From contig NZ_QWKI01000012.1 in NCBI RefSeq assembly GCF_009911645.1, forward strand, positions 1-45,322: a stretch of 45,322 nucleotides of DNA, in the 5' to 3' direction. Shown piece by piece: positions 1 to 45,322 of this stretch. Position 1 is the stretch's first letter. The number at the start of each line of letters is the position of its first letter. The stretch is from Pseudoflavonifractor sp. 60. GTDB taxonomy: Bacteria; Bacillota; Clostridia; Oscillospirales; Oscillospiraceae. The position numbers and the translations under genes are program-made. A model generated the notes under the pieces. That model did not search any database, was not told where the DNA came from, and was given only the letters and a program-made list of their open reading frames with translations.

Positions 1-43
1 AATCGCCCATAACGGAAGATTATTCCGCTGTGGGCGATTTTTT
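1..43 (+). terminator. Rho-independent terminator
   Basis: AATCGCCCA (1-9) pairs with TGGGCGATT (31-39), with an inner CGGAA/TTCCG stem, and a T run follows on the + strand. It would end a transcript entering from the left. The hairpin also overlaps the last codons of the minus-strand permease, so it may act in both directions, but the minus-strand tail lies outside the window. Confidence 0.75.
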
Positions 44-1159
44 GTTTTCTATGAGGAAGATCAGGGCCAGGATTGCCGCCCCGCCCGCCGCCAGGGCCAG
101 CCCATCCCCCCAGGAGCCCCCGCTGGCCCGCAGGTAGAGGGTCACCGGCCACCAGCGGATGAGGGGGGACAGGCCGGGGAAGAGCAGGGACAGGTCCAGC
201 AGCACCGGCGACAGAAGCAGTCCCAGCACCGGCACAAAGGGCATGAGCACTGGCAGGGCGTTCCAGGCGGGGCGGCACCGGGCCAGCGCCAGCGCCAGAC
301 TCCCCAAAAACAACAGGTAGGGGACCAGGGCCAGCGCCGCCCCCAGGGGGTTCTCCGAGGGCAGCAGAGCCAGGCCGCCCAGCACCAGCGCCGGCAGCAG
401 GGCCGCCCCCAGCCTGGCTGCCATCAGCCCAAAGGCCCCCCGCAGAGGGATCAGCCGCTGGGCAAAGGGGCTCTCCCGCCAGCGGCCCAGATCCATGGCA
501 GTCAGGAGGCTCCACACCGCCAGCAGAATGGCGGTCAGACCTGTCAGCAGCTGGGACACCCCCCGGTCCGCCAAGGCCAGAGGGTCCAGAGGTCTGCCGT
601 CCGCCGTCTCCATAGACACCAGGACCCGCTCCCCCTCCGGCAGCACCTCCTCCAGCCGGGAGGAGGCCCGGGCCAGCTCCCCCTCGGTTAAAATGCCGCT
701 GTCCAGCAGATATTCCGCCGCCATCCCTGGGGAGACGCACTGGACCACGCAGGCCGCCGCCGTCTCCCGCACCAGGGGGTAGACGGCGGAACCGGGGGCG
801 ATGAGCAGGGTCAACAGCCCCTCCAGTTGCAGGTCCTCCAGCCGCCGGGAAAAGTCCTCTGGCAGGACCAGGGCGCAGTCCCACCGCCCCGCCGCCACCT
901 GCCGCCGGGCCTGGTCCAGACCGGCCTTGTGGAAGACCACCACCAGACCGCTGCGCGCCTCCAGAAGCCGCCAAAAGTCTCCGCCCCCCTTCTCCGGCAG
1001 CACCACACCCACCTGCACCGGGGCGGACACCTCCTGGGCGGGGGCCAGCCGGGCGGTCCCGAAGGTGAGCAGGGGCAGCAGCAGGAGCAGCCCCCAGCGC
1101 CGGGGGTCTCTCCACTGGTCCCAGAGGCTGGTCCGCCAAAAATCAATCCAAAAGCTCAT
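20..1159 (-). CDS. ABC-2 type transporter permease
   Basis: Predicted membrane subunit of an ABC exporter, 379 aa. There is one N-terminal membrane segment (about residues 22-36), an extracytoplasmic region of about 160 residues, then five or so hydrophobic segments to the C-terminus. This is the topology of ABC-2/YhgE-like permeases that carry the large loop after TM1. The start is the ATG at 1159: it overlaps the TGA of the preceding permease (ATGA), which implies translational coupling, whereas the longer open frame upstream has no ribosome binding site. It is the last gene of a four-gene operon (ATPase, zinc-ribbon protein, permease, permease). The substrate cannot be told from the sequence. 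The family call is from topology and context; the export role is inferred. Confidence 0.75.
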   Translation of the reverse strand: MSFWIDFWRTSLWDQWRDPRRWGLLLLLPLLTFGTARLAPAQEVSAPVQVGVVLPEKGGGDFWRLLEARSGLVVVFHKAGLDQARRQVAAGRWDCALVLPEDFSRRLEDLQLEGLLTLLIAPGSAVYPLVRETAAACVVQCVSPGMAAEYLLDSGILTEGELARASSRLEEVLPEGERVLVSMETADGRPLDPLALADRGVSQLLTGLTAILLAVWSLLTAMDLGRWRESPFAQRLIPLRGAFGLMAARLGAALLPALVLGGLALLPSENPLGAALALVPYLLFLGSLALALARCRPAWNALPVLMPFVPVLGLLLSPVLLDLSLLFPGLSPLIRWWPVTLYLRASGGSWGDGLALAAGGAAILALIFLIENKKSPTAE

Positions 1160-2346
1160 AGGGTCTCCCCCTCGTCCATCCGTTTTCGGTACAGCAGCAG
1201 GGAGAGGGCCGCCATTCCCCCTCCGCTGACCCCCAGGCGGCCCCAGGTGGAGAGGGAATTCTGTCCGGCGGCCAGCTCCATCAGCCAGCTCACCGGAGAC
1301 AGCCCCCTCAGCGCCTGCATACCGCCGGGCAGCAGGGCGGGCGGGACGATTCCACCGGCCAGCGCCAGGGCGGCCAGGGCCAGAGTGAAGGCCGCAACCC
1401 CGCAGGAGGCGGCGCTCCAGGTCGCCAGACAGCAGGTCCCGCCGAACAGAGAGCACCACACCGCCATCCCCAGGGCCGCCCCCAGTCCCTCCGGGGAGAG
1501 ACAGCCCAGCGCCCCCAGGGCGGGGACCAGGAGGAGCAGCAGGGCCAGTCCCCCCGCCAAGACGCCCCCCCAGTATCCGGCGGCGGCGCCCCGGCCCACG
1601 CACCGCAGCCGCCGCTGGAAGGCCAGCCAGTTCCCGCTGTAGATGGGCACGAACAGGGGGGCGGCGGCCAGGGCGAAGGCGGACAGCAGGGCCAGGCCGT
1701 AGTGGAGGGGGATGGGGAGGGCCTGGGTTGCGGACACCGTCTCCATCTGGAACAGGTCCCCCCGGCTCAGGGCCAGGCGGATGTACTTCAGATTGATCTC
1801 CACCATGGCCTGGTCCCGGCTCAGTCCCGGGGGCGGGGTCTGGCCGTACAGCTCCAGCACGGCGTACACCCCGCTCTGAAAGGCGGAGAGGATATCACAG
1901 GCGCTCTGCCCGACCCACAGCAGCAGCAGGGATTCCAGGGGCCGGTCCCCCCGCACAATCAGGCGCAGGTCCGGGTTCTCCCCCCACATCACCCCCTGAA
2001 TGAAGTGCTCCGGCAGGGACAGCACCGCCGTCACCTCCCCCCGCTCCAGCGCCTCCAGGGCCGCCCCCTCCTCCATGGCGGCAAAGCGGCAGTACTGGGC
2101 CACGTCCTCCATCTCCCCCATGTACTGCTCCAGCAGCCGGGGAGTCCCGTCCCCCTCCGGGGCGGTCACCGCCAGGGTCACGCCGGAAAATGCAACGCCC
2201 TGGGTCAGCAGGACCTGTGCCGCCTGGCCCACCCCCAGGGGCAGCAGCAGCCACAAAAGGACAAGCCCCGCCAGCAGCCACCGCTGTTGGCAGAGCCTGC
2301 CCCAGGTCAGTTTCACAAACATTCCCAAATATCCAAATTCCTTCAT
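1156..2346 (-). CDS. ABC-2 type transporter permease
   Basis: Second membrane subunit of the same exporter, 396 aa. One hydrophobic segment lies at about residues 19-37, followed by an extracytoplasmic domain of about 190 residues and then six hydrophobic stretches. It is organised like its downstream neighbour but diverged in sequence, so the two probably form a heterodimer. The ATG at 2346 is chosen because homologous-looking sequence begins there; upstream codons are low-complexity and include a GC-rich hairpin. It ends in an ATGA overlap with the next permease. It is preceded by a 58-nt gap containing that hairpin. The substrate is unknown. Confidence 0.75.
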   Translation of the reverse strand: MKEFGYLGMFVKLTWGRLCQQRWLLAGLVLLWLLLPLGVGQAAQVLLTQGVAFSGVTLAVTAPEGDGTPRLLEQYMGEMEDVAQYCRFAAMEEGAALEALERGEVTAVLSLPEHFIQGVMWGENPDLRLIVRGDRPLESLLLLWVGQSACDILSAFQSGVYAVLELYGQTPPPGLSRDQAMVEINLKYIRLALSRGDLFQMETVSATQALPIPLHYGLALLSAFALAAAPLFVPIYSGNWLAFQRRLRCVGRGAAAGYWGGVLAGGLALLLLLVPALGALGCLSPEGLGAALGMAVWCSLFGGTCCLATWSAASCGVAAFTLALAALALAGGIVPPALLPGGMQALRGLSPVSWLMELAAGQNSLSTWGRLGVSGGGMAALSLLLYRKRMDEGETL

Positions 2347-2366
2347 CCGTCGGACCCCTTTTATCC

Positions 2367-2394
2367 GCCCCCTCCCCGCCAAAGGAGAGGGGGC
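2367..2394. repeat. GC-rich hairpin, REP-like
   Basis: GCCCCCTCCCC (2367-2377) pairs with GGAGAGGGGGC (2384-2394) across a 6-nt loop, with a single mismatch. It sits between the frameshifted zinc-ribbon gene and the permease gene. It has no T run, so it is more likely a dispersed REP-like hairpin or an mRNA processing/stability element than a terminator. Confidence 0.4.
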
Positions 2395-2404
2395 AATCGC
2401 GGCA

Positions 2405-2976
2405 TCAGAACATGGTGCTGTACAGCTCAGCGGGCAGGCGACGGGCAAACATCTGCTCTGTGGTCTCCAGCCAGTGCTGGGCATTGGCCTGCACCTGGAC
2501 CATCAGCACCATCAGCTCCATGCTCTCCATCTCCCCCACCAGCTTGGGAGCGGCTGTGGACAGGTCGATCCCCTGGCAGGGCCCCACAAAGTAGTCCAGC
2601 CCCAGGGAACAGATCTCCAGTCCCATCATCCGCACCGAGATATTATCCAGCGCCAGGTCCAGAGAGTCCTTCCCGGCGGTAAGCTGGCCCGCCATGACCA
2701 GAGAGCCCATGCCGTCCATCCCCAGCTCCCACTGGAGATTATTGGCAGTGCTCTTGGGGTCGTAGCTGTAGTCGGAGGTGATGGAAGGGAAGGGACCCTT
2801 GATGGTAGTCTGGTCGGTGAAGACGCCCCTTTTGCCGCCGTGGTCGCCGGTGGAGTCCAGGGTCACCTGCTGGCCATCCACATCCAGCTCCAGCCGCAGG
2901 TCGTCCACGTACTCCTCGCCGCCGCCCAGGTACAGTTCCGCCTTCACAGAGGCGTCAAAAAGGGTATCCTCATACC
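2405..2976 (-). pseudogene. C-terminal fragment of zinc-ribbon membrane protein
   Basis: This frame encodes about 190 residues that continue directly from the zinc-ribbon protein ending at 2970. Removing one G of the GG pair at 2975-2976 joins the two frames smoothly: ...GYVSAVK followed by YEDTLFDASV.... The fragment has no ribosome binding site of its own. Composition is that of an extracytoplasmic, beta-rich domain with no membrane segment. It ends with the TAA at 2405. I read it as the 3' part of a single gene broken by a one-base insertion, either a real mutation or a sequencing error. A programmed frameshift is less likely, since no slippery heptamer is visible. Confidence 0.65.
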
Positions 2977-4052
2977 TTAACAGCGGACACATAGCCATCC
3001 CCCACACAGACGGTGAGCTTCACGTCGCCCAGCTCCTCCACCAGCCGCGTCAGGGAGTCAAACAGGTCGCTGTAGAGGTCCAGATCCCCAATCTCGTCCA
3101 TCACGCTGTCAATCTCCTCCTGGGGGAGACCGGCGGCCTGGAGCATCTCCTCATAGAGCTCCACATAGTTGACGGAGGTGTAGATCTCGATCCAGACCTC
3201 CCCGTAGTCCTCCAGAGCCTCCTGGGGGATGACCACTTGGTAGACCTCCGTCTTGACCTCATTCCCGCGGAGGAGCACAGTCTCCGTGCCCCCCTGCTCC
3301 ACCTGGACCGCCTCCCAGAGGGCCTGGTTGGCCGCCTTCATCTGCCGCTCCAGCTCCTGGTTCCTCCCCTCGGGGGCCACAATGTCCACCAGGTCAAAGA
3401 GGTTAAAGCTGACGCCGGCAGCAGAGTCATCGCCGGTAATCCGCTCCAAATCGTCCCCCAGGGTCTCGGTGCTCATGCCGTAGGCGGTACCCTCGGTAAA
3501 TTCCGGCGAGGAAAAATACATTTTATCATCATCTGCCAGCACCTGGAGGGACACAATATCCTCCTCCCCCCAGAAGGCCCCCAGCTCAAAGCCCAGCTTC
3601 CGGTCCTTGGCGTCCAGGTCGGTGCTCATGCGCAGGCCCAGGCCGCTGAGGGCGGAGGTGTCAAAGCCTGCCAGGGCGCTGTTGATGCTGTTGAGCCGCA
3701 GGGAAAACCGCTGGCTGATGGAGCGCGCCTCAACCAGCCGGCTCAGGTCGGGCATCCCCATGCTGTCGCTGGCGGTCTCATAGGCGGCCACGGTCTGTTC
3801 AATGGCCTTTCCCAGCTGGTCCTTGGGGCTGGAGGACAGCCTGCCTGTGACAAAGACCGCGATCAGGGCAATCACCGCCACAGCGGCAATCACCCCGCCG
3901 ATGAGCAGCCCCTTCCCTCTGCCCGCCTTGGGGACAGGGGCCTCCGGGCCGGTGTAGGCGGGCTGAGCGGCCTTCTCTCCGTTCACCGCGCCGCAGTGGG
4001 GACAGAACTTGACGTCGTCCCGGATCTCATTTCCGCAGTTTTTACAAATCAT
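2970..4052 (-). CDS. Zinc-ribbon membrane-anchored protein, frameshift-truncated
   Basis: N-terminal zinc ribbon with Cys3-Cys6 and Cys17-Cys20 (CxxC pairs), a short Pro/Ala linker, one membrane segment at about residues 49-68, then a large extracytoplasmic domain. The product is 360 aa as read; about 550 aa would result if the frameshift at 2975-2976 were repaired. The topology puts the ribbon in the cytoplasm and the long domain outside. It lies 26 nt downstream of the ABC ATPase and upstream of two permeases, so it is probably an accessory or sensory part of that exporter. The function is not known. The frameshift removes about 190 C-terminal residues and adds only one foreign codon. Confidence 0.75.
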   Translation of the reverse strand: MICKNCGNEIRDDVKFCPHCGAVNGEKAAQPAYTGPEAPVPKAGRGKGLLIGGVIAAVAVIALIAVFVTGRLSSSPKDQLGKAIEQTVAAYETASDSMGMPDLSRLVEARSISQRFSLRLNSINSALAGFDTSALSGLGLRMSTDLDAKDRKLGFELGAFWGEEDIVSLQVLADDDKMYFSSPEFTEGTAYGMSTETLGDDLERITGDDSAAGVSFNLFDLVDIVAPEGRNQELERQMKAANQALWEAVQVEQGGTETVLLRGNEVKTEVYQVVIPQEALEDYGEVWIEIYTSVNYVELYEEMLQAAGLPQEEIDSVMDEIGDLDLYSDLFDSLTRLVEELGDVKLTVCVGDGYVSAVKV

Positions 4053-4078
4053 ATCTCATTCCTCCCGTCAATTCCAAT

Positions 4079-4702
4079 TCAAATCAGCCGCCCATTCTCC
4101 AGGGTCAGCACCGCCCCGCACAGCCGGTCCAGCTCCTGGGAATTGTGGCTGCACCAAATCAGACTGCCCCCTCCGGCCACAAAGGACTCCAGCCAGTCCA
4201 GCAGCTTGGGGATGTAGTCCCGGTCCAGGCCGGAGGTGGCCTCATCCATGAGCAGGATATCCGGCCTGGACAGCAGCCCCAGCCCAATGCTCAGCCGCTG
4301 GGCCATCCCTCCGGACAGGGCCCGGATGGGCTTCTTCATCAGCGGCCCCAGACCCAGCAGCTCCAGCACGTCGCCCGGCAGGGGCCCCGACAGGCCGCAG
4401 GCGCTCTGCCACAGCTTCAGCTGCTGCCCCACCGTCAGGTCCTGGGCCAGCTCCGCCCGCTGGGGCACATAACCCAGACGACTGCGCAGAAAGGCCCGGT
4501 CCCCCAGCACACTGCGGCCCTCAAAGAGCACACTGCCCCCGTCCGCCCGCTCGATCTGAGCAATCAGACGGAGCAGGGTCGATTTTCCGGAGCCGTTGTG
4601 CCCCGCCAGCCCCAGGCACTGCCCCGGCGGCAGCACAAAGCTCACCGGCGAGAGCACCTGACGCCCGCCGTAGCTCTTACAAAGGCCCCGTACCTCCAGC
4701 AC
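4079..4702 (-). CDS. ABC transporter ATP-binding protein
   Basis: ATPase subunit, 207 aa, first gene of the exporter operon reaching to position 20. Walker A GHNGSGKST lies at residues 34-42, the signature LSGGMAQR at 129-136, and Walker B ILLMDEATSGLD at 149-160. It is short for the family, with no C-terminal extension. The start is GTG at 4702, supported by a GGAGGGGAGG ribosome binding site 9 nt upstream. Partners are the two ABC-2 permeases at 20-1159 and 1156-2346. The substrate is unknown; exporters of this layout commonly move peptides, lipids or drugs. Confidence 0.88.
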   Translation of the reverse strand: MLEVRGLCKSYGGRQVLSPVSFVLPPGQCLGLAGHNGSGKSTLLRLIAQIERADGGSVLFEGRSVLGDRAFLRSRLGYVPQRAELAQDLTVGQQLKLWQSACGLSGPLPGDVLELLGLGPLMKKPIRALSGGMAQRLSIGLGLLSRPDILLMDEATSGLDRDYIPKLLDWLESFVAGGGSLIWCSHNSQELDRLCGAVLTLENGRLI

Positions 4703-4821
4703 AGCCCCTGCCTCCCCTCCGTTTTTTCTAGTATCTCATATCTCCCCTAAAAAATCAAGGCCCCCCGCAAAAGCGGCGTCAGCCGCCCCATGTTCTTGTC
4801 TCCGAGTCCTGAAAGGAAACC

Positions 4822-4894
4822 TTAATAAATCTTTAATAAAATCCTCAGGGTTCCTTTAAAGCATTTTGCGCAACTGTATGATATGCTCTAATAC
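4822..4894 (+). promoter_or_regulatory. Candidate regulated promoter with 11-bp direct repeats
   Basis: TTAATAAA occurs at 4822-4829 and again at 4833-4840, an 11-bp period (one helical turn) typical of sites for OmpR/PhoB-type response regulators. A related TTTAAAG follows at 4855. Possible promoter elements are TATGAT (4877-4882), or TTGCGC (4866-4871) with TAATAC (4889-4894). This fits a BceAB-type operon induced by a two-component system, but no such system is in the window. The rest of 4703-4821 shows nothing I recognise. Confidence 0.4.
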
Positions 4895-4917
4895 AGTTAA
4901 GCGAGAGGAGCGGATTC

Positions 4918-5073
4918 ATGATGACACAGAAGATCAAAACCGGATTGTGCATACTGGCCCTGCTGCTGGCCCTGCTGGCGGCCTACCGGCAGGAGTCAGC
5001 CATTCGTCAGAGCGCGGCCCCCGGGACGCTGGTCCAGCCGGCCCCCTTTTCCGCTCTGGTCCCGGCAAGATAA
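4918..5073 (+). CDS. Small membrane or secreted peptide upstream of BceAB-type genes
   Basis: Open frame of 51 aa starting ATG-ATG at 4918, with GAGAGGAG upstream as ribosome binding site. It has a basic N-terminus (MMTQKIKTG), a Leu/Ala-rich hydrophobic core at about residues 9-21, and a short polar tail. It could be a membrane anchor peptide or a signal-bearing leader. It ends 24 nt before the ABC ATPase start, so it is the first gene of that operon. No family is recognised. It may be a small regulatory subunit of the transporter, which is inference from position only. Confidence 0.5.
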   Translation: MMTQKIKTGLCILALLLALLAAYRQESAIRQSAAPGTLVQPAPFSALVPAR

Positions 5074-5097
5074 ACACTATGTCAAAGGAGAATGATT

Positions 5098-5865
5098 ATG
5101 TCTGACATTTTAACGGTAACGGACCTGCATCGGGTCTACGGCAAGGGCGGCTCCCTGACCCGGGCGCTGGACGGGGTATCCCTCTCCCTGGAGGCGGGGG
5201 AGTTCGTGGGGGTCATGGGCCCCTCCGGCTCGGGGAAGACCACCTTATTGAACTGCGTATCCACCATCGACCGGCCGACCTCCGGCTCCATTGTCATCGA
5301 CGGCAAAGAGCTGACCCGCCTCAAGGGCAAGGAGCTGGCCAAATTCCGCCGGGAGCGGCTGGGCTTCATCTTCCAGGACTGCAACCTGCTGGACACCCTC
5401 ACCGCCTACGAGAACATCGCCCTGTCCCTGTCCATTGTGAAGGCCCCCGCCCATAAAATCGACAAGCGGGTCCGGGAGATGGCGGACTTCCTGGGCATCG
5501 CCGACTGTCTGGAGAAGTACCCCTACCAGATGTCGGGGGGCCAGCAGCAGCGGTGCGCCGCCGCAAGGGCCATGGTGACCCGCCCCGCCCTAGTGTTGGC
5601 CGACGAGCCCACTGGCGCCCTGGACTCCAAAGCCTCCTCCCTGCTGCTGGGCCGGCTGGAGGCGCTGAACCGGGAGCTGGGCACCACCATCCTCATGGTG
5701 ACCCACGACGCCTTTACCGCCAGCTGCTGCCGCCGGGTCGTCTTCCTCCGGGACGGAAAGCTGTTCCTGGAGCTGAACCGGGGCGGGGATGACCGGAAGG
5801 TGTTTTTCCAAAAAATCATCCGGGTTGTCACCGAGATGGGAGGAGGGATGGCCGATGTTCTCTAA
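5098..5865 (+). CDS. BceA-type ABC transporter ATP-binding protein
   Basis: ATPase of a MacB/BceAB-class ABC transporter, 255 aa. Walker A GPSGSGKTT (41-49), Q-loop Gln93, signature MSGGQQQR (145-152), Walker B ALVLADEPTGALD (164-176) and H-loop His203. The start is the second ATG (5098), 7 nt behind AAAGGAG; the ATG at 5092 is only 1 nt from it. The end overlaps the start of the FtsX-type permease by 11 nt. In the family, such pairs sense and remove peptide antibiotics (bacitracin and similar) from their lipid targets and signal to a BceRS two-component system. Specificity here is unknown. Confidence 0.9.
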   Translation: MSDILTVTDLHRVYGKGGSLTRALDGVSLSLEAGEFVGVMGPSGSGKTTLLNCVSTIDRPTSGSIVIDGKELTRLKGKELAKFRRERLGFIFQDCNLLDTLTAYENIALSLSIVKAPAHKIDKRVREMADFLGIADCLEKYPYQMSGGQQQRCAAARAMVTRPALVLADEPTGALDSKASSLLLGRLEALNRELGTTILMVTHDAFTASCCRRVVFLRDGKLFLELNRGGDDRKVFFQKIIRVVTEMGGGMADVL

Positions 5866-7723
5866 GCTGGCCGTGCGCAACGTGGTCCGCTCCTTTCGGG
5901 ACTACGGCGTCTATCTGCTGACCCTCACCTTTGGCGTGTGCCTGTTCTACACCTTCAACTCCCTGGACGGCCAGGGGGCCATGATCTACCTGGCCAAAAA
6001 CGGCAACCCCATTGTGGACGCCATTATGATCCTCATGGATGTATTCTCGGTGGTGGTGGCGGTGGTGCTGGCCTGCCTGATTCTGTACGCCAACCGCTTC
6101 CTTCTGCGCCGGCGCAAGCGGGAGCTGGGCACCTACCTGATTTTGGGGCTGTCCCAGGGGCAGGTGTCCCGGCTGCTCTTCCTGGAGACGGGACTCATCG
6201 GGCTCATCTCCCTTCTGGCCGGGCTGGTTCTGGGAGTGCTGGCCAGCTTCGGAATGTCCGCCCTCACCCTGTCCATGTTTGAGATGGACCTGTCCGGGAT
6301 GCTGGCGCTGAACTTCTCCCCCCGGGCGGCGGGCAAGACGGTGCTCTACTTCGGGGTCATCTTCCTGCTGGTTATGGCCCTCAGCGGAATCCAGGTGTCC
6401 AAGTCCAGGCTCATCGACCTGATTCACGGGGAGCGGAAGAACGAGATTCTCAAGCCCCGGCCCCTGTCGGTGGCGGTAATCCAGTTTGTGCTGGGGATTG
6501 TGTGCCTGCTGGCCGCCTACGCCATTCTGCTGTTCTTCGGTATGGCTCTGGCGGTAGCGGTACCCTTCCTGTGCTTCCCCATGCTGGGGCTGGGCACTCT
6601 GGGCACGCTGCTCATTTTCCGCTCCCTGTCCGGCTTTGTGATGAAGTTTGTCCAGAGCAACCCCGGGGTATATTTCAAGAACCTGAACGTCTTTACCCTG
6701 CGCCAGTGGATCAGCAAGGTCCACACCACCTACCTGGCCCAGACGGTGGTGTGTATCCTCCTACTGCTGGCCATCGGCATCACCGCCAGCTCCCTGGGCC
6801 TCAACTCAACCCTCTCCTCCATGACCGACGGGGAGGCCCCCTTCGATATCACCGTTCAGAACCAGTCGGGGGATACGCAGACGGTGAACTTCGACGCGGC
6901 CCTCCGGGAGGGGGGCTTCGACCCCGGCGAAAGGCTGGCCTGGAGCTATGACACCATGCTGTATTACAACGACACGGAAGTGACCGGGATTGACTGGGAC
7001 CTGGGGGCCCTCTCCGTCATCCGGGTCTCCGACTACAACGCCCTTATGGCCCGGCAGGGCAGGAGCGCCTGCACCGATCCCCTGCCCGTGCTGCTGGAGG
7101 AGGGAGACCGGCAAAAACAGCCGCCTCTCATCACAGGAAATCTGGCTCTGTCCTATCTTATCGTGCCTGACGAGATGGTTCAGCAGCTGGAGCCCCGCCG
7201 CCAGGTCTGGTCCGCCGACTACGCCGGGGAGGAGAAGCTGGAGACGGAGGAGCAGCTCCTTGCCATTGTCCGGCCGCTGAACCAGCAGGTGGCCATTCGA
7301 GTCGAGACCCGGCTGTCCATCTACGGCGACATGATGGGCAACAAGTTCCTGGCTCTCTTCCTGGGGCTGTACCTGGGCTTCACCTTCCTGCTGGCTGCCA
7401 CCGCCGTGCTGGCCCTCCAGCAGCTGAGCCAGGCCGCCGACAACACCGGGCGCTACGCCATCCTGCGCCGCCTGGGGGCGGAGGAGCGGCAGGTGTCTCG
7501 CTCAGCAACCCAGCAGGTGGCCCTGGCCTTCTTCCTGCCCCTGGCCCTGGCCCTGGTCCATTCGGTGGTGGGCATGAAGGCAGCCAACGACATCATCTTC
7601 TCCGTGGGCAAGGTGGACAGCGCCGCCAGCTCCCTGATTACCGCCGGGCTGATTCTGGTGGTCTACGGGGGATATTTCCTGGCCACCTCTATGGCCTGCC
7701 GGCGTATGGCGAAGAACGCATAA
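5855..7723 (+). CDS. BceB-type ABC transporter permease (FtsX family)
   Basis: Membrane subunit of 622 aa. About ten hydrophobic segments are visible, with a large extracytoplasmic domain at roughly residues 310-490, the diagnostic layout of BceB-type peptide-antibiotic permeases. The ATG at 5855 lies inside the end of the ATPase gene and has GGAGGAGGG upstream; longer starts inside the ATPase frame are shadows. It forms the transporter with the preceding ATPase. In the family the large loop recognises the antibiotic or its lipid-bound complex. The gene is followed by a bidirectional terminator at 7741. No sensor kinase or response regulator gene is adjacent, so signalling partners must be elsewhere. 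Confidence 0.88.
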   Translation: MFSKLAVRNVVRSFRDYGVYLLTLTFGVCLFYTFNSLDGQGAMIYLAKNGNPIVDAIMILMDVFSVVVAVVLACLILYANRFLLRRRKRELGTYLILGLSQGQVSRLLFLETGLIGLISLLAGLVLGVLASFGMSALTLSMFEMDLSGMLALNFSPRAAGKTVLYFGVIFLLVMALSGIQVSKSRLIDLIHGERKNEILKPRPLSVAVIQFVLGIVCLLAAYAILLFFGMALAVAVPFLCFPMLGLGTLGTLLIFRSLSGFVMKFVQSNPGVYFKNLNVFTLRQWISKVHTTYLAQTVVCILLLLAIGITASSLGLNSTLSSMTDGEAPFDITVQNQSGDTQTVNFDAALREGGFDPGERLAWSYDTMLYYNDTEVTGIDWDLGALSVIRVSDYNALMARQGRSACTDPLPVLLEEGDRQKQPPLITGNLALSYLIVPDEMVQQLEPRRQVWSADYAGEEKLETEEQLLAIVRPLNQQVAIRVETRLSIYGDMMGNKFLALFLGLYLGFTFLLAATAVLALQQLSQAADNTGRYAILRRLGAEERQVSRSATQQVALAFFLPLALALVHSVVGMKAANDIIFSVGKVDSAASSLITAGLILVVYGGYFLATSMACRRMAKNA

Positions 7724-7740
7724 CGCCCCTATCAATATAA

Positions 7741-7779
7741 AAAATCCATTGCCTGGACTTCCGGGCAATGGATTTTTTT
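7741..7779. terminator. Bidirectional Rho-independent terminator
   Basis: AAAATCCATTGCC (7741-7753) pairs with GGGCAATGGATTTT (7763-7776), with a T run on the + strand and an A run on the left arm that gives Ts on the - strand. It separates the convergent BceB-type and MATE genes. Confidence 0.9.
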
Positions 7780-7783
7780 GCTG

Positions 7784-9190
7784 TCAGCGGTGGGCCCCCG
7801 CATTGAGAGGCACCGGGGCGGCGGCGGGCCGCTCGTCCGGGGTGTTGGGGTAGAGGCGGCGCAGCTTGGCGATGCAGGCCCCGCTGGCGGGAATGAGGAA
7901 CAGGTCGGCGCAGACCCAGGCGGCGGGGGAGGCGAAGCAGGCGGCGGTATAGCCGAACACGGGCACCAGCAGCAGCCCAACCCCGGTGCGGGCGGCCATC
8001 TCCAGTACGCCGGCCAGAATGGCGAAGGGACTGAAGCCCATGCCCTGGATGGAGAAGCGGACGATGTTCACCAGGGACAGAGGGAAGAAGAAGGCGGACT
8101 GAATCAGGATGTACTGGCCAGTCAGCTGGGTCAGCAGGGCAATGTCCGCCTCGCTGGAGTCCAGGAAGAGGAGGGCGCACTGGGGGGCAAAGCGGAGCAT
8201 GGCGCACAGGCCAATCACCGAGTAGCCCAGCCCCAGCAGCGCGCAGGAGCGGATGCCCTGACCCAGCCGGTCCAGCTTGCAGGCCCCCACATTCTGCCCG
8301 CAGTAGGTGGCCATGGTGGCGCCCATAGCGTCGAAGGGACAGGCCAGCAGCTGGTAGACCTTGGCTCCTGCCGCCACCGCCGCCACATAGAGGCTACCCA
8401 GGGCGTTCACCGAGGACTGGAGGACAATGGATCCAATGGCGGTGATAGAGTATTGCAGGCCCATGGGGATGCCCATGGCGCACAGCACTCCGCAGGTGTG
8501 GAGGTCAAGCCGCCGCTCCTCCCGGGTCATGTGCAGAATGGGGAATTTTTTCCACATATACACCAGACAGGCGGCGCCGGATATCCCCTGGGAGGCAACG
8601 GTGGCAATGGCCGCCCCTGCAACTCCGGCGTGGAAGCCCAAAATCAGGGCGAAGTCCAGAGCGATGTTCAGCATGGAGGACAGGGCCAGGAAGTAGACCG
8701 GGGTCTTGCTGTCACCCAGGGAGCGGATGATCCCGGCCAGCAGATTATAGAGGAAGGTGGCGGGGATGCCCATGAAGATGACGAAGATGTAGGCGCAGGC
8801 GTTGTCAAAGATGTCCTCCGGCGTGCGCATGATGGTGAGTATATTCCGGCACAGCAGGCCGGTGGCGGTGGTGAGGACCAGCGCGAACATCACCGACAGC
8901 CAGGCGGCGTTGGCAGCGTAGCGGCGCATTTTGGAGGGCTCGTTTGCCCCCATACGCTGGGCCACCGGAATGGCAAAGCCGTTGCACACCCCCATGCAGA
9001 AGCCAATAACAAAAAAATTGATGGAGCCGGTGGAGCCCACTGCCGCCAGGGCCGCCGAACCCAGCAGCTTGCCCACAATCATGGTGTCCACCAGGTTATA
9101 CAGCTGCTGAAACAGCATTCCAAACAGCGTCGGCAGGGCAAAGCCGAGAATCAGCCGCATGGGGCTGCCGGTGGTGAGATCTTTGGTCAT
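7784..9190 (-). CDS. MATE family efflux transporter
   Basis: Multidrug and toxin extrusion protein of 468 aa with about twelve hydrophobic segments. The N-terminus (MTKDLTTGSPMRLILGFALP) and the PTLFGMLFQQLYNLVDTMIVG region are typical of bacterial DinF/NorM-type MATE pumps, which use Na+ or H+ gradients to export cationic compounds. The ATG at 9190 is preceded by AGAGGG on the minus strand; the open frame extends 68 codons further upstream but there it is low quality and crosses the promoter area. It is a single-gene transcription unit facing the BceAB-type genes. The substrate is unknown. Confidence 0.9.
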   Translation of the reverse strand: MTKDLTTGSPMRLILGFALPTLFGMLFQQLYNLVDTMIVGKLLGSAALAAVGSTGSINFFVIGFCMGVCNGFAIPVAQRMGANEPSKMRRYAANAAWLSVMFALVLTTATGLLCRNILTIMRTPEDIFDNACAYIFVIFMGIPATFLYNLLAGIIRSLGDSKTPVYFLALSSMLNIALDFALILGFHAGVAGAAIATVASQGISGAACLVYMWKKFPILHMTREERRLDLHTCGVLCAMGIPMGLQYSITAIGSIVLQSSVNALGSLYVAAVAAGAKVYQLLACPFDAMGATMATYCGQNVGACKLDRLGQGIRSCALLGLGYSVIGLCAMLRFAPQCALLFLDSSEADIALLTQLTGQYILIQSAFFFPLSLVNIVRFSIQGMGFSPFAILAGVLEMAARTGVGLLLVPVFGYTAACFASPAAWVCADLFLIPASGACIAKLRRLYPNTPDERPAAAPVPLNAGAHR

Positions 9191-9244
9191 ACCATCCCTC
9201 TTTCCCAAAAATGATCCCCGTTCACCCGGGGGAAATACCGGATT

Positions 9245-9273
9245 ATTATAGCCGCCCAACTCCCGTCTGGCTA
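9245..9273 (-). promoter_or_regulatory. Candidate promoter of the MATE gene
   Basis: On the minus strand a perfect TATAAT (9245-9250) lies 17 bp from TAGCCA (9268-9273), which matches TTGACA at four of six positions. It is placed 55 bp before the MATE start codon. The stretch 9274-9410 holds nothing else I recognise. Confidence 0.45.
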
Positions 9274-9413
9274 GCGGTTTTTTGACGGTTTTATCCCCCG
9301 CATCCTGCAAATTTTTCATCAAAATACAAAAGAGGGCTAGAGGAGCGTATGCGCTCTCATGGGGCCGCCGGGTCCCCTTGATGCAGCACGCCATAAAAAT
9401 TTTTATAATCCCC

Positions 9414-9463
9414 TTGACAAGGAGCCAGAAAGTGTTATACTGTTCATATAGTATATATACAGT
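9414..9463 (+). promoter_or_regulatory. Promoter plus GntR-type operator
   Basis: TTGACA (9414-9419) and TATACT (9436-9441) are separated by 16 bp. Overlapping the -10 box is an inverted repeat, ACTGTTCATATA (9439-9450) and TATATATACAGT (9452-9463), around a single central G, with 10 of 12 positions symmetrical. The placement suits autorepression by the GntR-type regulator encoded 90 bp downstream. The leader 9464-9554 contains another GC-rich palindromic stretch but no recognised element. Confidence 0.75.
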
Positions 9464-9554
9464 AAACTCAAAATGACAGCCGGGAGGCCCCAGCGCTGGA
9501 CCAGCGCGCGGCCGGCAGTTTAAGGTCTCCCGCCGCTGTTGAAAGGCAGGCTAA

Positions 9555-9935
9555 ATGGATATTATATTGAGTAACGCCAGCGGAAAGCCCATCTACGAGC
9601 AGATCACCGACCAGGTAAAGGAGCAGATCATGTCCGGCACGCTGTCGGCGGGGGACGCTCTGCCCTCCATGCGGCTGCTGGCCAAGGAGCTGCGTATCTC
9701 GGTCATCACCACCAAGCGGGCCTACGAGGAGCTGGAGCGGGATGGCTTTTTGGAGAACGTCCCGGGGAAGGGCTGCTTTGTGGCCCCTCAGAATCGGGAG
9801 CTGCTGCGAGAAGCCCAGCTGCGCAAGGTCGAGGAGAAGCTGTCTCAGGCGGTGGAGGAGGCGCGGAAGGGCGCGTTCCCTCTGGAGGAGCTCCACGAGA
9901 TACTGGACATTCTGTATAAAGGAGAAGAAATATGA
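9555..9935 (+). CDS. GntR family regulator (YtrA type)
   Basis: Short regulator of 126 aa with an N-terminal winged helix-turn-helix at about residues 10-75 (PIYEQITDQVKEQI, LPSMRLLAKEL, TTKRAYEELERDGF are the family landmarks) and a small helical C-terminal dimerisation part instead of a ligand domain. This is the YtrA subgroup, whose members repress their own ABC transporter operons and respond to cell-envelope antibiotics in Bacillus. GAAAGGCAGG precedes the ATG. The stop codon overlaps the start of the ABC ATPase (ATGA). The palindrome at 9439-9463 is the likely operator. Confidence 0.9.
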   Translation: MDIILSNASGKPIYEQITDQVKEQIMSGTLSAGDALPSMRLLAKELRISVITTKRAYEELERDGFLENVPGKGCFVAPQNRELLREAQLRKVEEKLSQAVEEARKGAFPLEELHEILDILYKGEEI

Positions 9936-10792
9936 CAAATTGCATTGAAATTAAGGGACTGTGCAAGTCCTACGGGGATTTTTCCCTGCAAAATATTGAC
10001 CTGAGCCTCCCCGGTGGCTCTATTCTGGGAATGATTGGCGAGAATGGGGCGGGCAAGACCACCACCATCAAGTGCATTCTCAACCTGATCCACCGGGACG
10101 CGGGGGAGATCACCCTGCTGGGCCACGACAACATCAGGGAGGAGCGGCTGGCCAAGCAGGATGTGGGCATTGTGCTGGACGAGTGCTTCTTCCACGATAC
10201 CCTCCGTCCCCGGGACGTGGGCAAGATTCTGGCCCCCGCCTATCACAACTGGGATCAGAAGCTGTTCCGGGACTATTTGGACAAATTCCACCTGCCGGAG
10301 AAGAAGCTGATTAAGGAGTTCTCCCGGGGGATGAAGATGAAGCTGTCTCTGTCCGCCGCCCTGGCCCACCGCCCCAAGCTGTTGATTCTGGACGAGGCCA
10401 CCGCCGGTCTGGACCCGGTGGTGCGGGACGAGATTTTAGACGAATTCCTAGGCTTCATCCAGGACGAGGACCACGCCATCCTCATGTCCAGCCACATTAC
10501 CTCCGACCTGGAGAAGGTGGCCGACTACATCGCCTATATCCACCAGGGCCGGGTCGTGCTGTCCGACACTAAGGACAACATTCTGGACTCCTACGGCCGG
10601 GTTGGCTGCACCGCCGCCCAGCTGGAGACCATCGACCCCCGGGACGTGCTGCGGACCCGCCGGGGCTCTTTCGGCTGCGAGGCCCTGGTGAAGGACCGGA
10701 CCGCCTTCAGCCGCAAATACCCCATGCTGCTGGTGGAGCGGACAACTCTGGAGGACATCATGCTCTTTGTGGGCAAGGGGGAAACGCAATGA
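9932..10792 (+). CDS. ABC transporter ATP-binding protein (YtrB-like)
   Basis: ATPase of 286 aa. Walker A GENGAGKTT (36-44), a diverged signature SRGMKMKL (131-138) and Walker B LLILDEATAGLD (150-161), followed by a C-terminal extension of about 70 residues. The SRGMKMKL signature and tail are typical of YtrB/EcsA-like ATPases paired with GntR regulators. It is coupled by ATGA overlaps to both the regulator before it and the permease after it. It energises the two small ABC-2 permeases downstream. The transported compound is unknown. Confidence 0.9.
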   Translation: MTNCIEIKGLCKSYGDFSLQNIDLSLPGGSILGMIGENGAGKTTTIKCILNLIHRDAGEITLLGHDNIREERLAKQDVGIVLDECFFHDTLRPRDVGKILAPAYHNWDQKLFRDYLDKFHLPEKKLIKEFSRGMKMKLSLSAALAHRPKLLILDEATAGLDPVVRDEILDEFLGFIQDEDHAILMSSHITSDLEKVADYIAYIHQGRVVLSDTKDNILDSYGRVGCTAAQLETIDPRDVLRTRRGSFGCEALVKDRTAFSRKYPMLLVERTTLEDIMLFVGKGETQ

Positions 10793-11439
10793 CCGGGCTG
10801 CTCTACAAAGACATTCTTGTCATGCGCGCGACCTTCATCATCCAAGCGGTCATCATGCCGTTCTATATCGTACTGGCCTATTTTGATATCCTGAACTTCG
10901 TCTTTATCATCACTTATTTCAATACTATGCTGATGGTAATGCCCCTGTCCGCCTTTGCCCTTGACGGCCAGGCCAAATGGGACCGGTACGCCATGTCGCT
11001 GCCCATGGGCCGCAGAGCCGTGGTCAGGGCCCGATACCTCTTCATTTTGATACTCGCTCTAAGCAACTTCGCCCTGGGGCTGTCGGGCTCCGCCGCTCTG
11101 TGGGGCTTTCAGGGTGAGGACATACTCAAGGCCCTGGGGCTTCTGATGGCATCCTCAACCCTGGGACTGCTGGTCTCCGGTGTCCTGCTCCCCATCAGCT
11201 ATCAGTCGGGGGCGGAACGGGCCCGAATCGCTCTCTACGCCATTCTGCTGATCCCCTTCTTCGCCATTCTGCTGCTGTACACAAGCGGCATTCTGGATTT
11301 GTCCGTACTCAACAGCCTGGACTCCCTGTCCGCCGCCGCTCTGGTGGGCCGTGGGGCTCTGCTCCTGCTGGGCGGGCTGGCGGCAATGCTGGCGTCCTAT
11401 CTGGTCTCCTGCCGCATCGCAGCTGCCAAGGAGTACTGA
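10789..11439 (+). CDS. ABC-2 family permease, first tandem copy
   Basis: Membrane protein of 216 aa with six hydrophobic segments, like the ABC2_membrane_5 family of YtrC-type permeases. It is the same length as the next permease and clearly paralogous to it: both carry DRYAMSLPMG near residue 70 and end in KEY. The ATG overlaps the ATPase stop (ATGA). Conserved WDRYAMSLPMGR is a hallmark of permeases in these GntR/ABC operons. It probably forms a heterodimer with its paralogue. Confidence 0.85.
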   Translation: MTGLLYKDILVMRATFIIQAVIMPFYIVLAYFDILNFVFIITYFNTMLMVMPLSAFALDGQAKWDRYAMSLPMGRRAVVRARYLFILILALSNFALGLSGSAALWGFQGEDILKALGLLMASSTLGLLVSGVLLPISYQSGAERARIALYAILLIPFFAILLLYTSGILDLSVLNSLDSLSAAALVGRGALLLLGGLAAMLASYLVSCRIAAAKEY

Positions 11440-11512
11440 ACCGGTCCAAATCCATTCCATACCGCCCAGACCATGGGGGCATATGAGGCTCCCCTGGAGA
11501 AAGGAGAAAACA

Positions 11513-12163
11513 ATGACGGGTTTAATTTGGAAAGATTTTTTAATCATGCGCAAGACGCTGAAATCCTACCTTCTGATTATGGCACTCTATGCCGTGCTGG
11601 CCTACTTGGACATTTTGAACTACGGCTTCATCATCACCTTCATTCAAGTGGCACTGATGGTACTGCCCATCTCCGCCTTCGCCTACGACGAGCAGGCCAA
11701 GTGGGACCGGTACGCCATGTCCCTGCCCATGGGATGCAGAGCGATGGTGGGAGCCCGCTATCTCTTCGTCCTGACCCTGTCCCTGCTGACCACAGCGCTG
11801 GGACTGGCAAGCATCGCCCTGCTGACCCTGTTCCGCGCTGAGGACCCGGTGGAGATGGTGGTAACGCTGATGGTATCCGCCGCCATTGGCCTGCTGATCC
11901 CCTCCTTCCTTCTGCCGCTGTGCTACAAGCTGGGTCCGGAGCGGGCCCGTCCCTTCCTCTACGCCATTATCTTCATCCCCACCATCGTCCTGGTCCTGCT
12001 GTTCAAGGCCAACATTCTTGACCTGTCCATTCTGGAAAATCTGGATGTCCTCACCACTGCCCAGCTCATTGGATATGCCCTTTTGCTCCCCCTGGGGGGA
12101 CTGGCGCTGCTGGCCCTCTCCTGCCTGGTCTCCTTCCACATCGCAGCTGGCAAGGAGTACTGA
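11513..12163 (+). CDS. ABC-2 family permease, second tandem copy
   Basis: Membrane protein of 216 aa, paralogue of the preceding permease from a tandem duplication. It has the same six-segment layout and the same DRYAMSLPMG motif and KEY end. The start is the ATG at 11513, behind AAGGAG at 11501-11506; the open frame upstream belongs to the tail of the first copy in another frame. A 73-nt spacer separates the copies, unlike the tight overlaps elsewhere in the operon. Two different permeases suggest a heterodimeric transporter. Confidence 0.85.
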   Translation: MTGLIWKDFLIMRKTLKSYLLIMALYAVLAYLDILNYGFIITFIQVALMVLPISAFAYDEQAKWDRYAMSLPMGCRAMVGARYLFVLTLSLLTTALGLASIALLTLFRAEDPVEMVVTLMVSAAIGLLIPSFLLPLCYKLGPERARPFLYAIIFIPTIVLVLLFKANILDLSILENLDVLTTAQLIGYALLLPLGGLALLALSCLVSFHIAAGKEY

Positions 12164-12164
12164 C

Positions 12165-12383
12165 ATGACCGCTGCCGTGCTCTTCCTCTGGGCCAGCTGT
12201 CTATGGTCCATCGCCCGGTGGACCCTCCGCCTGCTCCTCGCCGTCAGCCCCTGGAGGCGGCTTTTTACCCTGGCGGTGCTGGCCCTGACCGTCTCCTGCT
12301 GTCACAAGCCCCGGGAACGGAGCGCCCCCTGTGACCGGGAGTGCCCTCTCTGTCCCCCCTCGGGCGGAGGGCGGCGGGAATAA
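12165..12383 (+). CDS. Small hypothetical membrane protein
   Basis: Open frame of 72 aa beginning one base after the second permease. It has two hydrophobic stretches (about residues 3-28 and 33-46) and a Cys-rich, charged tail with the cysteines in CC and CxxxCxxxC-like spacing. AAGGAG stands 7 nt before the ATG, but those bases are also the conserved KEY codons of the permease, so the site may be coincidental. No family recognised. It may be a real last gene of the ABC operon or a chance frame in GC-rich DNA. Confidence 0.35.
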   Translation: MTAAVLFLWASCLWSIARWTLRLLLAVSPWRRLFTLAVLALTVSCCHKPRERSAPCDRECPLCPPSGGGRRE

Positions 12384-12436
12384 GCTGGCGGTCCCCCTGC
12401 CGGCCAGGGGAATATTGTGAAACAGACAAAAAAGTC

Positions 12437-12466
12437 TTGTGCTTTCCCCTGCTGTTGTGGTAAAAT
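12437..12466 (+). promoter_or_regulatory. Candidate promoter of the 44-aa gene
   Basis: TTGTGC (12437-12442) and TAAAAT (12461-12466) with 18 bp between them, 26 bp before the start codon at 12492. Confidence 0.5.
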
Positions 12467-12491
12467 GACAACATAAAGGAGAGTGAGCGCC

Positions 12492-12626
12492 ATGAAAGAT
12501 ATGACCGCGAAAGAGGCCATTCGAGAGCTTCAAAATATGAAGCAGTACTGCACGGCCAAGAGCATCCCCGCCCTGGACTACGCCATTAAGGCGCTCAAGG
12601 AGAAGGCGGACGCCGAAGAAGCATAA
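12492..12626 (+). CDS. Small hypothetical protein, 44 aa
   Basis: A 44-aa frame with a good ribosome binding site (AAAGGAGAG) and its own promoter-like sequence and terminator. The product is helical and charged, with the spacing TAKEAIRELQNMKQY ... PALDYAIKALKEKA. Small proteins of this AIxxL ... ALDxAIxAL pattern are common in Firmicutes chromosomes and phages, and their function is unknown. The independent promoter and terminator argue that it is a real gene. Confidence 0.65.
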   Translation: MKDMTAKEAIRELQNMKQYCTAKSIPALDYAIKALKEKADAEEA

Positions 12627-12629
12627 GCA

Positions 12630-12656
12630 AAGACCCCCAGCTCAGCTGGGGGTCTT
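12630..12656. terminator. Rho-independent terminator
   Basis: A perfect 13-bp inverted repeat, AAGACCCCCAGCT (12630-12642) and AGCTGGGGGTCTT (12644-12656), with a single-base centre. It follows the 44-aa gene on the + strand and overlaps the last codons of the minus-strand Nudix gene, so it may serve both. The T runs are short. Confidence 0.7.
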
Positions 12657-13271
12657 ACATATTTGGATAAAATTCCGGGTGATCCTGCCGGTGAGGCCCC
12701 AGATGGCCCGGCCCTGCCAGGGGTAGACGGGGACATTCTCCTGGCCGTGCTGCCACTGGTAGTCCCGGGGGATGCCGATGAGCTCATAGGGAAAGCCCTC
12801 CGCCGGGGTCGGGACCAGCTCATAGGTGTACTCCAGGGGCTCCGTCTCCAGCAGGTGGGACAGGGGGACCAGGAAATACTCCTCCACCTCGGCGGGGTTG
12901 GGGCTGAGATGGGGGGTCAGCGCTCTGCCGTCCACAATCCCCAGGACGGGCTGCATGAGGAAATTGGCCCGGTGGGCGATAAAATCCAGCCGCCCCAGCA
13001 GTCGGATCTGTTCCGGGGAGATGCCCAACTCCTCAAAGGTCTCCCGCAGGGCGCACGTCTCCGGGGTCTCCCCCGCCTCCATACGCCCCCCGGGGAAACA
13101 CACCTCCCCCGGCTGGCGGCGCAGGGTCCTGGCCCGCACCTCATAGAGCAGGAAGTACTCCCCCTCCCGCTCCACCAGGGGGACCAGCACCGCATAGGAC
13201 CGGCGGGCGTCCATCAGCCCGGGGAGCCGGTTCTTCACCCTCCCCTCCAGGCTGGTCAGGTCAAATTCCAT
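12642..13271 (-). CDS. Nudix hydrolase, CoA pyrophosphatase-like
   Basis: Nudix protein of 209 aa. The Nudix box GX5EX7REUXEEXGU is intact at residues 62-84 (Gly62, Glu68, Arg76-Glu77, Glu80-Glu81). It is preceded by [13 protein letters not shown] (50-62), the pattern of the NudL/YeaB subgroup that hydrolyses CoA and related dinucleotide pyrophosphates. The ATG at 13271 directly abuts the TAG stop of argS, so the two are co-transcribed. The activity is inferred from the motif context; other nucleoside diphosphate substrates are possible. Confidence 0.85.
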
Positions 13272-15071
13272 CTACATCTTCTCCGGCGCGGAGACCCCCA
13301 GCAGGTTCAGGCCGTTCTCCAGCACGGCGCGGACGCTGTCAGCCAGCTTCAGCCGGGCCGCCTGGAGGCAGGGGTCGTCCACCATACAGCGGCAGGCGTT
13401 ATAGAAGCGGTGGAAGTCGCCGGACAGGGCGGTGAGATACCGGTTGATCCGGCTGGGGTCGTAGTCCCGGGCGGCCAGGTGGAGCTCCTCAGGGTACTGG
13501 GCCAGGGACTTGATCAGGGCCAGCTCCTCGGGGGCGGTGAGCAGAGAGGCATCCACCTGCCCGGCGCCCCGCACCGCCGCCCCGCTCTCCGCCATACGGG
13601 CCACCAGAGAACAGATACGGGCGTGGGCGTACTGGACATAGTACACCGGATTCTCGCTGTCCTGCCGCACCGCCAGGTCCAGGTCGAAGTCCAAGGGACT
13701 GGAGGCGGCTCGATTGTTGAAGTAGTACCGGGCGGCGTCCACGCTGATCTCGTCCAGCAGGTCGTGGAGGGCGATGGCCTTGCCCGTCCGCTTGGACATA
13801 CGCACCGGCTTGCCGTCCTGGAGCAGGTTGACCAGCTGCATGAGCACAATCACCAGCCGGTGGGATCCGTCCAGCCCCAGTCCGTCCAGCGCCGCCTGGA
13901 GCCGCGCCACGTGGCCGTGGTGGTCCGCCCCCCAGATGTTGATGGCCAAATCAAACTTCCGCTCCTCCAGCTTGTTGCGGTGGTAGGCGATATCGGCGGC
14001 GAAGTAGGTGTAGAAGCCGTTGGCCCGGCGGAGCACGTCGTCTTTCAGGTCCAGCTTGTCCACCTGCTCCTGGGTCTTGCCCTCGGCCAGGTACTTTTTC
14101 TTCAGCAGCTCGGTGGTGTTCAGCCACAGAGCCCCGTCCTTCTCGTAGGTCCAGCCCTTGTCGGTGAGCAGTCCCACCGTCTCGGCCACAAAGCCGCTCT
14201 CGTGGAGGGAAGACTCCAAAAACCACTGGTCGTACTCAATGCCGTACTTCTTCAGGTCGGACTCCATCTTGGGGATGTTGCGCTCCAGGCCGTACTTCGC
14301 CATTGCGTCCAGCCAGGACTGCACCCCTTCCCCGTCCAGACCAATATCCCCCTGCCGGGCCTGTTCCAAATCCTTCACATGGTAACCCGGCCATACATTC
14401 GTCTGTGCCAAAAAGCCTTGGGCCAGCTCCTTGATGTCCTCCCCGTGGTAGCCGTCCTCGGGGAAGGGGTAGTTGTCCTCCCCCAGGGTGAGCTGCATAC
14501 ACCGGGCGTAGATGGACCGGGCGAACTTGTTGATCTGGTTGCCCGCGTCGTTGACGTAGAACTCCTTCCACACCTTCCAGCCGTCCCGGGTCAGCACATT
14601 GGCCAGGGTGTCCCCCAGCACGCCCCCCCGGGCGTTGCCCATGTGCATGGGGCCGGTGGGGTTGGCGGAGACGAACTCCACCATCACCGTCCGGCCCGCC
14701 CCCCCATTGCCGGAGCCGTAGTCAGGGCTCTCCCGCTCGATGGCGGCCAGCACATCCCCGTACCACTTGGGGCCCAAAGAAAAATTGAGGAAGCCGGGGC
14801 CGGCGATCTCCACCTTCTGAAAATAGCTGCCCTCCAGCTCCAGGTTGTCCACAATGGCCTGGGCGATCTGCCGGGGGGCCATATGCAGCGCCTTGGCCCC
14901 CGCCATAGCGAAGTTGGAGGCGTAGTCCCCGTGGGCGGTGTCCTTGGGAATCTCGATGGAGGCCCTCACCTCCGCCCCCTCGGGCAGGATACCTGCGGCG
15001 GCGGCTTTTTCGTAGGCCGCCTGGGTCAGAGCGGCGGCCTGCTCCTTGGCGGATTGAATCATGTTGCTCAT
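13272..15071 (-). CDS. argS: Arginine--tRNA ligase
   Basis: Class I aminoacyl-tRNA synthetase charging tRNA-Arg, 599 aa. The HIGH-type motif appears as HMGN at residues 143-146 inside SANPTGPMHMGNARGG, and the KMSKS-type motif as MSKRTG near residue 423. An N-terminal additional domain precedes the catalytic domain, and the C-terminal anticodon-binding DALR-type domain is present with the typical YYVQYAHARI segment. The start is the ATG at 15071, 6 nt behind AAGGTG; upstream in-frame ATGs lack a site. It lies between a ywiB-like gene and a Nudix gene. Length and motifs look intact. Confidence 0.96.
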   Translation of the reverse strand: MSNMIQSAKEQAAALTQAAYEKAAAAGILPEGAEVRASIEIPKDTAHGDYASNFAMAGAKALHMAPRQIAQAIVDNLELEGSYFQKVEIAGPGFLNFSLGPKWYGDVLAAIERESPDYGSGNGGAGRTVMVEFVSANPTGPMHMGNARGGVLGDTLANVLTRDGWKVWKEFYVNDAGNQINKFARSIYARCMQLTLGEDNYPFPEDGYHGEDIKELAQGFLAQTNVWPGYHVKDLEQARQGDIGLDGEGVQSWLDAMAKYGLERNIPKMESDLKKYGIEYDQWFLESSLHESGFVAETVGLLTDKGWTYEKDGALWLNTTELLKKKYLAEGKTQEQVDKLDLKDDVLRRANGFYTYFAADIAYHRNKLEERKFDLAINIWGADHHGHVARLQAALDGLGLDGSHRLVIVLMQLVNLLQDGKPVRMSKRTGKAIALHDLLDEISVDAARYYFNNRAASSPLDFDLDLAVRQDSENPVYYVQYAHARICSLVARMAESGAAVRGAGQVDASLLTAPEELALIKSLAQYPEELHLAARDYDPSRINRYLTALSGDFHRFYNACRCMVDDPCLQAARLKLADSVRAVLENGLNLLGVSAPEKM

Positions 15072-15127
15072 GTTACGCACCTTCATTCTATGTTTTGGTT
15101 GGGGCCGCCGGAGACGCCGCCCCGCTG

Positions 15128-15577
15128 TCACTGCTTCAGGCTGTCCATGTCGCCCTCCGCCTCCCGCACGTTGATCCGGAAGACATTTCTGCCCGCCAGG
15201 GCGTGGTCCACCTCAATGGTGTAATCCACCTCAATGCTGCCCCCCCGGTCGTCCAGCTGGGCCAGCAGATGACGGGTATTCACGCCAATGGCCATTGCGC
15301 CATAGGGTGTATTGTACATGGACAGATGGCGGCGTCCCTCCTGGAACACCAGCTGGGAGTTGAACTCCCCAATCCGCATCAGGGTCACCTGTTCTCCGTC
15401 CACCTGAATGGTGGTCAGGGTGCCCTCCAGACCGGTGAGCTCGCTCTCCTGGTAGGACAGGGTGTAGCTCTCCCCCACCCGGGTCAGACTGCCCTTGGTC
15501 ACCAGCTCCATGGCGTCGGGGGGCGTCCCCTCATACTTCTGCATCCCCTTGATGGAGATAACCACTTCCTTTTCCAT
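15128..15577 (-). CDS. DUF1934 (YwiB-like) beta-barrel protein
   Basis: Protein of 149 aa, of the DUF1934/YwiB family: a small calycin-like beta-barrel of unknown function. The sequence shows the alternating pattern of the barrel and the typical start (MEKEVVISIKGMQ) and middle (YNTPYGAMAIGVNT). ywiB lies next to argS in Bacillus subtilis too, so the neighbourhood supports the call. GGAGG precedes the ATG, and a consensus promoter is at 15627-15655. It is likely the first gene of a ywiB-argS-nudix operon. Confidence 0.85.
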   Translation of the reverse strand: MEKEVVISIKGMQKYEGTPPDAMELVTKGSLTRVGESYTLSYQESELTGLEGTLTTIQVDGEQVTLMRIGEFNSQLVFQEGRRHLSMYNTPYGAMAIGVNTRHLLAQLDDRGGSIEVDYTIEVDHALAGRNVFRINVREAEGDMDSLKQ

Positions 15578-15626
15578 AGGGTCCTCCTGTGCTTATTTTT
15601 GGGTCCGCCGCAGGACGAACGGTGGT

Positions 15627-15655
15627 ATTATACACAGTTTGGGGCACTATGTAAA
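15627..15655 (-). promoter_or_regulatory. Promoter of the ywiB-argS operon
   Basis: On the minus strand TTTACA (15650-15655) and TATAAT (15627-15632) are spaced by 17 bp, about 50 bp before the DUF1934 start codon. Confidence 0.8.
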
Positions 15656-15718
15656 GGGTCTCCTTCATTGTATGTCATTTTATCTGAAAAAACAAGTAAA
15701 ATTGCCGTGTTTCTCCAT

Positions 15719-15746
15719 TTGACAAATTGGAAATGGAGGCTATAAT
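15719..15746 (+). promoter_or_regulatory. Consensus promoter
   Basis: Perfect TTGACA (15719-15724) and TATAAT (15741-15746) with a 16-bp spacer, 39 bp before the start of the hypothetical gene at 15786. It is back to back with the ywiB promoter. Confidence 0.85.
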
Positions 15747-15785
15747 TCTATATGAGTGATTTTATCCCTGGGAGGAGGAGTCCCC

Positions 15786-16199
15786 ATGAATTTGGAATTG
15801 AGCAAAAAGCAGTTTCGGCGGCTGCTGGATATGGTGTACATCGGAAACTGGATCTTGAACTCAACCCGGGGCGACCAGCGCTTCACCGACTACGACCAGG
15901 TGGAGAGCCTTCTCTTCGGCCGGGCCGCCCTGGAGGGTATGCCCCAGCTGGCAGAGCTGTATCAGGGGGAGGTGATCCCCTCCCGCGCCTTTGTGGAGGG
16001 GGGCATCCACGAGGCCATTGTGGAGTATGAGAACAACGTGTTCTTCGAAATTCTCGCCGAGGACCTGGCCCGCCGGGATATGGAGGACGCCCCCATCGAC
16101 GAGAATAATTACGCCGAACTCACCAGCCGCATCGACGCCTATATCGCCGAGTTCGAGGAGCACGGCACCGACAATATTCTGGTGGATATTGGGGACTGA
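15786..16199 (+). CDS. Conserved hypothetical protein
   Basis: Soluble acidic protein of 137 aa without membrane segments; mostly helical by composition, starting MNLELSKKQFRRLLDMVYIG. The ATG at 15786 is chosen because GGGAGGAGGA stands just before it; an ATG ten codons upstream has none. It is transcribed alone from a perfect consensus promoter and is probably well expressed. I do not recognise a function. A hairpin terminator follows at 16292. Confidence 0.75.
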   Translation: MNLELSKKQFRRLLDMVYIGNWILNSTRGDQRFTDYDQVESLLFGRAALEGMPQLAELYQGEVIPSRAFVEGGIHEAIVEYENNVFFEILAEDLARRDMEDAPIDENNYAELTSRIDAYIAEFEEHGTDNILVDIGD

Positions 16200-16291
16200 A
16201 AAACCGCCCTTGACAGAGCGGTAAAAGCGGATATCAGAAAAGGCAAGGAAGATGCCGCCCCAGGTGGTGGACTCTCCGCTATATGCTACAA

Positions 16292-16338
16292 AAGTAACCG
16301 TCCAACTTGGAAAAGCCGGGACGGTTACTTCCTTTTTT
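16292..16338 (+). terminator. Rho-independent terminator
   Basis: AAGTAACCGTC (16292-16302) pairs with GACGGTTACTT (16320-16330), followed by CC and six Ts. It lies 90 bp after the hypothetical gene and just before the convergent znuB end. The intervening stretch 16200-16291 has no recognised gene. Confidence 0.8.
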
Positions 16339-16387
16339 GATAACCACACGAAAACGGAATATGTCTGCGAAAGCAGGATCAGGTGTG

Positions 16388-17230
16388 CTATTTTTTCCGC
16401 AGCAAAAATGTGAGGGCGAATCCCAACGCCAAATACATCGTAATGGCGGCCCCGGCGGACCCTCCCACGTGGTAGGAGGTCATCAGTCCGGCAATCCCGG
16501 CCAGTACCGCCCCCAGCAGGGAGAACAGGTGGTACTGCCACATATTTCGCGCCACATTGCGGGCAGAGGCGGCGGGCAGGACCAGCAGGGAGTTGATGAC
16601 CAGCAGGCCCACCCAGGTCATGGACAGGGTGACCACCACGGCGATGGCCACTGAAAAGACGGTCTCCTGCCAGAACACCCGGACCCCCCGGCTGTCGGCC
16701 AGGGCGGGGCTGATAGCGGAGAGCATCAGCTGGTTGAAGGAGGCCAGCCACAGCGCCGCCACCGCCAGCAGAATCAGAGCCAGGACCCCCACCTTGGCGG
16801 GCTCCACCGACAGGATATCTCCCACCAGCAGGGCGTTGAACCGGGTAAAGGAGCGGCCATTCAAGGTGGACAGGAAGATGCCCAGGGCCACAGCGGTGGA
16901 GGAGAACACCCCGATCACCGTATCGCTGGCCAGGGCGGATCGGCGCTTCACCAGGTTAAAGAGCAGGGCGAAGAGGATAGCGAAGACCACCGCCGCCCAG
17001 GTGGGCTCATGAAAGCCGAACAGGGCCCCAATGGCCATGCCGGTAAAGGCGGAGTGGCCCAGAGCGTCGGAGAAGAAGGACATACGGCTGTGGACCACCA
17101 TAGTAGATAGAAGGCCAAACAGCGGCGTGATGACCAACACCGCCAGCAGGGCGTTTTTCATAAAGTACATGGACCCGGACTGAGCCCATTCAAAGGGCAG
17201 CAGGTCCACCAGCGCGTACCAGAAGGTCAT
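16388..17230 (-). CDS. znuB: Zinc/metal ABC transporter permease
   Basis: Membrane subunit of a cluster-9 (ZnuB/MntB-type) metal importer, 280 aa with about eight hydrophobic segments. The segments LLAVLVITPLFGLLSTMVV and DALGHSAFTGMAIG fit the ABC-3 permease family. The start overlaps the ATPase stop (ATGA), and it is the last gene of the large minus-strand unit. It pairs with the ATPase and the His-rich binding lipoprotein upstream. Zinc is the likely metal because of that His-rich loop; manganese cannot be excluded. Confidence 0.88.
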   Translation of the reverse strand: MTFWYALVDLLPFEWAQSGSMYFMKNALLAVLVITPLFGLLSTMVVHSRMSFFSDALGHSAFTGMAIGALFGFHEPTWAAVVFAILFALLFNLVKRRSALASDTVIGVFSSTAVALGIFLSTLNGRSFTRFNALLVGDILSVEPAKVGVLALILLAVAALWLASFNQLMLSAISPALADSRGVRVFWQETVFSVAIAVVVTLSMTWVGLLVINSLLVLPAASARNVARNMWQYHLFSLLGAVLAGIAGLMTSYHVGGSAGAAITMYLALGFALTFLLRKK

Positions 17231-18030
17231 TGTCCTCCCCCCTTTCCCATGTGCAGATGGAAGGTCTCGAAAAACTCCGAGGAGGAGAGCACCTCCTCCG
17301 GCGGCCCGGACTTGAGGACCCGGCGGTTCAGCAGGATCACCTTGTCGGCAAACTGGCCCAGGGTTGCGAAGTCGTGGGTTGACAGGAAGATGGACAGGTC
17401 GTACTGGGTGCGCAGCTCGTCCAGCATATCCAGCAGCTGGTGTTCCCCCTCAATGTCCACGCCGGACAGGGGCTCATCCAAAATGAGGATGTGGGGCACC
17501 GGCTCCAGGGCCAGGGCCAGCAGGACTCGCTGGAGCTGTCCCCCGGACAGTCCCCCCATGGGCCGGTCCAGCAGGTCCGCCCCATGGACCCGCTCCAGAC
17601 AGGCGGCGGCCCGCGCCCGGTACTTCCTGGGGATGGGCAGCCACACCGGCCACCGGGCGGTGGCGGCGGTGAAGAAATCCAGCACTGACACCGGGTCCCC
17701 CCGGTCAAAGCTGGGGGCCTGGGGCACATAGCCCACCAGAGGCCGGGCCCCTCCAATGGCGGCGCCATCCGACAGCCGGATGGCCGGTCCCCCCGCCGGG
17801 GAGAAGGTGATTTTCCCCTGATAGCCCATCTGCCCCAGAATACTGCGGAAGAGGGTCGACTTCCCCGCCCCGTTGGGACCGATAAGGGCCACAATCTCCC
17901 CGCAGTGGAGGTGGAAGGACACGTCCTCTAAAATGCTGTCCCCCTCCAGCTTGACGGACAGCCCGTCCAGCTTAAGACAGCAGGAGTCGGCGCACCCGGC
18001 GGCCAGCTTGCCGTGTTTGATTTTTCTCAT
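17227..18030 (-). CDS. znuC: Zinc/metal ABC transporter ATP-binding protein
   Basis: ATPase subunit, 267 aa. Walker A is GPNGAGKST, the signature LSGGQLQR and Walker B LILDEPLSGVD. It belongs to the ZnuC-type metal ATPases. The N-terminal 20 residues hold three cysteines (positions 13, 17 and 18) ahead of the conserved domain; whether this segment binds metal is unknown. Both ends overlap neighbours by 4 nt (ATGA), giving strict coupling with the binding protein and the permease. Confidence 0.88.
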   Translation of the reverse strand: MRKIKHGKLAAGCADSCCLKLDGLSVKLEGDSILEDVSFHLHCGEIVALIGPNGAGKSTLFRSILGQMGYQGKITFSPAGGPAIRLSDGAAIGGARPLVGYVPQAPSFDRGDPVSVLDFFTAATARWPVWLPIPRKYRARAAACLERVHGADLLDRPMGGLSGGQLQRVLLALALEPVPHILILDEPLSGVDIEGEHQLLDMLDELRTQYDLSIFLSTHDFATLGQFADKVILLNRRVLKSGPPEEVLSSSEFFETFHLHMGKGGGQ

Positions 18031-19001
18031 CCCTTGGGCACCGTCCCTTCCCCCGCAAAGCCGTTGATAACCGTCTCAACATTGTGATACAGGGCAAAAT
18101 AGTGGACCATCAGGCCAAAATCCTCATCATCGGCCTCCATGGGCCCATCCATCAGCATGGACAGTTGGGCAACCCGGCAGCCCGTCTCACGGCTGATGGC
18201 CCGGGCGGTGGCGTCGGAGCCGTTGACCTCGGTAAAGATCACCGGGATCTGGTACTCCTTCACCAGCTGCGTAATCTCCACAATCTCGTGGGCGCTGGCC
18301 TCGCTCCCCGCCTCCTCCTCGATGGAGGCCAGCAGAGGCAGGCCGCAGGCTTCCGCAAAATACTGAAATCCATCGTGGAAGGTAATCAGCCCGGGAAACT
18401 CCCCCAGCTGCGGCCGAAATTCCATCATCAAATTCTCTATGGTGGTCTGGCAGGAGAGCAGAATCCCGTCGGTGCGCCGGGCGTTAGCTGCGTACTCCTC
18501 CCCATGGTCCGGGTCGATCTCTGTCAGGGCGTCCCGCAAATTGGCCGCCATGATCCGGGCCTTCTCCGGGTCCATCCAGTAGTGGGGATCCCAGTGGCCG
18601 TGGTCGTGGCCCTCGTGGTCCTCCCCCTCCTCGTGGTGGTGGGACAGATTTTCCAGCAGCTCAACCCCCTGGGAGCAGTCAATCACCTGGGCGTCAGAGC
18701 TGGCTAGGGCGTCCTCCAGAAACTCCTCCAGCCCCGCGCCGTTGAGGGCGATCATGTTGGCCTTCTCTATTTTCTTCATGTCCGCCATGGACAGGGTGTA
18801 GTCGTGGAGACAGCTGGTACTGCCGGTGTCCAGCCGCTCCACCGCCACACCGTCAATCCCCTGGGCCAGGGAGGCGGCAAACAGGTAGATGGGGTAGGTG
18901 GTGCAGACCACTGTCAACCGGGCCTCCTCCGCCGCCGGGCCACAGCCGGGGAGGGGCAGGAGGAGGACCGCCGCCAGAAGGGCAAGGATGGGTTTTCTCA
19001 T
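18027..19001 (-). CDS. znuA: Zinc-binding lipoprotein of ABC importer
   Basis: Substrate-binding protein of the cluster-9 family, 324 aa. It has a lipoprotein signal peptide with lipobox LPGC (Cys20), then two lobes. A His/Asp/Glu-rich loop (HHHEEGEDHEGHDHGHWDPH region, about residues 119-138) is characteristic of zinc-specific ZnuA proteins. It is anchored to the outer face of the membrane. GAGGT precedes the ATG, which lies one base after the truB stop, so zinc import is tied to the translation operon transcript. No Zur-like operator was seen in front of it. Confidence 0.9.
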   Translation of the reverse strand: MRKPILALLAAVLLLPLPGCGPAAEEARLTVVCTTYPIYLFAASLAQGIDGVAVERLDTGSTSCLHDYTLSMADMKKIEKANMIALNGAGLEEFLEDALASSDAQVIDCSQGVELLENLSHHHEEGEDHEGHDHGHWDPHYWMDPEKARIMAANLRDALTEIDPDHGEEYAANARRTDGILLSCQTTIENLMMEFRPQLGEFPGLITFHDGFQYFAEACGLPLLASIEEEAGSEASAHEIVEITQLVKEYQIPVIFTEVNGSDATARAISRETGCRVAQLSMLMDGPMEADDEDFGLMVHYFALYHNVETVINGFAGEGTVPKG

Positions 19002-19002
19002 G

Positions 19003-19875
19003 TCAGTTTACCTCAAAAAAGCTCTTGATGGTGGTCAGCTTGCCCCCCTTGGCCAGGCACAGCGCCAGGAACTCCCCGCCGCCGCTGTAGACCCGGTACT
19101 CCCCCGGGGCCAGGCCGTGGAGGAGGGCGGTCATGCCGTTGCGAACCTTCTTCTCCGCCGCCGGGGACAGGACCAGCTTCTCCCGGTCCTGGAACAGGGA
19201 ATCCACCTGCAGAAGGAGGGACGCCGGGTCCTCCGCCGCCTGGACCTGCTCCAGCGTGACGGCGCTATGCAGGGGAAATCCCGCGGCCATGGTACGGCGC
19301 AGGGAGGCCATACACCCCCCACAGCCCAGGGCCTGCCCGATATCGTGGCACAGGGTCCGCACGTAGGTCCCCTTGGAGCAATGGACTCGGATGGTGTAAA
19401 GGTTTTCCTCTTGCTGTCCCAGCAGCTCCAGGGTCTTTATCGTCACCGGCCTGGCAGGGCGTTCTACTTCACGGCCCTTCCGCGCCAGCTCGCAGAGCTT
19501 TTTGCCGTTGATTTTGATGGCGGAGTACATGGGGGGCACCTGGAGGATATCCCCCCGGAACCGCTCCAGCGCTTCCGCCAGCCGCGTCTCTGTCACCTCC
19601 ACGGGCCGCTCCTCCAGCACCTCTCCGGAGGTGTCCTGGGTATTGGTGACAACGCCCAGTTGTAATCCTGCGATGTACTCCTTGTCGGATTTGTCCGCAA
19701 ACTCCACCGCCCGGGTTGCCCGGCCGATGAACACGGGCAGCACGCCGGTGGCCATGGGGTCCAGCGTGCCGCTGTGACCGACCCGCTTTTCGTGAAAGAT
19801 CCCCCGCAATTTGGCGCACACGTCCATGGAGGTCCAGCCGGCGGGCTTGTCGATGATAAGAATCCCGTTAGCCAT
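19003..19875 (-). CDS. truB: tRNA pseudouridine(55) synthase
   Basis: TruB family, 290 aa; isomerises U55 in the T-loop of tRNAs. The catalytic motif GHSGTLDPMATG is at residues 34-45, with Asp39 as nucleophile, and the N-terminus MANGILIIDKPAGWTS is typical. The ATG at 19875 overlaps the end of nrnA by 8 nt; the longer open frame adds a few unconserved residues. In most Firmicutes ribF follows truB. Here its place is taken by znuA, one base away. Confidence 0.95.
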   Translation of the reverse strand: MANGILIIDKPAGWTSMDVCAKLRGIFHEKRVGHSGTLDPMATGVLPVFIGRATRAVEFADKSDKEYIAGLQLGVVTNTQDTSGEVLEERPVEVTETRLAEALERFRGDILQVPPMYSAIKINGKKLCELARKGREVERPARPVTIKTLELLGQQEENLYTIRVHCSKGTYVRTLCHDIGQALGCGGCMASLRRTMAAGFPLHSAVTLEQVQAAEDPASLLLQVDSLFQDREKLVLSPAAEKKVRNGMTALLHGLAPGEYRVYSGGGEFLALCLAKGGKLTTIKSFFEVN

Positions 19876-20827
19876 TGCGCACCGTCTCAATCGCCTCAAT
19901 GACCTTCTGCCGGACCTGCTCCATGGTCCCCTCCACCATAGCCCCGGCGGCGGCGGCGTGGCCGCCGCCCCCCAGAAGGGCGCAGACCTGGCTGGCGTTC
20001 AGACTGCCCGGGTCGGTGCGCAGGGAGATCTTCACGTGGCCGTCGGTGGTCTCCTTCAGGGTTGCCCCGTTTTTGACCCCCTCAATCTGGCCTACAAAGG
20101 CGGAAATATCCTCCATATCCCGCTCGTTGGCCCCCACACTGTCAATCATCTCCCTGGTGAGAGAGGCCAGGGCGGTCTCTCCCCCGTCCCGCAGCTCCAG
20201 CCCCTGGACCAGCAGGCTCTCCAGCTTGAGGCGCTTGAAGCTCTTGGTGCGGAAGTGCAGGCGGTTCACCGGGTAGAGGTCAAAGCCGCTGTCAATCAGC
20301 TCAGCGGCGGCGCGGTGGGCGTCCCCGTCGGTGTTGCTGTACTGAAAGCAGCCGCAGTCGGTGGACACGGCCACATAGAGGGCTTGGCCAATCTCCGGGG
20401 TCAGCTTGGCAAAGTGCTTCACCACCTCCAAAATGATCTGCCCGCAGGCGGCCCGATCCGGGTCCACGCAGGTCTCTTTGGCGTAAAACTCCTGAGACTC
20501 GTGGTGGTCAATGGTCAGGTCCACCCGCTCCAAATAGCCCTTGGCGTTGTCCGGGAACATACTCCGGGCGGCCATGTCCACCGCCACCACGGTGTCCGGC
20601 TCAAAGCCCGCCGGCGCGGTCAGGCCGTCCAGATAGCTGCTGAACAGGCTGGTCATGCTGGGATTTTCCAAAACATAGGCGGTCTTCCCAATCTGGCGCA
20701 GGGCGCGGCACAGTCCGGCGGCACAGCCGGTGGTGTCGCCGTCGGGACGGATGTGGGTCAGGATCAGAAAACCGTCCCGGGCCGTCAGAATTTCAGCGGC
20801 CCTGGCAGTGGAAATGCTCTTATTCAT
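19868..20827 (-). CDS. nrnA: DHH-family phosphoesterase (NrnA-like)
   Basis: Bifunctional oligoribonuclease / pAp phosphatase family, 319 aa. The first metal motif is THIRPDGD (24-31), the DHH motif is at 107-109 (TIDHHES), and the DHHA1 domain ends with GGGGHAAAAG near residue 290. The family degrades nanoRNAs and 3'-phosphoadenosine 5'-phosphate in Bacillus. GAGGAGGAG lies before the ATG. Its position between rbfA and truB is conserved across Firmicutes. Confidence 0.92.
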   Translation of the reverse strand: MNKSISTARAAEILTARDGFLILTHIRPDGDTTGCAAGLCRALRQIGKTAYVLENPSMTSLFSSYLDGLTAPAGFEPDTVVAVDMAARSMFPDNAKGYLERVDLTIDHHESQEFYAKETCVDPDRAACGQIILEVVKHFAKLTPEIGQALYVAVSTDCGCFQYSNTDGDAHRAAAELIDSGFDLYPVNRLHFRTKSFKRLKLESLLVQGLELRDGGETALASLTREMIDSVGANERDMEDISAFVGQIEGVKNGATLKETTDGHVKISLRTDPGSLNASQVCALLGGGGHAAAAGAMVEGTMEQVRQKVIEAIETVRNG

Positions 20828-20839
20828 GGGTACTCCTCC

Positions 20840-21226
20840 TCAATCCTCGTCCAGAATGATATCTGCGTTGGCCGGGTTGGCGGGCTTGACCACCTCCGGG
20901 TCCCGCAGCATCTCCAGAATCCTGGCCCCCTTGGCCATGGAGTCGTCCTGGAAAAAGGTGAGCTCCGGGGTGTGGCGCAGGTTCAGAGCCCGGCCCAGCT
21001 CCCGGCGCAGGTAACCGGCGGCCGACTTCAGCCCCTTGAGCACCTGGCTGCTGTCCTCCTTGTCCAACACCGAAATATAGACCTTGGCATATTTCAGGTC
21101 CTGAGTCACGTCCACCGCCGTCACCGAGATCATCCCCGTGACCCGGGGGTCCTTCACCGTGGGAATGAGGGCGGCCAGCTCCCGCTGGACCTCCTCGTTG
21201 ATGCGTCCGATTCGATTGCCTGCCAT
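20840..21226 (-). CDS. rbfA: 30S ribosome-binding factor A
   Basis: RbfA, 128 aa, a KH-fold protein for late 30S subunit maturation. Landmarks are RINEEVQRELAALIP, VTAVDVTQDLKYAKVYISVL and the C-terminal RHTPELTFFQDDS. The ATG at 21226 has AGAGGAGG upstream. Normally it directly follows infB; here a 2.4-kb island separates them. It is now the next gene after an uncharacterised protein, with a 13-nt gap, so it is probably transcribed from the island promoter. Confidence 0.95.
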   Translation of the reverse strand: MAGNRIGRINEEVQRELAALIPTVKDPRVTGMISVTAVDVTQDLKYAKVYISVLDKEDSSQVLKGLKSAAGYLRRELGRALNLRHTPELTFFQDDSMAKGARILEMLRDPEVVKPANPANADIILDED

Positions 21227-21239
21227 TGTGGTCCTCCTC

Positions 21240-21647
21240 TTAAATCGTAATGGTAAAGCACAGCTCCTCAACGGAAAGAAACTGCTCCAGCGCGTCCATG
21301 TCCAGGTCCGCCAGCCGGCCCCGGAATCCGGGCGGGCACTTTTTGTTCACGTCGCCGCTCAGCCAGACGTTCCACAGCTCCAGCGTCTCCCCTGGAAAAC
21401 AGTTTGCCTCCAGATAGGCCCGCAGATTCTTTAAATCGGTTTCTTCTTTTTCCAGAGCGAGCTGGTAGCGGAAGGGCTTCATGGGATAGCCCAGCTCCTC
21501 CACCGCCCGGCGGTAGTAGTCCAGCTTTTCCACCTGGAAGCCCTGGGTCAGCGTGATGGAAAAGCCGCCGCTCTCCCTGGTGCGCTCCTCCCGGGCATCC
21601 CACAGGGGCAGCTCCTTGTCCGCCGCCAGCACATAGACACGGCTCAT
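21240..21647 (-). CDS. Conserved hypothetical protein in infB-rbfA island
   Basis: Soluble protein of 135 aa with no membrane segment. The segments YYRRAVEELGYPMKP and LRAYLEANCFPGETLELWN look conserved, and similar uncharacterised proteins are widespread in Clostridia. The ATG at 21647 is one base past the stop of the membrane protein gene. It lies directly before rbfA. I do not recognise a function. Confidence 0.7.
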   Translation of the reverse strand: MSRVYVLAADKELPLWDAREERTRESGGFSITLTQGFQVEKLDYYRRAVEELGYPMKPFRYQLALEKEETDLKNLRAYLEANCFPGETLELWNVWLSGDVNKKCPPGFRGRLADLDMDALEQFLSVEELCFTITI

Positions 21648-21648
21648 T

Positions 21649-22299
21649 TCAGCTCCGCCCCGCCTTCCGCTCCAGCTTGGCCTCCACCACCATGCACAGC
21701 GCAATGCTAAAGACCAGCGCTCCAATGCCCAGGCCGACAGTCCAGCCCCGCCGGATGGCCTGGAGATCGGGCAGCTCCACGCCAAAATCCCCCTCGGCGT
21801 CCAGCCAGCCGGCGCGGTAGGTGAGCCAGTCCGCACCCTCCGCCTCCCCTTGGGCCGCCTGGGGCCAGGGGCGCAGGGTCCCGATGGGGTAAATTTTTGT
21901 CACGTGGTCGTAGTCGGTGCGCACCGCGCCCTCATAGCTGTAGGCACGGTCCATCGCCTCCGTGTTGTACCGGGCGGCCAGTACGGTCCCGTCCTCCAGC
22001 GTGACCTTGAAATAGTAGACCCCGCCGATGGTCCCGCCCGGGTTGGCGCCCCAGAGCTCAGATTCCAGATTTCTCAGCACAAAACGGGGATTTGCCTCCA
22101 TCTCCGCCAGAGTTGATACCACCGGGATTCCCTCCTCCGCCGGACTGCCTATACTGCCCGGGGAGGTGTCCAGATTCAGCCTGTCCACCTTGGACTGGTA
22201 GACCGCCGGAGCGATCACATCCCGGCCCAGCAGACAGGCGGGTACTATGATGACCAGAACCACCAGAAAAGTCAAAAGGTATTTGCTTTTGATTGACAC
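21649..22299 (-). CDS. Hypothetical two-TM membrane protein
   Basis: Protein of 216 aa with one membrane segment at about residues 7-26 and another at about 187-208. The 160 residues between them should be outside the cell and contain an aromatic-rich GVYYFKVTLEDGT stretch. The start is a GTG with GAGGTGAG before it. The gene follows the DUF4160 gene after a 42-nt gap on the same strand. Function unknown. Confidence 0.65.
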   Translation of the reverse strand: MSIKSKYLLTFLVVLVIIVPACLLGRDVIAPAVYQSKVDRLNLDTSPGSIGSPAEEGIPVVSTLAEMEANPRFVLRNLESELWGANPGGTIGGVYYFKVTLEDGTVLAARYNTEAMDRAYSYEGAVRTDYDHVTKIYPIGTLRPWPQAAQGEAEGADWLTYRAGWLDAEGDFGVELPDLQAIRRGWTVGLGIGALVFSIALCMVVEAKLERKAGRS

Positions 22300-22341
22300 G
22301 ACGTCTCACCTCACTCCGCTTACCGCCGTTCCTGAACACTT

Positions 22342-22620
22342 TCAGCAGAAGTAGCTGATTTGTCCAAAATAAGCAATCCACTTATCTATGATTTCACTGC
22401 TCCGGGCCTCGATAATTTTAATGATGTTCCGAAGTGTCCGGTCTGGAATCTTAGAATTATTGTTGCAGAGATAACATTTTTGCGCCTGTGTAATCCAAAT
22501 TTTTGTTGCTCCCGCACTGGGGATACCCAGGCAGACATGGACATGGACTGGCTCCAGCGGGTCGCCCTCATTGGACCAAAAATAGACCAGATAGGCACCA
22601 ATTTTAAAAACTTGCGGCAT
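22342..22620 (-). CDS. DUF4160 domain protein
   Basis: Small protein of 92 aa. The core YLVYFWSNEGDPLEPVHVHV and the C-terminal II.....I...W..YF pattern match DUF4160, a family often found beside DNA-binding or DUF2442 proteins and suspected to be part of toxin-antitoxin-like pairs. The ATG at 22620 is preceded by GGAGGGAGG; a TTG two codons earlier is possible. It overlaps the end of the upstream gene by 17 nt, so the two are coupled. Confidence 0.7.
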   Translation of the reverse strand: MPQVFKIGAYLVYFWSNEGDPLEPVHVHVCLGIPSAGATKIWITQAQKCYLCNNNSKIPDRTLRNIIKIIEARSSEIIDKWIAYFGQISYFC

Positions 22621-22876
22621 TGTCAAAGCCTCCCTCCTGGGAAAATTCCAGGATCAGGTGGGCTGTAGACCGGACGACCTCCTGAAAGCGCTCCATATCC
22701 CTGTCGGAAAATCCAAACACATCCTCCCAGGCATAGCCGGGCAGCCAGCAGGTGGCGTGGTGGAAGCCGTCCTTTGCATCGGGGCGCTCCAAATAGACCT
22801 TCACCTGACCGTCTTCCCTCATCTCAGAGTGAACAATCTCGGTTCCGTCGTCCAGAGTCATAAACGGGTACATCAT
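22604..22876 (-). CDS. Hypothetical acidic protein paired with DUF4160
   Basis: Protein of 90 aa starting MMYPFMTLDDGTEIVHSE and ending EGGFDNAASF. It resembles a widespread but uncharacterised clostridial family usually linked to small DNA-binding proteins. Acidic, soluble. The first of two adjacent ATGs (22876) has GGGAGGGA 6 nt upstream; the longer frame lacks a site. It lies between the XRE regulator and the DUF4160 gene and may be their antitoxin or partner, which is an inference. Confidence 0.65.
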   Translation of the reverse strand: MMYPFMTLDDGTEIVHSEMREDGQVKVYLERPDAKDGFHHATCWLPGYAWEDVFGFSDRDMERFQEVVRSTAHLILEFSQEGGFDNAASF

Positions 22877-22895
22877 AACAAATCCCTCCCAGTCC

Positions 22896-23111
22896 CTATC
22901 GCCGCTCCCGCACATCGGAGCGGCCCATGAGGTAGTCCAAACTGATATCGAAGTAATCAGCTATAGCCACCAAACCGGGGACATCGGGAAAACGTTCATT
23001 ATATTCATAGCATTGCAACGCCCGGTATCCTACACCAAGCTCAGCGGCCATTTCTTTCTGAGTCATGCCCTTTTCTTTTCGCAAAATGCGCATACGCTCA
23101 TAAAATTCCAT
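22896..23111 (-). CDS. XRE-family transcriptional regulator
   Basis: Single-domain helix-turn-helix protein of 71 aa. The HTH covers about residues 5-58 (RILRKEKGMTQKEMAAELGV, RALQCYEYNERFP) followed by the usual FDISLDYLMGRSD tail of Cro/C1-type regulators. The ATG at 23111 has GGGAG 5 nt before it. It is the first gene of the minus-strand part of the island. A near-perfect 13-bp inverted repeat in the divergent promoter region (23138-23175) is the likely operator, so it probably represses both directions. Confidence 0.85.
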   Translation of the reverse strand: MEFYERMRILRKEKGMTQKEMAAELGVGYRALQCYEYNERFPDVPGLVAIADYFDISLDYLMGRSDVRERR

Positions 23112-23129
23112 AAAATCTCCCATTACCTC

Positions 23130-23175
23130 TTGACACACGCTCATTGCGTGGTATAATAAATACACGCAATAAGCG
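23130..23175 (+). promoter_or_regulatory. Promoter and operator of the XRE island
   Basis: Perfect TTGACA (23130-23135) and TATAAT (23152-23157), 16 bp apart, drive the + strand gene. CGCTCATTGCGTG (23138-23150) and CACGCAATAAGCG (23163-23175) form an inverted repeat matching at 12 of 13 positions and bracket the -10 box. On the minus strand TATTAT within the same interval could serve the XRE gene. This looks like a shared operator. Confidence 0.75.
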
Positions 23176-23203
23176 GAAATATTATGAATCAGGAGTGACG
23201 AAA

Positions 23204-23467
23204 ATGCAAGACCTGCTTACTGAATTGCTATGGCGAAACGATGAAATCACCGAAGCCGCTCACCGTCTCTGTCTGACCCTGCCCAACTGGCAGGAGGCCA
23301 TGGAGGACTACACCGACCTTGCCGAACAGGTGCGGCAGGCGGCTGGCGATGAGCTGTACGACCAATATTGCACCCGGCTTATGCGTTTCACCGGCTATGA
23401 GGTCCGCGCCTACTACGCGCTGGGGCTGGGACTGAGGAAGGAGCTTTTTCAGGCGCTGGAGGCGTAG
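23204..23467 (+). CDS. Hypothetical helical protein, divergent from XRE gene
   Basis: Protein of 87 aa, helical and acidic, with a C-terminal YEVRAYYALGLGLRKELFQAL segment. The pattern resembles small helical proteins like the one at 33391 (DUF6809-like), but the match is by eye only. The ATG at 23204 has CAGGAG upstream. It is transcribed divergently from the XRE gene and is the only gene on this strand within the translation operon. Function unknown. Confidence 0.65.
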   Translation: MQDLLTELLWRNDEITEAAHRLCLTLPNWQEAMEDYTDLAEQVRQAAGDELYDQYCTRLMRFTGYEVRAYYALGLGLRKELFQALEA

Positions 23468-23475
23468 GCAAAACA

Positions 23476-23497
23476 GGGCGGGCGAAAACGCCCGCCC
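23476..23497 (-). terminator. GC-rich hairpin terminator
   Basis: GGGCGGGCG (23476-23484) and CGCCCGCCC (23489-23497) pair perfectly around AAAA. On the minus strand the hairpin is followed by TGTTTTG, so it would end the rimP-infB transcript before it runs into the island. On the + strand the T run is absent. Confidence 0.55.
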
Positions 23498-23504
23498 CGT
23501 TGGC

Positions 23505-23651
23505 TCAGTCCCAAATCATTTTTTGCAGATTTTCCATAATTCGTTCCAGCTTGGCCCGCTACTTCGCCGGGTCCTCCTCCGCCTGAACATTGCGCAGGGC
23601 GTCCACTACAAAAGAGACAAACCCCTTGAACTGTTTATCAGTCATCGCCAT
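23505..23651 (-). pseudogene. Small ORF interrupted by an amber codon
   Basis: Directly behind infB, a 49-codon frame starts at 23651 (GAGG 8 nt upstream) and runs to a TGA at 23505, with a single in-frame TAG at 23561-23559 (codon 31). Without it the product would be a 48-aa helical protein, MAMTDKQFKGF... to ...ENLQKMIWD. As it stands only 30 aa are made. Codon use and amphipathic pattern continue past the TAG, pointing to a recent point mutation. TAG serves as an ordinary stop elsewhere (argS). Confidence 0.45.
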
Positions 23652-23654
23652 AGC

Positions 23655-26021
23655 TTATACCTCAATCTGCTCCATGAGATATGCCTCGATGATATCGTTT
23701 TCCTTGATATCCTGGAACTTTTCGAAGGTAATGCCGCACTCGTAGCCGGAAGCCACCTCTTTCACGCTGTCTTTGAAGCGCTGGAGGGAGGCAATGGCTC
23801 CATCGTAAATGACGATATTGTCCCGCAGCAGCCGCATCTGGGCCCCCCGCTGCATTTTGCCGTCCAGCACGTAGCAGCCGGCCACCATGCCCACGCCGGT
23901 AATACGGAACACATTCCGGACCTCGGCCCGGCCCAGGTCCACCTCCCGGAATTTGGGGGCCAGCATTCCCTTCATGGCCGCCTCGATCTCGTTGATGGCG
24001 TCGTAGATGACCCGGTACATCCGCATATCAACCCCCATACGGGCGGCGGAGTCCTTGGCGTTGTTGTCCGGACGGACGTTGAAGCCCACGATGATGGCCC
24101 CGGAGGTGCCCGCCAGCATCACGTCGCTCTCGCTGATGGCGCCCACTGCGCAGTGGATGACCCGGACCCGGACCTCCTCGTTGGTCAGTTTCTCCAGGCT
24201 GGCCTTCACCGCCTCGGCGGAACCCTGGACGTCCGCCTTGACAATGACGTTCAGGTTCTTCATCTCCCCGGCCTGGATCTGGCTGAACAGGTCTTCAAGG
24301 GTCACTTTGCCCACGGAGCTGTGGATGGCGGACTTCTGCTCATGCTTGCGCTGCTCCACCAGCTCACGGGCCATACGCTCGTCGGCCACGGCGTGGAAGT
24401 CGTCCCCCGCGCCGGGGACCTCGCCCATGCCGATGATCTCCACCGGCACCGAGGGACCCGCCTGGGTCAGCTTCTTGCCCCGGGCGTCAGTCATAGCCCG
24501 CACGCGGCCCACAGCGGTGCCGGCAATAATCACGTCGCCCTGCTTCAGGGTCCCCTTCTGTACCAGCAGGGTTGCCACGGGGCCCCGTCCCTTGTCCAGC
24601 CGGGCCTCGATCACCGCGCCGTGGGCGGTACGGTTGGGGTTGGCCTTCAGCTCCTGGACCTCGGCGGTGAGGACCACCATGTCCAGCAGGTTATCAATGC
24701 CCATGCCCGTCTTGGCGGAGATGGGACACACAATGGTCTCGCCGCCCCACTCCTCGGGGACCAGCTCGTACTCGGTGAGCTGCTGCATGATCCGGTCGGG
24801 GTTGGCCGCCGGCTTATCCATCTTGTTAATGGCCACGATAATGGGGATGTTGGCCGCCTTGGCGTGGTTGATGGACTCCACCGTCTGGGGCATAATGCCG
24901 TCGTCGGCGGCCACCACCAGGATGGCGATATCGGTAATCATAGCGCCTCTGGCCCGCATGGCGGTAAAAGCCTCGTGGCCGGGGGTGTCCAGGAAGGTGA
25001 CCGTGTTGCCCTTCACGTCCACCTGATAGGCGCCGATGTGCTGGGTGATGCCGCCGGCCTCGCCGGAAACCACGTTGGCGCTGCGGATATAGTCCAGCAG
25101 AGAGGTCTTGCCGTGGTCCACGTGGCCCATGACCACCACCACCGGAGCTCGGGCGGCCAGGTCCTCCTCCCTGTCCTCGGCGGTGTCGATGAGGCGCTCC
25201 TCGATGGTGACGATGACCTCCTTCTCCACCTTACAGCCCATCTCCTCGGCGATAATAGCGGCGGTGTCGAAGTCGATAATGTCGCTGAGGGAGGCCATAA
25301 CGCCGTTCTTAATCAGGCACTTGACCACCTCGGCCCCCGTCTTCTTCATCCGGGAGGCCAGCTCACCCACGCCGATCTCGTCGGGGATGAGCACCTTAGT
25401 GGGGGCCTTCTTGGCGATCTCCAGCTGGAGGCGGCGCATACGGTCCTGCTCCTCCTGACGGCGCTTGCTGCCAAAGGACTGGCCCCGCCCGCCCTGCTGA
25501 CGGGAGCGCTGGCCCTGCTTGATCTTCTGCTTGCCGCCCCGCACGTCCTGGCGGCGCTGGTCGGTAAAGTTCTCCAGCCGCTCGTCGTACTTGGCCAGGT
25601 TGATATCGCCGCCGCCCCGGGTATCCACCACCTTCTTGGTGGGGACCCGGCTGGTGGGCTGCTGGACGGCCTTCCCCTGGGCCGGACTCTGATGGGGGGC
25701 GCTCTTCCCCTGGGGCGCGGGCTGCTCCTTCTTCTCCTGTCTGGGAGCGGCGGGCTTTGCCTCCTGCTTAGGGGCGGGCTCCTTCTTACTCTCCGGGTCG
25801 TGGTACACGTCGGCATAGACCTGCTCGATGGAGTCGATCTGGTTGTGCTGGGTCAGGTACTCGAAGACAATGGACAGCTCCAAATCGGTGAGGGGCTGCA
25901 TATGGTTCTTGGGCGGGTGGCCGTACTGGGTCAGGATGTCCATAATCTCCTTGGACGGCAGCACCTTGCCCTTTCTGGAAAAGTCTTTGGCCAGCTTATG
26001 GACGGGATATTTAATCATCAT
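23655..26021 (-). CDS. infB: Translation initiation factor IF-2
   Basis: IF-2, 788 aa; GTPase delivering fMet-tRNA to the 30S subunit. The N-terminal IF2_N domain is followed by a Lys/Gln/Pro-rich linker and a second N-domain. The G domain begins near residue 293 with [12 protein letters not shown] (G1), then DTPGHEAF (G3) and NKMD (G4), and beta-barrel and C-terminal domains ending near EQIEV. The start is taken as the first of two ATGs (26021); a GTG four codons upstream overlaps the GAGG site. It is the last intact gene of the upstream half of the operon. Confidence 0.96.
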
Positions 26022-26041
26022 AGATGGATGCACCTCGATTC

Positions 26042-26623
26042 TTAGGAGTGACGGAGCTTGCCGGTAAGACGGCGTCCGCCGGGAGTTCTGCGCTCTGGCT
26101 CAGCCTTGGGGTCCGGACGGCGATGGGCCTTGGGCTGTCTGGGCTTGCCGCGCTGGGGCGGCGGGGCCTCCTCCTTTTTGGGGGGCGGGGCCCAGGGGTG
26201 GCTCCTGCCCTGGCGGAGGTTCTTCTCATGCTGGCGCTGCTCCTTCTGCCGCTGAAGGACCCGGTCGGCCTTGACCCGCAGCTGCTGGGCGGCGTTCTGG
26301 TAGCGCGCCGGGTCCCGGGCGGCCAGCTTCTCCACCAGGGAGGCGGCAAATCCGGCGTCGGTGAGGGCCGCCATTGCACAGGAGGACCGGCCCAGACACA
26401 GGCCCATCTCCGCCTTGGAAAAGGGGGTCTCCAGCCAGAGCACCTCCCCTGCCTGGCCAAAGTGGGCCGCCCGGCGGAGGGTATTGGGGGCGGCATCGGA
26501 GGCCAGCAGTACCAGCCTGGCCTGTCTGGCCCGGCACGCGGCTCCCACCGGCTCCTCTCCGATCTCCAGCCGCCCCGCCTTTTTGGCCAGCCCCAGCATA
26601 CGGAGAATGGGATCATTGGACAT
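26042..26623 (-). CDS. L7Ae-family RNA-binding protein with long basic tail (YlxQ-like)
   Basis: The first 100 residues are an L7Ae/L30e-type RNA-binding domain as in YlxQ ([33 protein letters not shown]). The remaining 90 residues form an unusual Lys/Arg/Pro-rich extension, so the product is 193 aa, about twice the usual YlxQ length. The ATG at 26623 lies within the 3' end of rnpM (11-nt overlap). It is in the conserved place between rnpM and infB. The tail is probably disordered and could bind rRNA. Confidence 0.85.
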
Positions 26624-26891
26624 TGGGCTCCACCTCCTTGATCTGCTCCTCCAGCCCCTCCCAGACCTCTGGGGGAAGGGGGGCGGAGAAGGCACGCTCC
26701 AGCGCCCGGCTCTTCCGGGCCCGCTTCAGACACTCCGGATCAGGGCATATATAGGCCCCCCGGCCCGGCAGCTTGCCCTTGAAGTCCAGGGACACCTGGC
26801 CCTCCGGTGACTTCACGACCCGGAACAGAGACCTCTTCTCTTTCATCTCCCGGCAGCCAACGCATTGGCGCATGGGTATCTTCTTGGGCAA
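26613..26891 (-). CDS. rnpM: YlxR/RnpM (DUF448) protein
   Basis: Protein of 92 aa with the DUF448 landmarks MRQCVGCREMKEK (7-19), GRGAYICPD and the CLKRARK helix. In Bacillus the family member YlxR (RnpM) binds RNase P RNA and modulates its activity. It starts with TTG at 26891 behind GGGAGGGAG; the same frame has no better start. It follows nusA and overlaps the YlxQ-like gene, the usual arrangement. Confidence 0.9.
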   Translation of the reverse strand: MPKKIPMRQCVGCREMKEKRSLFRVVKSPEGQVSLDFKGKLPGRGAYICPDPECLKRARKSRALERAFSAPLPPEVWEGLEEQIKEVEPNVQ

Positions 26892-26958
26892 AACTCTCCC
26901 TCCCTTTCATGGAATATCCCGCTCCGCTGCACGCCGTTCCTGCCGGCTGCCGCGGACT

Positions 26959-28254
26959 TTACTCCTCTGTGGTCTCTTCGTGCTTCAGGACGCTCTCCTC
27001 CGGGTCCTCCTCCTGCTCCAGGCCACTCTCCTCCGGCGCCTCCTCAGCCTCCGGGGCGGGCTCCTCCAGCTCCCCGGCCTCATAGGCGGCCAGGGCCTCC
27101 TCGGCAGCTTCGACCTCCGCCTGGGCGATCAGCTCCTCAAGGGGCTCCAGCGGCTCGGACGCGGGCTTGATATCAATTTTATAGCCGGTAAGCTTGGCGG
27201 CCAGCCGGGCGTTCTGGCCCTCCTTGCCGATGGCCAGGGACAGCTGGTCATCCGGGACCACGACCCGGCAGCTCTTGGTCTCGCCCTTGGAGGGCAGCTC
27301 CTCCACCGAGATAACGTCGGCGGGGGACAGGGCGGCGGCAATATACTCTGCAGGGTCCTCCGACCATTTGATGATATCGATCTTCTCCCCCTTCAGCTCC
27401 TCCACAATGGTGTTGACCCGCTGTCCCCGGGGGCCGACGCAGGCGCCGATGGGGTCAATATTGGGCTCAGCGGCCCAGACGGCCAGCTTGGTACGGGAGC
27501 CCGCCTCCCGGGCCACCGACTTGATCTCCACCGTGCCGTCGTAAATTTCGGGGACCTCCAGCTCAAACAGCCGCTTCACCAGGCCGGGGTGGGTGCGGGA
27601 GATCAGCACCTGGGGACCCTTGGTGGCCTTGCGCACCTCCACCACGTAGATCTTCAGCTTCTGACCCTCCACGTAGCGCTCGCCCTTCACCTGCTCCCCC
27701 GCCCCCAGATAGGCGTCGGTGAACTGGTCGCCGGCGTGGAGCCGCAGGGACACCGCCCCGTTTCGGGGGTCGATGCGGGTTATGGTGCCGGTGAGCAGCT
27801 CGTGCTCCTTGGTGGAAAACTCGTCGTAGATCATCCCCTGCTCTGCCTCCCGGATGCCCTGGATGATGACCTGCCGGGCGGTCTGGGCGGCAATGCGGCC
27901 AAAGGCCCGGGTCTTGATCTCCATGCGCACCGTATCCCCCAGCTCCGCCTGGGGCAGCGCGGCCCGGGCCTCCTCCAGACTGATCTCCATGGAGGGGTTG
28001 TCTACCTCCTCCACCACCTCTTTCTTCAGAAACAGACGGACGATGCCCGCCTCCTCGTTGGCCTCGATCACCAGGTTCTCCCCCACGCCCTCGTGGTCCC
28101 GGCGGTAGGCCGACAGCAGAGCCTGGGTCACCTTCTCCATCATGTAGCCGGGCTTGATACCCTTCTCCTGCTCAATCTGATGGATGGCCTCGAAAAACTC
28201 CTTGCCGTCCATCTCGTTGGGATTCGCTTTTTTCTTTACCACTCTCTTAGCCAC
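26959..28254 (-). CDS. nusA: Transcription termination/antitermination factor NusA
   Basis: NusA of 431 aa. The N-terminal RNA polymerase-binding domain begins near EFFEAIHQIEQEKGI, followed by an S1 domain (LLTGTITRIDPRNGAVSL region) and two KH domains (GACVGPRGQRVNTIV and AIGKEGQNARLAAKL). The C-terminus is a Glu/Pro-rich acidic tail of about 50 residues. The start is GTG at 28254 with AGGAGGAAG upstream. It is the second gene of the operon after rimP. Confidence 0.96.
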   Translation of the reverse strand: MAKRVVKKKANPNEMDGKEFFEAIHQIEQEKGIKPGYMMEKVTQALLSAYRRDHEGVGENLVIEANEEAGIVRLFLKKEVVEEVDNPSMEISLEEARAALPQAELGDTVRMEIKTRAFGRIAAQTARQVIIQGIREAEQGMIYDEFSTKEHELLTGTITRIDPRNGAVSLRLHAGDQFTDAYLGAGEQVKGERYVEGQKLKIYVVEVRKATKGPQVLISRTHPGLVKRLFELEVPEIYDGTVEIKSVAREAGSRTKLAVWAAEPNIDPIGACVGPRGQRVNTIVEELKGEKIDIIKWSEDPAEYIAAALSPADVISVEELPSKGETKSCRVVVPDDQLSLAIGKEGQNARLAAKLTGYKIDIKPASEPLEPLEELIAQAEVEAAEEALAAYEAGELEEPAPEAEEAPEESGLEQEEDPEESVLKHEETTEE

Positions 28255-28315
28255 GGTGTTCTTCCTCCTGAAACAGCATACGCTGTCGTAATCACAAAAT
28301 CATGCCGCCGTCTGC

Positions 28316-28771
28316 TCAAAATCTGGGGTAGAGCCGGACCAGGGCGATCTCCTGCTTTCCGAAGGAGACCGTTTCGCCCCCCGCCTCCAGGGTCACGTCC
28401 CCCTCCTCGTAGGATTTCAGGACGCCCACAAACTCCTTCCGGCCCTCCCGGGGGCGGTAGAGCTTCACCTCCACCTCCTGGCCCAGGAACTGCTGGAAGT
28501 GCTCCGGCTTTTTCAGCGCCCGGTCCGCCCCGGCGGAGGAGACCTCAAAGGTATAGCTGCCCTCGATGGGGTCGGCCTGGTCCAGCAGGTCGGACAGGGG
28601 ACGGGATACCGCCTCGCAGTCATCGATGGACACGCCTCCCTCCTTGTCGATATACACCCGGAGGAACCAGCTGCCCGCCTCCTTCACATATTCCACATCC
28701 CACAGGGTACAGCCCGCGCCCTCCACTGCCGGCAGGGCCAGGGCGGCCACGGTATCGGTCACCTTTGCCAT
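28316..28771 (-). CDS. rimP: Ribosome maturation factor RimP
   Basis: RimP, 151 aa, for 30S assembly. Landmarks are GCTLWDVEYVKEAGSWFLRV, IDDCEAVSRPLSDLLD and YTFEVSSAGADRALKKPEHF. The ATG at 28771 has a perfect AGGAGG before it; an upstream start would lie in the leader hairpin area. First gene of the translation operon, read from the promoter at 28870-28898 through a structured leader. Confidence 0.95.
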   Translation of the reverse strand: MAKVTDTVAALALPAVEGAGCTLWDVEYVKEAGSWFLRVYIDKEGGVSIDDCEAVSRPLSDLLDQADPIEGSYTFEVSSAGADRALKKPEHFQQFLGQEVEVKLYRPREGRKEFVGVLKSYEEGDVTLEAGGETVSFGKQEIALVRLYPRF

Positions 28772-28810
28772 GGACAAACCTCCTAAAACGGCGTTTCGCA
28801 TCTTTTTCTC

Positions 28811-28843
28811 AATTAAAAAGAGCGGAGTCTCAACCCCACTCTT
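28811..28843 (-). promoter_or_regulatory. rimP leader hairpin (attenuator-like)
   Basis: On the minus strand AAGAGTGGGG (28843-28834) pairs with CTCCGCTCTT (28827-28818) with two G-U pairs, and five Ts follow. It sits in the 5' leader between the promoter and the rimP ribosome binding site, so as a terminator it would act before the first gene. Hairpins of this kind before rimP occur in other Clostridia. Attenuation is an inference. Confidence 0.55.
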
Positions 28844-28869
28844 ACCATTCCAGCTTACATTCTGGTTAT

Positions 28870-28898
28870 ACTATACCATACCTGAAATGAAATTGCAA
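28870..28898 (-). promoter_or_regulatory. Promoter of the rimP-infB operon
   Basis: On the minus strand TTGCAA (28893-28898) and TATAGT (28870-28875) are 17 bp apart. The leader is about 95 nt. The stretch 28899-29080, between this promoter and the divergent lipoprotein gene, holds no gene and no clear second promoter. Confidence 0.75.
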
Positions 28899-29080
28899 GG
28901 GTTATCCCAAAGTTTTTTCCAAAAAAACGGGAAACTTCCAGGGCTTTCTCCGGCAAAGCTGGTGGAAAAAGTTAATTTTCCGCTCATTCCCGGATTGGCG
29001 GCCGAAAATCGGGCACATACTAGAGCGCGGATGGAACCTCCGCATGAGTTTGCACAATAAAAAATTGGGAGGACTCAGCG

Positions 29081-29542
29081 ATGAAAAAGAGTATCATGGC
29101 CCTTGCCCTGGCCTTCGCCCTGGCAGGGACCCTGACAGCCTGCGGCACCGACCGAAATCCCAACGACGCCAACGCAGGCAATAACAGCGGCACCAACAGC
29201 GGCGTCAACTCCGGAACCAATTCCGGGAGCACCTCCGGCAATGGCTCCAGCGCCTCCGCCGGTCAGGTGAGCCGGCGGTACAACACCACTGCCAGCTCGG
29301 GCAGAAGCTATCTCAACGACGGCCAGTACACCGCCGACGCCAACGGCCAGGTCTACGGCGGCAACGGCAGCGCCCTCTCCCGGGATCTGACCCGGGGGGC
29401 CCAGGATATCGTCCGGAACACCGAGGATGTGCTGGACGATATTGGCCGGGGCGTGGGCAACGCCGCCCAGGATGTCACCGGAACCGGCAACTACTCCGGT
29501 ACCCCCAGCTGGGAACCCGACTCCAGCGCGGTGCGCTATTAA
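29081..29542 (+). CDS. Lipoprotein with Asn/Ser/Gly-rich linker
   Basis: Protein of 153 aa. The signal peptide (MKKSIMALALAFALAGTLTAC) ends in lipobox LTAC with Cys21. It is followed by a low-complexity Asn/Ser/Gly/Thr linker (about residues 28-60) built from repeats like NSGTNSG, then a domain with repeated Asp/Gly/Arg turns (GAQDIVRNTEDVLDDIGRGVGNAAQDV). GGGAGGA precedes the ATG. It is anchored outside the membrane and its role is unknown. A strong terminator follows. Confidence 0.8.
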   Translation: MKKSIMALALAFALAGTLTACGTDRNPNDANAGNNSGTNSGVNSGTNSGSTSGNGSSASAGQVSRRYNTTASSGRSYLNDGQYTADANGQVYGGNGSALSRDLTRGAQDIVRNTEDVLDDIGRGVGNAAQDVTGTGNYSGTPSWEPDSSAVRY

Positions 29543-29546
29543 CCCA

Positions 29547-29582
29547 AACAGGACGGGCCCTAGCGCCCGTCCTGTTTTCTTG
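29547..29582 (+). terminator. Rho-independent terminator
   Basis: AACAGGACGGGC (29547-29558) pairs perfectly with GCCCGTCCTGTT (29565-29576), followed by TTCTT. It ends the lipoprotein transcript. Confidence 0.9.
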
Positions 29583-29607
29583 ACAACAGAGCATATTTTG
29601 GTATAAT
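29580..29607 (+). promoter_or_regulatory. Consensus promoter cut by the Mu-like element
   Basis: Perfect TTGACA (29580-29585) and TATAAT (29602-29607), 16 bp apart, with the element starting 4 bp after the -10 box. Before insertion the transcript would have continued into the sequence now at 37916, running antisense to the 40-aa peptide gene at 37958-38080. Now it reads into the left end of the element, antisense to its late genes. Confidence 0.8.
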
Positions 29608-29610
29608 AAA
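29606..29610. repeat. Target-site duplication, left copy
   Basis: ATAAA directly before the TGTGG end of the element; the identical five bases follow the other end at 37911-37915. Five-base duplications are what Mu-type transposition produces. Confidence 0.85.
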
Positions 29611-29634
29611 TGTGGGGAGACACGCAAAACGTAA
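29611..29634. other. Transposase-recognised end, distal side
   Basis: The terminal TGTGG is followed by GACACGCAAAACGTAA (29619-29634), the same core as the sites at the other end (GGACACGCAAAACGTAA consensus). Only one clear copy is visible at this end. Confidence 0.7.
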
Positions 29635-29720
29635 TTGAAGAATCTTGAAAGACACGGTTTTATCTGCAATTAAACGATGTATAAATGGGAATAACTGAAA
29701 ACAAATCGAATAAGTATGCA

Positions 29721-29759
29721 CAGCGGTCCACCTCCTTCATTCATGGAGATGGGTCGCTG
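29721..29759 (-). terminator. Hairpin after the gp27 gene
   Basis: CAGCGGTCCACCTCC (29721-29735) and GGAGATGGGTCGCTG (29745-29759) form an imperfect 15-bp hairpin 7 nt after the gp27 stop. It lacks a strong T run but could define the end of the late transcript. The AAGGAGG inside it resembles a ribosome binding site, but the frame behind it runs out through the element end and is probably not a gene. Confidence 0.4.
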
Positions 29760-29766
29760 CTGCGCT

Positions 29767-30333
29767 TTATTCAAGGTCTGCATTGGCTATTCGGGTACGG
29801 GCCTGATTGAGCACGTCCCTCAACTGTGCGGCCAAATCCGGGTACTGTCGAACCTGGGCCAGCAAGTCCGCCTCCATCTGGTCAAAGGCAAGTTCCGCTT
29901 TCCGTTTGGTAGCGTAGTCTGTCCTTTTGCGGTCAGCCTCAGCCTTGGCCAACTGGACGAACAACCGCCCCGCCTTTTCAATAGGCATATTGTTGAATTC
30001 TTCCTCAGCGGATGAAATCTTCTGCAACAGCCCGCTTTTAAGAATGGCGCTGGTAGCCTCGGTGGTGTCCAAGTCGGGGTTTCTACCGATAACGTCAATG
30101 ATGTACTTGGTCTTTTCCAGGTCATCGGCGACACGCTGCGCCGATTCGAACACTTTGAAGGCATAGCGAGATAAGGATGATTGGCTGACTTTGTAGCCCT
30201 GCCCCGCGAGCCATGCAACGATATCCGCATAACTCATGTTGTAGTTTACCAACCGCTCATTGACGCCGTCCAGCACAGACTTGGGAAGCTGGTATATCTT
30301 TGCGTCCGAACGCGGCTTCCTGGGCTTGCCCAT
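29767..30333 (-). CDS. DUF3486 protein (Mu gp27-like, small terminase-type)
   Basis: Protein of 188 aa. The N-terminus (LPKSVLDGVNERLVNYNMSYADIVAWLAGQGYKVSQSSLSRYAFKV by segments) has the HTH-like pattern of DUF3486, the Mu gp27 family thought to be the small terminase subunit. The rest is a long helical, coiled-coil-prone region. TGATG overlap couples it to the gene before it. It is the last gene before the element end, whereas in Mu-like phages gp28 (large terminase) and the portal gene come next; these are missing. Confidence 0.8.
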   Translation of the reverse strand: MGKPRKPRSDAKIYQLPKSVLDGVNERLVNYNMSYADIVAWLAGQGYKVSQSSLSRYAFKVFESAQRVADDLEKTKYIIDVIGRNPDLDTTEATSAILKSGLLQKISSAEEEFNNMPIEKAGRLFVQLAKAEADRKRTDYATKRKAELAFDQMEADLLAQVRQYPDLAAQLRDVLNQARTRIANADLE

Positions 30334-30644
30334 CACAGATCAATCCCCGATTCCGGGTCACCGCCGTTCTCAATGAACCGAACGCCCTTCGTGGTCAACC
30401 GCGCCACGCCATCCTGCCTGTAGGCGGTGTCGGGCGTGATCTTCTTGTTGGTAAACTCAATGAAGCCCATATCATAGAGGTACTTCAACGGTTCCCAAAT
30501 ATCCGGGTCGGACACCAGCCCATCCCGGACAAGGCTATTGGAGATGCGACGGACGGCCAAAGCGTTGTGATAGCCCTTTACCAGCATACGGAGGATATAC
30601 CCCCGGACGGCGGCGTTGTGACCGCCGATTTTCTCAAAATCCAT
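30333..30644 (-). CDS. Mu gp26-like phage protein, winged-helix-like
   Basis: Protein of 103 aa with a winged-helix-like pattern (GYILRMLVKGYHNALAVRRISNSL, ARLTTKGVRFIENGG). Small proteins of this kind precede the DUF3486 gene in Mu-like phages. The ATG at 30644 has GGGAGGG 7 nt upstream; a TTG two codons earlier is less well placed. It overlaps the next gene by one base and the frameshifted gpI tail by 11 nt. Role in the virion or packaging is unproven. Confidence 0.65.
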   Translation of the reverse strand: MDFEKIGGHNAAVRGYILRMLVKGYHNALAVRRISNSLVRDGLVSDPDIWEPLKYLYDMGFIEFTNKKITPDTAYRQDGVARLTTKGVRFIENGGDPESGIDL

Positions 30645-31569
30645 GGTCAAACCCTCCCTTAGAGATTCCCATACTTTGCGATATCCTCAGCAGACAGCCC
30701 CTTAGCTCGTGCGCCCTGGAACGATGATGCGGCATCTGGGGAAGCCTCTCCGGGCAAACCTCACCCATGGGCACGACCTGGGGCGCAGCCTTAAACCATG
30801 ATGTGAAGCCGTCCAAGTCCTTCATTGCGGACTGGAACGCCCAATCACGTTGGAAAGGCATTACTTTTCCGCTTCTCAGCGCCTCATCCACCGCGCTATC
30901 TACCTTCATCATGGTAACCTCAAATTGGCAAGCGTCCGCTTTAAGTTTCAGCGCTTCCCGCCCTTCCAGCAAGGTGGCGACGGCCTGATAGATATCTTCC
31001 ATGGTGGCGGTGTTGGGGTCAAGCTGTAACAGCTCCGCCAATGCTTCCATACCCTTACCGCTGCTGTCCGCCTCGCCCTGATCCGCGCCGCTCTCGCCCT
31101 CGCTGGGCTTCTCGCTACAGGCAATGGGCATCATAGCGTCAATAGCGGGGGTGTTGGTGAGGGCGGCGGAATGGAGCGCAACCACCCGCCGCTCCTTGCC
31201 TTGGGTCAGGACAACCGGGGACAGGTAGCGGTACTCCCTGTTTTTCAGATATTCCGCCGCCCGTTCCGTCCAGTCCACAGCGCCGTAGATACCGTCGCTT
31301 CGCAGTACGATATCCTTGATCCAGCCCGCCGCCGGGGCCTGCATATCCTTCAAGGTCTGGTGCTCGTAGTCAATGGGGATTTGGAGCTGCCGCTCCGTGA
31401 ACTTGCAGCGGATAGACTGGAAGGATTCGTTATCCACCAGGAAATCCCCTTTTGTGCTGTGAACCAGCCCCAGGGGGAGAAGCTTTACCAGCTTGTGGGG
31501 CGTTTGGGTACTGTAGCCGTTTTCCTCAAAGGGAAGGGAATTGCTCAGGATGATGTAATTGATATCCAT
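30634..31569 (-). CDS. Mu-like prophage I protein (protease/scaffold), frameshifted tail
   Basis: Head maturation protease/scaffold of the Mu gpI family, 311 aa as read. The N-terminal protease part shows IPIDYEHQTL and GAVDWTERAAEYLKNREYRYLSP, typical of the family, and the C-terminal half is the scaffold. Near 30759-30761 a base is missing (GAGGTT for GAGGGTT): restoring it gives an end of ...GARAKGLSAEDIAKYGNL and a stop at 30659, the expected family C-terminus. As it stands the last 40 residues are out of frame and the stop is at 30634. The ATG at 31569 follows the gpT stop by 11 nt. Confidence 0.8.
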   Translation of the reverse strand: MDINYIILSNSLPFEENGYSTQTPHKLVKLLPLGLVHSTKGDFLVDNESFQSIRCKFTERQLQIPIDYEHQTLKDMQAPAAGWIKDIVLRSDGIYGAVDWTERAAEYLKNREYRYLSPVVLTQGKERRVVALHSAALTNTPAIDAMMPIACSEKPSEGESGADQGEADSSGKGMEALAELLQLDPNTATMEDIYQAVATLLEGREALKLKADACQFEVTMMKVDSAVDEALRSGKVMPFQRDWAFQSAMKDLDGFTSWFKAAPQVVPMGEVCPERLPQMPHHRSRAHELRGCLLRISQSMGISKGGFDHGF

Positions 31570-31580
31570 AGCGCCCTCCC

Positions 31581-32498
31581 TTATGCCTTGGCGGGCATAT
31601 CCGCCTCGCCGGTGGAACCAAAGGCCAGCTGCCACAGGCCATACCCGGCGTTGCAGCGGGCATCCACGCCATAGATAAACTCCTTCTTCATAAAAACGTT
31701 ATCGTCGGTGGGGCTGTCTTTCGCAACAAGCTGGGCCTTGCGGCGGTTCTGGAAGATGAAGGGCTTGACGGGGCGCTTGGTGCACAGCAGGAACCACTGC
31801 TCCGGGTTAGCGGCCAGCTCCGGAACTACCAGCAACTCGGCGGTTCCCTTGTAGATGTTGACCTCCTGGTGAATTTCGTCAACCATGAGGATGGTACGGG
31901 CAATGGCTTCTTTCTGGGGAGCCACCACCAACAGATCGGGGACGATGTTCATAACCTCGCCCTGGTCGTTTACCAGGCACATCATCTGTGTACGGGCCGC
32001 GCCGTAGCTGTCGGGCGTAAGCTTGTACGTCCCCTTGTTGCTCTGAGGCTTGACCTTCGTCCCCTCAACGGCGGGGGTGTGGTTGTCGCTGATGAAGGGC
32101 TTGCCGTCGAAGCACAGCTCAGTAAAGGAACGGGGAAACAGACCGAACACCAGCTTGTCAGGGTGCTTCCGGGCGCTGTAGGCCAAATCCTGGAACATGG
32201 GTTTGTAGACGCCGATGCAGTCATCCTCCAAATCGTTGCGAGGGACGGACACGGTGGCCTCGAAGTCCTTGTTGCGGATGGTGTAGCCGTAGGCGGTCAG
32301 GCTCTTGATCTCCCTGTCCCCGATCCACTCCCGCATGGAGGGGACTGCTCCCAACCATGCGTAGCTCTCGTCCCGCGTCTCACTGGGAACCTCCATAGCC
32401 ACGCGGGGGTACTGAGCCTCCATCTCCTGGAACGCCTTGTTGAACACTGTGTTGAAGCTCTGGAACGCTTCTCGGATTGTGCCACTGTTGATAATCAT
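31581..32498 (-). CDS. Mu-like prophage major head protein (gpT)
   Basis: Major capsid subunit family gpT, 305 aa. Landmarks include FNTVFNKAFQEM near residue 15, WLGAVPSMREWIGDREIKSL and the C-terminal GVDARCNAGYGLWQLAFGS. Length is normal for the family and no frame problem is visible. The ATG at 32498 has CAGGAGGAC upstream. In Mu gpI comes before gpT; here gpT is transcribed first. It follows the Mor-type gene after only 17 nt, so capsid production may be directly under Mor-driven transcription. Confidence 0.85.
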   Translation of the reverse strand: MIINSGTIREAFQSFNTVFNKAFQEMEAQYPRVAMEVPSETRDESYAWLGAVPSMREWIGDREIKSLTAYGYTIRNKDFEATVSVPRNDLEDDCIGVYKPMFQDLAYSARKHPDKLVFGLFPRSFTELCFDGKPFISDNHTPAVEGTKVKPQSNKGTYKLTPDSYGAARTQMMCLVNDQGEVMNIVPDLLVVAPQKEAIARTILMVDEIHQEVNIYKGTAELLVVPELAANPEQWFLLCTKRPVKPFIFQNRRKAQLVAKDSPTDDNVFMKKEFIYGVDARCNAGYGLWQLAFGSTGEADMPAKA

Positions 32499-32515
32499 TT
32501 GATTTGTCCTCCTGT

Positions 32516-32818
32516 TTATTCAGATATGGGGTAAGCCGGTTTTTGCCGTACAATTTGCTGAACAAGCCGCTGGGTGATGCCATATCTTTCTGCAAGTTCT
32601 GGAATGTTGTAACCGTTGTACGCCTCTTTGATTTTCTGGTCTCTGAGCGGACGCAGAATACTTTCCGCTTGAGGCATATAGAAGGTTGAACCGCCAACCA
32701 GTACAGCCAATTTTAGAAGATTGTCCGCCCCGATTTCTTCAGCGATTCTTTTACAAATCCCATCGGGCAGCATGGAAGATGTAAGTTCATTTGTCCATGG
32801 CTCCAACACGCTATACAC
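32516..32818 (-). CDS. Mor-family transcription activator-like protein
   Basis: Protein of 100 aa matching the Mor/C activator pattern: an N-terminal dimerisation part (ICKRIAEEIGADNLLKLAVLVGG) and a C-terminal HTH (IPELAERYGITQRLVQQIVRQ). Mor turns on the middle/late promoters of Mu. It starts with GTG at 32818 or at 32809; the ribosome binding site AAAGGCGG favours the latter. It is placed immediately before the gpT gene, an unusually tight link. Confidence 0.75.
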   Translation of the reverse strand: MYSVLEPWTNELTSSMLPDGICKRIAEEIGADNLLKLAVLVGGSTFYMPQAESILRPLRDQKIKEAYNGYNIPELAERYGITQRLVQQIVRQKPAYPISE

Positions 32819-33030
32819 CGCCTTTCAGCAAATAAATTGCTTTTTAATAGTAACGCTATTTCTGCGAAAAGTCCTGTTGAAACACTTCTTGGAATTATTT
32901 CTAATCGAACTTTAAATGCAACAGCAAGACCCTATCATAGGCAATATTCACCACCTGTTCAATTCGCCGTTTAGAGGGTGCATAAACGGCTTTTGTCCGC
33001 AGATGGTCACATATACACACAGGCGCTTAA

Positions 33031-33060
33031 ACCCCCGTTATCACGCGTGATAACGGGGGT
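33031..33060 (-). terminator. Perfect 30-bp palindrome downstream of early operon
   Basis: ACCCCCGTTATCACG (33031-33045) and CGTGATAACGGGGGT (33046-33060) are exact reverse complements without a loop. It lies 10 nt after the stop of the gene at 33071 and separates the early genes from the Mor gene. On the minus strand only TTTAA follows, so it is either a terminator or a protein-binding site. The rest of 32819-33030 holds no gene I can see. Confidence 0.55.
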
Positions 33061-33070
33061 AGAAACAAGA

Positions 33071-33376
33071 TTATTCTTTGAGCTCCCGGAACACTTTCAA
33101 AACCTGCTCCGGAAATTTGGAATCGGAGATATGCCGCTCCATATCGGCCCCGGTCTGAACCCCGATATAAAAGCCCAGCAGAGACGAAGCCGAGACGATC
33201 CCGTTGATGGCATCATCGACCTCAACCTCCAATCGCCTATCGTTGGGGGCCATGCTGCCGATCAGCGCGAAGGCGTCAGCCTTCATGCGCTGTATGTAGC
33301 TGTCCCTCTCACTCAGCTCGCCGAACTCCTCGTGGAACTGCTCCCGTAAAGCGTCCAAAACTTTTTTACTCAACAT
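33071..33376 (-). CDS. Hypothetical phage early protein
   Basis: Protein of 101 aa, acidic and helical, beginning MLSKKVLDALREQFHEEFGE. The ATG at 33376 has AAGGAGGAA upstream. A central segment rich in small residues (GIVSASSLLGFYIGVQTGADM) resembles helical bundle proteins that often accompany the neighbouring gene. No function recognised; it is in the early operon behind the transposition genes. Confidence 0.6.
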   Translation of the reverse strand: MLSKKVLDALREQFHEEFGELSERDSYIQRMKADAFALIGSMAPNDRRLEVEVDDAINGIVSASSLLGFYIGVQTGADMERHISDSKFPEQVLKVFRELKE

Positions 33377-33390
33377 TCCGTGGTTCCTCC

Positions 33391-33690
33391 TTACTTCATG
33401 CCTTCCAGAATCATCCGCATAGCGATTTTGTATCCGCAAACGAAACGCCGCTGCTCGGCTAAGCGCAGTTCATCTGCAACCATCTCCTGATAAGCCTCAA
33501 ACCATTTTTTCTGTTTGGGATTGAGGCTATCCACTAAGGCATCAACGCTGTCACGGTATTTTTCAGCAATGTCTATGTCCTCCTGGCAGTGAACCGACGT
33601 ATACTGCCAAAGGACCTCGCCCAGCTCCGCGATGGTCTCATTGTTCACTCTGCTGATATCCAGGTTGTCAAAGTTAAACTCTGCCACCAA
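33391..33690 (-). CDS. Hypothetical phage early protein (DUF6809-like)
   Basis: Protein of up to 99 aa, helical. The C-terminal QKKWFEAYQEMVADEL and FVCGYKIAMRMILEGM pattern resembles DUF6809, a family of uncharacterised small proteins in clostridial phages and plasmids; the match is by eye. Start is TTG at 33690 or GTG at 33687, both behind AAAGGAG. It lies 14 nt upstream of the next gene in the same operon. Confidence 0.6.
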   Translation of the reverse strand: MVAEFNFDNLDISRVNNETIAELGEVLWQYTSVHCQEDIDIAEKYRDSVDALVDSLNPKQKKWFEAYQEMVADELRLAEQRRFVCGYKIAMRMILEGMK

Positions 33691-33765
33691 AAAACACTCC
33701 TTTCAAATATCGGGCTTGCCCTATCTTGAAAAACTGTGAACCAGATGATATACTGTAGGGGACTT

Positions 33766-33861
33766 CTAGGAGGAAGTTTCCCCAGCGCCTGGGCGGCTGT
33801 TATTTGCGGTAGCAGCCGCCCTTTTCTCATTTATCCTGTCCGCTGTTGTGTGGGCATTCAT
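33766..33861 (-). CDS. Possible 31-aa peptide
   Basis: A 31-codon frame (MNAHTTADRINEKRAAATAN at its start) with GGGGAGGTTTGCGC before the ATG. It contains a hairpin, GGGCGGCTG ... CAGCCGCCC, in its coding region. It lies in the otherwise empty gap between the MuB-like gene and the early hypothetical genes. It may be a real small gene or a leader around an RNA hairpin. Confidence 0.3.
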   Translation of the reverse strand: MNAHTTADRINEKRAAATANNSRPGAGETSS

Positions 33862-33926
33862 GCGCAAACCTCCCCTAACAGCTGCCGGTGGGTATCACGA
33901 AGGTGCTTCACCGTAAGGGTGCTCCC

Positions 33927-34766
33927 CTAAGCGGCGGCAAATTCCGCTGCCACGTTATACAGCTTTTTGGCGGTGCGTAGGCTCTCGCCGTGGGCCAGCT
34001 TCAGCAGATAGCCGATACAGCTTTCACTCAGACCGGGGAACATGGCTTCCATTTCCTCGATTTTGTAATCGTTATATATCTTTTTGCGGATGACAATCCG
34101 GGTACGGAGCTGGTCAAACTCATAGCTGCGGCGTCCGGCTTTCATCTGACGGTAGATTTTGTCGTTGCCGGATAGGACGATACCCACCCCGGCCAGATCA
34201 TTGAGATTGCGCACGGCCTGGAGTGCGTCCAGTGACAGGTGGTCGGCCTCGTCAATAATAATCAGGCGGTTTGTCCCGGCCAACTGCTCCACCAGAGTAT
34301 TCATAAGTGCTGCTTTCCGGCCCGGAACCTGACGCCCCACTTGCTGGCAGATCAGGCCCAGTACGGCGGTGGCCGACGTAGTACAGGCGTTGGCTGTGAT
34401 GAAGATAACTCCGGTATTCGTTTCAGCGTAGTGGCGAAGGGCAGTCGTTTTCCCCGCTCCTGCGTCACCACTCACTAAGGTGATATCGTTGTGCTGGTGC
34501 GCATAGAGACAGGTGAAAAGAACCTCCCGCGTGTTGTAGAGCTCGGGGTAGAAAGGCGTCTTTGAAACAGTGTTTAAACGCTCTTTACCGACGGTTAGAT
34601 ACTGGTTGATGGATTTGGCGACTTCCTCATTGTCCCCCGCGTAGCAACCATTTAGGAACTGCGAGATAACGGACGTGGAAAGCCCCGTTTCGCGGGATAT
34701 CTGCCGCTGTGATTTGCCGCTCCGTTCCATAAAATCGGCAAGGGCGGCTCTAGTTTCGGCAAGCAT
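33927..34766 (-). CDS. MuB-like transposition ATPase
   Basis: AAA+ ATPase of 279 aa. An N-terminal helix-turn-helix (about residues 18-40, QRQISRETGLSTSVISQFLNG) is followed by Walker A GDAGAGKTT (100-108) and Walker B LIIIDEAD (168-175) and a C-terminal helical domain. MuB binds target DNA as an ATP-dependent filament, recruits the MuA transpososome and gives target immunity. The ATG at 34766 has GGAGGG upstream, and the gene begins 13 nt after the transposase stop. Confidence 0.9.
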   Translation of the reverse strand: MLAETRAALADFMERSGKSQRQISRETGLSTSVISQFLNGCYAGDNEEVAKSINQYLTVGKERLNTVSKTPFYPELYNTREVLFTCLYAHQHNDITLVSGDAGAGKTTALRHYAETNTGVIFITANACTTSATAVLGLICQQVGRQVPGRKAALMNTLVEQLAGTNRLIIIDEADHLSLDALQAVRNLNDLAGVGIVLSGNDKIYRQMKAGRRSYEFDQLRTRIVIRKKIYNDYKIEEMEAMFPGLSESCIGYLLKLAHGESLRTAKKLYNVAAEFAAA

Positions 34767-34779
34767 TTCATTCCCTCCT

Positions 34780-36588
34780 TTACGCTTGCTTTTGGTAGAA
34801 ATCTAACAGTGTGGCGCTTACACTATCCTCCTCTCGAATGCGCCGGGCGGTTTCGGTGCGGTCTGTGGCTTTGAGGATAGCAGTGTTCCGAGCTGCCTGG
34901 GGTGTTATATGCTCTACAATATCCGGCTCTCCGGATTCGTTGAACACCTTCTCCATGAGTTGATTTCTGGCAATGATTTCATGGATATCTACATCACGGG
35001 TGGGCTTGTACTTCTGAACCATAGTCCGCGCTTTCTTCTTTTCTTTTGCAGCCCTGATGTAGTCCTCCTCGCTGGTATGGCGGAACGGGGTGCGGATTTT
35101 AGCCTCTGCCATACAGATAGCGCGATTTTCCATATCAAAAACAGCTATTTTATCAATGTTATCCGGGTCATAGACCACAATGACACGTTCGCCCTGATGG
35201 TAAAGAAGTGCATCGTTGTAATAGTTGTTGTTCTTAATGGAAATCCCGTTTTTGTGGACGACGCGCTCCTCCGAGTTGCCACAGAGAAGGCGTAGGGCAT
35301 CCAGATCACTGACAACCCGCTTTACTGCCAGATTTTCAGCGTATACTTGGTCTGGGCACTTTCCGCCCATGTCTATACCATCGCTTTTTTCTTGGTTGTA
35401 CTCCGCTATGTAGGCGGTCAGTAGCTTGACAAACTCATCCAGCGTGGGGGCCTGTGCCACAATCTCTTTATTGGATATCTGCATACACTCAGGCCTGATT
35501 TTGGCGTTGCAGCCCGTATAAGTGCCGAACCGACGGCTGAAACGGTTGGTAAATGTACCGAAAAATCGCTCCACAGTTTTAGCCTGACCATGGTAGGGCG
35601 TTGCGTATATTTGACCTATACCAAGCTGGTTTACCAAAGACATAGGATAGTCCTTGCTGAAGCTTTTGGACCGATAATCCTTACCATTGTCAAAATAAAC
35701 CTCGTTAGGCACTCCGTTTTGTTCCACGCCCAGACGGAAGCATTTCTTGACAGCTGTTGCGTTAGGGTCAGCGTCCCGGACCAGGAACGATACTACACGG
35801 TTAGAGCGTGCGTCGAAGAACACCGTCAGCCATGGCCGGATTGCCCTGGCTCCGTCTGCGCTCTTAACAAACACATCTACAAGATGGTGGTCCGAGAACC
35901 AGATATCATTTGATGCAATGTCGAGCTTGCTGCGCTCCATGGAAGGAAGAGCGTCATTGAACGCTTTTGGGCCGTCCCTGTAGTACAGAACCGCATAATA
36001 GGGAATGGTTTTGACCTTGCGCTCAAATGCCTTGCAGGAGGGGATATCCGGGTATTCCATCCTGGTAACATCATAACAGAGTTTGACACCGCGCTTCTGC
36101 TGAGTCATATAGAGTGAATAGAACAGCTCCCATGCTTCCTCGGGAATGGTGTCCTTTCCCCGGTTGTGCCCGCCGCGCTGGTCGATCAAGGCCACAACAT
36201 CTTTCTCTTGGTACTTTCTCTGCCAACGGAACAACTTGCTTTTGGTGATAGCGTCCTCAGTGGGGTTATTGGAATTGAACCAAGATACAAAATCATCTGG
36301 AGATAGACCCTTTTGCTGGTACTGCTCCACAACCCACGCTTTGGCGTTGGCTTCGTCCCGCTGTTTTCCTGTAAATTGCAGGATATCCACAGGAGGAGGT
36401 ACTTCCCTGCGATATCGGGCCTGTGCGCTCTCTGGAAGTGATTCTAAGGCGATGCGCAGTTGTTTGCCACCCCGGCCCTTGCCGTTGACATAGCGGTATT
36501 GGTATCTATTTTGTTGCACAGCTTTTTTGACGGCGCTATCTGTAACTCTGCATAAAGCAGCCACGTCTGGTACTGTTAGCCATGTCAA
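34780..36588 (-). CDS. MuA-like DDE transposase
   Basis: Transposase of 602 aa. The N-terminal Mu-type winged HTH (residues 1-60, MTWLTVPDVAALCRVTDSAV) binds the ends or enhancer; the catalytic core has Asp233 (SDHHLVDVFV), Asp300 (VYFDNGKDY) and Glu340 in GQAKTVERFFG, which aligns with the GQAKPVERAFG of Mu itself. A C-terminal Mu-type beta-barrel and a Lys-rich tail follow. The start is TTG at 36588, 8 nt behind AGGAGGTGAT. It is shorter than MuA, with one N-terminal domain fewer. All three catalytic residues are present, so it is likely active. Confidence 0.93.
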   Translation of the reverse strand: MTWLTVPDVAALCRVTDSAVKKAVQQNRYQYRYVNGKGRGGKQLRIALESLPESAQARYRREVPPPVDILQFTGKQRDEANAKAWVVEQYQQKGLSPDDFVSWFNSNNPTEDAITKSKLFRWQRKYQEKDVVALIDQRGGHNRGKDTIPEEAWELFYSLYMTQQKRGVKLCYDVTRMEYPDIPSCKAFERKVKTIPYYAVLYYRDGPKAFNDALPSMERSKLDIASNDIWFSDHHLVDVFVKSADGARAIRPWLTVFFDARSNRVVSFLVRDADPNATAVKKCFRLGVEQNGVPNEVYFDNGKDYRSKSFSKDYPMSLVNQLGIGQIYATPYHGQAKTVERFFGTFTNRFSRRFGTYTGCNAKIRPECMQISNKEIVAQAPTLDEFVKLLTAYIAEYNQEKSDGIDMGGKCPDQVYAENLAVKRVVSDLDALRLLCGNSEERVVHKNGISIKNNNYYNDALLYHQGERVIVVYDPDNIDKIAVFDMENRAICMAEAKIRTPFRHTSEEDYIRAAKEKKKARTMVQKYKPTRDVDIHEIIARNQLMEKVFNESGEPDIVEHITPQAARNTAILKATDRTETARRIREEDSVSATLLDFYQKQA

Positions 36589-36661
36589 AGGGTATCACCT
36601 CCTGTCGAACTAAGTTCATGCTATGCAAACAGGAAAATTTCTATTGGACAGATTCAGAATT

Positions 36662-36904
36662 CTAAGATTCTTTTCCAAATAAGGCCGCAACCAGATCGAA
36701 GGGGTCAAGGCCCAGAGGCTTGGCAATCTGTTTGAGCGCCGCCAACGTCGGGATAGCACGGCCATTCATGATAGCGCATAAGTAAGTTTTTGATATCCGG
36801 GCCTCCTGTGCCAACCACTTTTGCTGTCTGTTCATTTCTTTCAAGCGTTTGCCTATCATGGTTCCCAATGGTGGCTTGTTGTTTAGGCTTGTTGTTCTCG
36901 ACAT
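36662..36904 (-). CDS. XRE-family early regulator (Ner-like)
   Basis: Helix-turn-helix protein of 80 aa, first gene of the minus-strand early operon ahead of the transposase. HTH at about residues 18-72 (GKRLKEMNRQQKWLAQEARISKTYLCAIMNGRAIPTLAALKQI by parts). AAGGGGGTGAAG precedes the ATG. In Mu the equivalent position holds ner, which shuts off early and repressor transcription. That role is inferred from position. Confidence 0.8.
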   Translation of the reverse strand: MSRTTSLNNKPPLGTMIGKRLKEMNRQQKWLAQEARISKTYLCAIMNGRAIPTLAALKQIAKPLGLDPFDLVAALFGKES

Positions 36905-36916
36905 AACTTCACCCCC

Positions 36917-37012
36917 TTGAAATCCCTAGCGGTTTCCGATATAATAAATTGTCTGCTTCTATTATAGTAGCGGATACCGATATTGTCAATAAAAATTTAT
37001 CGGTTTCCGATA
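36917..37012. promoter_or_regulatory. Divergent promoters with three repressor operators
   Basis: Repressor promoter (+): TTGAAA (36917-36922), 17 bp, TATAAT (36940-36945). Early promoter (-): TTGACA (36984-36989), 17 bp, TATAAT (36961-36966). Three 15-bp operators of form TATCGGnnnCCGATA occur: 36927-36941 (in the + spacer, overlapping its -10 box), 36968-36982 (within the - spacer) and a perfect copy, 36998-37012, next to the repressor ribosome binding site. The layout is that of a phage lysogeny switch. Confidence 0.88.
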
Positions 37013-37023
37013 GGAGGAGTATC

Positions 37024-37623
37024 ATGTCAACAGTGAATGAGCGATTTAGGGATATTCGAAAAGAATTGGGCTTTAATCAGCAACAGTTTGCTTATGAGTT
37101 AGGTATTTCCCAAACACACATCTCGGGTATCGAAAACGGAAGGGATAATCCTTCAAAGAGCTTACTCAAGTTCCTATGCGCAAAATTCTCAGTCAATGAG
37201 GAATGGATGTTAGAGGGTACTGGAACCCCCTTGCCTGAATGGGATATAACAACGGATAAGGGAGCTATAACAAAGTATAATGTTTTAAGAGTTTCCTTTG
37301 AAAAGATGCTCCTTGCTGCCACTGGAGACGATCTTGTCTGTATGGTACAAGCATTTTGTTATCTTGTTGGCTCTTTGGGTGCTCGTAAGCTAGATTCGCA
37401 GGAGACCACAGCGTACCGGAGAGCACTTTGCTCTATTTTAGATGATTTAGAAAACTTGACTATGATGGTATCGGCTGACACCGTACTGCCCTCAAAAACT
37501 GATGCAATGGGATGGGTAGACTTCAAAAATTCCTGCTCAGCAGCGACAAACCGCATCAATCAATCGGTAAAAGATGCAGTCAATGTTTATCTCGAAAAGT
37601 ACGGCGAAGAAATGAAACTATAA
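37024..37623 (+). CDS. Phage repressor, XRE family
   Basis: Regulator of 199 aa. N-terminal HTH at about residues 5-60 (RFRDIRKELGFNQQQFAYELGISQTHISGIENGRDNPS by parts) and FSVNEEWMLEGTG after it, as in cI-like repressors of Firmicutes phages. The C-terminal 120 residues are helical and not a LexA-type peptidase domain, so induction by self-cleavage is unlikely. The ATG at 37024 has TAGGAGGAG directly joined to the third operator. It is the only + strand gene in the element and the AT-richest one. Confidence 0.88.
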   Translation: MSTVNERFRDIRKELGFNQQQFAYELGISQTHISGIENGRDNPSKSLLKFLCAKFSVNEEWMLEGTGTPLPEWDITTDKGAITKYNVLRVSFEKMLLAATGDDLVCMVQAFCYLVGSLGARKLDSQETTAYRRALCSILDDLENLTMMVSADTVLPSKTDAMGWVDFKNSCSAATNRINQSVKDAVNVYLEKYGEEMKL

Positions 37624-37660
37624 CTCGAATATTTATTCGCTAATATAAATTTTTATCCAG

Positions 37661-37910
37661 TTACGTTTTGCCCGTCTTTTTTCCCTTAATCAATTCCCTT
37701 TATCAATACGCATAAAACCCCGCAAGCCCTGTGATATCAGGCACTTGCGGGGTTTTTCGTGTTTTATGAAGGATTCCCTTAGTCGTGTGTTCAGTTACGT
37801 TTTGCGTGTCCTTTTTCCCTTAGTCAAACTGGGCGTTTCTCCTACAGCCACAACGGTTTTCGGCATTTTTGCAACTAAGGGAAAAATAGCGTTTTGCGCG
37901 TCCGGCTACA
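37661..37910. other. Transposase-binding sites at the repressor-proximal end
   Basis: Two 33-bp direct repeats, at 37661-37693 and 37795-37827, start TTACGTTTTGC and end TTTTTCCCTTA(A/G)TCAA. The end itself carries GCGTTTTGCGCGTCC (37890-37904). All three read the same way and match the single site at 29619. Half copies of CCCTTAGT lie at 37776 and, inverted, at 37873-37881. Three spaced sites at the repressor side resemble the L1-L2-L3 set of Mu. Confidence 0.75.
37714..37757. terminator. Rho-independent terminator after repressor gene
   Basis: AAAACCCCGCAAG (37714-37726) pairs with CTTGCGGGGTTTT (37744-37756) with a T run. It lies between two transposase-binding sites and isolates the repressor transcript from the flanking DNA. 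Confidence 0.85.
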
Positions 37911-37915
37911 ATAAA
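37911..37915. repeat. Target-site duplication, right copy
   Basis: ATAAA directly after the CTACA end of the element, identical to 29606-29610. The junction CTACA + ATAAA creates TACAAT (37907-37912), a fair -10 box for the downstream sequence, although no -35 box is at the right distance. Confidence 0.85.
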
Positions 37916-37957
37916 AGCAGAAGGGCTCCGTAATAGACGGTCAGCCCATCGATTTAG

Positions 37958-38014
37958 TCAACCAAAACAGTTGACCGCTCGGGGACCGGCCGGGCGGTCA
38001 ACTGTTTTGGTTGA
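37958..38014. repeat. Perfect 21-bp inverted repeat
   Basis: The arms 37958-37978 and 37994-38014 are exact reverse complements (TCAACCAAAACAG... and ...CTGTTTTGGTTGA) around a 15-nt loop rich in CCGG. The repeat would form a long hairpin in RNA from either strand. No T run follows, so it is unlikely to be a plain terminator. Confidence 0.8.
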
Positions 38015-38080
38015 TAGGTACATGAGTATCGCCACACCTGCCAGGAAACAGATGGCTTTCCACATCTGTTTCTTCCACAT
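37958..38080 (-). CDS. 40-aa hydrophobic peptide, candidate type I toxin
   Basis: A 40-codon frame with a strong ribosome binding site (GGGGGAGGTGG, 6 nt before the ATG at 38080). The product has a Lys/Trp-rich start (MWKKQMWKA), a hydrophobic core at about residues 9-22 and a basic, Pro-containing tail. The size and form are those of membrane-acting type I toxins. The strong promoter now cut off at 29580-29607 would have made an antisense RNA over the whole gene. The last 20 codons contain one arm of a 21-bp inverted repeat and the stop codon lies in the other arm. No homologue is recognised with certainty. Confidence 0.4.
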   Translation of the reverse strand: MWKKQMWKAICFLAGVAILMYLSTKTVDRPAGPRAVNCFG

Positions 38081-38163
38081 TTGCGCCACCTCCCCCTCTT
38101 TCAATTTTGCTAAAGGGGTAATAACGGTGGACTAACCGCCTTATGTAACAGCGCACCTTCCGT

Positions 38164-38186
38164 CCCGCCTGGCTGGCGGGCATTTT
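38164..38186 (+). terminator. Rho-independent terminator
   Basis: CCCGCC (38164-38169) and GGCGGG (38175-38180) form a short hairpin followed by CATTTTT on the + strand. It would end the presumed antisense RNA about 270 nt after its original start. Confidence 0.6.
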
Positions 38187-38219
38187 TATGGTATCACAGG
38201 GGGCACATTTTGTGAAATC

Positions 38220-40178
38220 TTACCGTTTTTTCTTCGCCCAACCCGCCTTTTTTGCGGGGCGGACGGGGCTCTCTTTTTTCTCCACTCTGGTGCGGGTATC
38301 GGCGCGGGGCTTTTTCGTCCGCTCCTGTCCGGTCCGTCTTCGGGGCGCAGGCGCACCGGAGGGCTCCATCCCCTTGTCCGGCTTCACCAGGCAGCGCTTG
38401 CCGTAGCCAATCAGGTCCTCCCGGCCTGTCCTGTGGAGAGCCTCCAGCACCAGCTTGCGGTTCTGGGGCTTGCGCCACTGCATCAGCGCCCGCTGGAGGG
38501 CCTTGTCGTGGGGCGTCCTGGGGACAAACACCGGCTTCATAGTGCGCGGGTCCAGGCCGGTATACCACATGCAGGTGGCCAGGGTGCCGGGGGTCGGATA
38601 AAAATCCTGGACCTGTTCAGGCATATGTCCCTGCTTGTTCAGCCACTCCGCCAGCTGAACCGCGTCCTCCAAGGTACAGCCCGGGTGGGAGGAGATGAGA
38701 TAGGGCACCAGGTACTGGTCCTTGCCGTAGCGGCGGTTCAGCTTCCCATATTTCTCCCGAAATTTCTCGTACACCTCAATGTGGGGCTTGCCCATATAGT
38801 CCAGGGTGTGGGCCACGCAGTGCTCCGGGGCCACCTTCAGCTGGCCGGAGATGTGGTGCTGGACCAGGTCGGTAAAAAACTCCCCGCTGGGGTCCTTCAT
38901 CAGGTAGTCGAAACGGATACCGGAGCGGATAAATACCTTTTTCACCTTGGGGATCTCCCGCAGCTTCCGCAGGAGCATCATATAGTCGGTGTGGTCGGCG
39001 TCCAGATTGGGACAGGGCTCCGGGGCCAGGCAGGACCGGTTCCGGCACATGCCGCTTTTCAGCTGCTTCTGGCAGGAGGGGCGGCGGAAGGTGGCGGAGG
39101 GCCCGCCCACGTCGTGGATGTAGCCCTTGAAGCCGGGGTGCCCGGTGAGGGCGCGCACCTCCCGGATGACGCTGTCGTGGCTGCGGCAGGAGATGGTTCG
39201 CCCCTGGTGGAAGGCCAGGGAGCAGAAATTGCAGGCCCCGAAACACCCCCGGTTGTGGGTCACCGAGAAGCGCACCTCCTCGATGGCAGGCACACCCCCC
39301 AGTGGGTCGTACATGGGGTGGGGCTCCCGGACATAGGGCAGCTCGGCGACCCGGTCCAGCTCCGCTGTGGTCAGGGGGAGGGCGGGGGGATTGACCAGGA
39401 GGAAGCGGTCCCCGTGCCGCTGGAGGATGGCCCGCCCCGACACGGCGTCGTGCTCCTGATACTCCACCATATTGGCCCGGGCGTAGGCCGTCCTGGAGGC
39501 GGACACCTCTTCAAAGGAGGGCACCTCAACCCGGGGATAGGCGCACATGCCGGGGTCTCGGACGGCCACGCAGGTCCCCCGCACGTCGGTGAGCTCCGAA
39601 ACCGGCGTCCCAGAGGCCAGTCGGGCGGCAATTTCCAGGGTGGCTGTCTCCCCCATGCCGTAGGAGAGGAGGTCCGCCTGGGCGTCGAAGAGAACGGAGC
39701 GGCGCACCTTGTCCTCCCAGTAGTCGTAGTGGGCAAAGCGGCGCAGGGAGGCCTCCAGTCCACCCAGTACGATAGGGATATCCCCAAAGGCCTCCCGGAC
39801 CCGGTTGGAGTAGACGATGGAGGCATGGTCCGGACGCAGGCCGGCCCGCCGTCCGGGGGAGTAGGCGTCGTCCCGGCGGCGCTTTTTAGCGGCGGTGTAG
39901 TGGGCCACCATGGAGTCGATATTGCCCGCCCCAATGAGGACCCCCAGCCGGGGCCGGCCCAGGGCGGCGAAGGGGGCGGCGCTGTGCCAGTCCGGCTGGG
40001 CCAGCACGGCGACCCGGTAGCCCTCCGCCTCCAGCAGCCGCCCGATGATGGCGCAGCCGAAGGAGGGGTGATCCACATAGGCGTCCCCCGTAATCAGCAG
40101 GAAATCGTAGCTGTCCCACCCCCGGCGGACCATGTCCTCCCGGGTCACAGGGAGAAATAAATCGCGGTCAAAGGCCAT
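38220..40178 (-). CDS. YgiQ family radical SAM protein
   Basis: Protein of 652 aa. An N-terminal domain (about residues 1-290, with [18 protein letters not shown] and [18 protein letters not shown]) precedes the radical SAM core with the CFGACNFC (CxxxCxxC) cluster motif near residue 315, and a DUF3362-type C-terminus ([12 protein letters not shown]) ends in a Lys/Arg-rich tail. Members bind a 4Fe-4S cluster and SAM; the substrate is unknown. The ATG at 40178 has AAGGAGGGG upstream. It is a single-gene unit. Confidence 0.93.
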
Positions 40179-40263
40179 AGCGCTCCCCTCCTTCTTGTGA
40201 GAGCAGTATATCAGCCTTCGGCAAATTCGTCAACACAGCCGCCCTTTTTTTGACTCTGGCTGC

Positions 40264-41046
40264 CTACGTCCGCACCACCGAGTGGAGCATGGACCACAGC
40301 GCCCAAACAATTCCCGCCGCAAAGAGCAGACCCATCAGGGGCCAGAACCAGGCGGTGAGCACATAGGACTCTATGGGCAGCAGCTGGGTCAGCAGCATGG
40401 GGAGCACGCAGATGCACCAGATGATCCAGCCGCCTTTGGAGCCGTACCTCTGAATCAGCGCCCCAACGATCAGTCCGCCGCCTACGCCGATGACAAAGGC
40501 CAGCAGCCACCAGTACCAGTCCAAGGTGAAGGTATTGATAATCAAGGTGTTCTCCGGCAGGGGCAGGAGCTCCCCGGCCATGTTTTCATAGAACCGCCCT
40601 GTGAGGAGCTGAGTCCCGTCGGGGGAGGGGGCCGCGTCCCAGGTGCCCCAGGCTCTCCCCGTCACCCAGCCCTCCGCTCCGGCCATCCACGCCCACAAAT
40701 TCGGGCAGACAAACCGCTCCAGCACAGCCAGCACAGCGCCCAGGGCGATGCTGAAGGCGGTCTCGACGCACTCCAGGGCGATGGTCAGACCCATAGCCCG
40801 GCGGCGGGTCTGTCCGAAGGCGACAGCCTGGTCGAAGGTGACCCCCACGTGGCTGATGCCGGCAATCAGCGATACAAAGCCGGCGATAATGGGCATCAGA
40901 CAGGTGGAGATGGTGACGCTGTCCTCCGGCCTGGCAAAATACATGACCCCGCAGATGATGATCTCAATGAGAAGGAACAGTCCCCCCTCCACCCCGGCAT
41001 AGAGCCACAGGTCATCCGCGTTCAGCTTAATAATCTTTTTTAGCAT
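40264..41046 (-). CDS. Hypothetical membrane protein of GntR/ABC operon
   Basis: Membrane protein of 260 aa with about six hydrophobic segments and an extracytoplasmic loop of about 60 residues in the middle. The ATG at 41046 has GAGGTGAGAG upstream; the longer frame is a shadow of the neighbour. It is last in the operon after another membrane protein and an ABC ATPase, so it is probably the second permease of the transporter. It shares the QTRRRAMGL segment position with permease proteins of such operons, but no named family is certain. Confidence 0.7.
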   Translation of the reverse strand: MLKKIIKLNADDLWLYAGVEGGLFLLIEIIICGVMYFARPEDSVTISTCLMPIIAGFVSLIAGISHVGVTFDQAVAFGQTRRRAMGLTIALECVETAFSIALGAVLAVLERFVCPNLWAWMAGAEGWVTGRAWGTWDAAPSPDGTQLLTGRFYENMAGELLPLPENTLIINTFTLDWYWWLLAFVIGVGGGLIVGALIQRYGSKGGWIIWCICVLPMLLTQLLPIESYVLTAWFWPLMGLLFAAGIVWALWSMLHSVVRT

Positions 41047-41051
41047 CGCTC

Positions 41052-41741
41052 TCACCTCACTACATAGCGCTGGATGGTGTGCCAAATCAGCAGCTCTCCC
41101 CCGGCGAAGGAGACCGCCAGCACGCCGGTCGTGATCCGGGGCAGGAGGTCCAGCCAGGCCCACCTCGGTCCGTCCATGAAGTCAAATATGCCGGTCTCCG
41201 AGGCCAAGAGCAGGAACATGGTGCTCCCAAGCAGGATGAGCATAGAAATCACGATCACAATGGTCCCCAAAATCTTGTTCTTCACCATCAGCAGACCGCC
41301 CAGACAGCCCAGCACCAGGGCTGCCATGGACAGCAGCAAAAATATCCACGGTCTGTCGCGGAAGGACAGCACACCGAACCGCTCCGGCACCGCCCAGTTG
41401 GCCACCTCGGGGAGGACCGCCATCAGCCATTGCAGGACCCAGCACACCAGGGTGTAGAACACTATAATCCCCTGGAGCGCCCAGAAGAAATCCCCCCGCC
41501 GGGCCCCCATGGACAGCCCCATGTTCAAATTACTGGTACACAGGGCGAAGGCGTAGAGGAACAGGCACAGCAAAATCAGGGTGGGAAACATGGCGTAGTA
41601 GGACACAAAGAGATTTTGCACCTGGGAACTGCCGGGCACACCGGTGAGATAGCACCCCCCGATGACAATGGCCGCAAACCCGATGACCGCCCCCAGGTTG
41701 ACCCAGGCGAAGCCGAGCAGGAAGCGAAAGGACTTTACCAT
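41052..41741 (-). CDS. ABC transporter membrane protein
   Basis: Membrane protein of 229 aa with six hydrophobic segments. MGLSMGARRGDFFWAL lies in the cytoplasmic loop after TM2, a segment typical of small permeases in YtrA-type operons. The gene begins 13 nt after the ATPase stop and ends 5 nt before the next gene, so all are translated from one message. Substrate unknown. Confidence 0.72.
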   Translation of the reverse strand: MVKSFRFLLGFAWVNLGAVIGFAAIVIGGCYLTGVPGSSQVQNLFVSYYAMFPTLILLCLFLYAFALCTSNLNMGLSMGARRGDFFWALQGIIVFYTLVCWVLQWLMAVLPEVANWAVPERFGVLSFRDRPWIFLLLSMAALVLGCLGGLLMVKNKILGTIVIVISMLILLGSTMFLLLASETGIFDFMDGPRWAWLDLLPRITTGVLAVSFAGGELLIWHTIQRYVVR

Positions 41742-41754
41742 AGCGCTCCCCTCC

Positions 41755-42636
41755 TCACTGGGCGTCCCCGTGGCCGCACAGGGCTACGAAGACGTTTTGC
41801 AGATTCATGGGGGAGACGTCCACATCCTCCTCCGCCGCCAGCCTGACCGCGTCCCCCCGGACGGCCACCGTCTTGTGGCGGCCCATCTGGTGGGTCATCA
41901 GGACTTGCAGGCCGCTGCAGGCCCGGTCTACCACGTCGTCCCGGCCCGACACATAGCGGAACTGGTCCACCAGCTCCTCGGTGGGGGCGTTCTCGATAAT
42001 GCGGCCCTCGTCCAGGATTATGACCCGCTCAAAGACGGAGGCGGCCTCCTCGATGATGTGGGTTGATACAATGAAGGTACGGCCCGTCTGGGCGAAATCC
42101 TCCAGGAGGAGCTGGTAAAAGCGCTCCCGCATGACCACGTCCAGCCCCGCCGCCGGTTCGTCCAGAATGGTGACGGGGGAGCGGCTGGCCAGGGCGATGA
42201 GGATGGTCACCATGGACATCTGCCCCTTGGAAAGCTGGGAGATTTTCTTCTTGGTCTCCAGCTTAAATTCCTCCAGCAGCCGGTCCGCGTAAGCCTGGTC
42301 CCAGTGGGGGTAGTAGATGGCGGCGGATCTCAGGTAGTGCTTGATCTTCAAATTGTTGGGCCCGGAGAACAGGGTTGCCTGCATCTCCCGGGAGAAACAG
42401 ATATCATTGAGGGCCCTCTGATTCTCCCACACGTCCTGGCCGTCGTAAGTCACCTGACCGCTGTTCTTGGTATTCTGGGCGGTGAGAATGCCCAGAAGAG
42501 TCGTCTTGCCCGCCCCGTTGCGGCCAATCAGCCCGTAGATTTTTCCCGGCTCGATCTCCAGGTCCAGGTTGTGCAGGACCTCCTTGTTTTTGTAGGACTT
42601 ACACAGTCCCTGTGCCTTTAAAATTCCAGCGCTCAT
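41755..42636 (-). CDS. ABC transporter ATP-binding protein (YtrB-like)
   Basis: ATPase of 293 aa. Walker A GRNGAGKTT, a diverged signature LSKGQMSM, Walker B VTILDEPAAGLD and a C-terminal extension of about 80 residues. It matches the YtrB type also seen at 9932-10792 and is likewise preceded by a GntR regulator with an ATGA overlap. It works with the two membrane proteins behind it. The transported compound is unknown. Confidence 0.88.
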   Translation of the reverse strand: MSAGILKAQGLCKSYKNKEVLHNLDLEIEPGKIYGLIGRNGAGKTTLLGILTAQNTKNSGQVTYDGQDVWENQRALNDICFSREMQATLFSGPNNLKIKHYLRSAAIYYPHWDQAYADRLLEEFKLETKKKISQLSKGQMSMVTILIALASRSPVTILDEPAAGLDVVMRERFYQLLLEDFAQTGRTFIVSTHIIEEAASVFERVIILDEGRIIENAPTEELVDQFRYVSGRDDVVDRACSGLQVLMTHQMGRHKTVAVRGDAVRLAAEEDVDVSPMNLQNVFVALCGHGDAQ

Positions 42637-43010
42637 GCCTTCTCCTCCTTCATCGCTTGGGTTATCATGTCCAGCAGCTCCGCCCCGGTGAGGTCCAGGG
42701 AGGCCCCCTCCTTCACCAGGGGCTTCACGTATCCGTTGTAAAAGGCGGCCTTTCTCTTTCGCCTCACCGCTTCTTCCGCTCCTTTCGCCACAAACATGCC
42801 AATGCCCCGCCGCTTGTACAAAATCCCATCCGCCGCCAGCAGATTCAGCCCCTTGGCCGCCGTGGCCGGGTTGATGTTGTAGCCCCGGGCCAGCTCGTTG
42901 GTGGAGGGCACCTGGTCCTCCTCCTGGTAGACCCCCCGGAGAATGTCGTCCTCCAGCATTCGGGCAATCTGCAAATAGATCAGGGACTGGTCGTTCAGGG
43001 TTCCGCGCAC
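42633..43010 (-). CDS. GntR family regulator (YtrA type)
   Basis: Regulator of 125 aa: winged helix-turn-helix at about residues 10-76 (IYLQIARMLEDDILRGVY, VPSTNELARGYNINPATAAKGL) and a short C-terminal helical part. It starts with GTG at 43010 behind GGAGGTGAT. First gene of a four-gene operon. A 16-bp palindrome directly next to the -10 box (43047-43062) is the likely operator for autoregulation. Confidence 0.9.
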   Translation of the reverse strand: MRGTLNDQSLIYLQIARMLEDDILRGVYQEEDQVPSTNELARGYNINPATAAKGLNLLAADGILYKRRGIGMFVAKGAEEAVRRKRKAAFYNGYVKPLVKEGASLDLTGAELLDMITQAMKEEKA

Positions 43011-43046
43011 TTAATCACCTCCGGGTCGTTTTGGTTTATCGGTTCA

Positions 43047-43090
43047 TTACTTACGTAACTAACCATAGCACCAATGCTCCCATCTGTCAA
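43047..43090 (-). promoter_or_regulatory. Promoter and operator of the second GntR/ABC operon
   Basis: On the minus strand TTGACA (43085-43090) and TATGGT (43062-43067) are 17 bp apart. TTACTTACGTAACTAA (43047-43062), a 16-bp palindrome with one mismatched pair, touches the -10 box and covers the probable transcription start. Confidence 0.7.
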
Positions 43091-43124
43091 GAGGAAATTT
43101 CAGCTTTGTTTGCCGGAGGAAACG

Positions 43125-43170
43125 CTGAAGGGCCTGCCGTCTGTAGTTGACAGACAGCAGGCCCTTTCAG
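43125..43170. terminator. Long hairpin, probable transcription terminator
   Basis: The arms 43125-43144 and 43150-43170 pair over 20 bp with one bulge and one mismatch around a 5-nt loop (AGTTG). It stands between the end of the carboxypeptidase gene and the start of the GntR operon. T runs are short, so termination is likely but not sure. Confidence 0.6.
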
Positions 43171-43229
43171 CCGCTTATGCGGGTCTCCCGCCGCAGTTTG
43201 TTTCATATGCCGGCGGAGAGGCGGGGGGA

Positions 43230-45322
43230 TTAGTTGGCAAACGCCTGATAGAGGAACGTAACGATCTGAGCGCGGGTACACTGGGAGTCCGGCCCGAAGG
43301 TCGTCGCACTGGTACCCGAGGTCACGCCATTGCTCACCGCCCACTGGACGGCATCAGCGTAGTAAGCGCCGGCATCCACATCGGTGAAGCTGTTGGTGCC
43401 GCTGACCTGGGGGGAGCCCTTGGCCCGATAGATCAGGGCCACGGCCTGGGCGCGGGTGCAGGTACCGTCAGGGCTGAAGGTGGTTTCGCTGGTGCCGGAG
43501 GTGATCCCCTGGGCCACCGCCCACTGGACAGCCTGGGCATAATAGGCATTGCTGGCCACGTCGGTAAAGGGATTGGCGCCCGTAACGGTGGGGGACCCGG
43601 CGGCCCGCCACAGGAAGGTCATAATCTGGGCGCGGGTACACTGGGAGTCGGGTCCAAAGGTGTTGGCTCCGGTGCCGGCGGTGACGCCATTGGCCAGCGC
43701 CCAGTTCACGGCGTTGTAGTAGTAGGCGTTGGCAGGCACATCCACAAAGTTCATCCCGGTACTGGGCGTTGTGGGAGTATCGGCACGCACGAAGACGGCG
43801 TCAACAGTAACCCTGGAGGCGGGCATGGTAAAGGTATACTGATTGTTGCCGATGCTGGAGACTGCAATCGTCTCACCCTTGGAGGTGGTAACAGTCAGCC
43901 GATCCAGCTCATAGCCGGCGTTGGGGGTAGCGGTGATGGTCACCTTGACTCCCTGATTGGCGCTGGAGGGCCGGACTTTCACGGTGCCGCCGGTAACCCG
44001 GGCAGGCGCGGAAATGCTGTAGCCGCTGGAGCCGGAGCTGCTGGAGGAGCCGCCGGAAGAGCTGCCGGAGGAGGAGCCGCTGCTGGGATCAGTCAGGCTT
44101 ACTTTACCGTTGACGAGATCATGCTCATAACGGTACAGCGGCAGAGGCTGGCCAGCAGTAGCCTCCATGTAACCCATGCGGATGAAGTCGGACTTGTAGG
44201 CACGGTTGTCGTAGACGTCCGGCTCAAACATCAGACCCATCAGGGTAGACGCGGTCTGATTCATGGGGAACACGTAAGCGCCATTGGCAAAGGTGACGGT
44301 CCTCTCTCCGCCCAGATTGGAGCTGGTAATGTCCTGATAGACATACTGCTTCAGGCTGACGGAGGAGCCGTTGTCCAGCTTGTAGTACTGGATCTGGTGT
44401 CCGTCCACCGTCTTCAAAATGTCGTCAATACCGCTGATATCGGCGGGGATGACATAGGCGGTGGGACGGGGGCGGGAGGTATCGACGCCGGCGCGGCGGA
44501 TCCAAGTATAGTCGGTGGTGCCGGTCTGCACGCCGCTGGCCATGTCGTACACCGGGTAGTCCTCCCAGAAGACCTCCTCATCCTTCACGTCGTGGTGGCG
44601 CAGGATAATCACATCGTTGGTCTCGAAGGTAGCGCCCTTGGCGACGATCTCGGCCCGGGCCTCGGCCACGGTCTTCAGAATACGGCCAGAATTTTCCGCC
44701 GCAAAGCTGATAATGCCGCTGGCTGCGCCCCACTGGGACATGACCCGGCGCTCGAACATGCTCATGCCGGCGTGGATGCCCTTGGTCTCGATCAGGTGGC
44801 CGATGGAGCCCCGGGTTGCGGGGTAGGCTGCGCCGATGGTGGTGTACACGTCGTAGGGATACTGCTGATAGGCGGTGCCGCGGATGCCGTACTTCTCCTT
44901 GGCGTTGTTCAGGGCGTACTCCAGCTCCTCAATGGCCAGGTCGGCCAGCGCCTGGGGATTCAGGCCGCCGCCGCCGTTGCCGGTCATCTGGAGGTCGTCC
45001 GCAGCATCGCTGCCCCGGGCCTGGTTTTGCAGCTCGTGGGTGTCGATGACCACCTCGGGGTAGAACAGATTGAAGGTGTTCACGATCATGCGGGTCTCCG
45101 GACAGCTCAGAATGTGGTAGTCCCGGTTCATATCCATATCCCGGTTCTGGGTGTTGACCCGAACCCACTCGTAGGAGCCGTCGGAGTTAAACCGGGGGAT
45201 CATCACCACGTCCACATTGTCCAGTACCTTTTTGCCGTATTCACCGGCCAGCTGGCGGGCCATCACCAGCGCGCCCTCGGTGGCGGCGGGCTCGGGGGGA
45301 TGGACCTGGGCCTGGTACTGAA
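43230..45322 (-). CDS. Secreted M14 zinc carboxypeptidase with SLH repeats (5' end outside window)
   Basis: Partial gene, 696 residues visible, continuing beyond the right edge. Metal ligands of the M14 fold are seen as HPPE (codons at 45302-45291), then RFNSDGSYEWVRVNTQNRD with DMNRDY, and VVIDTHE as further active-site region. After the catalytic domain come a Ser/Gly linker, a bacterial-repeat-type beta domain (VKVTITATPNAGYELDRLTV) and three S-layer homology repeats, each with FxDV....YY..AV.WA and a CTRAQ motif. It is probably exported and held to the cell wall, cutting peptides or peptidoglycan stems. The stop is TAA at 43230. Confidence 0.88.
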   Translation of the reverse strand, partial: QYQAQVHPPEPAATEGALVMARQLAGEYGKKVLDNVDVVMIPRFNSDGSYEWVRVNTQNRDMDMNRDYHILSCPETRMIVNTFNLFYPEVVIDTHELQNQARGSDAADDLQMTGNGGGGLNPQALADLAIEELEYALNNAKEKYGIRGTAYQQYPYDVYTTIGAAYPATRGSIGHLIETKGIHAGMSMFERRVMSQWGAASGIISFAAENSGRILKTVAEARAEIVAKGATFETNDVIILRHHDVKDEEVFWEDYPVYDMASGVQTGTTDYTWIRRAGVDTSRPRPTAYVIPADISGIDDILKTVDGHQIQYYKLDNGSSVSLKQYVYQDITSSNLGGERTVTFANGAYVFPMNQTASTLMGLMFEPDVYDNRAYKSDFIRMGYMEATAGQPLPLYRYEHDLVNGKVSLTDPSSGSSSGSSSGGSSSSSGSSGYSISAPARVTGGTVKVRPSSANQGVKVTITATPNAGYELDRLTVTTSKGETIAVSSIGNNQYTFTMPASRVTVDAVFVRADTPTTPSTGMNFVDVPANAYYYNAVNWALANGVTAGTGANTFGPDSQCTRAQIMTFLWRAAGSPTVTGANPFTDVASNAYYAQAVQWAVAQGITSGTSETTFSPDGTCTRAQAVALIYRAKGSPQVSGTNSFTDVDAGAYYADAVQWAVSNGVTSGTSATTFGPDSQCTRAQIVTFLYQAFAN

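What the first reader, a model, noticed from the sequence alone, without database searches (positions are those of the whole stretch)
29606..37915. Exact ends and 5-bp target duplication of an 8,300-bp Mu-like element
The sequence gives TGTGG at 29611 and CTACA at 37910, terminal 21 bp agreeing at 16 positions in inverted orientation, and ATAAA on both sides. Mu-type transposition is known to duplicate 5 bp. At 8.3 kb this is far smaller than a Mu-type prophage (35-40 kb) yet has a full transposition and lysogeny module.
Basis: partly seen in the sequence, partly recalled or inferred. Interest (0 to 1): 0.9.

Follow-up and report, generated by a model that had tools for sequence, protein, structure and literature searches.

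The report
Mu-type transposable phage satellite with capsid genes
This 8.3-kb stretch of a bacterium's genome looks like a parasite of viruses: a small element that jumps like bacteriophage Mu, carries its own copy of some viral head-shell genes but no motor, tail or lysis genes that I could find, and probably needs a full-size Mu-like virus to travel between cells.

Summary
In detail: window 29611-37910, 8,300 bp, TGT...ACA ends, ATAAA on both sides. It is not a local deletion product. G068 has the same unit (8,281 bp, 89% identity, duplication TATGG); L038 is 3 mismatches from that copy at an unrelated site (ATAGG). Genus relatives show the empty site, flank alignments overlapping by exactly 5 bp in L145.

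Besides repressor, Ner-like, MuA, MuB and Mor-like genes it carries head genes gpT, protease/scaffold I, gp26 and small terminase gp27, in the order T-I-26-27; full-size Mu-like phages have 26-27...I-T. No large terminase, portal, tail or lysis gene was found. Satellite gpT forms one clade (18 rows, 100/99) apart from 80 other rows; dN/dS is 0.03-0.28 in nine genes. I read it as a transposable, helper-dependent phage satellite. Particle transfer and small capsids are inferred, not shown.

New detail: iterons in the repressor-side end change in step with the recognition helix of MuA's N-terminal domain, as if a transpositional enhancer were embedded in the end. The results listed by my open-access paper searches name no Mu-type satellite.

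The parts
29611..37910 (.). whole element, 8,300 bp; its repressor-side ('left' in Mu terms) end is at 37910
   Evidence: ends, TSD, full-length homologues, empty site
29606..29610 (.). target duplication ATAAA, copy 1
37911..37915 (.). target duplication ATAAA, copy 2
29611..29631 (+). terminal inverted repeat, TerS-gene side, with one end-site core CGCAAAACG at 29623-29631
37890..37910 (-). terminal inverted repeat, repressor side; first end-site core 37890-37898
37798..37806 (-). second MuA-type end-site core CGCAAAACG
   Evidence: similar sites in relatives
37664..37672 (-). third MuA-type end-site core (GGCAAAACG)
37683..37881 (.). four 8-9 bp iterons (CCCTTAGT/ACTAAGGG) at 37874-37881, 37817-37824, 37776-37783 and 37683-37690 (the last reads ATTAAGGG)
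   Evidence: letters covary with the MuA N-terminal helix
37705..37765 (.). G+C-rich hairpin with T-run (terminator-like) inside the left end
   Evidence: (I3), sequence
37024..37623 (+). repressor (Cro/CI-type HTH), from the ATG; the listed ORF starts at TTG 36949
36927..37012 (.). three TAGCGGTTTCCGATA-like repeats between the divergent repressor and Ner-like genes: candidate operators
   Evidence: D3; operator role inferred
36662..36904 (-). Ner-like small HTH protein, 80 aa
   Evidence: HTH_3
34780..36588 (-). MuA-type DDE transposase, 602 aa
   Evidence: Mu-transpos_C; phrog_310 E 1.5e-104
33927..34766 (-). MuB-type ATPase, 279 aa
   Evidence: AAA_22; phrog_296
33391..33690 (-). orf99, DUF6809, unknown
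33071..33376 (-). orf101 (within the 122-aa ORF 33071-33439), unknown, no family hit
32516..32818 (-). Mor-type late transcription activator, 100 aa
   Evidence: Mor E 9e-15; phrog_532
31581..32498 (-). gpT, major capsid protein, 305 aa
   Evidence: Mu-like_gpT E 4.5e-96; phrog_371 E 7e-99
30634..31635 (-). head maturation protease/scaffold I, 333-aa ORF; its last ~20 residues are out of frame with the relatives checked
30333..30650 (-). gp26-like winged-helix protein, 105 aa
29767..30336 (-). gp27, small terminase subunit, 189 aa
   Evidence: Phage_Mu_Gp27 E 1e-23; phrog_426

Best explanation
It is a transposable phage satellite. SHOWN by sequence: an 8.3-kb unit with Mu-type ends, repressor, Ner-like protein, MuA, MuB, a Mor-type activator, and a partial head module (major capsid protein, protease/scaffold, gp26, small terminase), with no large terminase, portal, tail or lysis gene found; the unit moves as a whole, and its head genes are a separate lineage under purifying selection. 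INFERRED: it sits silent under its own repressor; when derepressed (by damage or by a helper) it replicates by Mu-type transposition into many sites; its Mor protein turns on the T-I-26-27 genes; its own capsid protein and scaffold build a head matched to about 8.3 kb plus short host flanks; its small terminase (with the winged-helix gp26) brings the helper's large terminase to the satellite's end; portal, motor, tail and lysis come from a Mu-like (Mushu-like) phage. Packaging would start from integrated copies, as in Mu, so no excision or concatemer is needed. MuA's N-terminal winged helix probably binds the iterons in the left end as a built-in transpositional enhancer.
For: Mobile unit: full-length 89% copy in G068 with TSD TATGG; L038 differs from it by 3 mismatches, at a non-homologous site with TSD ATAGG, in another species-level genome; L042 contig = exactly one element; empty site. 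Separate lineage: 18 satellite gpT rows form one clade, 100/99, against 80 other rows; 13 gp27 rows form one clade, 100/100; dN/dS 0.03-0.28 for nine genes in the pairs that were not saturated. Order: T before I in 5 of the 78 further gpT loci (L054-L131), all in contigs of 5.0-9.2 kb, 4 of the 5 with MuA and MuB beside them; I before T in 70 of 78; neither in 3. Size: of eleven gpT-bearing elements with both ends placed, seven measure 8,253-8,300 bp, and the others 8,134, 8,042, 7,974 (L054) and 7,045 (L044, which lacks I, 26 and 27 and has damaged MuA and MuB genes); L047, with unrelated capsid, scaffold and neck genes, 8,293. Candidate helper: Mu portal PF06074 in 4 of 14 carriers (3 strong) versus 6 of 200 family genomes (4 strong, carrier G068 among them) (Fisher p 0.001-0.004 in the three versions run); G068 has a Mu-like phage region with TerL, portal, I, T and tail sheath. 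Iterons and MuA helix change together.
Against: No virion, induction or transfer was observed. The window's own genome has no Mu portal and no second gpT, and 10 of 14 carriers show no Mu portal, though most are metagenome-assembled and may lack it by incompleteness. The window copy's protease I has lost its conserved C-terminus by a frameshift, so this copy may be defective. Small capsids rest only on size and on the presence of capsid genes, and size is not constant in the wider group: L025 about 9.8, L048 9.4, L049 10.7 kb. Relatives differ in what they carry (tape measure, portal), so head-building is not the common denominator. The order T-I-26-27 is not kept everywhere: L055 and L056 read 26-27-Mor-T-I, with MuB and MuA on the other strand.
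Confidence: 0.8

Rival explanations
1. Deletion derivative: a 35-40 kb Mu-like prophage lost most late genes here (or in a recent ancestor) and kept its ends and early genes.
For: Early genes plus a few late genes is what deletions leave; the window copy's protease I is frameshifted.
Against: Late genes are in an order (T-I-26-27) that no simple deletion gives; own gpT and gp27 clades; purifying selection; similar size in copies 70-99.9% identical; MuA is below 60% identical to every one of 195 phage records that match it; no larger prophage with these ends was seen in 400 family genomes searched with an exact end pattern.
Confidence: 0.04
2. Autonomous transposon that uses the head proteins as weapons: gpT/protease/small terminase poison the assembly or packaging of infecting Mu-like phages and so protect the host, while the element spreads by transposition onto other mobile DNA, not in virions.
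For: No helper in the window's genome; head genes could act as dominant-negative parts; the Mor-type gene could also misfire a phage's late genes.
Against: A matched set (capsid, scaffold/protease, small terminase, its winged-helix neighbour) kept together with a similar element size fits packaging better than poisoning; relatives carry tape measure or portal instead; near-identical copies in different species-level genomes imply transfer; Mu portals are over-represented in carriers.
Confidence: 0.12
3. Helper-packaged satellite that fills full-size helper heads (headful of element plus ~30 kb host DNA), the head genes serving only competition.
For: Mu and hankyphage package host flanks by headful (passages of PMC12135933).
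Against: Would not explain the 8.0-8.3 kb size of most gpT-bearing copies or why capsid and scaffold genes are kept.
Confidence: 0.15

Closest known systems
Bacteriophage Mu / Mu-like gut phages (Mushuvirus mushu, Faecalibacterium phage FP_Mushu, 36.6 kb)
   Same: MuA/MuB transposition, repressor, Mor-type activator, gpT, protease I, a DNA-binding protein before the small terminase; gpT 54% identical to FP_Mushu
   Different: 8.3 kb; no large terminase, portal, tail, endolysin or holin found; head genes in reverse order (FP_Mushu: DNA-binding protein, TerS, TerL, methylase, portal, minor head, protease, structural protein, major head); separate gpT and gp27 clades; MuA about 29% identical to its best phage record, Bacillus phage BalMu-1
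Capsid-forming PICIs (cf-PICIs)
   Same: satellite-encoded capsid protein, protease and small terminase with borrowed tails (definition read as a passage of PMC10690885)
   Different: cf-PICIs also encode portal, connectors, large terminase and HNH (same passage); that they are integrase-type islands is recalled; this element encodes none of those extra parts and moves by a DDE transposase
Mulch/Flayer satellites of Streptomyces phages
   Same: satellites with their own head genes
   Different: they encode TerL, TerS, portal, capsid and scaffold; MulchRoom has a tyrosine integrase; 'transpos' does not occur in that paper (passages)
SaPI/P4/PLE capsid-redirecting satellites
   Same: idea of small heads and, in some SaPIs, an own small terminase (passages of PMC10690885)
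   Different: P4 and SaPIs use scaffolds on the helper's capsid (PLE recalled and abstract start); here the element brings its own capsid protein
AH14b, satellite of Pseudomonas phage AH14a
   Same: small prophage packaged with a larger one
   Different: it has a tyrosine recombinase like that of P4 and uses the helper's capsid (abstract start and passages of PMC4936722)
Defective Mu prophages and mini-Mu
   Same: Mu ends around fewer genes (recalled)
   Different: this is a separate lineage with re-ordered, selected head genes

Membership tests
Mu-type transposable element | MuA-type DDE transposase and MuB-type ATPase | tested here: met
Mu-type transposable element | TGT...ACA ends with repeated transposase-type sites and 5-bp target duplication | tested here: met
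   (site binding itself not tested)
Mu-type transposable element | insertion at different, unrelated sites | tested here: met
Mu-like phage (autonomous virus) | large terminase, portal, tail, lysis genes | tested here: not met
   11 genes cover 86% of the element; their proteins were run against Pfam and/or PHROGs (10 in each), orf101 without a hit in either; no such gene
Mu-like phage (autonomous virus) | head genes in order gp26-gp27-...-I-T | tested here: not met
Phage satellite | carries a subset of virion/packaging genes and lacks others needed for a particle | tested here: met
Phage satellite | lineage distinct from possible helper phages and maintained by selection | tested here: met
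Phage satellite | co-occurrence with a possible helper | tested here: inconclusive
   4 of 14 carriers vs 6 of 200 family genomes; absent in the window's genome
Phage satellite | mobilised in particles by a helper | not testable with these tools
   needs culture and induction
cf-PICI | own portal, connectors, large terminase, HNH | tested here: not met
   definition
PICI / P4-like (integrase-type islands) | site-specific integrase | tested here: not met
   only a Mu-type transposase

The most novel reading that the evidence does not exclude
A superfamily of transposable satellites lives on Mu-like phages in gut Clostridia. They share MuA/MuB early genes with a left-end iteron code read by MuA's N-terminal domain, and each branch hijacks a different part of the virion: its own capsid and scaffold in reverse gene order (window type), an unrelated capsid set (L047), a portal (L048), a tape measure (L049; L025 with its own scaffold but no capsid protein). 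They replicate by transposition and are packaged, from integrated copies, the window type into small heads of about 9 kb.
Probability: 0.6. Interest if true: 0.9.

Novelty: new variant of a known kind. Interest (0 to 1): 0.8.

Why it matters
A 2024 review of mobilizable elements lists P4-like, PICI, cf-PICI, PLE, PICMI and other satellites; 'phage Mu' and 'Mu-like' do not occur in its text (PMC11389934, passages). That transposable phages have parasites of their own was not in any listing of my searches. If true, satellites arose on transposable phages too, and packaging from integrated copies would make each particle carry a sample of host DNA. The iteron/helix covariation gives a natural test of what the MuA N-terminal domain recognises. 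A transposase cluster whose representative is 96% identical spans 778 contigs and bears a source name from Acutalibacter muris, so a cultured carrier may exist.

Tried and rejected
Local deletion product: rejected (see rivals). Ends by statistics alone: too weak (11 pairs as good). A second copy or a helper in the window's own genome: none found. Order-wide search for the transposase: only the window's genome of 394 at E 1e-60, so the element is rare; further viral scans added little. Iterons as repressor sites: rejected, since the repressor, whose gene lies between iterons and transposase gene, does not follow them (WIN/L042 repressors 84% alike with different iterons, WIN/L040 28% alike with the same). 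Iterons as sites of the small terminase: disfavoured, L047 has the window's iteron with a 30% identical TerS. Rfam: no match in 29400-38300 at gathering scores. Fold of orf101: low confidence, not used (pLDDT 67). gp26 model: confident winged helix (pLDDT 93), but no PDB match at E 0.001 or better (best 0.014).

Rows dropped: gpT table 100 rows, tree 98; L155 and L158 were left out as repeats of L037 and L044. gp27 table 61 rows, tree 60; L152 (61 aa) fell out. Satellite labels were given by me from gene order before the trees. Iterons were read by me from the k-mer listing, not by a blind program, and one string was entered per element. Results against a clean code: L026 holds, besides four CCGCAATA-type copies, ACTAAGGG and ATTAAGGG; L025, L041 and the window have degenerate copies; L040 has only two. 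In the sliding scan the best windows start at MuA residues 33 (partial r 0.71), 17 (0.58) and 41 (0.54), but windows starting at 161-177 also score 0.43-0.53, unexplained. The MuA tree has only 4 of 14 starred branches; starred branches alone force 2 changes of the main iteron class, the best tree 5.
Full report
OBSERVATION. By itself the match is weak evidence: 11 of 889,057 position pairs with a 5-bp repeat, this one included, reach at least 16 of 21. Inside the ends lie copies of the core CGCAAAACG: three on the repressor side (one with a mismatch) and one on the other.

WHAT IT CARRIES. Reading from the repressor side: repressor (+), then, all on the minus strand, Ner-like HTH, MuA-type transposase, MuB-type ATPase, two small unknown proteins, a Mor-type late activator, gpT (major capsid protein), protease I, gp26-like protein, and gp27 small terminase. 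Eleven genes fill 86% of the element. None is a large terminase, portal, tail, endolysin or holin gene by Pfam or PHROGs. gp26 is predicted with high confidence to be a winged helix; the gene of FP_Mushu just before its small terminase is annotated as a DNA-binding protein.

REVERSED HEAD GENES. In full-size Mu-like phages the order is gp26, gp27..., I, T (L031, L033, L035; FP_Mushu, with TerL and portal between). Here it is T, I, gp26, gp27, all on one strand. Among the 78 further gpT loci kept from a viral-contig scan (80 kept of 525 relatives; L023 and L026 had been fetched before), 70 have I before T, 5 have T before I, 3 neither. The five (L054-L058) are contigs of 5.0-9.2 kb; in four of them MuA and MuB are read beside the head genes. 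L054 has the full order T-I-26-27; L055 and L056 have 26-27-Mor-T-I with MuB and MuA on the other strand; in L057 and L058 gp26 and gp27 were not found.

THE UNIT MOVES. G068, of the same family but another genus, has 8,281 bp at 89% identity with TSD TATGG. L038, in another species-level genome, differs from that copy by 3 mismatches, at an unrelated site with TSD ATAGG; L023 and the contig end L174 give two more flanks; no homology was found between the L028 flanks and those of L038, L174, L023 and L037. Others: L024 8,253 bp, TSD CTTCG; L023 8,281, L037 8,288, L042 8,287 (a contig that is the element exactly); L040 8,134, L026 8,042, L054 7,974 and L044 7,045 without an exact duplication. 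L044 lacks I, gp26 and gp27, its MuB match has a gap and its MuA frame holds a stop: a decayed copy. L041 has the early genes and left end but no head genes within the fetched stretch; its genome has a satellite-type gpT on C32, by number and length probably the same contig, some 19 kb from the left end, as if another element had entered it. Contigs that start or stop at or near the element's end (L023, L037, L042, L174) are what an assembler gives for a sequence present at several sites; that is inference. Empty site: 56 of 61 genomes of the genus search match the right flank; in L145 the left and right flank alignments overlap by exactly 5 bp; in L134 they come within a few bases of meeting and in L136 within about 20. 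The duplicated ATAAA overlaps a TATAAT-like box preceded by TTGACA.

A LINEAGE, NOT DEBRIS. A maximum-likelihood tree of 98 gpT rows puts all 18 satellite rows in one clade (100/99, 100% of 200 bootstrap trees) on a stem of 0.24 changes per column; the root is unknown and the bootstrap had not quite settled. The clade includes L054-L057, whose transposases are only 31-34% identical to the window's: head and transposition modules have been exchanged. Thirteen satellite gp27 rows also form one clade (100/100). dN/dS (Nei-Gojobori, up to five pairs per gene) lies between 0.03 and 0.28 for the nine genes tested, gpT 0.03-0.08 and gp27 0.04-0.11; five gene/pair values were saturated and gave none, and the protease frame of the window copy is shifted at its end.

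RELATIVES WITH OTHER CARGO. L047 (MuA 57%; 8,293 bp, TSD GTTGT) has an unrelated major head protein (phrog_422), scaffold (phrog_172), neck protein and small terminase. L048 (MuA 53%; 9,364 bp, TSD CAATC) has a small terminase and a portal (phrog_533). L049 (MuA 48%; 10,694 bp by a weaker end match of 12 of 24, TSD AAAGT) has a 1,154-aa tape-measure protein (phrog_1533) and no head gene or small terminase that I recognised. L047, L048 and L049 share a gp26-like family (phrog_25462). L025 (MuA 78%; about 9.8 kb) has protease I, a 772-aa tape-measure protein (phrog_28), gp26 and gp27 but no gpT; its protease ends in CKQLGINERDLIQYG, closer to the G068 phage protease (CKQLGVSQEDLEKYG) than to the gpT-bearing satellites (ELMGLSAEDIAKYG), as if it scaffolded the helper's capsid protein. 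Roles are inferred from these annotations.

HELPER. Searching 14 carriers (the window's genome and those of L037-L049) for the Mu portal gave 4 (3 strong, 1 weak); 200 family genomes gave 6 (4 strong), G068 included. Fisher tests on three versions of the table gave p 0.001-0.004, with G068 taken out of the background; genera were not matched, the window's genome stands in both sets, and background genomes were checked for satellites only by the DNA search. A phage-type gpT was also found in G259, where no portal was. G068 has a Mu-like phage region reading TerL, methylase, portal, head morphogenesis, I, T, neck, tail sheath and tube, cut by the contig end (functions read by me from the ORFs, with I, T and portal supported). 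The window's genome has neither portal nor second gpT; a review passage notes genomes with such mobilizable elements but without any possible helper (PMC11389934).

HOW IT MAY WORK. Mu packages by headful with 50-150 bp of host DNA on its left and about 2 kb on its right; the gut hankyphage 29-31 bp and 1-2.3 kb (passages of PMC12135933). A satellite that transposes replicatively needs no excision. If it used full-size heads, each particle would hold some 30 kb of host DNA; capsid plus scaffold genes, together with a length of 8.0-8.3 kb in ten of the twelve elements that carry a capsid gene and have both ends placed (L047's unrelated capsid set included; L054 at 7.97 and L044 at 7.0 are the exceptions), suggest instead a dedicated small head. 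This step is inference.

LEFT-END CODE. The first 250 bp on the repressor side hold up to four 8-9 bp iterons (near 30, 88, 128 and 222 in window-type copies; near 30, 125-135, 141-151 and 245 in L047 and L048), interleaved with the end sites. Iteron letters differ between elements and follow the MuA N-terminal helix: DSAVKKA/DSAIKKA/ESAIKKA with GACTAAGGG (8 of 17 rows, L047 included although its MuA is only 57% identical); GERAVR with GACTAAGGA (4); ERAVQLG with GACTAACGA (L024); ERTVRRN/ERTLRRN with ATTGCGGA (L026, which also holds two copies of the first kind, and L054); L048 and L049 each their own. On a tree of MuA residues 70-550, L041 and L044 pair (88/99), and L040 lies with L042 and L045 (100/96) next to L043; both times helix and iteron switch together. 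Partial correlation of helix and iteron distance given the rest of the protein is 0.52, reached by 3 of 5,000 permutations. The repressor, whose gene lies between, does not follow. [quoted passage not shown] So I read the iterons as an enhancer placed inside the end. Binding is untested, and 17 rows of one family are few.

KNOWN OR NEW. Ten paper searches, of which eight (all but 57 and 91) bore on satellites, showed no Mu-type or transposable phage satellite among the papers listed (2 to 20 per search, titles and abstract starts); only open-licence PMC papers are held, so this is a limited statement. In 50,697 phage records no match to the window's gpT (214 records) or MuA (195 records) reaches 60% identity. 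cf-PICIs and the Streptomyces satellites are the nearest in logic (PMC10690885, outline and passages) but carry their own large terminase and portal. I therefore file it as a Mu-type transposable element that most likely works as a phage satellite, a new variant of a known kind.

Noticed in passing
window 30634-30760: The last ~20 residues of protease I in the window copy are out of frame; 11 of 11 gpT-bearing relatives checked keep the C-terminal motif (LMGLS/LLGLS.ED..YG). This single copy may be assembly-defective.
   Followed up: yes
window 32516-32818: The Mor-type gene is swapped independently of its neighbours: 58-59% identical in L028/L037/L038 but 92-99% in L024/L040, while gpT beside it is 92-97% in all five. 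Possibly matched to different helpers.
   Followed up: no
L067 (IMG/VR, 12,186 bp): A different small Mu-type contig with MuA, MuB, Gam- and GemA-like ORFs (my reading), an amidase, gpT, Mor and a 770-aa tape-measure protein, no portal or large terminase seen; its gpT lies outside the satellite clade. The same IMG genome number also has a 32.7-kb contig with gpT (L097). Perhaps an independent satellite, or a cut prophage.
   Followed up: partly
L024 2352-8325: Beside this satellite lie an N6-DNA methylase-like ORF, an HTH gene and a 1,044-aa ORF with an NTPase-like motif, a defence-island look (my reading of the ORF list).
   Followed up: no
window 37916-38220: The 300 bp right of the insertion match several other places in this genome and in other genomes of the genus, so they belong to a repeat; TTGACA-16-TATAAT precedes the insertion; no Rfam match.
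   Followed up: partly
window 33031-33060: Perfect 15-bp inverted repeat ACCCCCGTTATCACG/CGTGATAACGGGGGT between orf101 and the Mor gene, 97% conserved in G068.
   Followed up: no
MuA residues ~161-193: A second stretch of the transposase also correlates with iteron letters (partial r 0.43-0.53); unexplained.
   Followed up: no
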